Assembly: GCF_027943255.1 (NCBI RefSeq)
Contig: NC_072892.1
Location: 119,615,792 to 119,679,791, forward strand
DNA: 64,000 bases
From: Anastrepha obliqua
Lineage: Eukaryota > Arthropoda > Insecta > Diptera > Tephritidae
Direction of reading: 5' to 3'
This document shows positions 1-64,000 of the stretch, one piece after another. Each line of letters opens with the position of its first letter. The stretch's first letter is position 1. The position numbers and the translations under genes were made by a program. Below the pieces are notes generated by a model. That model made no database searches. It was not told the origin of the DNA and worked only from the letters and a program-made list of their open reading frames with translations.

Positions 1-362
1 CTGCACACCTGCGCCGTGGCGTTGCTGCCTGCTACGTCGCTGCGAGTACTGTTGTCGATGCAGGCTGGCCACTCATTGTACGGTATGCAGCCATAGTAGC
101 CGTGTCCCTTGAAAAAACCACGTCCCATCGGACAACGCAATTTGCGCGCTGTGCTATTCACTTCATCACAAATGTAGAATATGTTGGGATCCACATCGCC
201 CCACATGTGGGAATGCGTCGAGCTGTTGCAGTATTGTGCATTCAAGTTGGCTGCATCCTGACCTATGGAAATGACAGCAACGCTGGTGCTGACGCTAGCG
301 CCGGCCTTCATGGAAATCAGTGCAATCGCCGCGAGCAATTTTGCCACCATCCGCGATTTCAT
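1..362 (-). CDS. Secreted peritrophin-like chitin-binding protein, 3' end beyond window
   Basis: Reading the minus strand from an ATG at 362-360 gives an uninterrupted frame of 120 codons that runs off the left edge. Residues 1 to about 22 (MKSRMVAKLLAAIALISMKA) are a good signal peptide. Cysteines fall at about residues 45, 65, 77, 92, 101 and 120. An aromatic pair precedes the second (FYIC), and an IPYNEW stretch follows the fourth, as in type-2 chitin-binding (peritrophin-A-like) domains. Four N-glycosylation sequons are visible (NSS, two NST, NAT). By family knowledge such proteins are secreted and bind chitin in the gut peritrophic matrix or cuticle. The same cysteine spacing recurs in the gene at 22460-22950. 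No intron is needed in the visible part. The start is well supported because it opens directly into the signal peptide. Exact chitin binding is inferred, not shown. Confidence 0.82.
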   Translation of the reverse strand, partial: MKSRMVAKLLAAIALISMKAGASVSTSVAVISIGQDAANLNAQYCNSSTHSHMWGDVDPNIFYICDEVNSTARKLRCPMGRGFFKGHGYYGCIPYNEWPACIDNSTRSDVAGSNATAQVC

Positions 363-439
363 TTTATTATTTTCTTACTTATATTTATTTACTCGCGTTT
401 TCTCTCGCTTGCCTTTCGCTTTCGTTGCACACACGCACA

Positions 440-480
440 CACACAAGTTCTCAGTTGCTTATAACTTTATTTATAGAGTC
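440..480 (-). promoter_or_regulatory. Possible TATA-type core promoter of the left-edge gene
   Basis: On the minus strand a TATAAATA motif (TATAAA at 475-470) lies about 110 bases upstream of the ATG of the peritrophin-like gene. A start site some 30 bases downstream would leave a 5' leader of roughly 75-80 bases. Position and sequence fit an insect TATA promoter, but no transcript evidence is available. Confidence 0.35.
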
Positions 481-1160
481 GCATTTCCTTCATAAACAGG
501 TTAATAAATTTATTGCCATGTACGCGTGCTATCAGATATTGACTGATTGATATCTGTCACTGTCATTTACTTTTATGGGAATTATAGCACATTTTCGAAC
601 ATGACGCGCGTGTTTTAGTAGCGCTCGCAATGGCAACGTTCGCATCACCGTCACTGTTAATATGCCGAGCAGTGCTTGTCAGGGCACAAATTGGCAGCAG
701 GGAAGCAACAGTGACTGGCGACAACAGCTGAGCAAAATCAGTGTTTTACTCATAAAAATAGCACAGCGTGTGTGTAGGGTTATTCGATAGGGACATAACA
801 AGCTTTATATTCAAACACAATTGCCCCCTTAAATGATTTTTATTATGTGGCGATGCCTCATTCGAGGTTTCCTTTTGTTTAACGTGATGTACAGGAGCAC
901 GTGACAGTGGGGAGTTATAAAAAACTTGTCATAAACACCGTGTGTCGCTCTTAAATTCATTTTTTTTCTTTGTTTTTTTGGAAATTCTCCGAATTGCATT
1001 TCAAGTTTGCGCTGCTTCTAACAAAAAAGTTAAAAGTACCTACATTCTCTGAAATGAGTACAAAAATGTTATGTTTTGAACGCTTTCAAGGCTTTCAATG
1101 TTCACTTTTTTGTAAACAAACATCAAACAAGAAATCTGAAAATAACTAAACTATTTGACA
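481..1160. other. Upstream non-coding DNA
   Basis: About 700 bases with no credible reading frame and no recognised repeat. It lies upstream of the minus-strand peritrophin-like gene, so it probably contains its regulatory DNA. I see no specific site I can name. Confidence 0.4.
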
Positions 1161-1467
1161 GCCGCCGTGGCCGAATAGGTTGGTGCGTGACTACCATTCG
1201 GACATCAGAGAGTGAACGTCGGTTCGAATCTCGGTGAAAGAGCAAAAAATTAAGAAAAAGTTTTTTCTAATAGCGGTCGCACCTTGGCAGGCAATGGCAA
1301 ACCTCCGAGTGTATTTCTGCCATGAAAAAGCTCCTCCAAAAAATATCTGCCGTTCAGAGTCGGCTTGAAACTGTAGGTCCCTCCATTTTTGGAACAACAT
1401 CAAGACGCACGCCACAAATAGGAGGAGGAGCTCGGCCAAACACTCAAAAAGGGTGTACGCGCCAATC
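1161..1467 (+). repeat. tRNA-headed SINE, full-length copy
   Basis: The head carries a polymerase III A-box-like stretch at 1168-1179 (TGGCCGAATAGG) and a B box at 1221-1231 (GGTTCGAATCT), so it derives from a tRNA. The body continues through conserved blocks (CAATGGCAAACCTCC, TGCCATGAAAAAGCTCCTC, CACAAATAGGAGGAGGAGC) and ends in GTACGCGCCAAT, followed by TA-rich microsatellite. The same sequence recurs at 10729-11011, 19255-19562 and 48970-49272 on the minus strand and as fragments elsewhere. It is a SINE rather than a functional tRNA gene because the tRNA-like part lacks a foldable acceptor stem. Confidence 0.85.
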
Positions 1468-1932
1468 ATATATATACCTATATATGTAAGTGTATATATG
1501 TTTGGCACTATGCGCTATATAATCGGCGGTTAAGCAAACTACAATACAAAAATAAATAAATAGCTAAACTTATATCCCATATGCAAGTAGATTCAATCAC
1601 GAGATACTTGTATATATAGATCGAGGATGTTGTATTAGAAGGTTTGGCCATCCGTTCCAAAATTGTGAGAATAACTTCGGCTTTCATGTCATAGCGGATT
1701 TGGCAGCAAAATTCCGCCGGCTCATTTCATACGAATTCTTACACTCTTCCAATCAATCGTTGTTCAGCCGGCAACGAAGTAACTTCAGCAATGGCTGGGT
1801 TGATTTTCTCTTTATCGTAAACAAGCCGCTGTCAGATCTTCTATTGCGTCAGCAAATTAATGATTCCTTCAAAGTTGCGAAGAGCAGTCTGATGCTTGCC
1901 ACACCTTCTGAATTCTCTCAACAATGCCTATA
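1468..1932. other. Non-coding spacer with TA-rich SINE tail
   Basis: Starts with the ATATAT-rich tail of the SINE. The remainder shows no protein similarity that I can recognise and no ATG-initiated frame of useful length. Confidence 0.35.
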
Positions 1933-2800
1933 AAGAGTGATCAGATTGGAGGTACTTTTGCCAATAGTTTTTTTGACAGATCATGGGAGACTACTGTTAA
2001 ACTAAATTCATAATTTTTTTCAGTACTCATTGAAATTTCAATAGGGAAAGACTTACGCCTCAACAACGTTTACAAATCGTACAATTGTATTATGAAAATC
2101 GACGCTCTGTGAAAAGTGTTCATCGCGCGCTAAGGCCAAGTTAAGGTGTTCAGCGATGAGGCCCATTTTTGGCTTAGTGGCTACGTCAGCAAGTAAAATT
2201 TCTGTATGTGGAATGAGAGCAGCATGAAGAGCAACACGAAACCATTAAAGAGAGCCATTACATCCATTAAAAACCACCGTTTGGTACGGCTTATATTTTA
2301 TATTTCTTCACAGACGAGATTGGCGCCAATACATATAACAGTGAAAAGCGAACGCTATCACGCCATGATAAACAATTTTTTGATGCCGTAAATTGAATTC
2401 CGTGCCCTCCACAACATTTGGTTCCCAAAAGATGACTATTACGGTTACTTGCCCTACAGTCCTTGAAACCATGGATTTTCTGCACCGTGGTTTCGGTGAG
2501 CATTTTATCTCTCGTCTCGAGATGTGATATCCCACCTTTGGACTTTGATTTGTGGGAGTACGTAAGGTCTAAATGCTTCGTGAATAACCCAGCTTCGATT
2601 GAGGCATTGGAGGCCAACATAACTAAAGTTATTCACGTTATTCCGACCGAAGTCTTCCAGCGAAAATTGAAAGGGATTATCTTTAAAAAATAAATGTCTT
2701 GAATGGTTCTACACAAAAACAATAAAGATTGCCCAATCAATTTGAATTTTTGTTGTTTTATTTCAATTTAAAATTCGATATCTCGAAATTGATCACCCTT
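1933..2800 (+). mobile_element. Tc1/mariner-superfamily relic with TIRs
   Basis: Ends are imperfect inverted repeats (AAGAGTGATCAGATTGG on the left; the reverse complement of the right end is AAGGGTGATCAATTTCG). Each is flanked by TA (1931-1932 and 2801-2802). Between them the plus strand encodes broken pieces of a transposase: a VFSDEAHFWLSGY-like block near 2145-2190, an ERYHAMINNFLMP block near 2350, and a C-terminal block (NPASIEALEANITKVIH) near 2590-2640. Several stops and frameshifts make it dead. At 868 bp it is shorter than the usual 1.2-1.4 kb. The same transposase type is seen at 38744-39615. Confidence 0.7.
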
Positions 2801-3141
2801 TACTATAAATCATACATGAAGAACATTGAGGCCGATTCTGGGCTAGAGTAACGAAGTAAGAAATTTAAAAGTGTAGTGCGGATAAGCAGAAAAGAGAAAA
2901 AGAGACATTATTAGCATAAATTATGAACGCAGTTTAGTAAAAAAATATACAATATATAAGTACGTTATTTTTATAATAAAATTTTAATTATCATTTTTTT
3001 AATGTCATTTAACTTCTCAGACTGGCGGTATAAAAAAATATTTCACTCAAGGTTCACTGCACATTAATTAGAACCATTATGAAGCCAAAAGCTTGTTGAT
3101 CATAATTTTGTAGCAGCACGAACACAGGCATCTAGGAAAGT

Positions 3142-3190
3142 TGAGAGAATGAGAGAGAGAGAGAGAGAGAAAGAGAAAGAGAGAGAAAGA
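3142..3190 (+). repeat. (GA)n microsatellite
   Basis: A run of GA dinucleotides with a few AAA interruptions, about 50 bases long. It is a simple sequence repeat with no other content. Confidence 0.9.
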
Positions 3191-3554
3191 ATATATATCT
3201 CAATAAATTCAAAACATTAGCAGAGAATACAAATAGACAAAATTTACAAAAAAGAAAACAGCAGCTGAGCGTGTTGAAGCTTAAATTATGCCAATGAACA
3301 ATTGTTTTTGTACTCTAGCTTTAAAGTATAACTTACGTGTAGGTGTGTAAGTATATATGTATGTAGTAATAAATTAGTCATCGAACTTTGAAATTATTTT
3401 TATACAAACGATATATGTAAACATGTTTCGAAGTCGCACCACTCAATTTAGTTCCCCATTTTCCCATCATATAATACCCACAAGAACATGCATACCAGAG
3501 AACTGCACCGGTTGAGTGTAAAACATTCATACGCTTCGCTTGAACAAAAAAACA

Positions 3555-4042
3555 GGCCTTTGCGTTCAAACGATCGAACTTGTTCAAATGAGTTATTGTC
3601 ATTGTTTATTTCAGCTCAATCAAAACATGTGCTGCGTTTTAGCTCTCCGATGTTATCACCAATCGTCTTCATCGCAGCCGTTTCGGGTATTTGCTCGTTC
3701 GGCTGTACATTCATTTTTTTGAGCAAGAATAAAAGGGCTATAGAGCTAAATGAGCCGGTTTGAACACGTAGATCCCGCATGAGTTTTTGCATGTAACGAT
3801 AGCAAAGTGGCAAAATTTTAAAGCAAAAACACTATATTTTCATATTTGTTTTTTTCTTTCTTAAAACTTATAATAATCGTTTGACATTATTTTACAACGG
3901 CTGAAACCAACTAATCCTTTCAAATACGAAAAGCAATTTACAGCGTTCATTGTACGCCAACGCTCGTTTGCTCGAACATGTGCTTTTTACACTAATGACA
4001 ATTACTTCTTTGAAAGAGTTTGATCGTTTGAACGCAAAGGCC
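3555..4042. repeat. Imperfect inverted repeat (foldback-like) with 49-bp arms
   Basis: The segment 3555-3603 (beginning GGCCTTTGCGTTCAAACGAT) is matched in reverse complement by 3994-4042, with 43 of 49 positions agreeing by eye. The roughly 390-base loop has no coding content. This could be a decayed foldback or MITE; no target duplication was identified. Confidence 0.5.
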
Positions 4043-5099
4043 GATGCTAATTAAATTCAATGCTGCTTTTTGTTCAATGATTAGATTTGAGCCGAAGACA
4101 TTAGATCAAACGTGTTGACTGAGCTGGACTACGCGTTCGCCTGCATGAGCTGACTGCACTTGACCAAATATTTTGGTTCAATTGACTGAATGTGAGCAAG
4201 AAATTTAGCGTATGAACTACTCAAGAAAACAGTGAGCCATGCAGGTCTGTGATGCATACATAATTAAATACAAATTTGCATATTCTCAATAACACTAACA
4301 TACAGATTACGTGTACTATCCAAATAATCTCCCTAAGCTTAAGGATGTGCTTCTTTCTCACTCCCTTGTGGACTTAATATTTACTAATACACCACATACA
4401 TACATAGTTATATACATATTTATATAAGTTATACTAGTCCATCACTAAATATATATAAGGTATAATTCTCTCTCTCCTTTTCCTCTATGTTATATCTTTT
4501 TTCTCTCTCGCCGAACGAAAATGCCCAAAACGTTGCATGGCCTTGAAATTTTACTTGCCATTCTCGATCGTCCATCGACGCCTAAGAAGTTTCATTTCAA
4601 ATGTTTTAAACAGTAAAACATTTCACGAATTTAATTAGAAGATGACCCAATTTTTATAAAACAAGTTGCCACAACTAAGTTTGGATTTAACACCGTTGTT
4701 TGTTTTTCGTAATTTCCGCGGTTTTATGTTACATATTTTAAATCGGTAAATTGAAATTACGCGCGTTGACAAATGATACGTAATACAGTATGTACAGCGT
4801 CCGATTGTTTTTACGCGGGTACCCACCGGCGACGGACCGACACCACGGTGCTCAAAAGCACAACGGAGCAAAACAATGCGTTGATCAGTGCCCCAAAAAT
4901 GCAAAAAGCTCTTAAAGTACCAATTGGTAGTGTGGAATGGACACACTAACCACCTTACCATGAGCCTAAATCAAAACAAGAGACTAAAGAGTGGTGTGAA
5001 CGGCTCCGAAACGCGTTCGTGCCCAGAAAACGGCTAGGAAGGTGTTAACATCAGTTTTTTGAGATGCGAAAGGATTTTTTTTTTGTAAATAAATTCTGA

Positions 5100-5405
5100 A
5101 TGTTATTGCAACTTTTTAGAGCAGCTGAAGGAAAAAACACGTGAAAACAGATCCTGTTTACAACATGAAAAAGTTCTTTTTCAATGGCTAAAATCCATGA
5201 ATTAAAGTTCGAATTGTTTGAGCATCTAATACAATATATTCACCAGATTTGGCCCCTGGCGACTTCCATCTGTTTCCAGACCTAAAAAAATTCATGCATG
5301 GAAAGCGTTTTTCACTAAACGATGCGGTGATAAAAGCTGTAGAAGTGTATTTTGCAGCCCTTCCAGATTCTCACTTCAGGAATGGGCAAGCAGTTTTATA
5401 GATCA
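5100..5405 (+). mobile_element. Mariner transposase C-terminal relic
   Basis: The plus strand reads YSPDLAPGDFHLFPDLKKFM followed by GKRFSLNDAVIKAVEVYF, which is the mariner block around the third catalytic aspartate and the region after it. Upstream bases 5130-5240 give a broken version of the preceding part. Stops interrupt the frame, and the N-terminal two thirds is missing. I see no clear inverted repeats. Confidence 0.7.
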
Positions 5406-5989
5406 ATGAAATTTAAAAATAAAGTAGAAATTTCAAGTAAATCAAAAATCACACTGATTTTAAAGAACTTTTTTCGGACACAGTTTTTTGCACTTTCTCA
5501 ACTCAAACAGAAACAGAATCTTAAATAGAAAAAACTTTCAAAATGAACAGGATTTTTGAACTTACACTTCATTATACCAAAATTTACTGATCTATATTAT
5601 AAAATTGTATACTCGAGATTTATCTAAAAATTCTCAGTAAAAATTGATGAAAATGTACCGAATTTCTACAAATTTTATGCAGTGATTGAAACTTTCTTTA
5701 ATATAATTATTGTTGTAGTATGAATTATATTTGTAATTTAATTACAAAATAAATAAATAAATAGTCAAAACTTATCAATATGTGGTGTACACTTTATTTT
5801 GACGCTGACGGTATTTCACGAATTCCTCTCCGAAACGAATATAAAATAAATAACGAATTTATTCAAATGCAATGGACATTTTCTTTGTTTCACTGACGTA
5901 CTTCGAATTTAGAGCTCTGTTAGTCAAGACTTATAATTTTACATAACTCAGACCAATCTAACCCCAAACAAACATCAACATCTTACTAC

Positions 5990-6600
5990 CTTGGCGGAAA
6001 TAAATATCAATGGGAAGCAGTGAACAGGACCCAATGCTCGATGACTATGTACTCGAAACTGGTTGAGAGATGCCTGACCTTACTTTTGATAGCATCCGAA
6101 TTCTTTGATATAAGACACATCTGTGCACCTGGTCATAGCAGCATTGCAGGAAACTGCGAGGCAGATGAGCTGATGGGATAAGGGACCTATGAGTTAGTTT
6201 TTCAGCGAAAGGAGAGGTTTGGGATCGCCTTAAATACCTGCAGTCTGCCCCTGGAAGGATAGGTATCGCCTCAACTCCATGAGCTCTAGACAAGTACGTA
6301 AACTTGTAAGTACACGAAATAATTCTGGCCACGTATGCATCGGAGGCGCTCCAGGAAGGGAGGTCTTCTAAGGTTAACAAAATCTCAGTTCTCGAATTTC
6401 GTGGGCGCCCTTACGGAGCACTGTCGGCAAGATATATGTATATGTTGCAGTGAGACTGGGCATTACTTCGAGCCCTTTTTGCGTCACCTGTATGGAGGAT
6501 GAGGTCGAATTCCCTCCTTGCTTTCGTCATACTCTTCTTATTCCTCCGTCCAAATGTACCCTTTGGGCAACCCTTTTAACCTAGCTTAATCTAACCTGGA
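5990..6600 (+). mobile_element. Non-LTR retrotransposon 3' fragment (RNase H and zinc-knuckle region)
   Basis: Around 6108-6170 the plus strand encodes DIRHICAPGHSSIAGNCEAD, matching the C-terminal RNase H block (PGH..IAGN..AD) of Jockey-like LINEs. Further on, frames encode the terminal cysteine cluster (SCMEDEVEFP-like, around 6480-6520). The 3' end near 6575-6600 is a degenerate CTAACCT-type tail. Multiple stops show a dead copy; the reverse transcriptase part is absent. Confidence 0.65.
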
Positions 6601-8080
6601 TGTTTAAATAATTTTCGAGATGCAGCTGCAACGCACCGCCAAGCTATTCTCCCAAAAGGGCCTCACCGATCCACAAGACTCAATAATTTGTTCGAAAGGT
6701 GTTGGGACGTACCACACAGACCTACGCTAACAAACTTTATAAGCACACGAATGCTACATTAATAAGCCCAAAGAGGAGCTTCGTCAGAAGCTCCAGCAAT
6801 ACTGAACTCAATCCTCAATTCCCCCACTTTTTCCAACGCTAAACACTAAGAGTTTATTTTTTACTTGTAAAGGAAGAAAAAGTTGCCACAAATTACTTAC
6901 CTAATAAGCAATTTTTTCTATAATAATAGTGATGATAGAAACAATATAATGATGCGCTCACATATTGAACTTAGCATTCAATGCATCCAGCCATATTGAA
7001 AATGAGAAAAAGGAACGCACTAATGACGGTTTTAATCCGCTGGAGGTGGGAAGTAAATTTGTTTTGCTCTTCCGTTGGTAGTGAGCATGGAATACTACCA
7101 TTGCCGTTGACTAAATTCGCCTCATAAAATTAAAATAATACCCGCTTCCACGAATATTCTGCAATTGCTATTACATAGCAAAGCCTTTTAAACCTTTAAA
7201 CCCGCAACCGAACTGATTTTCCAAAATTCTAGTTTTTTAGTGCTTCACAATACACCTCTCTCCTTCGAATGCACATATACCCCATCGTCCCCTCACCGCG
7301 CGCTGCGCTTGATTTCCTTACTTTTCTCCATGACTACATAGCATACAGCACACAACAACAACACAACCAAAATCGTACTTTTGACTAACTTAATTGGCGC
7401 ATTTTTGTTACACGGGATTAAAAGCTAAGCCCTCAAATTAATTGCACATTCAACGCAGAATACAGTTGCCGCGCAGTAAAGCCATACCACACCAAGGGGA
7501 CTAGAAGTATATAACTAGTACGCACACATACACACACACAAGTAGTTTGCTGGATTTTTGGTGCATGTAGCAACAAAGGCAAATCCCCTTGCAAGTGCTT
7601 TTGCCAATTCGAAAGGTGGCCAAAATGCTAAAATACCAAAAATGCCAAACAACGCAAATAAAGCAATTTGACATGTTCTAACGTTTTAACAAACGCTACC
7701 GAAATTCAGCATACAGTAGTGCTGACTCAATAGGCCGCCGTCGATTGGCGGGCGCCAGGCGAAAAGTTAATAGGAGACAGACAGCTGGCGTTGATTGCCA
7801 GTCGGATGTTCGTTGCTGATTGTTGATTGCTTTGTTGTTGCTGTAATTGGTTTTTATTGTTCTTTTTTTATTGTTTTTGTTGTCGGTTGGTGGGTTAAAG
7901 TAGTGATGCCGCAGCCAATGTCGGTAAAACATAGTATTGGCGTAGTTACTTATGGGAAAGGCTGGTGGAGCTACGTGAGCCGAAAATGCACACCCGCACA
8001 AACGCACACACGCACGCATAAATATACTCTTGTTTTGATGAAAATACTGACAATAGCAATAACATGCTGTTTCACATATA
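6601..8080. other. Non-coding, host-like DNA
   Basis: About 1.5 kb with CA-rich and TA-rich tracts typical of intergenic fly DNA. The minus-strand open frame 7696-8235 starts only at a TTG codon, is low in complexity, and is not credible as a gene. I see nothing else here. Confidence 0.35.
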
Positions 8081-9661
8081 CACCTGTGTTCACAATAATA
8101 GCAGTGTGAGATATTACAATTTCTTGTTTCTGTTTTGCTGGCGGTGCATTTCATCCAAAAAAAAAAAAATGCCGCGCTTTTGTTAGATGCAAGTAAATAC
8201 GTAAAAAGCCAACAAAAAGAATACCAAAAAATCAATGCGGATTTTACGCATAAAATGTCATACTAAAATTGAATCGGCAAAAACAAACTTTTTTTTTCTA
8301 CGTTAAAAAAAATTTTAAGTTTAAAAAAATTTTAAGTTTAAAAAAATTTTTTCTTAAGTTTAAACTTAACGAAAAAACTCAAAAAACTCTGGCTAAAAAT
8401 GTTAATGGAATTTTTATAAAAATTTGTTGAACCTTTTTTCTACTTAATTATTTTAAGTAAAACTAAAACGAGAATTCCCAACACTCTGACTAAAAATTTT
8501 TATGAAAATTTGTTGTATTTTTTTCTATTCAATTATTTTTCATGTACAATATTTTTTATAAAAAACAAAATCTGAAAACTGGTTAAAAAGTTTGATGGAA
8601 TTTTGTTGAATTTTCTTAGCTATATAATTATTTTTTATAAAAGCTTTTTATTTTTTATTTAAAAAGAACTAAAAAAAAATCCTAAGAACTCTGCCTAAAA
8701 AGTTTGATGAAAATTTGTTGAATTTTCTTGGCTATATAATAATTTTTTATAAAAGCTTTTTATTTTTTATTTAAAAAGAACTAAAAAAAAATCCTAAGAA
8801 CTCTGCCTAAAAAGTTTTATGTAAATTTTATTACATTTTTTTATCCATTTAATTACTTTTTATATAATTTTTTTATTTTTTATAAATAAAAATTCTAATA
8901 AGTGGCTACAAATTTTGTTGGAGCTTTGAACAAAATTTTTTGAATTTTTTCGTTTACATTATAAAACAAATTCTGAAAATTCTGTTTGTTTTGCCTATTT
9001 AATAATTTTTTATACAATTTAAAAAAAAAAAAATAAAAACAGTTCTAAAAATTCTGGCTAAAAATTTTGATGAATATTTGTTGAATTTTTTTGTCTACTT
9101 AATTATTTTTTATAAAGTTTTCTTATTTTTTATAAAAATTTATACTGCAACAAAAAACGTATAACTAAAAACTTTTACGCTTTTTATAAAATTGAAAAAA
9201 CCAGCTCCTCAAAACTTCAAACTTTTTAATCAAAAATTTCTATCAAATCAGAAACTTTCCAAAAGTTTCGGGTAGGCTGCTTTGTAGCCTATTAAATTTT
9301 GGCAAAATAAAGTGTCAGGTTTGGGGGGCTCAAAATTCGCGTTGATTTTTGACAATTTTTTCTCCATAAAAAAAGCGAGGATTCGTTATATGGCAGAAAT
9401 TCTGTAAAACTGGCAATAAAGAAATGAAAATCAATGTGAATAGTGAGCGCACTGCATACCCAGAATTTTTCTAGAATCTCCGATTAAAAATTTTACATTT
9501 GATGAATCTTTTTTTTTTAATTTTTGAATAAAATTTGAAGTCTTAAGTTGTGTGCCTTTTATTGTAGTACAAACTATATTTGCATAAAAAATTAAATAAA
9601 AAATAAATAAATTGTCATAACTTTGCAATATGTCCCGTTGCTATTATTGTGAACACAGGTG
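8081..9661. mobile_element. Non-autonomous Tc1-like element with internal tandem array
   Basis: The left end (CACCTGTGTTCACAATAATA, 8081 onward) and the right end (reverse complement identical over about 23 bases, finishing at 9661) form terminal inverted repeats. These ends resemble Tc1-family termini that I recall from other animals. Beyond the first 23 bases the ends still match partially (GATATTACAA versus ACATATTGCAAA). No transposase coding is visible in the 1.58 kb. The middle is an AT-rich tandem array (8370-9180). Confidence 0.65.
8370..9180. repeat. AT-rich tandem array, roughly 95-115 bp period
   Basis: Units share a CTCTGNCTAAAAAGTTTGATG-like start, then TTTGTTGAATTTTTT, CTA[TC]NTAATTATTTTTTATA and a poly-A/T tail. 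Unit starts are near 8386, 8484, 8578, 8692, 8800, 8900 and 9052. The two units between about 8602 and 8815 are almost identical, so recent duplication is superimposed on older divergence. It lies wholly inside the Tc1-like element. Confidence 0.75.
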
Positions 9662-10403
9662 TGCATACATATGTACATATGCATGTAGATGTGAGCGATC
9701 TTTTTACATTGGGTATATATGAACATTGAAGAGTCGAATTGACTTGCGTCTAGGCCGTGTTAAATTCTCACAAATCCGATTTGTTTATGTTAACACTTGT
9801 TAGAGTTGTTAGTGTTGTTAGTGCGGTGTTGACGTTTCCGCCTTTTCAAATCGTTAACGATAGTGCAAATTTTATGTACTATTGAATGTGTGAGTACCGT
9901 TTTCTAGCAGGATCTTTGCACTCTGCCGCTTTATTGTGAAACTTTTCTTCGAAAAACAGAAAAACGAAATTTCAGCAGCAGCTGGGGTGAACATAAAAGT
10001 GCAATGAATGTGCATATGTATGTATGTATATACATCGATAACAAGTCAACGGTTAGGATGGCAATCAAGGGGTTCAAGGTTAATGAACCGAATTTTGGGG
10101 AGTTCAAAGTACTCATGAAAACAAAGCTTTCATAAAATATTCTCTTTATATTTATCAGGTCAATTTATGAGCATTTTGTTCCTGGACATATTGAATTTTG
10201 TGATAAAAAGGCACAAGAACTAAAAGTTCTTATGCAAAATGTGTTTATTGTAGGAAACAGTGTACATACACATGTATGTGTACATCTATATTTATATGTA
10301 TATATAGCTGTCATGTCAAGTATAAAGAGGACAACTTATTTTTTTAAACAAATTTTTGCTTTGTTCACTAAGACAAATTGTATTTAAATGAAGTAAAAAG
10401 GTA
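9662..10403. other. Non-coding spacer
   Basis: Contains short tandem GTTAGTGTT/GTTAG repeats near 9795-9825 and TATGTA-type microsatellite near 10015-10035 and 10265-10305. No gene or transposon is recognised. Confidence 0.35.
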
Positions 10404-10588
10404 TGCGCCATAGTAGTCGAATGGGTTCTTGCGCGACTACGATTCGGGAGTGCGTAGGTGCGAATCTCCGTGCACGAATATCAAATAATAGAACATTTTT
10501 GTTCTAATAGCGGCCGCCCTTCGACAGGCAATGGCAAACCTCCAAGTGTATTTCTGGCATGAAAAAGCTCCTCGTAAAAACCATTTGA
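10404..10588 (+). repeat. SINE copy, 3'-truncated
   Basis: Begins with a diverged tRNA-like head (GTCGAATGGGTTCTTGCG) and continues through the conserved AGGCAATGGCAAACCTCC and GGCATGAAAAAGCTCCTC blocks, stopping near 10588. The last 120 bases of the family are missing. Confidence 0.75.
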
Positions 10589-10689
10589 TGTTATTTTATG
10601 AATATTAATTAATTATTAATTAACTTAACCATTCCCGTGGATTTGTCACATATTTATTTATTAATTTATTAATCTAAAAATGCAGTATT

Positions 10690-10692
10690 CTC

Positions 10693-10723
<31 letters not shown>

Positions 10724-10730
10724 ATATAAT
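10690..10730 (+). repeat. (TA)n microsatellite at a SINE 3' end
   Basis: TA dinucleotide run directly adjoining the 3' end of the minus-strand SINE at 10729-11011. The same association is seen at 1467 and 19254. Confidence 0.85.
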
Positions 10731-11011
10731 TGGCGCGTACACCCTTTTTGGGTGTTTGGCCGAGCTCCTCCTCCTATTTGTGGGTTGAAGGACCTACAGT
10801 TTCAAGGCGACTCCGAACGGCAGATATTTTTTATGAGGAGCTTTTTCATGGCAGAAATACACTCGGAGGCTTGCCATTGCCTGCCGAGGGCCGACCGCTA
10901 TTAGAAAAATGTTTCTCTTAATTTTGGCGTTTCACCGAGATTCGAACCGGCGTTCTCTCTGTAAATTCCGAATGGTAGTCACGCACCAACCCATTCGGCT
11001 ACGGTGGCCGG
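10729..11011 (-). repeat. SINE copy, near full length
   Basis: Minus-strand copy of the family described at 1161-1467. The 3' end (GTACGCGCCAAT in reverse complement) is at the left next to a TA run. The tRNA-like head, with its B-box (GGTTCGAATCTC), lies at the right, ending near 11011. A small internal deletion removes part of the GTGTGCGTCTTGATG block. Confidence 0.85.
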
Positions 11012-11389
11012 TCTTTACAGACCATGAAAAATAGATTAATGCTAAATAATTCAATAAAAACTGTACAATATTAAACTTAAAACTTATTTGTTTCATTGTA
11101 ATGAATGAAAAAAAAATTTACATTTTTCGTAATTTACTGAGAAAGAATATTAGAGGCTACTTAGAGTTTAGTATAACAATTCATGTACGTAGTAACAATT
11201 TGAAGTGGTAGTTTGTTGAAGAAAAATCTAGGCAAATATGATTTGAAAGTGAGTAGCGATGGTTGTTGTTGTTATTGAGGTGGTTGAGTATTTGTACTAA
11301 ATAGTCTTAATTAGCGCCATTTTAATACCACTGTTCTCGTGTGATGTATTTTTTTTATGTCAGATCCATTTCGTGAATTTGTATCTCTA
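11012..11389. other. Non-coding spacer, possibly LINE 3' untranslated tail
   Basis: No coding content in the first part. The CCACCTCAATAACAACAACA-like stretch on the minus strand near 11255-11290 could be the 3' tail of the adjoining LINE. Confidence 0.3.
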
Positions 11390-12435
11390 TGTCTGCGATT
11401 TCATTAATTTGCTGTAGGAAAGGTTTACCGAATGAACGAAGTCTTCTTCTGGCTAAGCCCCAATATTCGCATAAGTAGTGAAAAAGACTCTCTTTCACAC
11501 CCTCCGCTGAACAGCTTCGGCAGATGGGATTGAAAGAAAGGTTGAGACTGGCGGCATGATCCCCTACCTTCCAGTGACTTATAAGGGTTGCAGTAATACG
11601 TAAAATGTTTGAGCGAGATCATCCTAACAAGTAGTTCGTTCTCTGGAGGTTGTGCGACGACCATGTTTTTCTTGTACTACTACACGTATTTGTTTGCTTC
11701 TACGTTCTTTCGACTAAAGAATAGTAGCGAGAAGCAATGGATGTTTTTATTGCAGCGAGCGGGAGGTAGCGACAGCAACCGCCTCTGCTATGTCTAGTGC
11801 CGAACCTTTTCTTGCTAGATCATTTGCTTTTTCATTACCCTCTATAATTTGAAGCTAATGGCCAAGCAACTCTAGTTCCTCTCCACATTGTCAAACTAAT
11901 ATAGTTTGGATGAAATGGAGTTGGAGCCTAAGGCCTTGATAGCTGCTTGTTTTTATGCGTAAGTGTAGTGGTAACAGATGTGTTAGTATGTTAAGCGGTT
12001 CAGTAGGGATGATGCTACGCGCCTCCTATGGTTAAGACACATGCTGATCTTTGTATCTTGTTTAGCTTGGTTTTATTGTATTTCTTTTCCATCGCGGGCC
12101 ACCAGACTTGTGCCGCATTTGTTGATATCGGTCTTAAAATGGCTTTGTAGGACCAGTTGGATAAGTTTGGTGAAGACCCCATTTTTTACCCAACATTCGC
12201 TTACACGTGTAAAGTGCTATATCAGTTTCTTCGTACTGTATTCTACATTGGGTCTCCAGCTGAGTTTGGGATCCAAGATAACTCGTAGCGTTAGACTAAC
12301 TCCGTTTAAGGTATGGTACCTTGGGAGATCAAGGTATGGTATCTTGCTTTTCTTAGTGAATATCATCAGTTCTGTTTTGCTCGGGTTTACCCTTAGACCA
12401 CAGTCTGTGGTCCAATTGCTGGGCCCCTTCATATG
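11390..12435 (-). mobile_element. Jockey-like LINE fragment (RT thumb to RNase H)
   Basis: On the minus strand, near 12400-12230, the frame encodes GLRVNPSKTELMIFTKKSKI then VILDPKLSWRPNVEYSTKK, the region just after the YADD block of Jockey-clade reverse transcriptases. Lower down, around 11850-11780, it encodes EKANDLARKGSAL-like RNase H residues. At 11520-11450 it encodes the terminal Cys cluster (GGCERESFSLL). Frameshifts are frequent. The 5' side is cut at the junction with the mariner at about 12435. Confidence 0.7.
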
Positions 12436-12824
12436 GTTGACAGGAAGAGGAAAGGATGGTAATCGGTCGGTGCAAGGTTCTGAAGATACGGCGTATGCTG
12501 AAGGACCTCCCATTCGAGCTCTTGGAGTGCGGCTTTGACGACTTCTGCAAGATTGGGCCTGGAGTTGCCGTGAAGAAGTATGATTTCACCATATTGATCA
12601 GGTCGTTTCAGTCGAATAGCCTTATTCACGCGATGTAGCTGGGCAATGTAGGGCTCCTGGTTGACCATAGCATTCTTTTCGAGCATTTCCCAGTGCACTT
12701 TGCCCTCCCAATCCCACCAAACTCATATCGTGATCTTCTTTAGATGAAGTTCCGGCTTGACTCTAGGCTTTGGCGTATCTCCTGGTGCCACCCACTCCTT
12801 TCTTTGCTTCATATTGATGTACAG
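12436..12824 (-). mobile_element. Mariner relic, C-terminal half (split by insertion)
   Basis: The minus strand encodes the second half of a mariner transposase: RVKPELHLKKI near 12740, VHWEMLEKNAMVNQEPYIAQ, then EIILLHGNSRPNLAEVVKAA (the second catalytic motif, normally HDN, here HGN) and LAPTDYHPFLF with the third aspartate. The other half lies at 16334-16800. The 3.5-kb transposon has split it just after the GDEKW motif. Substitution of the second catalytic Asp by Gly and the insertion make it dead. Confidence 0.8.
12817..12824. other. 8-bp target-site duplication, left copy
   Basis: ATGTACAG immediately left of the transposon. It is repeated exactly at 16334-16341. Removing one copy plus the element restores the mariner reading through WCLY. 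Eight-base duplications are typical of hAT-superfamily insertion. Confidence 0.9.
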
Positions 12825-12977
12825 TAGACCGGAGTGAAATACGTAAATTTTTTCAAATCATATCGTAATAGCAGGGAAAAGTTGCTACATATCAATACAA
12901 ATTTAGGAAAAAAAAGAAATTTCAAATCGGTTAATATCTTCCGTTCGCGCATTGCATTTAAAATTTACAAATTTTAT
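12825..12977 (+). repeat. Left terminal inverted repeat of the 3.5-kb transposon
   Basis: Starts TAGACCGGAGTGAAATACGT. Its 153 bases match the reverse complement of 16181-16333 except at three positions: one G/A near base 18, one T/C and one A/G around bases 80-90. The match stops abruptly after ACAAATTTTAT. Confidence 0.92.
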
Positions 12978-13454
12978 CCCAAATCTAGCTGATTTACGAA
13001 AACTTGTAGAAGTTGTAAATGATTAAAGATCGAGCTCCCTTTTTATACATAGCACTTTCAGCATTGAGTAGTAGATTTTTAATTTACTAATCTATCCATT
13101 TCTGTGGTTCTGAGCGATTAACTTTTACCAATTTTACACCAAATCTACTAAGGAAGCCTATGCCAAATGAGGCTTGCGTGAAAGCGGCTTACGGCTACTA
13201 CAACACGTCTGTGCTTTAGATCGTCTTCCACTTGGTTACTTGTATTCCATCGTCTTTCTTTTCATTTTGCTTTTGATTCTGGCATACCGATAAACGAAGT
13301 GCACGGAAGAGCTAGTACACTCTGGTCATTACCAGTTCTGCTTTCACTCTTGTCGAACAGCGCTGTTTGGTCAAAAAAAATTCTATTCGATGTTCTTTTG
13401 AATTACATAGTTTACACAATTACTTAACATTAAATCTCTTGAAACATTTTATTC

Positions 13455-15764
13455 ATGTCTCTTACTCGTAAGGACATACACTGCCCATTTTTTGGTGCAC
13501 CTAAACCACTGCTGTCATCGGTCCTTCCCACTAATACCGACATTATACAATGTTGGCAAGAAGTGAGGTACAAAATGTCAGTAGAATCTTCTGCTGCCAG
13601 TTCTGGTCAGAAGTTAAGCTTCACAGTTGTAGCAGATACTGTAGCTCATCAGACTGAGTCCCTTTATTCCAAGGCTTCGATTCCAATAGTTTCCCACACA
13701 AGAGTTGTACAAAAGATTAAACATCTACATGATCGATACTACACTCTTCGTAAATCTTATTCAAGGGACAAAGACACACCTGAGAAACAAAAGAAGTACA
13801 ATGATTTTATTGAACAATCTTCAAGTACATTATTTGACATTTCGTCCTGCAAGTGCGAGATGACACTCAATTGCTTTTGTCAAAGAAGCTTTGACAAGTG
13901 TATTTGTCCCAGGCCGGTAACTATCAACTGCACATGCCCTAAAGATAGAAAGATACCGCCATTAGAAATCAAATTTCTATATGCTCAAAGATATCTCGGA
14001 CAAGGAAAGATTGGGACAGTAGATACCAAAGAAACTCAAAAGCTTACATTAAAATTGCAGAGAAAAGCTCGTCACTTAAGTCAGACCAACTTACCTGGAC
14101 CTTCTTGTAGTAGTATTGATTCTGAAACAGAGATAACTCCTGAAGTTGACAATGCAAAGAATGATCCCGATTTTCAGACCCCACGCTCTATTTCCTCTCA
14201 GTCAGCAAGTTCAAAAAATGCACAGATGCGCTTATCACTTCCAGCAACGGCCTTAACAAGTGATCGTTTTGGAGTATCTGATAGAGCAGCAGCAGCTATT
14301 GTGTCTAGTGCATTTAAAGACGTTGGTCTTATAACGGACAAAGATACTTCTTTTGTTGTTGATCGAAGCAAAATGAGAAGAGAAAAAGAAAAATGTAGAC
14401 TAAAACTTATCGAAGCGGGGAATGCAATAGAGCAATTAAACGATCCGATGTGTGTGTATTTTGATGGCAGGATGGATGACACTTTAGTTTTAGTTGAAAA
14501 AGGAAACAAACGTTATCAATCTATAAAAAAAGAAGAGCACATTTCAGTAATAGCAGAACCAGGCTCAAAGTACCTTTGTCATTTAGTACCTACTTCAAAA
14601 AGTGGAAAGGACACAGCATACAGCATTGTAAATTATTTTGAAGAAAATGGTATAAATCAATCTAATGTTGTAGTGATTGGATGTGATGGTACGTCAACAA
14701 ATACTGGGTGGAAGAATGGTGCAATAAAATTCATTGAAACGCGTTTAAAAAGACCAGTACAATGGGCTATCTGTCTCCTGCATTTTAATGAATTACCTCT
14801 GAGGCATCTAGTTGAAATACTTGATGGTAAAACAACAGGTCCTCAGTCTTTCAGTGGGCTTCTTGGCAAACAGCTGGCTAAATGTGAATCTTTGTCCATC
14901 GTTGCTTTTCAGAGAATCGAATGCTCTCTTCCACGAACGCTTGACGCAATAAGCTTAAGTAAAGATCAGAAATACTTACATGACATTGCCATTGCTATTG
15001 ATGCTGGTTTTTGCTCCCCAGATCTAGCAAATCGAGATCCGGGACCAATATCACACTCTCGTTGGTTGACAATTGCAAACAGGTTCCTACGATTATACAT
15101 TTCTTTGCAGGAGCCATCTAAAAATCTCATTCAAATTGTAAAATACATTTTGACTGTATACGCACCTCTATGGTTCGAAATCAAAACAAATTCGTCAATA
15201 GTTGACGGACCTAAACATATTTTAGAATGTATTAAAAAATGTAGAATCTTATCTTCAGAAGTCCAGGCAGTAGTTCATAAGGTTATTCAAACAAATTCCT
15301 TTTTTGCCCATCCAGAAAACATTCTTCTCTCGATGGTGGTAGATGACAGAGAGCATGTCCGCGATCTTGGATTGAGGCGAGTTCTGAAAATAAAAGAAAT
15401 CCCTTCAAAAGACAAAAATATTAGAAACTTTTTGGTTCCTAAACTGAACTTTGAAGCAAATGAATATTTTGAGTTAATTAATTGGTCTGAAATGAAACTT
15501 ACCTGCCCCCCAATTTTAGACAGCCTTTCTTCTGAAGATATCTTGCAATTAATTTCTGATAAAGAAAAACCTAAATTAACCATAGATTTAACAAATATTC
15601 CATGCCATACGCAAGCTATGGAGAGTTGCGTAAAACTAGTAACTCAAGCGTCCTCAAAAGTGTATGGGAACGAGAGACGTGATGGGTTTATAAGAGCAGC
15701 ACTCACTTCTCGTACAGTTATGCCTCAATTTGACACTAAAGCAGACTTTGCCACTCCCGAATAA
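13455..15764 (+). CDS. Transposase-like protein of the 3.5-kb element, 769 aa
   Basis: A single ATG-initiated frame fills the centre of the transposon. A cluster of four CxC pairs (Cys 132/134, 140/142, 149/151, 159/161) probably binds zinc and may bind DNA. A low-complexity serine-rich linker (about 210-260) and a charged stretch (305-320) follow. The catalytic-like core shows YFDGR (Asp337), IGCDGTSTNTG (Asp411), CLLHFNELPLRH (Cys440, His443) and SRWLT (Arg-Trp 536-537). This order recalls hAT transposases: first Asp, second Asp, C-x2-H, RW. A conserved-looking C-terminal block (IPCHTQAMESCVKLVT, about 716-731) could supply the last acidic residue (Glu723); this is inference. The stop codon lies within AATAAATAA, so a poly(A) signal overlaps it. 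I recall similar uncharacterised proteins in other arthropods but cannot verify this. No stops or frameshifts are present. Confidence 0.85.
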   Translation: MSLTRKDIHCPFFGAPKPLLSSVLPTNTDIIQCWQEVRYKMSVESSAASSGQKLSFTVVADTVAHQTESLYSKASIPIVSHTRVVQKIKHLHDRYYTLRKSYSRDKDTPEKQKKYNDFIEQSSSTLFDISSCKCEMTLNCFCQRSFDKCICPRPVTINCTCPKDRKIPPLEIKFLYAQRYLGQGKIGTVDTKETQKLTLKLQRKARHLSQTNLPGPSCSSIDSETEITPEVDNAKNDPDFQTPRSISSQSASSKNAQMRLSLPATALTSDRFGVSDRAAAAIVSSAFKDVGLITDKDTSFVVDRSKMRREKEKCRLKLIEAGNAIEQLNDPMCVYFDGRMDDTLVLVEKGNKRYQSIKKEEHISVIAEPGSKYLCHLVPTSKSGKDTAYSIVNYFEENGINQSNVVVIGCDGTSTNTGWKNGAIKFIETRLKRPVQWAICLLHFNELPLRHLVEILDGKTTGPQSFSGLLGKQLAKCESLSIVAFQRIECSLPRTLDAISLSKDQKYLHDIAIAIDAGFCSPDLANRDPGPISHSRWLTIANRFLRLYISLQEPSKNLIQIVKYILTVYAPLWFEIKTNSSIVDGPKHILECIKKCRILSSEVQAVVHKVIQTNSFFAHPENILLSMVVDDREHVRDLGLRRVLKIKEIPSKDKNIRNFLVPKLNFEANEYFELINWSEMKLTCPPILDSLSSEDILQLISDKEKPKLTIDLTNIPCHTQAMESCVKLVTQASSKVYGNERRDGFIRAALTSRTVMPQFDTKADFATPE

Positions 15765-16180
15765 ATAATTTTTCATCTTTGGTTGGTTGGTTGGGAAGGG
15801 AGTGGGTGGAACTCGTAGTACAGTCACCTTCAAGCGGTGAGTTCTGAGTCGTCCAAAAAGGGCGGGCCAAGAGCTGTACAAAACTTCTTTAAGATAGTGT
15901 GGTTAGTGGGCGCGCTAAGAGGGGAATAATTTATTCTACTTATATACTCAAGAAGACTTATACAAAAATTAAAATAGAGAAACTAACCACCCGCAATTAC
16001 GTAAATTTATACAAAAAATGACATTTTCCACTTCTTTTCAGGGGCTGTAGGGGCTTTGATAGAGCGGTAGACGTTTTTCTTTTCAAACTATACCTGATGT
16101 TGTAATAGTCTACAAAAAATGAACTTTATCTAACATCATTTCCACCTCTTACAATTTTTCGAATATTTGTTCAATTTATT

Positions 16181-16333
16181 ATAAAATTTGTAAATTTTAA
16201 ATGCAATGCGCGAACGGAAGATATTAACCGATTTGAAATTTCTTCTTTTTCCTGAATTTGTATTGATATGTAGCAACTTTTCCCTGCTATTACGATATGA
16301 TTTGAAAAAATTTATGTATTTCACTCCGGTCTA
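16181..16333 (-). repeat. Right terminal inverted repeat of the 3.5-kb transposon
   Basis: Reverse complement of 12825-12977 with about 98% identity by eye. It ends CACTCCGGTCTA immediately before the second ATGTACAG copy at 16334-16341. Confidence 0.92.
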
Positions 16334-16800
16334 ATGTACAGGCACCATTTCTCATCTCCCGTGACGATTCGGTACAAAAAGCGCTGTTTATGAACGCATT
16401 TTGCTCGATGGCGGGCGAGATGCTGAGAAGCAATTTGAAGACGACTCTCTTTGTTTTTTTCCTTGAGCTCCTGAAGCTCTCAGGCTCCGAATTTTTCGGT
16501 AAATCCCATTGAATGGAGTTTATTGAGAATCATTTAATGATCCCAGTTCATTTTTTCCGCCAATTCACGACTGGTTTGGCGACTGTTCTCCTTCAAACGT
16601 GCTTTGAGACGTTTTTCATCGAATTCAGAAGTCCTTCCGCTACGTGACGTGACATCGGTGTCAATGTCGCCATTTTTGATCTTTGCAAACCATTTCCGTG
16701 CTGTAGACTCACCTATGACACCTGCTCCTCACGCGTCGCAAATGTCCCGGCCTGCTTTGGCAGATGCCTCCTCGTTATTCTATTTCTAAGCTTTCAAACT
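16334..16800 (-). mobile_element. Mariner relic, N-terminal half (split by insertion)
   Basis: On the minus strand from about 16790 down, the frame (with shifts) encodes STARKWFAKIKNGDIDTDV, then RTSEFDEKRLKARLKENSRQ, both parts of the mariner helix-turn-helix domain. Further down it encodes FLYRIVTGDEKWCLY, ending at the insertion site. It joins 12436-12824 across the transposon. Several stops are present. Sequence to about 17120 (CAGGGTCTGTCGCAAAAG in reverse complement) may be its outer end, but I did not find a matching partner. Confidence 0.78.
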
Positions 16801-17120
16801 AATAAAAAATTAAATAGCTAAAAATACAATTAACATAGTTTTGTAAAGCAGAAAGAACTCTTCCTATCCAATGAATACTTATCCTTTGCCAAACAGCAAA
16901 CAAATCGTTGTAAAATAAAAGGAAATATAAAAACGCTATGAACTTATTCTCCAACCCAATACATTCATCAAGCAGGATTTGTCAAACTTGTATGATATTT
17001 GGTTTAATAGAAATTGAGTTATAGCGTCTAATGTAGCAGTATTTTTGAACCATCGGACGAAAATGAAAAGTTGATTTTTACCATACAGCCAATCCAGGAA
17101 CTTTTGCGACAGACCCTGTA

Positions 17121-18259
17121 TATCATAAAGTTAACTCTATTCCTCTATTTCAGTAGTACTAAGCTGCTATAAACAACCGTTACATAAAAAAGTCTAATAT
17201 TTAAGTGGTAGACCGGAAATTAGATTTACTTACTTAGGCACTGACTAATTAAATAATTTTCCCTCAATAGTGATGAAACTTATCGAAACCGCTTTAGCCT
17301 AATGAAAACGATTTATCATATCCTTGTTTTTAATTATGACACATTTTATCACGCCAAATAATCTCCCCATGCCTTCAGACAATTTCAAAATATTCCCATA
17401 TCAATTTGGCATTTGGCATGAGTAAACCGCAAGCAAACATCTTCCGGTCTTAAATGCCGAATAAATCAAAGATAACACTGCGAAATGAATAGCTGGAAGA
17501 AATCAAAACGACCGATAAGCTAATTAATAGACCACTCAAAATCGTCAAAGAAGTAATAAAATAGCTAAATTGGAGGCATTGCAAACAGTTCAAGTTGAAT
17601 TTTTGTTTACTACGGACTAACGTGGCGTGAAAGAACAGAAATACAAAACAAACAAATTCAGTGGGTGCTGAACTCTGAAATCGAGTGTCAATATGAAAAA
17701 AGGTGTGCATAATAAATATATGGAAATTTTATAATTAACATTCGTATGCGGTAGTTAAAAAAAGTGGCAGAGCTTAAGTGTAAAGAGAGTTTTATTATAA
17801 AATCTGTGCCCCCAAGCAATAACTGCCTAAGTCGGCCTGTATGCTTGAAAACTCTATCTCTACAGCAATATTTAAAAAACACTGTTGTGTTGGAAAAATC
17901 TATCAATATTTTAGGAAATTCATGGGTTAGGAACATACCAACTGAGCTCAGCGATCTATACCACGTAAAATTTTCAAATCGATTTTTACCAGTCCTCTCT
18001 TTTCTTTACTAAAAAAAAATCGAAAGCATGGTTTTAACTTCAAGCAGTAAAATTTTATCGATATCAAACGAAAGAAGAAATCAGTGGCAAATGAGCAAAG
18101 GAGCTTTATTTTAAATCCCAAAATTCTTCACTATTCGCTTGGGTGTGGCAAAATTTATCGGAACTTAAAAAGAAGCCATTCATTCAGTTTGGAAGATTAT
18201 CCGAAAGCGACTGGCTATCTTTAATGTTATGGTCCCCCAGAGTCGTATTCACAAATGTA
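17121..18259. other. Non-coding spacer
   Basis: AT-rich DNA with only short frames on both strands. Overlapping frames at 17688-18012 are complementary and have no domain. Nothing else is recognised. Confidence 0.35.
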
Positions 18260-18656
18260 ATATAGTAATTGTAAGGTTGGAGTTGATGTCTTAATTAGAC
18301 TACTGATGCGTAGCCTAAGAAAAAAAATAATTTCCAAATTAGGTACTTCTTGCAATGCACGCACAGTTTTCAGAGGAACGCTTCAAGAAGGTGCTCTTGC
18401 TCCTCTTCTATGGAAGCTGGCCGTCAACGTTCTGCTTTTAATGATCGATGATCGGGGTTGTAAAGTAATTGCTTATGCAGATGACATATTTGTTGTCACA
18501 TGTGGCAAATATCTTTTAACTCTAGGTGATCTAATGCAGACCGCTCTTAATAAGCTGTATAGAGGGGATCTAAATAATGGTTTGGGTGTGATTAGTGCTA
18601 TTTTCGAGGAAATACAAAATTCCACAATTTGCGCAGCCAACATTAAATGGTGTAAG
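18260..18656 (+). mobile_element. LINE reverse transcriptase fragment A (YADD)
   Basis: The frame from about 18306 encodes FRGTLQEGALAPLLWKLAVN and then GCKVIAYADDIFVV, the palm motifs of a Jockey-like reverse transcriptase. It then encodes LNKLYRGDLNNGLGV before similarity ends near 18656. The continuation of the same protein resumes at 19563, so one LINE copy was split by the intervening MITE, inverted-repeat remnant and SINE. Confidence 0.75.
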
Positions 18657-18686
18657 GCTAGAAATAGGAGATATATAATATATATA

Positions 18687-19149
18687 TTAGGGCGGGTCGA
18701 TTTAAAACTCGCTCGTTTTTCTGTGAAAATCGTATTCTACGGATCAAAATAAGAAACTTTGCCGAAGGAACCATACCTCTAAAACGAATTCTGATGTCCC
18801 CCAATTTGTGTCGAACGAAAAATCCCACTTTGACCCATTTAGAGTGCGCCAATCGAGTTCAAATATATGACCGACCCCCACTAACTTTGGACGGTCGATC
18901 CACCCATGCCAGTGGCACACCCCCTGGAACTCTCCTGGGGGGTTCCCCATACAATCATTTCAAAATATCACCATTTTTGACCTTTACATGAGAAAAGAAA
19001 CTAAAAAGTTCGACCCACATTGGGGGACATCAGAATTCGTTTTAGAGGTATGGTTCCTTCGGCAAAGTTTCTTATTTTGATCCCTAGAATATGATTTTCA
19101 CAGAGCAATGGGCAATTTTTTTGCCTTCCCACAAATCGACCCGACCTAA
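18687..19149. mobile_element. Foldback MITE, 463 bp with about 130-bp arms
   Basis: Both ends read TTAGGNCGGGTCGATTT and lie between TA dinucleotides. Inside the ends the arms share a nearly perfect block of about 100 bases, from TCTGTGAAAATC through GATCAAAATAAGAAACTTTG and CCATACCTCTAAAACGAATT to GATGTCCCCCAAT. The central loop (about 18820-19010) has no gene. The structure is that of a TA-targeting MITE; the autonomous partner is not in this window. Confidence 0.8.
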
Positions 19150-19173
19150 TATATATATATATATATGTATATA

Positions 19174-19225
19174 GTGAATGCAGAAGTACAATATATTGAC
19201 TTGCGAGCAGAGTAATTCGAAAAAT
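19174..19225 (+). repeat. Short repeat, inverted partner at 20730-20774
   Basis: The core TTGACTTGCGAGCAGAGTAA with flanks is matched in reverse complement at 20730-20774. There is a 4-base difference in the GCAGAA-AATATA spacer. The right partner lies just past the 3' end of a mariner relic, so this may be an orphan mariner end. Confidence 0.6.
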
Positions 19226-19254
19226 ATGTATACCTATATATATATATATATATA

Positions 19255-19562
19255 ATTGGCGCGTACACTCGTTTTGGGTATTTGGGCGAGCTCCTCCTCC
19301 TACTTGTAGTGTGCGTCTTGATTTTGTTCCACAAATGGAGGGACCTACAGTTTCAAGCCGACTCCGAACGGCGGATATTTTTTATGAGGACATTTTTCAT
19401 GGCAGAAATACACTCGAAGGTTTACCATTGCCTGTCGAGGGGCGACCGCTATTAGAAAAAACTTTTTCTCAATTTTTTTATCTTTCACCAAGATTCGAAC
19501 CAACGTTCGCTCTCTGAATTCCGAATGGTAGTCACGCACCAACCCATTCGGCAACGGCGCCA
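19255..19562 (-). repeat. SINE copy, full length
   Basis: Minus-strand member of the tRNA-headed SINE family, with the 3' end abutting a TA microsatellite at 19237-19254 and the tRNA-like head ending at 19562. It is inserted exactly where LINE similarity resumes at 19563. Confidence 0.88.
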
Positions 19563-19932
19563 AATATTTAAGTGTCGACAAGAAACTGAATTGGAATATG
19601 AATGTGGAGCACAGCTTAAGGAAACGTACTGTAGCTGCCGTAGGACGCAAGTGGGGTCTTTCTCCGAAGAACACTCACTGGCTGTACAGAACCATTATCA
19701 GATCTATCGTCCTTTACGGTATTATAGTCTGGTGAAAGACTCTCGACAAAACTGCGATGAGAAACAGGTTTCAGAAAGTTCAACTTAAGGCGCTTATCAG
19801 TATCAGCGGAGGAGTAGCAGATGAACTGCTGCTAAGTTATCACAATGGATCCGCAACGGTCGAAGTGAATTGGCTTAAAGACCGACTGCCACTTCTACTT
19901 ACCTACCAACCTAATATAATATAATAGATAAG

Positions 19933-19974
19933 CAAGGTCGGGTAAAATTAAGAGATTAATTTTGCGCCACTTTG
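19933..19974. repeat. Short palindromic remnant
   Basis: CAAGGTCGGGTAAAATTAA and, inverted, ATTAATTTTGCGCCACTTTG lie almost back to back. The right arm matches 36521-36540 (CAAGGTGGCGCAAAATTAAC) in reverse complement at 18 of 20 bases. This suggests a collapsed terminal repeat of a DNA transposon. Confidence 0.45.
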
Positions 19975-20221
19975 TATAGTACTTAATTTTGCGAAAATTG
20001 TAAGAGCAACCAATGAAACCACATGAAGAATTTCCCGACAGTTGTGGCCGACACTTAATGCTAAACGCATAGAATCTCTGCTAAGCCAAAAAAAGCAAAA
20101 TTCTACCACACTGATTTCCGTTCTAACGGGGCACTGCCTAATAGGCAGACATGTCCAGTAGACGGCTGTGCAAATAAATGACTTCTGCAAAAGCTGTCTA
20201 GATGAGGAAGAGGAAGAGACT

Positions 20222-20425
20222 GATCTCGCTGACCCATGTCGTCCGATATGCTCTGAAAGTATTCGATGCAGTACCATCTGGTGATAGCAGAGAAAGCGGA
20301 TGGCCTTCTCTGCGTTGGAAAGATCAGGTGGAGAAGGACTTGGCTCCACTTGGTGTGTCCAACTAGCGCCGGTTAACATCGCGTAAGCGGTTATCGCACC
20401 AATCAAGAAGAAGACTAATGTATTT
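20222..20425 (+). mobile_element. RTE-like LINE C-terminal fragment
   Basis: The plus strand reads ALKVFDAVPSGDSRESGWPS then LRWKDQVEKDLAPLGVSN. This is the same conserved tail as in the minus-strand element at 31000-31790 and the RTE-like copy at 26846-28205. It is inserted at the C-terminus of a Jockey-like fragment. Confidence 0.7.
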
Positions 20426-20774
20426 AGTTGATATAACAGCCTAATGGGAACACATGGAAATCTTATGTGAGTTTCCTGCATGTATGGCTGATTTGGCATC
20501 CGGAGCCAACCACAGCATTTTATAATTTTTCCAAAAGGGGAAAATATTTCCCCACATTTAGAATTAGAGAGGAAGTTTGAGCTCGAGCTAGCTGTATCAC
20601 AATGAGCCTACAAGACTACGTAGGCCCCTCTGCATGCTGCATGCGGACTGACAACCGTCGTAACCTAACCCAACCTAAATTGAAGTTAATTTTATTTTTT
20701 TAATATGATAATGAAAATAGCAGTATTGTTTTTCGAATTACTCTGCTCGCAAGTCAATATAATTCTGCATTCAC

Positions 20775-21660
20775 ATGAACCAATTTTCAAGTCACTTTTG
20801 GCACTCAGAAGCAGATGCTTGCAAAACGAACTATTTAAAGGCTTCAACAACTTCTTCAGGTGTTAAAAAACGTTGATTTCGCCTTATATTTTTGATAGTC
20901 CGAAACAAAAAGAAATTATTAGGTGCAAAATCTGGGCTGTAAGGCGTATGACCCATTAATTTGGTCTTTTCAGTGCTCAGAAACTCTCTTGTGTGAGCTG
21001 ATTTGTGAGAGCTCGCATGGCCTCGGGGAAGGATGTTTCGTCTCCGACGGTTGGATTTTCTTAATTCTCCGAGAATTTTGGCAAACATGTGGTTGTGGCC
21101 CACTCAGAATTGACTATTTTAGGTCTCTCTAGTGGCACAGTTGCGACATTCCGATTTTCTGAAGCAAGAGGCGATCTTTTGCTTTGAGGCACTTTTGTTG
21201 GATTAAGCTCGTTTAGAAATATGTTGCTGCTTTGTTTGCAGCTCATATGCATAGATCCAAGATCACCTGTCATGATATCATAGACGTGCTTTGAACCACC
21301 GCGGCTAAATTTCTTCAACATTCTCTATACCAAACGATACGAGCACTTTTTCGGAGAATTGTCAAATTATGCGGTATCCAACAAGATCAAATCTTCTTAA
21401 GGACCAGATATTCATATAATATTAAATTTATGATGGTACTACTAATGCCCAAGGATGTGTCTATCTTGCAATATGTCACATGTCGATCTTGCGTCATCAA
21501 TTTTTTGTCAATCAACTCACAGCAACGATTGTTTCTGGCACAACAACCGTTTTAGCCTTTACGAAATTCATCTTGCAAGAATTGACAGCCACATTGGAAC
21601 TCATTGCCCAGTATTTCAAATCGGCTAAATGTGGTGTTTCAATGCCAAGAGTCGGAGCAA
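20775..21660 (-). mobile_element. Mariner relic
   Basis: From the right, minus-strand frames encode VVVPETIVAVSELI and KKLMTQDRHVTYCKIDTSLG (the second helix-turn-helix). They then encode EMLKKFSRGGSKHVYDIMTG, VATVPLERPKIVNSEWATT, and HTPYSPDFAPNNFFLFRTIK. The third catalytic residue is Asn instead of Asp (APNN), and the middle HDN motif is lost (RGHASSH). Several frameshifts and stops are present, so it is inactive. No intact terminal repeats are seen, though the 20730-20774 repeat abuts its 3' side. Confidence 0.72.
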
Positions 21661-21717
21661 GTTAACCAATGCACTCCTTTCCTGGGGACTCCACGTCATT
21701 CAACTTTCAAACTTTTA

Positions 21718-22060
21718 GCTACGTTTATCGGTCATTAGACGATTGGCACAAACGTGGAAAATCTAGTTTTACCATTTAACCTCCATTGTAGAAACTGTAG
21801 ATACCTTTCAGAGACGGAGACTGTTGAGCACTTTCTCTGTAAATGTCCGGGTTTGGCAGCTAGGCGATTAAGGTCACTGGGTTCTCCTTTCATCGACAGC
21901 CTGAAGCAATCTTCTCCATTTCATCAACAGCTCTGGCTGGCTGTAGATATCTGTCTGTCGGAGGTCTCATAATAGTATCAAAACGGAGTGCCAGAGTGGT
22001 ACTTCAACCATCTATCCAGAATAGAATCCATCTACTTCAAAGAGTAATGGAATCCAGTCT
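21718..22060 (+). mobile_element. LINE C-terminal fragment (Cys-rich end)
   Basis: The frame 21754-21972 encodes LPFNLHCRNCRYLSETETVE, then HFLCKCPGLAARRLRSLGSP, the C-x2-C...H-x4-C-x-C cluster at the end of Jockey-like polyproteins. Upstream bases encode a degraded TFIGH block. The rest of the element is missing. Confidence 0.72.
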
Positions 22061-22459
22061 ATAGTAGTGCAAGATAAAAAATATTCCAAAAGTTGTGTAC
22101 CATACATACATGCCCTTAAAAAACGGGAAATGCAAATCAATAGTCAAATAGGAAAAATTCTGAGTCCCTATTCTGTTTGTAAGCTTGGCCACAAGAGTAA
22201 TAAAAGTTGACTTATCTTTAAGGGAATTAGTTTTAGTGATTAATTTATGCATATTTACATGAAAAAGAATTATTTAGGATCTGGCAGGCAAATAGGTTTA
22301 CATAGGCTTGAGAATACCAAATAAGGATTGAGTTCAAATTATTTGCCGATGTAAAAAATGTATTGTTACGCAAAAGATTTTTGAGCTCCATCTATGTAAA
22401 TGTACATAATAAACTAAATAAATATATTCAAAGACTCCTTTCAATCTTTCTACTTGCAG
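22061..22459 (+). other. Upstream region or intron of the second peritrophin-like gene
   Basis: The open frame continues leftward to a TTG at 22363 but contains no ATG. Bases 22441-22459 (TCAATCTTTCTACTTGCAG) form a strong splice acceptor. I therefore read this as intron, with a short first exon carrying the ATG somewhere upstream. I could not locate that exon. Confidence 0.5.
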
Positions 22460-22950
22460 TTGCTCTAGCATTACTGGCATGCCTTTTTTGCCTAACCACA
22501 GCTGCCATCATACCCCTCGACGATGCTGAAGTGAAGGCGACTACAGACTGCTTATATGAAGATGAGTTATGGGGCACTGAGGATGGTACCAAATTCTATT
22601 ACTGCCTACCGGACAACAGCTCAGCCATCATACAATCGTGTCCCACGGATACTTTCTTTGTGCGCAATGAAACCGTCACTGGTTGCATTCCATTATCTAT
22701 GATGAGTTCCAATTGTGTGTATAATGTCACTGTTGGCTCATGTACGGGCGAAAATCTCAAACAACCACAACCCAATTTGGCACCAAATAAATTCTATCTT
22801 TGCACGAGTGAGGGAGCCACACCATTGGCGTTGTCTTGCACGGATGGCAAAGCGTTCGTAAAACAAGATGGATATTTGGGTTGTTTCGATTGGTCGGTAT
22901 GGCGTAAGTTGCGGCAGTGCTACACTCTCACCAACCAGATATCAGAATAA
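22460..22950 (+). CDS. Secreted peritrophin-like protein, terminal exon
   Basis: The exon opens in codon phase 1 after the acceptor at 22458-22459 and runs to TAA at 22948-22950. It begins with a hydrophobic secretion signal core (VALALLACLFCLTTAA). Two tandem five-cysteine blocks follow. Block 1 is TTDC, then FYYC, SC, TGC and SNC; block 2 is GSC, then FYLC, LSC, LGC and RQC. An aromatic pair before the second cysteine of each block, and FDWSVW after the fourth of block 2, match the left-edge gene. Chitin binding at the gut lining or cuticle is expected from family features. N-glycosylation sequons (NSS, NET, NVT) are visible. AATAAA spans the stop codon at 22946-22951, so the 3' untranslated region may be very short. 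The initiator exon is missing from this call. The frame has no lesions and is probably functional. Confidence 0.82.
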
Positions 22951-23339
22951 AAAGAATCTGTTAATTTCCTTGAAATGAAAATACATTTAAATCTAAGAAA
23001 ACGCAGCATTTCTGAATAATTATTCGAAGAAAATGAAATATAACTGTAAACAGTAGTTAATGGCATGTATTAATTATTTAGAACAGTTCGAATTTTTTTA
23101 GATAAAATATTTACATTACGCTTATTTGATTATTCGAGCAGATTGGGTAATCACTTATTTATACGGGCTCAAGCGCCCGCGAGCTCTTCTTACCATCGGA
23201 AATAATGGACGCATTTCTCCTTTAAGCTTCCCCGGCTAATATTGTGGCATTTTCAATTATATTTGCTGACTACCATTCTGTAATACACGGGTTCCAATAC
23301 ACGCGCGAGTTCAGTGCATGGAATATCAATTAATATAGA
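22951..23339. other. Downstream non-coding DNA
   Basis: AT-rich sequence after the peritrophin-like gene, with no reading frame or repeat recognised. Confidence 0.35.
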
Positions 23340-23440
23340 AAAGTGTTTCTTAATAGCGGTCGCCCATAGATCCCTTCATTTGCGGGACAACATCAAGGCG
23401 TATACCACAAATAGGAGGAGGAGTTCGACCAAATGGTCGA
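23340..23440 (+). repeat. SINE fragment
   Basis: Contains TTAATAGCGGTCGCCC joined to the 3' half blocks (GGGACAACATCAAGGCG, CACAAATAGGAGGAGGAG). The central part of the SINE is deleted. The bases just upstream (about 23270-23330) are a diverged head. Confidence 0.65.
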
Positions 23441-23464
23441 CAAAGCCTTTGAGCGGAAATTATA

Positions 23465-24812
23465 CTTAGTCCACCATAAGTTCTGTTACAAGTTATAGAT
23501 ATAAGTTAAGTTAAGTCCATTATAGATATGAAATTATAAAACTTTTTTAAGTTTGTGCGTATTTTACCCATAATTTCACTTTTGTACGAAGTTTGCATAT
23601 GAAAAATTATTTGTGGAATATAACAGAACTATTTATATTTTCTTTGATATATTGTGCATTCAAAAAGTGATTTTAATCGCGGATAGAAGCAGGTGTTGTT
23701 AAAAAATAAAATGGAATCTTCGAACGCGTATAAGGGGCATATTTTGTATTTTTTTTATAAAAGTGGTAAAAATGCAACAACTGCTGCTGCAGAAATAAAC
23801 ACTGTTCAAGGAGAGGATACCGCGAGTGTAAGGACTGCGCAAAAGTGGTTTTCAAAACTCCGAAGTGGTAACTGCGACGTGGAGGATGCCCCACGCGCTA
23901 GTCGTCCTGAAGTCTTTAACTCCGACCCCTTGTTCGAACTCGTGGAGGCTGAGCCAAATTTGACAGTCGATATGATAGCCCAGAGATTAAATTCATCGCA
24001 TGGAACAGTTCACAGACACCTGGTTCAGGTGGAAAAGGTTTCAAAGCGGGGAAATGAGTTCCGCATAGACTTTCCGTCGCCAGCCTTCAGCAGAGAGTGA
24101 ATGTGTGTTCTCAGCTACTGCAACGGCTTGAAAATGAATGTTTTTTTAACCGTATCGTTACTGGTGATGAAAAATAGGTATTTTACAATAATCTTGTTCG
24201 CAAACGCCAATGGTTGGATAAAAATGAAACACCAGAACCGACCCCTAGAGATGGCCTTCACCCCAAGAAGATTCTCCTGTATATTTGGTGGGATATGGCC
24301 GGTATTGTTTACTATGAACTTCTGCAACCAAACCAGACGATAACTGCTGATTATTATTCCCACCAGCTATCAAGCCTAAACGAGACACTTAACAAAAATC
24401 GACCGCCTTTAGTGAATAGACGCAAAGTTTTGTTTCACCACGACAACGCAAGACCTCATACCGCGAGGCAAACATTAGGCAAGCTGAACGAGCTCGGATG
24501 GGAGCTAATGCCACATCCACCATACTCTCCGGATATTGCACCTTGTGATTATCACCTTTTCCGTGGACTTCAATCCCATATGAGTAACAAGAACTACTCC
24601 TCAAAAGAAGCTATAAAAAGGGATATCGAAGCGTATTTTGGCTGCAAGGACAAAAAATTTGTTGAGCAGGGAATTAAAAATGTGTCTAAACGTTGGGAAG
24701 ACATTGTAAATAATGAAGGAAAATATATTATTGATTAATAAATACTTTAAACATCTTTTTTATTAATTTTAAATCTACCTTTAAAAACACACGAACTTAT
24801 GGACTGACCTGA
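23465..24812 (+). mobile_element. Near full-length mariner element
   Basis: The right end in reverse complement reads TCAGGTCAGTCCATAAGTTC; the left end near 23465 reads CTTAGTCCACCATAAGTTCT. These form imperfect inverted repeats next to TA. Length is about 1.35 kb, the usual mariner size, and the broken transposase gene at 23711-24738 fills it. Confidence 0.8.
23711..24738 (+). pseudogene. Mariner transposase with one frameshift and one nonsense codon
   Basis: The ATG at 23711 opens a frame encoding the paired helix-turn-helix DNA-binding domain (FYKSGKNATTAAAEI, VRTAQKWFSKLRSGN, RPEVFNSDPL). The frame shifts around 24030-24090. In the next frame RIVTGDEK is followed by TAG where mariners have Trp (24176-24178). 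The frame then runs intact from 24179 to 24738. It includes HHDNARPHTARQTL and PPYSPDIAPCDYHLF, with exactly 34 residues between the last two catalytic aspartates, so this is a DD34D mariner. Two simple lesions make it a young pseudogene. It lies about 760 bases downstream of the second peritrophin-like gene, in the same orientation, with no functional link. Confidence 0.85.
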
Positions 24813-24839
24813 TATATTGACATCGCTGCCTGAACCAAA

Positions 24840-25660
24840 TATTATTTCAGACTCCCCAAATTTCTGTGAGGTCTTCGATAGGCCATTTTCTCCAATTCTG
24901 ACCACATTCTGGATTCAGATCTGGACTTCCAGAGGTCAATCTTCTGCGGCTATGAAACCAGAAGTATGCCTTTTTAGCCACTGGTGGGTGGTTTTCGCCT
25001 TATGGCTTGGAGCAGAATTTTGCTAGACAGTACTGCTCAACTGCTCCAACACGTCTTCTAAAACATCCTCCTTGTACACTTTTACCCTGGCCTTAACGCC
25101 TTTATAAGGCACTTCCCAGCAAACCATTATGGAGGCTGGGTGTTGGCCACCCTAAATTCTTAGAACAACATTTTTGGCTTACTTAGAAGTTTTATATAGA
25201 TTTTGCCGATTTACTTATTAACAACTTATTCAACAGTGAACATTTTCTCATCTGTAAAAATAATATTTTCATAGCAATTGCCCGCGTGCCACCGAAGAAG
25301 CTGCTTGCATCTGTCGAGTCTAAGTTGCTTCGAACGCGTTGACAAAAGCTCATCAGTTGAGCGACGAAAGACTTTCATGTAGAGTCGTCTCTAATTAGTC
25401 TTGACATGGATCTGGTCGATACATTCATTTCCCTATCTTTCTCGAACGGCTTTTATGGCTGCACTGGTTCGAACCGCGTGGAGCACGACCACTTCTTTTT
25501 CTGTCTGTCACTTCCGACGTTTGACAAAAATTCTCGAAATATTAAGTTTTTTCAGCAATTCGTTAATCTCATTTGCACTTTCCCCACACTTATGTAATGC
25601 AATGGCTGCAATGCGAGTTCCCTTAGCTCCCCACACCATCGTTAACAACTGAAATTTTCC
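24840..25660 (-). mobile_element. Tc1-like transposon relic
   Basis: From the right, minus-strand frames encode VWGAKGTRIAAIALHKCGES then NEINELLKKLNISRIFVK, the Tc1-type N-terminal helix-turn-helix. They then encode VRTSAAIKAVRERE and NVSTRSMSRLIRDD. The lower part (about 25250 to 24860) shows degraded catalytic-domain pieces. Many stops. No terminal repeats were found. Confidence 0.65.
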
Positions 25661-25689
25661 CCGAAACTAAGTATGATTTATGAGTAGAC

Positions 25690-26100
25690 AATGCATACAA
25701 ACAGAAGGATTTACGGCAAGGATTTTGAGTGAATTATTCTGAATACATCGAAACTCTGGAGAGACAGTTGCGAAAATCTGGATTGTTAGTGTACGCGGTG
25801 ACAACCCATACATCTCCTACCTGCTCGCGAAGGCGATACAAGATTGGATGGCTGAAAATTTCCATGACTACATAACACCGAACTAATGACCGTCCAGCTC
25901 TCCAGACCTTAATATCCTGGATTAGTACGTGTGGAGCGTAGTTTAGCGTGAAACCAACAAACATTCTCATAACACTATTTCTTCTCTGAAGGCTGCAATT
26001 AATCTAGTTATGGTTAATATGAATTTGATTCAAGCATGCAATAGTTTCAAGACCCGGATCGAGGTTATTGCAACTAGTGGAAATTTTATTGAATGATTTT
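25690..26100 (+). mobile_element. Tc1-like transposase C-terminal relic
   Basis: The plus strand encodes AIQDWMAENFHDYITPN, a damaged SSPDLNILD block carrying the last catalytic residue, then VWSVV-RETNKH and a C-terminal ISSLKAAINLVMVNMNLIQA block, ending in GNFIE. It is in the opposite orientation to the neighbouring Tc1 relic and is a different family. Confidence 0.68.
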
Positions 26101-26845
26101 ATAGATACATAATAAATTAATGTTGTGCAAAAAATGCATAAAATTTCATTAAGTTTAGCTCAGAATAAAAGCTAATTGGTTTAGCTCTCAAATTGACCTA
26201 AACACCGTATGCTCCATGCATATATATATTAGGTATATAATATTTGTAAATGTAAATATATGTATATATATATATATATTCATAACTTATGCGAGTAGAA
26301 GTTAGTTAACCCCAAAAAATTCCTTTTGTCCCCTCTTGGATCGGTTATTCTTTTCAGTAAACTGGGCTCGAACCACTCGCACTCGTACTCTTTCTAGCGC
26401 CATCGAAGCACCCTATAACTAAAAGTTACATATAATTAGTAATATTTCAATTTAAGACTTAAGTAGGGTGTATTTACCTCTTGGTATTTTATACTGCTTC
26501 ACAAACCAAGTGAATCTTCTGGCGGAAGCCGTATTAACTGCGGCATAACTTCAATATTATTTCTTTCAGAGCGTAGGATGCCAACTTCGAAACAGTGCCC
26601 ATACCAATGAAATACTTGGTGCCAACACCGTGCTGGTACCCACCGCTAGCCAAAACTGAAAGAGTGGCTGCCATTTGTAGCACTGGAGGCACCGCTTTGG
26701 CGTCTGATTTCATTAAATTTATATCCTGTAGAACAAGAATGGTTCCAACACTGGGACCTGTTCCTGCAGGGATGAAAACGGAAACCTGGTACCGGACGTA
26801 CATAGCATGCTGATGATATGGAGGAGTCCCTTCTCAAAATTACTA
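26101..26845. other. Non-coding spacer
   Basis: Contains a TA/TATG microsatellite at 26220-26280. Overlapping complementary frames at 26534-26837 have no recognised domain and are not called. Confidence 0.35.
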
Positions 26846-28205
26846 AACGGCGATGACGCGAACACCCTCACCAATGAAGAAGTTGATCAGAGTAGTGCAG
26901 TCTCTGAAGACGGTGTCGACGTTCCACCACCCGACTATGACTAGGTCTTGAGAGCTGTTGCCCGGCTTAGGAACAACAAAGGTGCTGATCTAACAAAAAG
27001 TATGCAAATACTCATAGGCAAAATATGGTTGGATGAAATCATGCCCACCAACTGGCATCTCAGCGTGCTCTGTCCAATCCAGAAGAAAGGGGACTCCACG
27101 AACTGCGCCAGCTACCGTGCGATAAGCCTCCTCAGTATCGCATACAAGCCTACTTCTATCAAGCGTACTTTGTGAAAGGCTGTAACCCCTCGTCAACAAA
27201 CTGATTGGGCTTTATCAGTGTAGTTTCAGGCCTGGTAAATCTACCATCGACCAGATTTTCACATTACGCCAAATCATAGAGAAGACCTAAGAGAAGCTCA
27301 TCCGGCTTTGCAGGATGACCCTAACAAACACCATCAGCGCAGTGAGAATTGGCAAAGATCTTTCGGAGCCACTTGAAACCAAGCGGGATTCCATACAAGG
27401 CGACCATGCGATTTTTCATTAAATTGATGGACACAATTAATCACGCCGCTAACATCGACTTCTCAGGCATTATTTTCTAGAAAAGTGTCATGCTGCTGCT
27501 CGCGTACGCTGATTATATCGACATTGTTGGCATTAGTCAGCGGGCAGTCAATGAAAACTTTCTCCAGTCTTGAAAACGAATTCCTTCGAGTGGGTCTTAC
27601 GGTAAAGGAAGGCAATCCAAAGTACCTTGCGTCAATAACCAAAAAGTCTACGCGTATTTGACAGTAGGTGGTGGATGACAATTACTCCACCATTAACATC
27701 AACAACAACGTCAGGCAAGAGATCCAGCGAAGAATAACCCTTACCAAAAAATGCCACTTTGGGCTAGGTAGGCACTTGAAAAGCAGATCTCTTTCTCGAT
27801 ACACGAACAGAAAGCTCTAGCAATCACTTATCCGCCCGGACTTGTTATAGGGCGATGAGTCCTGGACATTGACGAACATCGATGGACGGTTATTAGGAGC
27901 TTTCGAGGGAAACATTCTTCGCAATATCTATGATCCAATTTGCGTGAATGATGCATGTCGAATACGATGGAACCACAAAATGTACGAGGTGCACGCATTA
28001 AAATTCAGCGGTTGCGCTGGCTAGGTCACGTTGAGCGAATGGACAATAACGCTCCAGCAAAGCAGGTGCTCTTTTCGATATCCACCAAGACCAGGTTGAC
28101 GACGACCTAACCGCCTTAGGTGTTTCTTACTGATGTCAATGCGCGCAATGCAGAGGCGATTGGCGCAACATTTTGGTATCGGCCAAGACCGACGACGGCT
28201 AAAAT
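26846..28205 (+). mobile_element. RTE-like LINE pseudogene spanning reverse transcriptase
   Basis: Frames in series encode VARLRNNKGADLTKSM, then KIWLDEIMPTNWHLSVLCPI and QKKGDSTNCASYRAISLLS (fingers). These are followed by [16 protein letters not shown] (palm start), a damaged LAYADYIDIVG-type catalytic block near 27500, and EIQRRITLTKKCHFGLGRHL. The tail (CSFRYPPRPG) precedes the end near 28205. Many stops and frameshifts are present. The same family occurs at 31000-31790 (minus) and 20222-20425. Confidence 0.75.
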
Positions 28206-28647
28206 AAAAAAAAGAAAAAATTCAAAAACCTCTTTGAGCAGGCGGAACCGTTTCAGGAATCTACAAGGAAAATGAGTAAATGAGCCAGAATAATTAATCA
28301 TTTACATATTTACGCTATGTTTGGAAATGCTCTTTGTTGCTCTTTTCACTTGGAAGCCTCCGCACTATTTTTTTATATCCATCACTTTCGCTAGAACTCA
28401 TAAATAAAAAAAGTTATGCTCCGTTATATATCATATTATTTATATTTATTAAATTTTACAACAGGTCTGACAGGTCCACGTTATTGTGACCTAAAAATAC
28501 GATCACAAGCATTGTGGAACTTGAAAACTATTGTGAATTAAAATAAGTGACGATGCGTTCGTTGGTTTCAATGCGATTCCACTTAAACGATCGGCGTATC
28601 ACGTAATTTTCTTTCGTATAGTTGTTGATCGGTGCATGAATGTGATA
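28206..28647. other. Non-coding spacer
   Basis: AT-rich sequence between two LINE copies, ending in an ATTT-repeat that is the tail of the next element. No gene is recognised. Confidence 0.35.
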
Positions 28648-29830
28648 TTTATTTATTTATTTACAGACGTGAAATAATAATACAATTATTCTTACACGTA
28701 AAACAGGAGCACTGGCTGCCATGACCTTCGGCTCGCTGATGTAAAAGTAACAGATAGTTAGCTTAAAGGTCTTACATGTAAAACGAGACTAGAAAACTTA
28801 ATTAATTAAGACTATGGTAAAAATATAGTAACTATGGTAGAAGAACAAACATCAAATCAATTTTTTCAGTCCTGATTTAACTAGCAATTCTGACATTTTT
28901 GATATATTTTCTGAGGAAGTAGTTCTTAGCAGTGTAGAAGGTCCTTGGTTTCGGAAGATACTTTTCCTGATTTGTTCAAAATGTGGACAGTCATCGAGTA
29001 GGTGGCAGACCGTTAAAGATGGTGAGTGACAGTGTTGGCAGCATGGAAAGCTGAAACCATTATAGGCGTAGGAATGTGTGGCTATTGTCTGCCCTAGACG
29101 AAGGCGGACAAATGATTTGATATCGTTGCAACGGCAATTTAATGGGTAGTTTGGTTTTATCCTGTTTGGATTATTTCCGATATAATGATGGGAAAAGGAT
29201 TCCCAATTGACCATTTGTGCATTATAGTGCCTGTGATATATAAATTTGTATATGTCTTTTTTCGAAATATAGTCGAAAGTTATTAGTGGTTCTTTACCAG
29301 CGAGTTTAGCCCGTTCGTCCGCTAGATTGTTCCGTCTTATGCCTGCATGGCCTGGAACCCACAAAAGTTTTATGCGCTCGCTGGTCTTTAATAATTTGCT
29401 CCGGATACAGGAGATGATGTGCGTCTTGTTCATTGGTTTCATTATCGGGTAAATGACTGATTTGCTATCCGTGCAAATTACTGCTTTCGGTAAAGAGTTT
29501 TCAGCGAAGGTAATACCACGAAGGAGCGCTGCAGCTTCGGAAGTGATACCAATCTCTTTGGCGTAATTGATGCACAGTGCAATTGTCGATTTGACACTAC
29601 TTCATATAAAGCGCTGTTGTAGCAAAGAAATAGCTTAGGTATAAGTTCCTTCGTATTCGTCGTGAATCTCTCTTCAATTTTGGGGAGGCCGGCTTCCGTC
29701 AGTATAAATTTTGTTAGGGATTTTAGCCGCGTCGTAAGCTGAGTAAATTAGTTTTATGTTGCTTTTCGCACAGTTACCATAAATGGGAAGGCCATACATG
29801 GTCTATCTTCGATAATATGAGTGCCCTGGT
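28648..29830 (-). mobile_element. I-like LINE 3' part with RNase H domain and TAAA tail
   Basis: The minus strand from about 29600 to 28852 carries an open frame of about 250 codons. It contains GITSEAAALLRGITF (RNase H catalytic Glu), AVICTDSKSVIYP (catalytic Asp), LLWVPGHAGIRRNNLADERA (last catalytic block) and a C-terminal FPCCQHCHSPSLTVCHLL zinc motif ending in KKLI. A (TAAA)n tail at 28648-28662 marks the 3' end. The retained open frame suggests a fairly young 5'-truncated copy. RNase H followed by a CCHC-like motif and an A-rich tandem tail fits the I clade. Confidence 0.78.
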
Positions 29831-30999
29831 TCCATTTATTAGCGTTGAAGAGTTAATTATTAAATGTGATAATTCAATAATAATTTTTAAAAAAATATGC
29901 AACAGCGAACTTGGCCAGTTTTGCTTGTAAATTATTTCCCATTTAGTCTACATATTACATATTTCCACAGAAATAAAATTTAGCGATTTTCGTTTTTCAT
30001 ATGTGACAAACTTTCGCATGTTTTGAAGTAAAATATTGCAAAAAATAGCGCACCCACTGAATTGCATACCTAACCGCTGGATAAAGTTAAATACTAGGTT
30101 ACTACAGATTCAGATTTTCATATGAGTAAGAGTGCGTATACATATGTATATCCATTTATGTACTATTATAGTAATATTAAAGTATTTTTAAATTTATAGC
30201 CAACGCGGCTCATAAATTAGCATTTAAATTACCCAGCGCTTGTTGATACGTCTGTGATTTTGTTTAGTGATTTATGTAAATGATGGAATTTGAATTAAAT
30301 GAATGGGATAGATAACTAGCTGGGAATTGATTAAAAGAAGTTTTCACTATGGAAATTTACGGATACGAGTATATGTGTGCGTGTAAACATATATGTATGT
30401 ATGCAAGTGTACTGGCAGAATTGATTTCCAATGCAATTAATTAGTTTCCGCTAAAACAGCGGGTTATCTATTCAAGCATGATTACTCAACAATAAGCAAT
30501 AATTTGCCGGTCGAGCTGAGTGAAAGATAAGAACCTCATTAGTGAAACTAGCTGCAGGAAGCACAAAATGGTAGGTATGTTGTTCTTGGTTTGAATTTGA
30601 TTTCTAGCCTACTGGATATGAATGGACGTCAATAAAACAATTTGAATCATAACTAATTAATTTTAGGTTTAGAGGAGGATTAGCGTAGTACTCGTATTAT
30701 CATAGCTATATATATATATATGATTGTATGTATGTACATATCAGCACATTTTATTCTATATTATAAAGGTCGAAGAAAGCTTCTGCCACATGATCTTTGA
30801 TTTCGCTCAAATTTTGCACGTAGGTCCAACAGACGACAATGGGTTTAAAAATTTGAAATTTTTCTCATAAGTTAGGGAGGTGGCAAAAATTAAAAAAGTC
30901 TTTAACAAGAGGTACTAAAATTGTATATAAATCAAAATTTCCTGAGCTGACTTTCATAAATTGGGTAACGTTAGAAAGGCTATAAGTAATTAGCTGTCT
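29831..30999. other. Non-coding spacer
   Basis: AT-rich DNA with TATG microsatellites (30370-30400, 30708-30745). No gene or mobile element is recognised. Confidence 0.35.
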
Positions 31000-31790
31000 C
31001 ATGAACGGTTCGTTTTGGCCTCTTTGTTTCCGAATAACCGCTTACGCTATTTTGGCCGAATTTAGCAAAGCGCGCCAGTCGTATTCTTTTTCGTGCTACT
31101 CGGGGCTAGTTGGACACACCAAGTGAAGCCAAGTCCTTCTCCACCTGATCTTTCCAACGCAAAGGAGGCCATCCTCTTCCTCTGCTACCTCCAGCTGGTA
31201 CCGCATCGAATACTTTCAGAGCTGGAACGTTTGTATCCATTCGGACGACATGACGCAGCTAACGTAGCCGCTGGATCTTTATTCGCTGCGCTATGTCTAT
31301 GTCGTCGTAAAGCTCATACTGCTCATCGTTCCATCGTCTGCGATATTCCCCGTTGCCAACGTGAAAAAGTACAAAAATCTTGCGCAGAATTTTTCTCTCA
31401 AACACTCCAAGCGTCGCTTCATTGGATGTTGTCATCGTGCACGCTTCTGCGCCATACGTTAGGATGGGCATGATGAGAGTCTTGTAGAGTGTTAGTTTTG
31501 TTCGTCGAGAGAGGACTTTACTACTCAATTGCCTACTTAGCCCTAAGTAGCACTTGTTGGCAAGAGAAATTCTACGTTGGATTTCCAGGCTGACATTGTT
31601 ATAGGTGTTAGTGCTGGTTCCTAAATACCCGAAGTCTTTTACAATTTCGAAATTATAACTGTCAACAGTGACGTGGGTGTCGATACACGAATGCGCCGAC
31701 TGATTGTTTGATGACAGAAGATACTTCGTTTTGCCCTCGTTCACCACCATTCGATTTGCCTCTTTATCTTTATTGGAGAAGGCAGAAAGG
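31000..31790 (-). mobile_element. RTE-like LINE C-terminal half, mostly open
   Basis: The minus-strand frame 31750-31259 encodes VVNEGKTKYLLSSNNQSAHS, then FGYLGTSTNTYNNVSLEIQR and ANKCYLGLSRQLSSKVLSRR. It continues with TLIMPILTYGAEACT, LGVFERKILRKIFV and IAQRIKIQRLRWL, the RT thumb and connection region. After a stop or shift near 31200 it continues to the GRGWPPLRWKDQVEKDLASL tail ending near 31100. This is the best preserved member of its family in the window. The 5' side, including the catalytic YADD, is missing. Confidence 0.78.
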
Positions 31791-31869
31791 TCATTAGAGA
31801 GTCAAAATTATTTTTCACACACACATTCACTACACTATATGCACATATTTGAGACCTCCAATGAGAATA

Positions 31870-33340
31870 TATCTACAACCAAACACAGCTGTTGCTGTAA
31901 CAGTGAAGGTTGATGGGACTTAGGTTGGAATACTGCCCCAGGCTGTCGAAGAAAACACCACCTAGTGACCTTAATCGTCTGGCTGCCAAGACTGGGCATT
32001 TAGCCAAAAGCTTTTGCAATGCGGGTTAAATGGTAAACTCAGCATTTCTGCGTGAAAGCCGATCAACCAATGACTGCTAAACACAGCTATAAGCTTCGAA
32101 ACTGAATCGCAAAAGGTCGTCAGAACTATCTGCGTTCCGCGTCTATTGTACTGGGGCCATAGGATTTTCGAAATAGCACTCGAAGAAATTAAGCTCCGTC
32201 TGATCTGTGTTTTCTTGACAAATAAGTTTTACAATTCCCTTTCAACAACAGTCAGGGGTATGCCGAAGACTGAGTGGGATACCTCTGAGTCCAATTCAGT
32301 CCACCCCGTGCTGGCAATCTTATCAGCAATTTCATTTCCCTCAATGTTCCCATGAATGTCCTGGAATCCAAATCAAAAAAATGGTACCTGCACATCCAAA
32401 AGATTTAATCTCCTCCTACACAAGTTTACCAATATCGCTCTGCACAATGGCGTCGTCAGAGTCTTGACCACTGCTTGATTAAAGGAAAAAATGTTAATAT
32501 CTCCCTCGCTCTCACGTTCCTTAAGGGGTACCGGTGGTCTAGAACTCAAAAACTTAGGGTATTTTCCGAAACTTTTTTTTACAATAAAAAAATGAAAAAC
32601 GATATTTAAAACCCAAACAAATGATTAATCAATATGACTGTAGCTATGTCCTGCTACTAGAATAAAAAAAATTTTGACAAAATAGCGCGGTTACGAATTT
32701 GACACTCTAAAAATCGTTTTTTTCAGTTTTTCTCAATTTGTTTTTTTCAACGTATTAAAATTTCAAACGGTTCGGTTGAATAGTTTTATTATACTATTTT
32801 TTTAACAACACTAAAGTTTGAGATACAGCACGCGGACCGCTCTCTACCTAGTTAATGAGCTGTCTAAGCTATAAAGTTGGGAATTTTCGTATGATTATTT
32901 CGCAGTATATCTTTAACATATGTACTATACTTTCGAAACATTAAAAAACAAAAAATCAATTTTTTTTTAATTTCTGGACCACCGGGACTCTTTAAGCATA
33001 CCTGCAAGATCGCAAAGGCTGATTTAGAGAAAACCTCTGCTCCGACTCCCGATTCCCTCTTGGAGCCGTCAGTGAAGACCGAGGTAACAGTCTCGGTACA
33101 GATTTTCCCTCATTCCAATCCTGCCTACTTGTAAAGATTGCCCTGACACGACGCTCAAACTCCAGTTTAAGGCTAGAGAGATCATTACGAAGTTCAGCAT
33201 TAACTGCCTCAAAATGCTACAATGTCTCTTGAGAGATTATCTCCAGAGAGCAACCTCTTTTCACCTGATTGCACTTTGAGCAGCGATGGACGTGGAAGAC
33301 TATTCTGTATGAAGGCAATGTTGTAAATTATTTTGAAAAC
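31870..33340 (-). mobile_element. Jockey-like LINE fragment (RNase H), split by a TTAA element
   Basis: On the minus strand, 33100-32995 encodes VFTDGSKRESGVGAEVFSKS, the first RNase H catalytic block. Below the 471-bp insertion (32521-32991) the frame resumes with DINIFSFNQAVVKTLTT (second Asp replaced). It continues with FQDIHGNIEGNEIADKIAST, and similarity fades near 31900. Joining the two sides at one TTAA restores colinearity. Confidence 0.7.
32525..32991. mobile_element. TTAA-flanked MITE
   Basis: The sequence between TTAA copies at 32521-32524 and 32992-32995 has inverted ends: GGGGTACCGGTGGTCTAGAA on the left and AGAGTCCCGGTGGTCCAGAA in reverse complement on the right. There is no coding capacity. 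A TTAA duplication is typical of piggyBac and Kolobok superfamilies. The G-rich termini do not start CCC as piggyBac usually does, so Kolobok-like is the better guess. It interrupts a LINE RNase H. Confidence 0.78.
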
Positions 33341-34963
33341 TTTAGCTGTCCTATGTAATAATGTTCTTAAATACCTAAGGGCACTTTCCCGGTAACCCTT
33401 TCTATTTGATACCTCTTACTATGCATTTCAAGCCTTAGTTATTATTTATTCTTCGCTATTTATTACCAAAAATATAATCACAATTTTCCCGGTTTTGCAA
33501 AAAAATTAACCAAAAGGCAGTGTTTTGTAATATTCTCTCAAATATACAAAAAAAAATAAAAAAAACCCATCAGAATAACGCGACCTGCATTTAACTCTTC
33601 CAACATCAACAATGACAACGATTACATCGCCAATTTGAGTAGCATAATGCAATAATCCTCTGGCTCATAAACTCAGTTGGCACTTGGAAAATTGTCTCGC
33701 CGCCTTGCACGCAAAGCACTTAATACCTAGAGCCCTGAATTTTGGCGCTATTTTGTAGGAAGCTACTTAACTATTTCTTATACAAATTCGCTTATTCACT
33801 CAGCGGCAACCATTATCATTTTCCATTCAACTCAAGTCATCTGCTCCACGTACATACCTACTAACTGTGTACGAACTCTTAGGTCGGGTATTGCAGTGTT
33901 GCCACATCTGTCGGCCAAGCGCCATAATTGGCGACGCCGTCAAGTGAAATCTTCTGTTCAACAACATTTCACGGCAAAGGGCACTCGAGAGCATTTGCAA
34001 CTGCAACTTTGTCAACTCGGCGCACCCGGATGCAGTACCAACAAGGAAAAAAACACGTAAAATAAGCCCGGTTGTTGTTGTTGTTTCACTTGCTGAGGAT
34101 ACTTCCAAGTTTCGCTGTTGTTGGTAGCGTTGCACTTGAAGTCACCTCGTTAAAGGTAATTGCTGCTGACTCTGTACTTTTCAGGTGCATGTCAAACGAT
34201 CTTCCTGTGCGCTTTCGCCAACTTCGTCTATTATTCGTTTTTCCTTTTATTTCGCACTACTTATTTTTCACTTCGCTTACTTTTGTTTATGTGCCTAGCT
34301 GCACCTTACGTGGATATGCTAAGGTAAGAGTATCATTCTGCCAAGTTTAATAGGATTTTTCTGGAAGTGTTATTTTTCTTGGGTAACATTAAAAGCTCGA
34401 TTTTTCTTCCTATCACATTTTCGTAATACTATGTAGTGGTACGTTCTTGTTATTATTTTGTTTCCTTCACCTTTTTTTGCAGTAACTATAATACCCTAAC
34501 ACTTACCTAATCACACATATGTATGTATGTATGTATTAACATTTTCAGAGAATTTATGCTGATTAAAATTTAAATGGCGCGCGAAAATGGGATTTTAAAG
34601 TTCAATAAAATAAACCTTTGAAACTTTCTGTTGTGCATACTTTAAACTTTAAGAGTGGACTCAAAACATGCAACATTTATAGTTTTCAATTAATAGTTAA
34701 AATTTCTTTAGCAATAATTTTTTTTTTATTGGGTAAGCATTATTTTAATTTTGTGAGTGATCAAAGGGGGGAATACAGTGGTCAAACTTACGCATTCGCA
34801 ATGTGATGCAGCAGTAATTCGTTACGTGAGAACTATCAAAAAGGATTATTATTTCGAAGTCTTCCATGTGTCGTCCACTCTTTGGACGTCCATGTGAGAG
34901 CATAATTAGCGCACCAACTATTAGAAAATATTGCGCCATGAGTCATCATCAGGTATGCCAATA
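33341..34963. other. Host-like DNA without a confirmed gene
   Basis: Partly GC-richer sequence (33690-34350) with overlapping frames on both strands, none with a recognisable domain. A regulatory region or untranslated exon is possible, but nothing specific can be supported. Confidence 0.3.
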
Positions 34964-35811
34964 CAGGGTCCGGCACTCGAAGTGTAACCAATTAAAAAGG
35001 TCATAAATTTAGTTTGGAAGATTACTTTATTCAATTCAAAGTAAAAAATGTGTGGAAGTAATACACAATTAAGAATCAATTTACTTTTGCTCGATATGAC
35101 CAAGGCCTTGATTATGGCCTTGAGGCGGCCCAGAAACGAATCGCAAGCTGCCCGAATGTGATTTGCAGGTATTTTGGCCCACTCGCGGACAATGGTTTCT
35201 TTCAGCGCCTCAAGACTGGTGGATCTTTTAGTTCGGATCTTGGTCTCCAAAATGGCCAACAAGAATAATCCATGGGATTCGCATCTGATGAATTTAAGAG
35301 CCATTGTGTGGACGCTATGTAGTTCAAAACGTTGTTTTTAGCCATTCTTGGTTCACCAGAGCTTTGTGAAACGGTGCCGAGTCCGGATGAAACGTTCATG
35401 GTCTGCCACTGAAATTTTTGTCTGCCCACGGCTTCAAAGCAACCTCCTGAATACTTTCCCGATAATATTTCGTATTTACCTTGACGCCAGGCTCGATGAA
35501 AATGATTGATGGGCGCCCATCTGCTATTACAGCGGCCCAAACCATTACCTGTGGCGGGTCGTGCCTCCTGGTGGCCAATCGATGACTCAAATTCTCGTAT
35601 GAACGGTCGGTCAAATAAACCTTATTGTTTTGGGAATTTATGTATTTCTCAATTTGAAAATTTTTCCCATTAGAAAACACAATGTTCGGAAATTGACCGC
35701 TTTCAGCAAAGCGAAGTAACTACTTCTCTCTCTAAAGTCTGACTTGTTGCTGCTTTGGTGTGAGATCAGCGCGAGCGGTCTGAAGTTGTTTACACTTCGA
35801 GTGCCGGACTC
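34964..35811 (-). mobile_element. Tc1-like element with intact TIRs, broken transposase
   Basis: Inverted ends start CAGGGTCCGGCACTCGAAGT on the left; the right end in reverse complement is GAGTCCGGCACTCGAAGTGT. TA lies on both sides (34962-34963, 35812-35813). Minus-strand frames encode KNFQIEKYINSQNNKVYLTD, HDPPQVMVWAAVIADGRPSI, VNTKYYRESIQEVALKPWAD, then SSDANPMDYSCW (third catalytic Asp) and KETIVREWAKIPANHIRAAC. The N-terminal DNA-binding part is deleted, and frameshifts separate the pieces. At 848 bp it is an internally deleted copy. Confidence 0.8.
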
Positions 35812-35864
35812 TATAAATCAGCTACCAAAAAAAAAAAAAGAAAAATTTATAAAAAAGAAAATTA

Positions 35865-36250
35865 TTAAAAAAATGTCTCATCATCATCATCTTTTGGCTC
35901 TACAGCTCTTTGTGAGCTTTGGCCTGCTGCACGTGGGACCTCCATACGTCTCGAACGCTTGCGACTTTTTCCAGTTCGTTATCCTAAGTTTCTTGATGTC
36001 GTCCTCTAGTTCATCGGTCCATCTCGTTCTCGCCTTCCTCTTGCTCTAGTGTTGAACGCTCTGGCTTCTACGATTTTCTCCTGCGCCCATTCGCGTCCAT
36101 CTATTCTTGTAATGTGACCCAGCCATCTTAACCGCTGCGCTTTGATGAAACGTATAACATTATCCGAGGCTTTTGTTTAGCTTTCATGACAATAAGTTTT
36201 CGCTGTGTGGGTTGTCAGCCCTACGTCAGTAGAGCTGGAGTTCAGCCAAG
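35865..36250 (-). mobile_element. RTE-like LINE C-terminal fragment
   Basis: On the minus strand 36150-35880 encodes RLRWLGHITRIDGREWAQEK then IVEARAFNTRARGRRER and a damaged GGPTCSRPKLTKS end. The left edge is A/T-rich, as for a 3' tail. This subfamily differs from the RTE-like copy at 31000-31790 and is nearer the fragment at 54130-54590. Confidence 0.65.
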
Positions 36251-38569
36251 TGGTTATGGGGTTATACCGCCCATATTCGGTCGTCAGTGCTTCGTTTGTT
36301 ATCGACAGGATGTACCAGCGTGTAGGAGAGGTTGACTGTTGAATAGGAGATGGTTCACTGCTCCTTTAACACCCCTAAAAAATGTCTGCTTACCATAAAA
36401 ATGGAATATTAAATACTCTTGTGAAAGATTTATGATGAGAAAGATTTATCAGTTAAATTATATACTTATATATATCAGTGTGGAGCTGATGTATTGCCAG
36501 AGGGTAAGGCATATATCATACAAGGTGGCGCAAAATTAACTATTTAGTTTTTGAATAAGTTGTTTACTGAAATGAATATATTTGAGTGATGAAAATCTTT
36601 ATTCTTGCCTAATGTTATTGCTTGTATGAGTGTATGGTATGCTGCAACTGTCTATTTGACAAGTGTCAAATATGAGTAACGTACGACGCCATTTGCAAAA
36701 ATTATAAATCTTCCGATTTAGATTAATTTAATTATTTGTAGCTCGTAAATGCTTTGCTGTACCCAAATACCTTTTGGTAAGTTGAAAGATTATAAATTGG
36801 AAAACAGTTTCGGGTACTTAAAAAAATCGCACAGATAAAAGGGAGTAAAATACGTGTAACAAACTAAAACAAATTTATTTAGAAAAAAAAAATGTTTATT
36901 TGAAGGATGAGAAAATTCTGCATAAAAAAATCATCGAAACTTTGCTTAATTCAGTAATCCGTTCAATAGTTATAGATATTTGAAAATTATTAAAATGGCA
37001 TGAAAATTTAAATCTTGGTAATCTCGCCATCGCTTCTTGCTAAGCTGAAATGCTATTCAAACGCAGAATAAGTATAAAATAAAAACAATTGATGAAGTAC
37101 AGAGGGTGGCGTACATACATACCTATATCGCTACACCGCTCCTCGACTCGCATTGAATTTGACAGAACCAGCTGTTTAGGTAATGTAATTGTAGAATTTT
37201 GGCTTAATATTTTTTACTTGCAAATACATTTTTCGTTTTATTCATTGTTCTTACATATCCCTCGATTTTCTCATTTTTTCTTACAAAAGATGACTACTTT
37301 GAAATACTCTGTGCTAAATTTTACTCTTTGTCAAAGTTTTGCCCTTTTTTCAGTTCATTTAAATTTTTAAAAATTTATTTTAAAATTAATTTAATATTGA
37401 AATAATTTCTTTAATTCTAACAGATGATCACATTCGCAGGCGAAGGTGGGCAGTGAGCAACTGCTTTTGCTGCCAGTATTTTCCATTTCAGCTCCTTCTC
37501 ATTTTGAAAAAAATGTAAGGACCGATAATGCTCTCAGAACCAGTGCTCTCTGAACTTTGCGAACAGATATATTTTTTTCAAAGTACAAAATACCGAACAG
37601 AAATGTCATAACAGTTTGCATTTATATTCTCATAGTTATCGATAGCGATATCTTTTTGAGCTGCGATGTGAGGTTTTCGATCTGCCAAAAATGAATAAAA
37701 CTCAGAAACAAATTGTTATTTCTGAGAGCAAAAATAACGGTCAAGAAGTGAAACTTCTTACTTTCTGGGGAATATTTTAATGGGGATTGAAATGATTTGT
37801 TATAAAATGACATACAATAATAGTGGATAATATTATTATTCATTTATTTCTGAAATTTGTACATTAGTCGATGCCTCAATAGCCTGTACATTTTGTATTG
37901 ATGCTGCAATAGCAGCAGTGGATACAATCGGTTTGTGCTAACTGAAATAGGATATACAAGGCCCGCCATCCACCGTTACGGATTTGAACTAGGTATTATT
38001 TGAAGAATGGTAACACTTAGCTGTCATCAGATTCGACAGAAAATTAGTTTTATTCTTCCGCTGAACGAAAATGGTTGTGTATACGCTCAAAGAACGCTGG
38101 GAAATATTGCGACATTATATATATATAGCGAGAAAATACGGCATCTATCGTTGTTCCTGATTTTGTTATTGAAATATAGCGGTCATTACTCATTTGTAAA
38201 TTCAGTTGGTGTTCTAAAAATTCTATTAATTTAATGGAAGTGCCCGATGCAGCAGTTTTTCCTCAACTGTGCCTGTGAACTGTGTAAGATAGATCCTTCA
38301 TAATCACAATATACTGATATTTAATTTCTTCGTATAGATACTAAATTTGACATAGTATATTTATAAAAATTTATCAATACATACCTGTTCTAACTGGAAC
38401 ACGTGGACTATACAAATCCGCGTCGTTTTCTACGTGTCTAGCCGTCTGCGTCTCCTCGCCCCTGTAATATCATGCGCATGCATGTCACCATATGACATAG
38501 GCCGTAGGCTGCAGTATATGGCATAGTATTAGTGTGCATTGTCTGTGTATACTCTGTAATTCGTATCTA
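36251..38569. other. Non-coding spacer
   Basis: About 2.3 kb, AT-rich. It contains an orphan DNA-transposon-like end at 36521-36540 (CAAGGTGGCGCAAAATTAAC) whose match lies at 19955-19974. No gene is recognised. Confidence 0.35.
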
Positions 38570-38644
38570 CAGAGTGGAAAGACTACGAAGCACCGCCGAG
38601 TGGCAAGCGGTCGACAACAGAGTAGGGAGACTACGAAGCACCGC
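38570..38644 (+). repeat. Direct repeat of 27 bp, 48-bp period
   Basis: CAGAGTGGAAAGACTACGAA plus CACCGC at 38570-38596 recurs at 38618-38644 with three differences. It lies in a locally GC-richer stretch just left of a Tc1-like element. No function is evident. Confidence 0.6.
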
Positions 38645-38743
38645 ACAAATCGGGGAAAGGGAATAGCTTGTATGTCGGAAACTTATACATTTCGTGACGG
38701 TTTTTCGTAACGCTAACGCGTGTGTCGCGGCCTTGAAATTATA

Positions 38744-39615
38744 TAGGGTGGGCTACGTAAAATTTGCTTTTTGAATCGGCTATAAAAAAAAAACTAATCA
38801 ATATTTTTTCAAACTTTTATTTTTATTTTGAAGATTGAACATTGTCATTTATGGATAAAAAATAATATCGTTCAAATGACTGCCACGACTGGCTTTACAG
38901 TAGGCCATTCGATCAACCCAATTTTTAAGCACATTTTCGATTGCTTGCGCTCCAATTTCATGAATGGCAACTTCGATTTCGTGTTTTAAGGCATCAATCG
39001 TCTCTGGATGGTTCGCATAGCATTTTTCCTTAACGGCTCCCCACAAAAAATAGTCCAACGGTCTTAAATCATAGCTCCGAGGCGGCCAATTGATTTCGGC
39101 TGATTATTCGGTTTTCAAAAACGGTAGCCAAAAGTTCGAGTGTATCTTTGGCAGTGTGACAAGTTGCACCGTCCTGTTGAAACCAAATGTCGTCCATGTC
39201 ATCCTCTTCAATTTTTGGAAACAACTCGTTGAGCATGTCACGGTAACGCTCGCCATTTACTGTAACCGCGGCTACTCGCTCATTTTCGAAAAAAAATGGC
39301 CCGATGATGCCGCCAGACCAAAAACCGCAACAAACTCCTTGCTACTCTACAGTAACGTGTGGATTTTCTGAGCCCCAACTCCGACAATTTTGCTTATTGA
39401 CGTAGCCACCGATGTGAAAATCAGAAAAGAAGAAGAAGACTCACCACTTTGGAAATCGGTTTTCATTATTTCCCAATTTTGTTGAAGCGTATAGCGTCCC
39501 ATTTCGTAAATGTCAAACCTTTAAGTAAATTATGAACACATTTCACATGTCATTTGTGTTATCATTCTCAAAAAAATAGGTGGTTCAAAAACCAAACACT
39601 ATATGGCCCACCCTG
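38744..39615 (-). mobile_element. Tc1/mariner-like element, deleted and frameshifted
   Basis: Ends are TAGGGTGGGCT (left) and CAGGGTGGGCC (right, reverse complement) between TA dinucleotides. Minus-strand frames encode SGGIIGPFFFENERVAAVTV, NGERYRDMLNELFPKI, DDIWFQQDGATCHTAKDTLE (catalytic Asp) and then, after a shift, MDYFLWGAVKEKCYANHPET through ASRGSHLNDIIFY. The N-terminal DNA-binding region is largely deleted. It is a relative of the relic at 1933-2800. Confidence 0.8.
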
Positions 39616-40061
39616 TACTTTGACGCGCGTAAAGAAGTTTCACTTAAAAAAAAATATCAAAAATAATGACTGATCAAAAAACAAAAACAAATAGCAACTC
39701 GCAAATAATCAGTATTTCTGGGCGAAAAAAAAATGGAAAAATTTGTATTAATTAATTAGATTGAAAATATAGATGTCTGACCAAAAGAATCACATTCAGT
39801 AAAATTAATTATTATTATTATTATTAATCGCAAAGTTTTAAAATCTTAAAGTAATGATTATATATAATTTTTTTTTTTTTTGTTTTGATAAAACTCACGA
39901 TTACGGTTCCTAATAAAAGTTGTGTATTTCAACCGTTTCCATGATATCAACATGTGTTCTCTTCCTATAAGCTTCGAAATTTCATTTTCACACTGTACGA
40001 AATATGCTGAGAACCACTGTACGAATCGAATTGTATTTTCTTTGCAAAAAAAAAACATATA
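39616..40061. other. Non-coding spacer between two DNA transposons
   Basis: AT-rich, with an ATT trinucleotide run near 39806-39826. Nothing else is recognised. Confidence 0.35.
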
Positions 40062-41514
40062 CAGTAAAACCTCGTTTCTTCTATGTAATAAAAACCGGGT
40101 TCGATGCAAGTTTGAGGTGCCGCAAATACTGAAGTTTTTTTCTATACAAATCTAAATTGTTTTTTTTACTGATATAATATATTACTGTTTTATTAATTAA
40201 ATATATTATACTTTAAAGCCACAAGTTTAATTTGAAATTAAGAAATTTTCGATTTTGGGTTGCTTTATAACACTCGCTTGTTCAGTACCACTCTGTTTCT
40301 GAGTCCCTGCAGCGTCATAACATCGTTTAAGCAAGCATTGTTTTGCTCTGCCCAATCCAAGCATGCATTGAATGCTGATATTGCCTCGTCCGATGTAATT
40401 TTATTCGTATTTAACATCACGTCGTTAATTCCTTCGACGACTGTTTCGTAGTCTTCATTACAGTATTTTCTTTTAAAGCTGTGGGTTCTGAACGAGGTTC
40501 AACAATCCCTTGCTTGCTTTTAGATTGGGAGACTTGCTGCATTGCTTCTACTGTCCGAAGCAAAGCTGCAACGAATTGAATATTGGGTGCCTCATTAGCT
40601 ATCTGTAAACGTAATTCCGAAAGAGGAAAGATATCGTCACAAACCATTCTTTCAATAAAGTTAAGGACATCCAAGCACTTTCATTTCCTTTGTAGACAAA
40701 AGTCATATCAGAAAAAAATTTTTAATGAACGCCGTTTCGCCTTTTTCCCAATAACTATTACATATTTTTACTTTATGGTTTCCAACAGCATTTGTGCAAA
40801 CAAAGAACGTCATTCTCTGGGTTGATGGAGTCGCTCTTATTTTTTAATTTTTCTCCGCAAATTTTAAGCCTTCATCCATCCCCCTTTTTAAAGATTGCAA
40901 CCCAACCACTGCTGGCGTGGAAGCCTCCAGACTTTACCTGAATTTGGGCTTTGTCTTTTAGCATTTCACCTGTAGTTGGTAAGTTTTTAGTCTTTTGATC
41001 CGCAAACCAATTGAAGAATGCCTTTTCCATTTTCAGAAACTCAGAAATCTTAAGAGTTTTCATTTTACCTGGACTGGATTCAGATCGCATATTAATTTTT
41101 TTTAATACGCGTTATTATTACTCTATGCTCTAGCTGATGCATTAGTTCAAATTCCCGTATTTAATTTGTTCTGAAGCCAGCTTTTTCTTTTATTGTCGGC
41201 AGCGTAAATTTTCTCTTTGCCATTATGAGACCATGTACGACTGTAATTTTCAGCAAATGAATCAGAAGGAAGCTCCTCTTAATTCATTCAGCTGATGCAA
41301 TTCAAAAAATGTCACTACCAGAATGACATCCACGGTACTTCCCCGAGCTTCATTCTCAAAAATACAACGTAGAAAGAGTAAATGAGAAGGGAAAAACAAA
41401 AACTGCTGCAAATATCGAGGTAAAAGTTGTCTAATGTCGCAAGTACTGAGTGCGCAATGAAAAAAAAAAAATTTATCGCAATTATCGAGATGTGCAAGTA
41501 TCGAGTTCCTACTG
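40062..41514 (-). mobile_element. pogo/Tigger-like transposon, internally deleted
   Basis: Ends read CAGTAAAACCTCG (left) and CAGTAGGAACTCG (right, reverse complement), each beside TA, as in pogo/Tigger elements. Minus-strand coding starts near 41224 with MAKRKFTLPTIKEKAGF. It continues at 41060-40872 with a CENP-B-type DNA-binding segment (MEKAFFNWFADQKTKNLPTT, FHASSGWVAIFKK). The DDE catalytic core is missing. The C-terminal part (40674-40270; ITSDEAISAFNACLDWAEQN) remains. At 1.45 kb against about 2 kb for intact pogo elements, it is an inactive deletion derivative. Confidence 0.75.
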
Positions 41515-43442
41515 TACATACATATACCCCTCAAACCCCGCTTTAAGCGCACGCCAATATTTTTGTTCTAATAAGTGTTTATGTTTGTGAGTTATTCCCT
41601 CAGCGAAATTATTAACACATTTGCTAATTAACTTTTACTCCCAACCCCGTGCTTTCCTGCGCGTGTTTATGTATGTGTGAATCTTTTATGCGGTTTTGAC
41701 ACTCATACAAATACACTCATTGAAATTTCGTGTAAATAGAATTCACGCTGAAATAAATTAAATGCATTAATAACGTGTGTAAAACATTAAAAATTCTTAA
41801 TTATTGCTTAAAGTATTAATTAAAAATGTCATTTACACTGACGCCAAGCGGAAAATAGGAAAATGCCAGACGACAAACCTGTACAGCCGGCTTTAAGTGG
41901 CCACTTTGCACGTTCCTTTTCGCCACAATGATTTGCTAAATTGCCACTTCTTGGTAGCAGCCACCCAATTCGCACCATGCCCTCGCTGCAGCTCCTTTGA
42001 CATTTACTTTGCGTTGGCTTTGCTTACCACACTGTTTGCCACTTGGTACTTGCCATTTACCACTTGCCACTTGCCACTTATGTATGTACGTAAGTACGCT
42101 GCTTGCGGTTACGATATTCGTAGCTATTTGCCACATAACGAACGGGGAGCGGGTGTCGCCAATGCCATTCTGCGCACTCATCAGCCACTTCCGAGCTGCG
42201 TAGTGTAATGAAATAACGTAATTAAACTCACCCTTCAACGCTAGATTTTTTCAAGCTTTTGGTATTTTTTCTTTTTGTTTGTTTGTTTGCTTACTGCTCC
42301 ACTCTATGTGCAAAGACAACAACAGCAAAACATAATGTATATAGCATCAGTTTGTTGTTGGTAAAGCGAGAAATGCCACAGAGCGGAAGTTATCCATTTG
42401 CCAATACACAATTCATTTGCGTCGCAATGCGGTCCAAGTGGAAGTCGTGCTTACATAGACTTAAATATATGTGCATGTGTTAGTATACATATGAATTGTT
42501 GACCAGATAGCAGTAGACGCCTTTAGAAAATAATACTGGATATACATTAGTTTGTACGGAGATGATAAACACGAAAGGATACTGGCTACATGCAACTACG
42601 TGCAGTCATTAGAGCCGAGCAAAGCGTAGAACGCTTGTGGATACAGTTATGTTCCTCTTATGGAAAAAATGCCACCTTCAAAACAATGCTTATAATGTGG
42701 CTAAAGTTTTGCTCTTATTTATATTCTCTGCTCACTCACTCACTCATTCACTCACTCACACTGCTTCCGCTCCATTCTTCCTGACCCTCCAATGCTGTCT
42801 TCATCACTGCCATTTCTTACACAGCTTTTCAACTTCGTCTACCAAAGACCATTTATTCAACAGCTTTTCATTTCGCAAGCATGTATGTGTTTTTGTACAT
42901 ATATATATATATAGATATATATACATATTTGTATGAGTATTTTGTACAATAAAGTGTGCACAATTTTTCTACTTGACTATGAAAAGTGACAAACAAGAGG
43001 CAATTAAGCCAGTCAAGTTATCAGCGTAACAGCTAAGACAGCCACTGCACAAACAAATTTTTGAAATTTCTAACTTAATTTATAAACTTCACACATAGTT
43101 TGCGCTGCACCGTGCAAAGTGATTCCATTTTGTAATAAATAGAATTAATTACTTTGTTCATTTAGTATACATAATTGCATGCCACATTCTGTTGCATATA
43201 CGTGTTGCAGTTGCAATTGTCAATGTATCAGACAGTTGTGGTAGAAATTCCATCAAATGTCAAAAGCAGCAAAGTTAAACTTCTCGTTTGTATGTATTTT
43301 TCTTTGTTTTTTAACTATTCTTCTTGTGACTGAACTTCCGGGTCAAGCAATGAAAGTTGGTAAGCATACACAAAAAACTGCAGGCATACACACGCGCACA
43401 GGGTGCCTTTTAAGTGGCAAGCAATTTTTTTTTTTACTCTAT
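41515..43442. other. Host-like non-coding DNA with simple repeats
   Basis: Contains a degenerate CCACTTGCCACTTGCCATTT tandem near 42035-42080 and a CACT repeat near 42718-42763. Overlapping frames on both strands lack domains. No gene can be supported. Confidence 0.35.
42718..42763 (+). repeat. (CACT)n microsatellite
   Basis: A run of CACT/CATT tetranucleotides, about ten units. Confidence 0.85.
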
Positions 43443-43600
43443 AAAGCTGGGTTGTCCAACGTATGGCTCGCGAGCCACATGCGGCTCTTAGAAGGACTAG
43501 TTGTAACTCTCGATAAATGTACCCGAGTTCGCTTTCTTAGCTTTGGGTTTGATATGAATTTTTTACGTTCTTATCCAAATAAAATGTCTCACAAAAATTC
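43443..43600 (+). mobile_element. Possible hAT-type element end
   Basis: GGGTTGTCCAACGTATGGCT followed by CGCGAGCCACATGCGGCTCT resembles the terminal region of hAT elements as I recall them, with the ends of the CGCGAGCC...GGCTCT run complementary. Only one end is present and no transposase is recognised. This call is tentative. Confidence 0.4.
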
Positions 43601-43639
43601 CTCTGAGTTCGATCATTGGATTGCTAAATAAAAGTCACA

Positions 43640-44682
43640 AATTAATGGCAACACAGATGGACGGAGTAGGTGAAGGGATTTATTGCGCAGAGGTGAACAT
43701 CATGCGGCCAATTAAGCTCCCAGTCCATTGCAGTATTTTTGAAGCAGAAGTCTTTGCGGTAGGAAAGGCTGCAGAAATAGCACTAGCAAGGACATCGAGC
43801 AGCTCCAACATAAATATATACGTTGACAGTCAAGCAGCAATAAAGGCAATAAACTCATATGGAATTTCCTCTCAAAACGTTCTTAGGACCAGGGAAGCCA
43901 TAGAGAGACTAACCGCAGACAGACGGTTACACATCTATTGGGTACCCGGACGTAAGGGCATTGCAGGAAACGAAATTGAAGATGAGATTTAACAAGAAAA
44001 CGACATACTGAAACCTTTAAATAGGTATACAACGACATCGCTGCGGACATGAAAATACGGATAAACAGGAGGTGGAATAATCTAGCCACTTGCAAAACCT
44101 CGCAAAAAATGTGTACACAGAATGCAGATAAATACGCCAGAATCTACTACTATCCCTGTCTAGAAAGGAAAGCAGAACTATCGTAGGTATACCGACAGGC
44201 CACAATTTGTTAGCGGCACAGGCATACGAGATGGGAATTACAAACATTGATAGCTGCAGATTTTGCAATGAACTAGAAGAGAGGGAAACTTCCCACGACA
44301 ATCGGTTATACATAACCGGAATGACCCGCATTTGTATCCGGCTAAGGACTGTCACTTCAGCAACATTCTCTCTATATGTATGATTGTTTATGCTGCTACA
44401 ACAACAACACAGGGAAACTCGAGAACACTTTTTTTGTTCTTGCGTTGCATTAGCTAGAACCCGAATGAAATGCTTAGGAGCTCTACAATATTACAGTTAG
44501 AATGTCTCTCGGGGTTAGAGATTCAGAGCTTACTTAGATTCGCCAAAGACGCTGGGTTATTACAAGAAGCCTACTACAAGGAAACGTAAGGGTCAAGCTC
44601 CATCTGGTACCACTAAGGACCATTAGGTCTATGTGATGGCTTTCAGCCAGCCAGGACAGCCTAACCTAACCTAACCTAATGG
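43640..44682 (+). mobile_element. Jockey-like LINE 3' fragment with CCTAA tail
   Basis: The frame 43650-43991 encodes a long part of RNase H: HCSIFEAEVFAVGKAAEIAL (catalytic Glu), INIYVDSQAAIKAINSYGIS (catalytic Asp) and LHIYWVPGRKGIAGNEIEDE (PGR instead of PGH). After a stop, damaged frames continue to the Cys region (IDSCRFCNELEERETSH) near 44250. The 3' end (44658-44682) is a (CCTAA)n run. Confidence 0.75.
44658..44682 (+). repeat. (CCTAA)n LINE tail
   Basis: Four to five units of CCTAA close the LINE. Related but diverged tails end the LINE copies at 6600, 20682 and about 46555. Confidence 0.8.
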
Positions 44683-44739
44683 CAACACAATTTGCTTGCT
44701 TAAGTGAATTTTAATTTTTATTTTAATTATATAACATCC

Positions 44740-45230
44740 AAGGCTTACTCTTTGCTATGCTTTATAAGATATAGGGTCTCTAAATTTTCAGATTCAGATA
44801 CTAAAGGTACTCTTTATCTCAGTGATTCGGTTGCATTTGGAGTATGCGGTATGCATTTGGCGACCTTCTAATCAAATTGCCATATAAATAGGACCATAAC
44901 GTGTTCAGAAAATGTTTCTCAAATTCGCATTTCGCTCTTTAAACTTTTCAGATTTCATTCTCTTAAGTCTGAAGACTCCTGCAGTATTGTTGTTATCCTT
45001 ACTTGTTAGAACGAATTAGATTTAATGTTTCCAAGTGGTATCTTCGAAAACTCTATTCCATTTTATTGCAACAATGTGAGAACACTATGTGCCAGTAATA
45101 CTGCTATTTATCGACCCATTCCAAAATTTAATACTCTAACCAATGTTGTATTGCTGGATTTTTCTCTACCAAAGGTATTTTTTTTTAATCTTTTGAATTA
45201 CTTTACTTTTACTGCAAAGTAGTTAAAGCA
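44740..45230 (+). mobile_element. Jockey-like LINE C-terminal relic
   Basis: Successive frames encode HLEYAVCIW, then RVQKMFLKFAFRSLNFSD, followed by FPSGIFENSIPFYCNNVRTL and YRPIPKFNTLTNVV, the post-thumb region of a Jockey-like reverse transcriptase lacking RNase H. Several frameshifts are present. It is a different LINE family from its left neighbour. Confidence 0.65.
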
Positions 45231-45819
45231 TAGACTTAGTAAAGACATAGATATACAAATTTTCTCATCCGCTTTGCGTAAATGTGGTATAGTAGAAAAG
45301 ATTATAAGTCACACAATATTTCAGTTTCATAGTTTTCAGGATTTTTCCAATAAAATATTTTCTGAAAGGTTCTACTTTCTAATTTTTACAATTTCTGTTC
45401 ATATTCCCAAAATAGAGTCTCAAAGACTGAAGAGAAGAAACATCCTAGACCCTCGTCAGATCGCAAATGCTCAATATACCATACCATTGACTATCAGGTC
45501 GTCGAGAACTTCGAAAACAAACTGAGATTGTGTTGGTGATATGCGAAAAAGTCAACCAATGACACTTCGTTGCTGTCTGAGCAACGTCTGGTTGGACGAA
45601 TGTATAAACACATGTGAAATGATAATGCAGAATTCGGCTGCCAAATCTCCCATGTGACGTGGCTGCCGAAGTTGCCCTCACAATTTTCTTTTTCACCATA
45701 GTTAAAGGGCAAACCTTGTAAACCTATCATCCTTGGATGTATAGAACTCACTTCTCTGAGAAATTTAACGGGTTAGCATATTTTTGCGGAAAGGTTTGAC
45801 TGGATTTGCTAAAGACTAG
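45231..45819. other. Non-coding spacer
   Basis: No recognisable coding or repeat content. Short complementary frames at 45445-45751 are not supported. Confidence 0.3.
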
Positions 45820-46560
45820 TGTGGTTAAGCCCCAGAGAGATAGAATCCATCAGTTGTGGCGATCTTAGTCCTTTTCGTAGAGCTTTCTTTAGGCACAGAC
45901 ATCACTGTGGTAAATATCGAAATCGTGAGGCAAGTTTGATTATCTTTAACGTATATACGCACGCCGTAACTAAAACTACTATAAATATATTCTCGGATAA
46001 CCAGGCGGCCATTAAATTAATGAATACGGCTATATGTAAAGGGTTTCCCAATAAGAGGTGTTATTTTGACATTCAAAGAAAAATGCTATTTTTTAATATA
46101 AATGATCGGACGCGATCAATACCATCGAATTCCGGCCATAAAAAGCGTTAGTCATCTCTCGATAGCGCAATTAATTCATTCATAACACCTGTTATTGGAA
46201 AACCCTTTACAAAGATCAACGATTGCACAAGAAGGCCGCGCAACCCTAAATGATATTACTGTAATATTCAAGGTCAGCTTTATTTGGGTTCTAGGGCACA
46301 GAGATATTGAGTTTGCTAGGAAAGGACCTACTCTTCAACTGCTCAGTCAGCCAGCTTTCTACTTTTTCAATCTTCTGACGATGCTGTCTGGTGTGGGGAT
46401 GGGACAAACCTGCGCTTCACAACAGCCACAAAATGATTGTACGTAGAGAAATAAATGAAGTTCCCGTGTCGCACTGTGGTATCACAATGGACCTGGATGG
46501 AGGTCTAAGTGAGTTAGTCGTACAGGCCAACTATCACCATAGCCTATCCTAACTTGTCTT
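45820..46560 (+). mobile_element. Jockey-like LINE RNase H fragment, split by a MITE
   Basis: Encodes INIFSDNQAAIKLMNTAI before the insertion (46038) and VSFIWVLGHRDIEFARKGPT after it, i.e. two consecutive RNase H catalytic blocks. The end near 46520-46560 (CACCATAGCCTATCCTAACT) is a degenerate version of the CCTAA-type tail of related copies. Confidence 0.65.
46039..46207. mobile_element. 169-bp MITE in LINE RNase H
   Basis: Inverted ends of about 28 bp: AAGGGTTTCCCAATAAGAGG on the left and AAGGGTTTTCCAATAACAGG in reverse complement on the right, with TA on each side. The same end sequence finishes the mariner-type relic at 51760-51865, which is a candidate for the family that mobilised it. 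Confidence 0.75.
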
Positions 46561-48969
46561 TTACGTATGTCAGAATATGATTGTCTTTCCAGCGTATCTA
46601 ACGACACGCAATTATGAAATTGCAAACGTTTTTCTTGGGCCCCACACCTTTACTTTGAGATCGCAGAGCGAAATCTTTCTAAAATCGACCCTATGTAACA
46701 CCACTCAATATAATCGACCAATGTTCGATTCGCCTACCAATCAAAAAAATCTTTGCTACTTTTGAAAACCAATCTACGGACCCTCTATGAGCAAACATAC
46801 ACATACAAATCAAAGTATATGAGCACAGGAATTGTTATTTTCGTACTTTACAATGTTTTACTTCTACAACAATGGCATACGAGCAGAGTACTGGCGATAG
46901 TTGTAAATCTCTCCGGTATCTCGGATTGCGCTATAAAATGGAACAGAAAAATAGCGCCAACTTGAAAAGTACACACACAGAAAAGTTTCCTCATATATAC
47001 ACCCATACATGCATATAACCATCAGCAGTTGCATGCAAGCAATCAAGTTGACCAACGCCAGCAGCTGACAAAAACAGCAGCTACAACAGCAGCATTGGCG
47101 GCAACGGCATTGCGTTGCAATCATTCGCTTGGAGCTGAGCTTGCGTCACAATACTTAAAACTAACAACGCAATATTCCAGCGAATTCATTTCCCAAGCTA
47201 AATGTAGCAACGGCAGCTCCAGTTTCATGTAAGAACTAAAACAAAAAATCCTCGAAGGAAAAAAGTACTCTCCCTCGGTGTCCAATCAACCAGTCAACTA
47301 ACTATGTTAACCAGCTAGAATTTCGTGTAAGTGACAACCGAGTGCCACTAGCAAAGTCCTCCCACTACATGCACAGTATTTCAACCAGTGGTATATCCTA
47401 AATCCTGGCTACTCGTGTCAACTTCAACAAAAGTGCAGTGTACGCCAATTTTATTTAGCCGTATGTGCGTGAGTGGGCAAAACCTAGCCCAAGGATGGTC
47501 AGACGCACATACGTACATATGTGTGTACTTGTGTACATGTAAGGCACATACAGAAAAACGCCTTCACACATACAGATGCAGCACCACCTAAAAACAAACC
47601 ACGCAACGCTGCCAATATCGCCGGCAGTTATGCGTTCCAAATTCCAAATGGCAGCAACAGCTGAAGTCGTCCCGTCAAGCAGTCAACCATCAAAGCGTCT
47701 CACATTGATGCAGTCATTCGTATGTCACATTCATTTTCCGAGCTTTGAGGTACTCCAGCATTGTTTTCATTCATTTTCGGGTCTCACCAAGTGTTTTAGG
47801 TTATGTGCAGTATGTATGTGTATATGTATGTGTACGAGTATACTCAAGTATAATTATGTGACAGCGCGCTACAGCTGAAGACCGCACCAAAAGCACCACA
47901 CTGATACACCCACTGAATGTAACTTTGAGCTCATATTTGCACACCCTTTCATTACAGGCGTTGCTCGGTACCGCAGCTGTTTTTTTTGTTTTCTTAACTT
48001 GTTTTTGTTTGTGCTTTTATTATAACTGTTGCTTTGTGTTCGTTAACGCCTTATTGCATTTGCTGCGTACCCAGAAAATTTGTGACCACAGTGCAATGCA
48101 ACCAGGAGTGGTCAATTAGTCACATGTTACAACTGTTGTTGCTTTTGTTTTTGCTTAGCGTGTGCTAACATATACCTAAGCATTTGTTTGAATGTATGAG
48201 TGGAGTAGGAGCTCTATTAATAAAGCTTTTTTGCATGCAATTGCAAGTTAATGGCAGAAAATTTGAAAATCTCCAATGGTGAAGTTATTAAAACCATAAA
48301 AACAGTTGTTTTGGTTGGCCGTAATCTTTACGAGTTTTATCAACGAAATTGATATTTAATAATTATTTTGAAATTTGCAATCAATTAAAAAAATAAATAT
48401 CTGAGTTTTAGTGCAATAAAAAACTCAAAACACTACACCTCAACCAGTCTCATCCAATTTTGTATAACTTTGAATGACTATTTAACAACTTTTTTGCTAA
48501 ATAAAAATTAAATGATTTTGAGTAATGGAAATCTGTATTTTGACCTTTGTTTGTCTCTTTGTATGCTCCAGCTGTTTAGTTAACAATTGTCAATTACATT
48601 CTGTCAAAAAAATATCGGAGTTTGTTCATTTTAAAAGCGCGCGTTCCACATACTTGTATGCAAGGCATATCTATACGCCTTGCTTGTATGGCTAATTTTT
48701 TTTCTGGAATGTTGTTACAACTGTCCTCTATAGTGCCGCAAAGTTTAAGCGAGATCTGTCAATTATTGTAGCTAGTTTTTGGCAATCAACCGCGGATGTG
48801 CTCTGCGATTTTCACTTTGGATAAAAATATCGAACAAAGAATTTGTCTTAAATTTTGTGTTTTGAGCGGGATTTCGTGTGCCGAATCGTTGAAAATAAAT
48901 GTTGAAGAACGCCTATGGCGAGTGTGCTTTATCCAAAACAGGGGTATACGAGTAAAATAAAATAAATAA
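46561..48969. other. Host-like non-coding DNA
   Basis: About 2.4 kb without recognised transposon sequence. Contains CAG/CAA-rich stretches (47050-47110) and GTATGT microsatellites (47810-47830). Frames here start only at TTG or GTG, or lack domains. It may hold regulatory or untranslated sequence of a host gene, but nothing specific is visible. Confidence 0.3.
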
Positions 48970-49272
48970 TTGGCGCGTACACTTCTGTTAGGTGTTTGGC
49001 CGAGCTCCTCCTCCTATTTGTGGTGTGCGTCTTGATGTTGTTCCACAAAATGGAGGGACCTACAGTTTCAAGCCGACTCCGAACGGCAGATATTTTTATG
49101 AGGAGCTTTTTCATGGCAGAAATACACTCGGAGGTTTGCCATTGCCTGCCGAGGGGCGATCGCTATTAGAAAAATGTTTTTATTAATTTTGCTTTCACCG
49201 AGATTCGAACCAACGATCTCTCAGTGAATTCCGAATGGTGATCACGCACCAACCCATTCGGCTACGGCGGCC
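48970..49272 (-). repeat. SINE copy, full length
   Basis: Minus-strand member of the SINE family with a well-preserved body (GTGTGCGTCTTGATGTTGTT, GGCAGAAATACACTCGGAGG) and tRNA-like head ending near 49272. It abuts the 5' side of a mariner coding region. Confidence 0.88.
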
Positions 49273-49274
49273 GA

Positions 49275-50120
49275 GTGTATAAGGCTTTTACAGAGGGCCG
49301 AGAAGTCGTGGAAGGTTTGCCTGGTTGCCCATCATGGTGCTGGAAAACGATTATTTTAGTTTGAGGCAGATAGCTTGTGACCTTAGCCATTTTACACCAC
49401 CAATTGGGCATGAGACGCGGGACTGCTCGACTCGTTCCAAGAGAGTTGAATTTCTTCAAAAAAATTAATCGGAAGAAGGTGGCTGAAAGCATGCTTGAGC
49501 AAGTGAATTCGGACCCAATCCACCGCATTATAACAGGTGATGAGACGTGGGTATATCAGTTTGACATGCAAACAGAGCCGAACCCCAAAAAACCACTTCA
49601 AAGTCGGTCAAAACTGGAATTCATTCCAACTGGAATTCATTCAACGATAAATAAAGAATATTATTTGGAAGTTATGCGGCGCTTGCGGCGAGAGAATGTG
49701 CGTAAGGAACGGCCCAATTTGTGGAAAGAAAACCCATGGACCTTGCACCATGATAACGCAGCGTCTCACAAGGGTCATATTGTGAACAATTTTTTTACCA
49801 AAAACTCGACAAATATCATCGAACAACCACCGTTTTCACCGGATTTAGCCCCCTGTAACTTTTTCCTTTTCCCAAAATTTAAATTGCCACTCCGCGGACG
49901 CCGCTATGAGCCGATAGAGGTCATTAAGGAGAATTCACTAAAGGAGCTGATGAAGATCTCTTCAAACGTGTTTAAAAGATGCTTTGATGACTGGACTAAC
50001 CATTGACATATGTGTATTGCTTCGAATGGAGCTTATTTTGAAGTCGACAAAATAAATTTTGATGACTAAACAATTATTTTGCGTTTTGTTGAACAATTTC
50101 CGGTACATTTTTGACAGAAT
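49275..50120 (+). mobile_element. 5'-truncated mariner element
   Basis: Starts immediately after a SINE. It contains a degraded N-terminal DNA-binding portion (to about 49376) and an open catalytic region (49377-50006). It ends near 50120 with 3' untranslated sequence (AAGTCGACAAAATAAATTTT). The left terminal repeat is missing. Confidence 0.7.
49377..50006 (+). pseudogene. Mariner transposase catalytic region, Asp-to-Asn at the third catalytic site
   Basis: The 209-codon open frame has no ATG at its start (first codon GTG), so it is the surviving part of a truncated gene. It encodes GMRRGTARLVPRELNFFKKI, IITGDETWVYQFDMQTEP (first catalytic Asp), LHHDNAASHKGHIVNNFF (second) and PPFSPDLAPCNFFLFPKFKL, where the third Asp is Asn. 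The segment after KPLQSRSK is shortened, and a 16-base tandem duplication (AACTGGAATTCATTCC) lies at the lesion near 49613-49645. It then runs to DDWTNH and a stop. It is catalytically dead by sequence. A DD34N change is also known in the mariner domain of the primate SETMAR protein, which retains DNA binding. Confidence 0.78.
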
Positions 50121-50279
50121 GTAGATGTATGACGTCATTTGCAAAATTTGTAAATCTTTCGATAGGGTCATTAATTTCAGTCCATCTTGTAAATAAATAT
50201 TTGATGTACATTTCGTAACAATAGCAAATGGACTTATTGGCAATTTTTGAAATTTATTTGCTTCTTATTTAGTTTTAAT

Positions 50280-50305
50280 TATATATATATATATATAATA
50301 TATAT
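50280..50305 (+). repeat. (TA)n microsatellite
   Basis: A run of TA dinucleotides with one phase break. Confidence 0.85.
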
Positions 50306-50329
50306 TTTCCGGAATTCTATTTTCGGTAT

Positions 50330-51130
50330 AGCCAACAGAGTTAACTTAGATTTTTCCATTACTTTCTTTCAGCTGTTAAAACGTGTTTCGATCAAACAGA
50401 AAAAATCGCAGGCAGCCATATCAGCTGAATTCGATGGCTGGTCGATGGTTTACGTTTCGTTCGTGGTCAAAATCTCACGGATAATGATGGGCACTGTGCG
50501 ATGGTGGGGTGCAAATCCACAATTGTTTCCCCACATATTCTTTTATTTTGGCGAATTGCTTCACGTAAACGTCTCGAGGCGCTTAACACCCAATTAATAG
50601 TCCTTATTAACTATCTAACCTTCTGGCAAAAATTCGTGGTGTACCGTTGTAATCCATAAAAGCTGTGAGCTATGCTTTCTTTTTTGGCTGAACATGGTTT
50701 TCATGGTCTTGTTTCATTATGAGCTCTTCACTCTCTCGCTGGATGTCTGGATTGCGTATTGCACTCATAAACCTTGTCTCCAGTAATGAAGGGCTTGATG
50801 AATGTTGGGTCAGACTCAACCTTGAAAACCATGCCATGTCATGTCTTTGGCGATATCAACGCGGTCTCTTTTTTCATAAAATTCAGGTCCATTGCGACCA
50901 ACTTTGCAACAACATACCGCAAATCCAAATCATTAACTACAATGTCCTGAACGGATCCACAAGCACTGTTCAACTCCTATGCCAGTTTTAGTTAATTTGC
51001 GGTTATTGTTCAACTGTTCTTTCACTTTTTTGATGTTTTCATCCGTTTTTGGTGTGAATCGAGTACGACGAACTACCCCTACGATTGACTCATGATGTTT
51101 TCTGAAGCGTTCATCCGGCTATTTTCTTTA
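50330..51130 (-). mobile_element. Mariner relic
   Basis: From the right, minus-strand frames encode KTDENIKKVKEQL then DIAKDM, and finally SRRLREAIRQNKRI followed by a degraded catalytic C-terminus. Many stops. Orientation is opposite to the mariner at 49275-50120. Confidence 0.6.
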
Positions 51131-51481
51131 AAATATCTTTACCGAAACAGTTTCCTAACATTTCAAAGGTTTTCGCTTTTAGATTCAATGACGTCTATTT
51201 TCAAAACAAAATTTAATACAAACTCGTTGTTGTAAATTCAAATCGATTTTTAAAATTGTAGAAAATCGAAAGTACCGGGCGCTTGTTCCGAAAGCTTTTT
51301 GATCAAAATTGGGTTTTGTTATTGCTTAAGATTTTGATATAAGCTCTAAGGAATGCTTACATCGGCTTTCACGGTCTTTTTTATGGATCGGCAACAGATG
51401 ATTAGTTTGCGGTGATGGGAAAGAGGCATAACTTAACACCCCATCACATATGGAGCACGTTATCTGGTGCTCTCACCTTGG

Positions 51482-51573
51482 CACTTTCAAGAGCTTCGAA
51501 CCTGGGGTTTTGAGACTGGGCACTGCGGAATTATAGTCATGCACCAACTCATCCGACCACGGTGGTCAGGGTG
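51482..51573 (-). repeat. SINE head fragment
   Basis: Reverse complement reads ACCACGGTGGTC-flanked ...TGGTGCATGACTATAATTCC and a B-box remnant near 51490. Only the tRNA-like head of the SINE remains. Confidence 0.6.
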
Positions 51574-51689
51574 GATGTTTTCTTGCCAATTGGAGTATTA
51601 ATTCAGCGATCTTTCAAAGAACTTGTCTGAAGCTTTATATTTACTTGTATAGTTATTTTGAGTCATTAAGTAGCTTTAAATACTTTTTC

Positions 51690-51757
51690 CTAATTTTGGT
51701 GTTTCGCTAAGATTGGAACCTACGTTCTCTCTGTGAATTCCGAATGATAGTCACGCC
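51690..51757 (-). repeat. SINE head fragment
   Basis: Matches the SINE region GATTGGAACCTACGTTCTCT and GAATTCCGAATGATAGTCAC, about 70 bases, cut at 51757 where mariner-like sequence begins. Confidence 0.65.
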
Positions 51758-51759
51758 GA

Positions 51760-51865
51760 AATTGGATGGTATTGATCTGCACAACGTTTATTTTCAACAA
51801 GACAACGCTACGTGCCACACAAGCAACGAAACCATTGATCATAACACCTCTTTTTGGAAAACCCT
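51760..51865 (+). mobile_element. Mariner-type fragment with terminal repeat
   Basis: Encodes LDGIDLHNVYFQQDNATCHT (block around the second catalytic Asp) and then runs into GGAAAACCCTTTA. That end is shared with the 169-bp MITE at 46039-46207. Most of the element has been deleted. Confidence 0.6.
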
Positions 51866-52619
51866 TTATTAATAATTTCATATTAATTAAAAATCAATTC
51901 CTTCCAAAATTTTCGGACTTGAAATTGTCATCAGAGCTAAGCTCTAGTAAATTTTTTTCTCAAAATTTCATGTAGAATCTGAGTCTAATGGGAAAGATGT
52001 TGAAAAAAGTGTTTTTTATAAATTTATCAGAAATTTGTGTAACCAGTTCAAATACTCCCTATTGCCATGCCTTCCAATTGAGACCCCTCTGCAAATATAA
52101 GCGTAGGCGTGCACACTTAAGTGGAAAGCATTTATGAGTCCTTTGAAAAAGCGACGACGACACAGATTCAAACGCAAAGGAGCAATGAAGTGTCTGAAAC
52201 TGGCTCATATTGAACGGGAATGGGCAAGAAGAAGAAGAGTCGAGTGCTGATTGATGCACTTAAATGTGCGCGAGTTCAATAGCAATAAATACTTGAAATT
52301 TCCCAAAAGGCTGCAGCACTTAGAGTACTTAGCGCACGGAACATTGAATGCAAACACAACAAAAGCGTTTGCAACGCCGACAGTAACGCAAGCAAGAGTG
52401 GCAAGCAAAGTAACCGCAGCAGCGCAACAACATTTGCCATACAAAGCAAACGCGTCAGTTAAGCTACTTTGCAAAACAAGAAAAAAAATATCGAAGAGCG
52501 CCAAAAATACACTCAAAAAGGGTATTTGCACAGTCCGCGGTTTATGTCAAGCAGTGCATCGCAGGCGCAACGTGGCACAGTGTAATGCGTGTGACCAGAA
52601 ATAATAAAATGAAGGGACG
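51866..52619. other. Host-like non-coding DNA with an unconfirmed ORF
   Basis: A 116-codon frame from an ATG at 52254 to 52604 is basic and lacks any recognised domain or signal peptide. Composition (AAC/GCA-rich) is like untranslated leader DNA of flies. I do not call it a gene. Confidence 0.3.
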
Positions 52620-52870
52620 TGGTTTGAACCTCCGCAGCTCAACTGCTTCTACATTTCTTTACATCAATCGACATGAATCCTTTTTTGGACGATTGTCGAA
52701 TTATGTGATATTAAGCGAGAGCAAATCTCCTTTGAATGTTTGCTGGTTCCACGAAAACCCAAGTATGCCTTAGTCTCGCGATATGTCACATGATGATCTA
52801 TCGTTATCACGCGTTATTTTTTCTACCGTCTTCACGAAATTCATCCTACAAGGATCGACGACTGCAAATA
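52620..52870 (-). mobile_element. Mariner N-terminal fragment
   Basis: Minus-strand frames encode VDPCRMNFVKTVEKITRD then CSRLISHNST, a DNA-binding region of the same mariner family as the relic at 20775-21660. It is joined to the C-terminus of the next mariner. Confidence 0.55.
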
Positions 52871-52879
52871 AGCTTACAC

Positions 52880-53785
52880 AGCTGTTATGACCTCGCATTC
52901 CGTGCATGCGTTTTTCAGGTCTGGAAACAGATGGAAAGCTGTAGACCAAATCTGGTGAATACGGTGGATGCTCCAACTATTCGAACTTTATTATTTATTG
53001 ATTTATTCATGGATTTTAGCCATTGTCAAAATGATATTGTGACACGGAGCATTGTCAAAATAAAAAATAATGGTTTTTTTCAAACTGGGTTTTTTCACGA
53101 TTTTTTTCCTTAAGCTGGTCTAAAAGGTTACAGTAATATTCAGAGTTTATTGTTGTACCAGTTTGCAAGTAATCCACAAACAAAAATCCCTTTCGCATCA
53201 CAAAAAACAGATGCTAACACCTTCTTTGCCTATTTTTGGTTGACACCAATCTTTGGCATCTTTCTTTGATTAAGAATCATGGTTATAGACCCAAGTCTCA
53301 TCCATAGTGATGAACTGATGCACAAAATCCTCTTTATCCTTTCGAAAACGGTCGAAATATTGCCGGATGCTCAAAAAGCCGTACTCGAATGTGTTTTTGT
53401 TCCATTGATAGCGAATGCGGCACCCATTGTGCCCACAGAACTCTGAAATTCAGTACTTCACTCAAAATATCGCTTACACTGCCCCATGAAATGCCTAGGG
53501 TTTCTACTAAATCTCTTTTAATCACTCGACAGTTTTCCAATACGATATCCTGTGTTTTGTCTACAATTTCTGTGTTTATTGCTGTTTTTGGACATGCCTG
53601 ATGTGGATCGTCCTCAAGGCTTGTTCCGGCTTGTACGTTAAATTTTTTTTATTTACATTTTTCTAATGGACTAATTGATGGCGAAAAGTCCTTATACACT
53701 TCAAGATTCGCTCATGAATTTCCTTTGCTTTTAAACCTTCCAAAAATAAAAATTCTATGTCTCCACGATACTTGATTTTTTCCAT
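52880..53785 (-). mobile_element. Mariner relic, nearly full-length coding region
   Basis: The minus strand starts at an ATG (53785) encoding MEKIKYRGDIEFLFLEGLKA, the mariner N-terminus. It continues (with shifts) through CRVIKRDLVETLGISWGSVS, HNGCRIRYQWNKNTFEYG, QFITMDETWVYNHDS (first catalytic Asp), FDNAPCHN (second) and a damaged C-terminal FHLFPDLKNACTE. Numerous frameshifts and stops are present. The block PPYSPDL is present near 52960. Confidence 0.7.
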
Positions 53786-54129
53786 TGTAGAAAAAACTGT
53801 GGCACCTCGACACCAAATGGCTCGTAAACAAAGAAGGAATTTACAGATGGAAATGAAACTTCACCTACGTCCACGATAAGAGAACCGCAAAACTTATTGA
53901 ACAACGTAGTATGCGCGATTATGCCAAAAAAATACCAAATTTTCAATGTAAATTTTGAATTAAAGTTCATCACACGAAATGTTGCAAAGGCACAAAATAT
54001 TAAAGATAACCCTCGGATACTAAAGCTTACTGGCCGGAATTTTAAATCGTCAGTGGCATTCGCTGTCGTAAATGCGGGCAAATGAGTTTTTTCCATGGCC
54101 ATTACCCGATCATAAAAAAAAGCAATAGG

Positions 54130-54590
54130 TGCATTTGTAAATCTTCGTCTGTTGTGGCAGTCCAAGCAAATGAACATTACAACAAAAATACGGATTTTCA
54201 ACTCCAATGTTAAATCAGTTCTGCTCTACGCCTGTGAAACATGGTGTTTGTCTGCTGAAGTTGTACAGAAGCTTCAAGTGTTCGTGAACCGCTGCTTGAG
54301 ACGCAATCTACATATCTGGTGGCCCGACAACTGGATATCTAACACCGAATTGCATCGACGATGCCATCAAAAACCAATTGCAAGTGAAATAAGAGAACAT
54401 AAATGGAGATGGCTTGGCCATACCCTACGGGAAAGGTGGCACTGAAATCAGCAGACAAGCGCTGGACTGGAACCTCCAAGGACAGCGTAGAAAAGGCAGA
54501 CCCAGGAGCTCTTGGCGACGCTGCATCGAAGAGGAATACATACAAAGTCGTGGACAAAACAATGACATGGTAGCAAGTGAAAAATAGCGC
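54130..54590 (+). mobile_element. RTE-like LINE C-terminal fragment
   Basis: Encodes TTKIRIFNSNVKSVLLYACE then FVNRCLRRNLHIWWPDNWIS and REHKWRWLGHTLRERWH, followed after a stop by a damaged GRPRSSWRR-like tail. This is the region after the reverse transcriptase palm. The 5' part is missing. Confidence 0.7.
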
Positions 54591-55426
54591 ATATACGAAA
54601 TTTCATCGGAGTCGGACCATGTTTACTATTTTTGCACACCGCTTACGTGGAGATGTTGCACTGTCTATTGCGAGCTGCCCTCACTCAATCAACTCACTGC
54701 ACCCAAAGTCACTTGCATTCGCGAGGAAGTACTTATAACAATGCGCCACATGTGGTAAATGGTACGAATAACACGAAAAAGGGCGAGGGGGTAGATGAAG
54801 CAGCTCACTGTGCAGATGTTCACAATGGCAGCCATTGTTTGTGCAATGAGGCGACACTACCACAAAAAGCAAACCATTGAGTGAGTGTCTGTGGCTCCAA
54901 CTGCCGCGCAAACTGAAAGAGGATTCACATCAAACTCGAAATAGGATGCGAATTGATGCTTGGTGGTATGCTGGCGTAATTTCAAATGCATTGGAAATGC
55001 TTGTAGTGCGAAACAAATGTCATTCAATTGACAACGCCAGCAATGGAAGCCAGAGTACTTTGCATACTTTGACTTTGGCGCCGCTGTTGTGGTTGGAGTT
55101 CGCATCGCAAAAATATTCACAAAAGCCGAGCATCAGGATAATGAGAAATGACGTTCCATTGTGATTGACTGCTTAAGTGGCATTGCTACTTATAACACAG
55201 AAAAACAAAAATTAGTTGCTTTCGTTTTATTAATTAGTAGAGGAATTTATTTTCTCCTACTTACATATGTAACTCAATGGAATATATGGTTTGTATATTT
55301 TTGTTGTTCCTTTTTTCTAAGACGAATTTATGTACACTTACTATAACAATTATTATCTAAATCTCTCAATTCACAAACATATTTATGCTTATGTTTATAA
55401 TAATTTGATTATTATAAGCTTTTTGC
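54591..55426. other. Host-like non-coding DNA downstream of the third peritrophin-like gene
   Basis: No transposon sequence is recognised. Short frames on both strands (e.g. 54632-54880, 54857-55164) are mutually complementary and carry no domain. Confidence 0.3.
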
Positions 55427-55675
55427 TTATTTATTAGCTTTACTAGGCCGGCTGGGTGGCTCTTTTGGATCCGTCCAATGCCATTTCTTCCAGTCAATGC
55501 ACTTTTGTTCCTCCTCTGAGTAGAGTTTATTCGGTTCACAGCGCACTATTTTGGCTGGCTGACCCTGTATGGCGCATTGCCAATATGAGGTGGGATCCTC
55601 GAAATTACGAAATCGTTGATTCACTTCAGCAGCAGTCTTGCAGCCTGGTTCTCCGTTATCCTCGATACGCACCAT
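55427..55675 (-). CDS. Peritrophin-like chitin-binding domain, exon or short gene
   Basis: The minus-strand frame of 82 residues runs from ATG at 55675-55673 to TAA at 55429-55427. It carries one domain with cysteines at residues 12, 34, 46 and 59. An aromatic pair lies just before the second (YWQC) and IDWKKW after the fourth, matching the signature of the other two peritrophin-like genes here. The stop lies in AATAAATAA, so a poly(A) signal overlaps it. Unlike those genes it shows no signal peptide. A very good splice acceptor (TCTTCTCATTTCCAG, ending at 55691) lies 15 bases upstream, but the exon it would open meets an in-frame TAA before the ATG. So either the intron lies in the 5' leader and the protein is unusually leaderless, another acceptor is used, or a mutation has cut off the secretion signal. 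The domain frame itself is clean. Confidence 0.72.
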   Translation of the reverse strand: MVRIEDNGEPGCKTAAEVNQRFRNFEDPTSYWQCAIQGQPAKIVRCEPNKLYSEEEQKCIDWKKWHWTDPKEPPSRPSKANK

Positions 55676-56039
55676 CTTTTATGGATTCAGCTGGAAATGA
55701 GAAGAGAAACGGAAAGTTTTGGCAATAATTTGAATAAAAACAGGAGAGATTGCAACGTAATTTTTATATATACAGAGATAATAAAAAGTATGTATGTATG
55801 TATGTTATAATCGATATAATCTTAATAAATGTACATAAGCATATACATATAAGTGCGTACATCTATTGATATCGTACATAGTCGTAAGTATAAACTGTAA
55901 ATGTAGTCGGTCGATTGGCATGCAGTTTTCAGACAACTTTGAAGTCGAATACACGGGCAAATGAGAAAATAAGAATTCAGAGTCAGGTACATATTAAAAG
56001 GATTTTGTCGGATATTTAATACATACATATTTTGTAACA
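55676..56039. other. 5' side of the third peritrophin-like gene, probable intron
   Basis: Holds the splice acceptor at 55691-55705 (minus strand) and TATG microsatellite near 55790-55805. No upstream coding exon was identified. Confidence 0.4.
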
Positions 56040-57420
56040 GGGTGGCCAGCTATTTAAAAATTAACACTAATTGTTTATGTAAGTTAATTAAAATGTTATA
56101 CTATGGGTATCAAATAAAAGCTGTTTAGGAATTCAGCAGGCAGAAATAACTTTAAGTAGTGTTGCCACTAATCCGGAAAACTCAATTGATTAAATGTTAT
56201 TTATTTGTAAAATACTACATTATAATATACGTTTTTAGCTACCACTGTTCGAGTAAGTGTTAATTTAAATTCATTTTTAATGGGGTTGCCACCTATCGAA
56301 AAATCTAAAATTAATTACACATATATGTATGGTTCCTAAATAATATATAAAAATATTGGTATCAAACGCTAGTTGCATGAAAAAATTTTAACCCAGACAT
56401 ATTTTTAATAGGGTTGCCACCCTTCACAAAACTGAAAAAAATTAATATGCTAGTCAAATAATATATAATATTAATATAATGGTGTCAACCGACAGCTTTA
56501 TGAGACATATTTTTGACTAGGGTTACCACCTAACCGAAAAAATTAAAATAAAAAAAATTTTTAATTTATTAAACATTCGAGCTGAATAATAAAATAAAAT
56601 CTTAGTATCAAACGCTTGCTGTTTGAAAAAATTTTAACACAGACTTACATGTGAATGGGGCTGCCACATATGACAAAATATAAAATTAATTAAACATGCT
56701 ATCCAAATAACATAGTTTGATGTTGGTATCTAACAACACTTGCTTCAGACATATTTTTGAATAGGATTGCCACCTTACCCAAAAATTTAAAATTAATTAA
56801 TTATAGTTTTTAAATAATACACTCGCGTGTACTACAATATTTATTCGAACGATTGCTATTCGAGACATATTTTTAAATAGGATTGCCAGCTATAAAAAAA
56901 GTGAAATTAATTAAATATTATAGCTAAATAATATATTAAAATTTGGTAACACGCACTAGCTGTTTGAGAAAATTTTAACGCAGACATATTTTTGATAGAG
57001 TTGCCAACTATCGCAACAATAAAATCAATGAACTATGCTAGTGAAATAATATAATAATATTAAATATTGGTGTCAACAACAGCTGTTTAAAACATAGTTT
57101 TGATAGGATTGCCACCTACCCCAAATTTTAAAATAAAATTGAATATGCTTGTAAAAAAAATATATTATTATATGGTGTCAAAGACAGCTGTTTAAAACAC
57201 ATTTTTAACAGAGTTGTCACCTATCACAAAATTTAAAATAAAATGTAATATCCTAGTCAAATAATATGTATATAAATATATTGGGGTCAAACGACAGGTA
57301 TTTGAGACATATTTTTGAATAGGATTGCCACCTCATTAATAACCTTATTAATATATTATTATTTAAATAGTCTATGTGTTACAATGTTGGTATCGAACTA
57401 CAGCTATTTCTTCTTCACGC
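56040..57420. repeat. Degenerate tandem array, 12 units of about 105-139 bp
   Basis: Every unit has a GGRTTGCCACC core, then a poly-A/AATTAATTAA stretch, a CTAGTCAAATAATATATAA-like block, TTGGTRTCAAACGACAGCTG and GAGACATATTTTTGAATA. Cores are near 56041, 56160, 56284, 56412, 56521, 56660, 56765, 56882, 57000, 57108, 57212 and 57324. Unit divergence is high, but all are in the same orientation. No coding potential. Confidence 0.85.
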
Positions 57421-58369
57421 ACACACATCACCTCGCTAATTAGATATACCAACTGACGTTAAAGTCTTCTTCACTTGAACGTTCCAGCTTCCTTTCCTCT
57501 TCTTCTGAATGTAAAAAACAGGTGTATCAGGGATTTTTTTCCATATTAGTTGGAAAAATATGAACCATATCACATCACATGCAATAACATACTCGTTGGT
57601 GAAAGGCTACAAATACATGGGAGTATATGAAAGCTTTTAATTATTTTCATTTTCGATGTTCTATAAAAAAATGGCTCCCTAAAAATTCATGAGAAAAGCC
57701 AATGAATGTGTATTGTATATTTCAAAAAATCTGCAAACCACTTCCGCAAACACATACAAGCCCATGCATAATGTTAAGTATTTGTGTATGCGTATGTTCG
57801 CCAGAAAGTATGCAATAAAAGTATGCTTTCATACTAAAGCATCAATAAGAGCAGGTATTCATTCACTTAACATGAACTAAATGTATGTGCATATGGATTA
57901 ATGGAAATGTGTACCCAGCTGGAAATTGTATTCTGCGGTGGTCAATAGTAAATTTTTGCAAACATTTCTACACAAATATTTCTAAACATTCTAACAGACA
58001 CATAAAACAATAGTAAGAAAATCATGGGTAGCGGAAATTAATTTAAAGTTTGAAGGCAGCTTTGCTTAGCAATGTCCTATTTGGGCGAGAAAATTAATAA
58101 ATAAATAAATTCGTATTTCCACAATGACACATTTCAGTGTATTCAAACAAAATTATGAAGCAAATGCGTTTCCAAAGTGACATATTTTTTTAGTGCCATA
58201 TTTTATTCCAACGCATCAAAAAACTCTATTTAATCGGATATCTACATCTAATTCAGTACAATAATATTGCGTTTAACACTTCAGCTTTTCGCAAGAAAAA
58301 TGTATTAATTTATATACTGCAGCGTTCCGAGTTCGTCGACGGGCTGGCAAGAGGCAGTTCACCCACTGA
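57421..58369. other. Non-coding spacer
   Basis: AT-rich. No gene or recognised repeat beyond short A-rich tracts. Confidence 0.35.
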
Positions 58370-58660
58370 TAATGCTCATGAGCATTTCAGACTGCGTAGT
58401 CAGATCTGGTCATCTGCACATGATTGGAATATGGTCCACTGACTCTTATCGTTTCTGCGACCCATCCCAAGAGACTCCAATGCAATTTCTCCTTGAATGC
58501 AACGTTATAGCGCAGAGAATGTTGAGACATCTCGGCCATTTGCAGACAGAAGAAAGGCGCATACGCTCAGTACAACTGAGCTCTATCTTAAGTTTAATAA
58601 GGGAACTACGTCTCATATGTAGTAATCCAAGGGGCTAAGGTCCGATGAGTTAAGCGTTAG
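58370..58660 (+). mobile_element. LINE C-terminal fragment
   Basis: The frame encodes GIWSTDSYRFCDPSQETPMQ then FLLECNVIAQRMLRHLGHLQ, i.e. the terminal C...H...C cluster of a Jockey/R1-like polyprotein, and ends with RELRLICSNPRG and a stop. No upstream part remains. Confidence 0.7.
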
Positions 58661-58749
58661 ACCATAACTTCATGGAAATTTTCAGTGCACCAATCTTGTG
58701 CGCCATCGCTTCGTGGGAAGGAGCAGATAGCAGAGTATTGCTGAAAGAT

Positions 58750-59001
58750 CTATGGGCTATCATCGCGCACTCTAACAATCCAGGATTTCACTGCTGTATC
58801 TGAAGCCTCGATGTATGCAGCAGAATTTTCTCGAAATCCTTGAGTAAAGAAGTGCTGTGGCATGAATTTTTTTTGTAGCTCACAACACCTAAAATCATAA
58901 GAATGGCTAGAAACTTCCTGTGCACGACAACAGAACCTCTGTAGGATTTGAACATCGCCATTTGTAATTTCTGTGGTTAATTTTTTGGTATTCGACGCCA
59001 T
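58750..59001 (-). other. Unidentified small open frame
   Basis: An ATG-started frame of 83 codons (MASNTKKLTTEITNGDVQIL...) with five cysteines in the middle third. I recognise no family. A second unrecognised frame (59518-59261, not ATG-initiated) lies upstream on the same strand, with stop-containing sequence between. Together they may be the remains of an unrecognised mobile element rather than a host gene. Confidence 0.25.
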
Positions 59002-59518
59002 TTTTTTTCTTCAGATAAAAACCATAATATCTCAGGGACTAGAGGATGTTTATTTTTTTTAAAGACGTTTTGGCCGTAAAACTCGCTGTTCTCGCGCTTG
59101 CTCCGGCATAAACTGTCTTCTGCATTATGTAGATTTTATACCAGATAGCTTCATGGACAACTCGACGGCTAAGACCGTTAGAAACATTAAGCTTGATTTT
59201 GAAGCGACTTCGTTAATGATCGTTTGGACTTCTTGAATAAAACCTGCAGCCTGGACAATATCAGAAGGTTCCTCCTGTTGTTTGAGTTTTGCAACAGATT
59301 CTAATCGTGGCCTGATGTTTCCAATTCAAGGCGAACCAAATAAGCGAATGAACGGGAGCTTTAGTGACGATAGCTGCATGTCTCTTCATTTTTTTTGTTA
59401 ATTTGTAGTCCATGGCGGACTTATCTGAAGCAGAGCAAGCAGAAAAATAATGGTTTCGGGAGATACCGGATTCACCTTGTATGTAACTTGTCCCAGCCGA
59501 TGCCTTTTCTACGAACAA

Positions 59519-60769
59519 AATTTCTCGCTGGGTAATTACATTTCATCTTGAATGTGCCTGCTGCTGCAGATGTGTGCTAATCCATAAGAGAAGTAAATCC
59601 CCGATATGAATGTTTGCAAAAAAAGCCAAAAAAGTAATAATTGTAAAATCCATGATTCACTGAAATATGCAATACAAGTCGCCTTGTAAGTATGAACAAA
59701 AGCGTACATGCATAAGTACATTACATGCAACTGCAGGAGCTGCATAAAATACTTACGCACTGTTTTTAAGAACATGCAAATGCTTTTATTTGGAAAAAAA
59801 ACTCTTACATGCTTTAAGTCGTATTAAGCTGACAATAAATGGGTATTTGTAGATGTTAAACCGTTCGTGGTACCAGCTACTTGTATGCAATACAAATATG
59901 GTAACACATCCTGCATGTTACCCACATGCATACTTACATATACATGCACACACATTCCTTCAGCACCTCAACATCTTAACACTTGACACTTTTTCAGAGA
60001 CAAAAAAGAAAGCAAACTAACAACAAAAAATAAATAACCGTGCTAAAAAGCTGTAAACTAGAAATTGTATTTGCGTCGCAAATCAAAAGCAGCACAGGCA
60101 ACAACAACAATCACGCAGCTCAGCTTTAACGTTGCCAATATAAATATTTGTACTCTCTACCAACCAGATGGATGCGACGATCTCTCACGCAAGGGCAAAA
60201 GTAAGCAAGCGGATGTATGTGTGTGTATGCATGCAAGCATATTTGTATTTACAGGTGTCTGACAGTCAAGTTGTTTTCTATTGGCTTCTTTAGCTATCGC
60301 CGGAAGCGCTGTGTACGGATTATTGGGGCTGTGTTTGTGTGCGTGCACGCTGATGTGGTATTGATGTGTGCATGCGTGATTTTCTGTTTGCGTGGGTGAC
60401 AAACGACAAATTTGTTGTCTGGCTGAGAGTTGATAAAAATAGAAAATGTTCTCTTCGTTTAAATTGAAAATTGTACAGCGCATACCTCCGGTGAAGAATC
60501 ATTCACGGAAATGGAATAACTATTTTTCTGAAAATTTGTGAGATTCCTGGGAAATAATATGGCAATTTGCTTAACATGGAATACTAAATAAGGCCGGTCT
60601 GTCAAAGTTAAAAGCGCCGAAAAAAATGTCGAAAGAAGCTAATTTATTAAAATAAAATTAATACCGAAAATAAGAATATTGTGAAGGAATATATCGAAAT
60701 ATTCCAAATTTAAAATATCGAAACCTAAAATGACGACATATTGTAAACCTGATTACACTGAACGCATAT
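59519..60769. other. Non-coding, host-like DNA
   Basis: Contains TG/CA microsatellite-like stretches around 60210-60235 and 60330-60380. Overlapping frames on both strands are not supported. A GTAAGTAT donor-like site occurs on the minus strand near 59757, but no exon can be confirmed. Confidence 0.3.
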
Positions 60770-61467
60770 TAAGGAGTTAGGGGTAGTCAGAGGCTCGCAA
60801 AAATTATGATTTTCAATAACTTTTTTTTTTGCTAGTCAATTGCTTATTTTACAAAAATAAAAACATAGCATTAATACATCATGTTTCGACTTGCTTTAGC
60901 AAAATTTCAAAAACAAAAAATAATAATAATTGTAAAAGTTATCACTGTTTGTGTGGAGCCCGTTTCTCCAGAAGCCCCTTGCGGTGATCATCACAAGACC
61001 TTGGAGATTCAATCGGACATAAGAATCGGAAATTAGTTTTATTAATAGATAATCTTGTGCCTGATCGAAGTTTGTTTTTTAAAGTTCATATTTTTCAAAT
61101 ATTTTTCAGATTTCCGAGAAAAAAACCGACAATTAATTGTTTGAAAATAATCGAAAATTTTCGATCAGGCATGAGGTGTTTATGTTTTTCAAACACAATA
61201 TAAATTTTATTGAAATCTACAATGCGGTTTTTAAGTTACAGTGATCACCAGTTCAAAACACATATTTAGTTTTGAGAAAAACGCATTTAAAGTTTTGCTA
61301 TCGATACCGGAGCGCCCAAGTGCCCTTTGTTAATTGTTGAATAACTCGAAAAGTATTTTTCGGATATACTTCAAATTTTCACGCAATATTTTTAAGATAT
61401 TATACTTTAAGAAGATGCAAAAAAAAATCAATTTTTTTGAAAATTCTGACTACCCGTAACCCCATAA
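60770..61467. mobile_element. TTAA-type MITE-like element, about 0.7 kb
   Basis: The left end TTAAGGAGTTAGGGGTAGTC and the right end in reverse complement TTATGGGGTTACGGGTAGTC are inverted repeats, followed by AG and A-rich interior sequence on both sides. It has no coding capacity. Termini resemble those of the TTAA element at 32525-32991 (G-rich, then GGTRGTC). The right TTAA is mutated to TTAT. Confidence 0.65.
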
Positions 61468-61795
61468 CCGAAATAAAAAATGTAGAAAATATAATAAAAA
61501 TCGTTAAATTGTTTGAAATTGATATATTATATTGTATTGTATTTTAATAAAATTATGGAACTTACACTATGTATTGTATTAGTGTCGTTACTTTGATAAT
61601 TTCCAAATAAAAAATTCTAATTTTTCACTTCATTTTAACAAAATTATTCGAAATAGAGTTTTTCTTACTCGTATTAGTAAGAACTTACAAACTTGTTGTT
61701 GTCAAAAACGTTACCCACTATCTTTAGTTAAAACAGTAGAGATAAATTTATGTAAAAAATGATGTGGAAAGTGCGTAATTTGGCTAAGCTAAGAA
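61468..61795. other. AT-rich spacer
   Basis: No gene or repeat recognised. Confidence 0.3.
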
Positions 61796-61925
61796 GGCGG
61801 TTGTAAAACTTCCTCATAAAAACCATTTGCCGTTCGAAGTCGGCTTAAAACTGTAGGTTCCTCCATTTGTGGAAGAACATCAAAACGCACACGACAAATA
61901 GGAAGAATAGCTCGGTCAAATAGCT
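61796..61925 (+). repeat. SINE 3' fragment
   Basis: Carries the SINE 3' half: CCGTTCGAAGTCGGCTTAAA, CTGTAGGTTCCTCCATTTGT and CACACGACAAATAGGAAG. It stops before the terminal GCGCCAAT. The head is missing. Confidence 0.7.
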
Positions 61926-61934
61926 AACAGAAGT

Positions 61935-63345
61935 AAGATAAGATAAGAGTTTATTAAGTAGAAAAACGTTACAATATTTATGTTATCGCACAATTTACAG
62001 AATATGATATAAATCTTAATTCTGCATCATTATATTTATATATTTATCACAGGTTTCGGTTTTTTAAACGATTTTTTCTTTTTTTCGAAGGAAAAAACTA
62101 CTATGAAAAACCTCCGATTTACATCTTACAAGCTAGGGTTAATCTATACGCATTTAAGTACCACGGCCTAATTGAACATTAAGAAAGTTCAGTTATTAGC
62201 AGATTGTCCGAAAAAACGGAACGAATTTTGAATCTTTCAGTCAAATTTTGTATTTGGTCTGACAAAATCTTAGTTTTTGATTCATCATGAAGCTTTCTGG
62301 TGGAGAAATGCCATGGGAGTCGTAGCATCATTTTGAGTACCTTATTTTGGCAGATTTGTAGTTTCTTAACATGCGACTTTGCGATATTACTCCAGGCTGA
62401 ACAGGCATATAATATTATTGGCTGAAATATAGACTTATAAATTATTAGTTTATTTTCATCACTTAAGCTTGAGCGTCTATTTATTAGGGGATATAACATT
62501 TTAATCGCCAAATTTACTTTCTCCTGTATGTACTTTACATGATCGCAAAAAGATACTTTTTTATCAAAAATCACCCCCAGATATCGTACGGTATTGGCCC
62601 ACGGGATATCATAACTACCAAATTTCAAACCTGTACTTGGTATAAAGCAATGATTTTTTTTCTAGTGAAAAAGATAGCTTGCGTCTTACCAATGTTTAAT
62701 TTTATTTTCCAAGTACACAAGTAGTCTGCCATGTTTTGTGCTGCATCTTGAAGTTTGGTTACGATTTGGTTACCAAACGCATGCAAATAAAATATGCCAA
62801 TGTCGTCTGCATATATAGCATGTGAACAATTGGCTAATTTGGGAAAATCAGAGCAATAAATAATGTACAGTAAAGGACCAAGTACCGATCCCTGGGGAAC
62901 TCCAGCGGGTAATTCGATCATGTCAGAGTATTCGTCATTCAGAAACACGCAAAAGTAACGATTTTTTAAAAAGCAATTTATAATTTTTACTAGTGGTAAC
63001 GGAAATTTTAAATTTATTAATTTGTAAATAAGACCATCGAATCAAAAGCTTTCTCAACGTCAAGAAGCATTAAACCGGTTGATTTCTTGTGATCGAAGTT
63101 AGATTTGACGTGATTATAGATTCGTTTAATCTGATGAGTCGTACTATGATGTTGTCTAAATCCAAATTGTTCGTTTGGTATAATCTTATGGGTGTCTAGG
63201 AACAGGGATATTTTATTTTTGATAATTTTTTCAAAAACCTTGCTTAAGCTGCTTAGAAGACTAATAGGGCGGTAGCTATAAGCTGCGTTTGCTGGCTTGC
63301 CCGGCTTGCGAATTGGAAGTGTACCCGCCAATTATTTAGGTTGTC
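61935..63345 (-). mobile_element. Jockey-like LINE with reverse transcriptase, 5'-truncated
   Basis: Three successive minus-strand frames make up most of a reverse transcriptase. The first has SYRPISLLSSLSKVFEKIIK, PNEQFGFRQHHSTTHQI and LLDVEKAFDS. The second has LPAGVPQGSVLGPLLYIIYC, HAIYADDIGIF (catalytic YADD) and KLNIGKTQAIFF. The third has VRYLGVIFDKKVSFCDHVKY, PIILYACSAWSNIAKSHVKK and LQICQNKVLKMMLRLPWHF, to stop at 62179. Two frameshifts separate them: a short deletion after AFDS near 63045 and a poly-A slip near 62660. The 3' tail near 61940-61955 is a TCTTATCTTATC repeat. No RNase H follows, as in the Jockey clade. It is the best preserved RT in the window, only mildly decayed. Confidence 0.8.
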
Positions 63346-64000
63346 AGCCTGTTAGAAACCTGTAGGAAAGAATTTTACATATCATTCATATCATACAAGA
63401 AGAGATAAACCCATATGAAGTTATACCAAAATGAATAGAATGACGAGTTTATTCGGGTAAGACATGCCCGTCTGTATGAACACAAACTAGTCGTTCAGCT
63501 TTAGAGATATCCTATTGTAAGTAGGTACAGGGATGTCTTTTTATTAAACGATTCCTATTTTAAAGAACTTATCATTTTTCAAAATCGTCAAAATCGGAAC
63601 CTTGTAAATTATAGTTTCCACACAACTGATTGCTAAGGCATACGATTTTGCGTTGCCTCTTCTTCTACTTTGCTCTTCCATTCCTTCATTCTAATAATTA
63701 CTCGTAACAAGAGATTTCTCACTATTTTTACTTATCATAATTGGAGGACAGAAAGTAAAACTTACGAAATTAATTATAGCTTCAGTGTAGCTGATTGTTC
63801 AGATATGAAATTTTTCTTTAAAATCATTTCATTGTTCGAAGCATTTTGTTCGACTTCCTCGGTACTCGAACTTTTTTTTCAAAAATTTTTCCAGTATCTC
63901 TATGTTCTACTTTAAATCTCAACGTATCATACCAGACCCTATAAGTATCCAATGCTTTTAACGTCCTTTTCCATTTCGGCAAAATACGTTTCAAAAATCT
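63346..64000. other. Non-coding right edge
   Basis: AT-rich. The frame 63670-63915 has no recognised domain. Nothing else is supported. Confidence 0.3.

What the first reader, a model, noticed from the sequence alone, without database searches (positions are those of the whole stretch)
12825..16333. Complete, young DNA transposon with an uncharacterised transposase-like gene
Seen directly: 153-bp inverted repeats with three mismatches, an exact 8-bp target duplication (ATGTACAG) and one uninterrupted 769-codon gene. The 8-bp duplication and the D..D..CxxH..RW motif order suggest the hAT superfamily. Inference: the long inverted repeats and TAGACCGG termini do not fit ordinary hAT ends, so this may be a separate, undescribed clade that is still mobile.
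Basis: partly seen in the sequence, partly recalled or inferred. Interest (0 to 1): 0.88.

Follow-up and report, generated by a model that had tools for sequence, protein, structure and literature searches.

The report
Recently active hAT-like jumping gene
A complete cut-and-paste jumping gene that has recently multiplied in its host genome; its enzyme is predicted to fold like hAT transposases but matched none of the protein-family models tested, so it may be a divergent branch of a known kind.

The parts
12817..12824 (.). left target-site duplication ATGTACAG
   Evidence: exact match to 16334-16341
12825..12977 (+). left terminal inverted repeat, 153 bp, begins TAGACCGGAGTGAAAT
   Evidence: mismatches to the right repeat only at 19, 80 and 89
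13455..15764 (+). transposase ORF, 769 codons plus stop, uninterrupted
   Evidence: 232 homologous proteins at E <= 1e-3 in a capped search
13455..14090 (+). N-terminal domain, residues 1-212: helices plus CxC...CxC (C132, C134, C159, C161); DNA-binding role inferred, no known fold found
14463..14465 (+). D337, proposed first catalytic Asp (Hermes D180 by position in the motif series)
   Evidence: 106 of 106; Hermes letters
14685..14687 (+). D411, proposed second catalytic Asp (Hermes D248 by position in the motif series)
   Evidence: 106 of 106; Hermes letters
14772..14783 (+). C440-x-x-H443 (Hermes C265-x-x-H268)
   Evidence: 106 of 106 for both
15060..15065 (+). R536-W537 (Hermes R318-W319)
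   Evidence: 106 of 106 for both
15621..15626 (+). E723, proposed third catalytic acid (Hermes E572), followed by S724, which is Arg in the other 105 of 106 aligned proteins
16181..16333 (-). right terminal inverted repeat, 153 bp
16334..16341 (.). right target-site duplication ATGTACAG
12600..12816 (-). mariner remnant into which the element inserted, one side (outer border approximate)
   Evidence: joined flanks read a mariner-type transposase across the site, PF01359 E 1.8e-20
16342..16541 (-). mariner remnant, other side (outer border approximate)
31172..31762 (-). paralogous empty site for another copy (L016, duplication CTCATCAT), no gap within 40 columns of the junction, 89.3% over 597 columns

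Best explanation
A complete class II (cut-and-paste) transposon of the hAT kind, from a sequence lineage that the Pfam models tested do not recognise. Shown: defined ends, 8-bp duplications with the hAT target rule, empty sites, a recent multi-copy burst, and deleted copies sharing the same deletion at unrelated sites. Inferred: the 769-aa protein binds the 153-bp ends through its N-terminal Cys-rich helical domain, which stands in for the BED finger of other hATs. Its RNase H core (D337, D411, E723, with C440xxH443 and R536W537) then cuts the element out through flanking-end hairpins as Hermes does (chemistry recalled), and joins it across an 8-bp stagger at nTGTACAn-like sites; intact copies also move deleted ones.
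Against: No Pfam match for the window protein, and no hAT, BED or dimerisation model among the families shown for 107 members except two PF14372 scores I take for chance. Profile comparisons with two Hermes pieces are not significant (E 0.47 and 0.31), the first one residue out of register at the second Asp. Foldseek ranks P-element transposase level with Hermes (2.7e-4 against 5.3e-4). TIRs of 153 bp are long against the 10-25 bp given for hATs in PMC3942097 (passage). The terminal TAGAC departs from the recalled hAT rule YARNG at base 5.
Confidence: 0.82

Rival explanations
1. It is a hAT subfamily already catalogued in Repbase or Dfam under some label, so that only the Pfam models are missing.
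For: The clade is large (232 to 597 hits in capped searches), so repeat catalogues may hold members. PMC6004678 says that more than 74 hATm elements sit in Repbase with limited knowledge about them (passage).
Against: The one long-TIR hAT family I found in print, hATm, has TAGGGTG ends, and its member hATm-6 has PF05699; here the ends are TAGACCGG and PF05699 was not found (families shown). None of the 200 homologous proteins listed shows a precomputed Pfam domain or, as far as the cut names go, a transposase name.
Confidence: 0.35
2. It belongs to the P superfamily, or forms its own superfamily between hAT and P: P elements also make 8-bp duplications (recalled), and Galileo has long repeats.
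For: P-element transposase is Foldseek's first hit (6p5a, E 2.7e-4). A Galileo paper (P superfamily) was the one paper listed for the long-terminal-inverted-repeat search (listing and start of abstract only).
Confidence: 0.12
3. The element is dead: a recently extinct family in which no copy is still mobile.
For: Only 3 of 36 copies from the DNA search have the 769-codon frame, one more a 767-codon frame. The 17 longest copies differ from their majority by 0.31-0.72%, so no pair examined is proven brand-new. The window copy has S724.
Against: 12 of 65 protein matches are full length without stops; the first 176 bases are identical in all 40 copies scored, the window copy included.
Confidence: 0.2

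Closest known systems
Hermes (hAT superfamily; Ac-group label and house-fly origin recalled)
   Different: 769 against 612 aa; no BED finger found; 153-bp near-identical TIRs against two imperfect 17-bp TIRs; no significant sequence similarity
hATm family (PMC6004678, passages)
   Same: TAG start; long TIRs (417 and 575 bp in two members); 8-9 bp duplications
   Different: ends TAGGGTG against TAGACCGG; hATm-6 carries PF05699, not found here. No hATm protein was available to align
P element / Galileo (P superfamily)
   Same: RNase H-type transposase, Foldseek E 2.7e-4; long TIRs in Galileo (recalled; listing)
   Different: no THAP domain among the families shown; target rule and C-terminal motif are hAT-like
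ISCth4 transposase (copy-out/paste-in bacterial element; PMC7780238, start of abstract)
   Different: bacterial, other transposition pathway, shorter match

Membership tests
hAT superfamily | 8-bp target-site duplication | tested here: met
   40 of 49 copies exact; 3 more differ at one base
hAT superfamily | Hermes-type target rule nTnnnnAn | tested here: met
   T2 40 of 40, A7 39 of 40 exact duplications
hAT superfamily | RNase H core with helical insertion, Hermes-like fold | tested here: met
hAT superfamily | D...D...CxxH...RW...E(R) motif series | tested here: met
   D337, D411, C440, H443, R536, W537 and E723 in 106 of 106; R724 in 105 of 106, the window protein being the exception
hAT superfamily | hAT dimerisation domain PF05699 by sequence | tested here: not met
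   no Pfam match in the window protein; not among the 25 families shown of 31 and of 52 for 107 members. The motif PxxxxAxER occurs somewhere in 84 of 106
hAT superfamily | N-terminal BED zinc finger (common, not universal; recalled) | tested here: not met
   no Pfam match in the window protein; N-terminal model resembles no PDB fold found
hAT superfamily | terminal rule YARNG (recalled) | tested here: not met
   TAGAC agrees at 4 of 5 bases
hAT superfamily | flanking-DNA hairpin chemistry | not testable with these tools
   needs biochemistry
hATm family | 5'-TAGGGTG...CACCCTA-3' termini | tested here: not met
   TAGACCGG...CCGGTCTA in the copies with both ends, except one base in the right end of L057
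hATm family | transposase similarity to hATm | not tested
   no hATm sequence held
P superfamily | THAP domain (recalled) | tested here: not met
   no Pfam match in the window protein; not among the families shown for 107 members
P superfamily | P-element transposase fold | tested here: inconclusive
   Foldseek E 2.7e-4; not among the 50 VIA rows shown

The most novel reading that the evidence does not exclude
An arthropod-wide, previously unnamed major lineage of hAT-fold transposons that has replaced the BED finger with a new Cys-rich helical DNA-binding domain. It would combine long symmetrical ends with the Hermes target rule, and may sit near the split between hAT and P.
Probability: 0.4. 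Interest if true: 0.65.

Novelty: new variant of a known kind. Interest (0 to 1): 0.5.

Why it matters
If the lineage is as uncatalogued as it looks, hundreds of 'hypothetical proteins' (597 hits in one capped search) are transposases that annotation misses. Low-divergence copies in one genome make it a candidate for a working transposon. The N-terminal domain would show a second way of recognising hAT-type ends, and the family could help to test how the hAT and P superfamilies are related.

Tried and rejected
Sequence routes: Pfam, NCBIfam (4 proteins) and PDB by sequence gave nothing I trust. PF14372 hAT-like_RNase-H scored E 0.028 in one of 43 members and 0.072 in one of 65. In P0033 the match lies at residues 22-72, outside the catalytic domain, so I treat it as chance; the other was not placed. 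PF16095 (5 of 65, best E 5.5e-4) is unexplained and was not followed. Searches show 25 of 31 and 25 of 52 families; the rest I did not see.

Relatives' DNA: viral contigs gave none (43 pattern matches, 0 relatives). Genome contigs gave two: a piece of a relative at the end of a MAG contig (L049, probably contamination) and a 45-codon match in Echinicola (L050) that I take for chance. So the ends of other members of the clade were not seen.

Literature: the rows shown included no paper that I recognised as describing this lineage. These are partial listings (for example 20 of 278) of one open-licence library.

P-element chains were not among the 50 VIA rows; this does not exclude them.

Empty sites: 13 spanning matches; eight pairs were displayed. 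L016/window and L043/L039 are the two I count. L032 against window and against L022 also have no gap near the junction but are only 72-74% alike. Three L047 pairs and L048/L013 have 11-29 gap positions there, in L047 including the duplicated bases, and do not support a clean empty site.

Rows dropped: four of the 40 fetched copies (L025, L026, L031, L045) had no right end in the stretch and were left out of the duplication count. Of the eight of 36 without exact duplications, three differ at one base (L011, L039, L040), three have lost the right terminus (L015, L022, L023) and two (L013, L014) have both ends but unlike flanks. Of the 13 later copies, L052 has lost its right end. All copies were picked as best matches, so identity and intactness are biased upwards.

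Full report
What is there. The element occupies 12825-16333 (3,509 bp). Its two ends are 153-bp inverted repeats that differ at three positions (19, 80, 89), flanked by ATGTACAG on both sides. A single 769-codon ORF lies at 13455-15764 on the + strand.

The insertion event. The element sits inside an old mariner copy: the two flanks, joined with one copy of the duplication, read as a mariner-type transposase across the site (PF01359, E 1.8e-20). A related sequence in L039 aligns with these joined flanks at 79% over 599 columns, without a gap within 40 columns of the junction, and has ATGTATAG where the element's target ATGTACAG would be. Likewise the joined flanks of copy L016 match window 31172-31762 at 89.3% over 597 columns, with CTCATCAT once. 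These are paralogous empty sites. Of the eight pairs displayed, two more (both of L032, 72-74%) have no gap near the junction, and four (three of L047, one of L048) have 11-29 gap positions there; I count only the first two.

Copies. The host genome (836,466,488 bases, 204 contigs, unnamed) gave 340 candidates for the first 176 bases; the 40 scored are all 100% identical to the window copy there, one of them being the window copy. I fetched all 40 (L043 is the window copy). A right end was found for 36, of which 28 have exact 8-bp duplications and 3 differ at one base. A protein search gave 65 matches (58 of 969 candidates scored). Twelve of the 65 span residues 1-769 without a stop; two of these are one and two codons short. 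Thirteen further copies chosen from that list, eight uninterrupted and five with stops, gave exact duplications in 12. In total 40 of 49 are exact, with 36 different sequences, T at position 2 in 40 and A at position 7 in 39; the commonest letters spell ATGTACAT. In the first 28, information at positions 2, 3, 6 and 7 is 1.1-1.7 bits; in the 12 bases on each side of the duplication it is 0.01-0.54 bits.

Age and activity. Seventeen copies longer than 3,440 bp differ from their majority by 0.31-0.72%. Three others align with the window copy at 96-97% (L053-L055), which suggests at least one earlier wave. Five deletion classes are each shared by 2-4 copies, 13 of 36 copies in all, with unlike flanks among the sharers; 8 of the 13 still show their own exact duplication. 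Deleted copies cannot make the full protein, so they were probably moved by transposase from others; this is inference from the pattern. In the DNA-picked set, 3 of 36 copies keep the 769-codon frame.

The window copy is not quite the family norm. Residue 724, next to the proposed catalytic Glu, is Arg in 105 of 106 aligned proteins, the exception being the window's. Among 36 host copies it is Arg in 30, Ser in 5 (window copy included) and His in 1. Whether this matters for activity is unknown.

The protein. Pfam, NCBIfam and PDB sequence searches found nothing I trust. 107 distinct members were scanned against Pfam in two sets (43 and 65, one shared); the answers show 25 of 31 and 25 of 52 matched families. 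Homologs are numerous: 232, 235 and 597 at E <= 1e-3 in three capped searches, 120 listed in each. Where a listed row names an organism it is an arthropod: beetles, thrips, a phylloxera, an aphid, moths and a porcelain crab (common names recalled). One is named 'DUF4371 domain-containing', one 'MAU2 chromatid cohesion factor-like'; none of the names shown says transposase.

Classification. It works like a hAT element, and by fold, motifs and target rule I place it with the hAT superfamily. By sequence models (PF05699, BED) and by the recalled terminal rule it fails, so membership in the strict sense is not shown and I call it a divergent lineage of the hAT kind. The published hATm family (PMC6004678, passages) shows that long TIRs and a TAG start do occur in hATs, but its termini differ. 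BuT2/Tip (PMC3942097), Hermes (PMC10368747) and hATx-6 (PMC8721813) papers were seen in passages only; the last states the T2/A7 bias of Hermes. Whether Repbase already holds this lineage is open.

Noticed in passing
G000:C6:17301231-17329499 (L051 holds the first unit): Four copies of the element at about 8,655-base spacing with identical stop counts: probably a tandem duplication of a larger unit that contains the element.
   Followed up: partly
window 15624-15626 (codon 724 of the ORF): Ser replaces a near-invariant Arg beside the proposed catalytic Glu; 5 of 36 host copies have Ser there, window copy included.
   Followed up: partly
window 24178-24738 and 49374-50006: Two further ORFs that look like mariner-type transposase remnants (named by eye).
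   Followed up: no
window 28852-29601: ORF that looks like the RNase H end of a non-LTR retrotransposon (by eye).
   Followed up: no
window 22312-22950: ORF with spaced Cys resembling a peritrophin/chitin-binding protein, perhaps a host gene (by eye).
   Followed up: no
L049:3657-3902: A MAG contig labelled Anaerolineae carries a piece of a relative (up to 52% identity in the rows shown); probably animal contamination of the MAG.
   Followed up: partly
alignment A5 (no window coordinates): 5 of 65 family members match Pfam COR-A (PF16095), best E 5.5e-4; meaning unclear.
   Followed up: no
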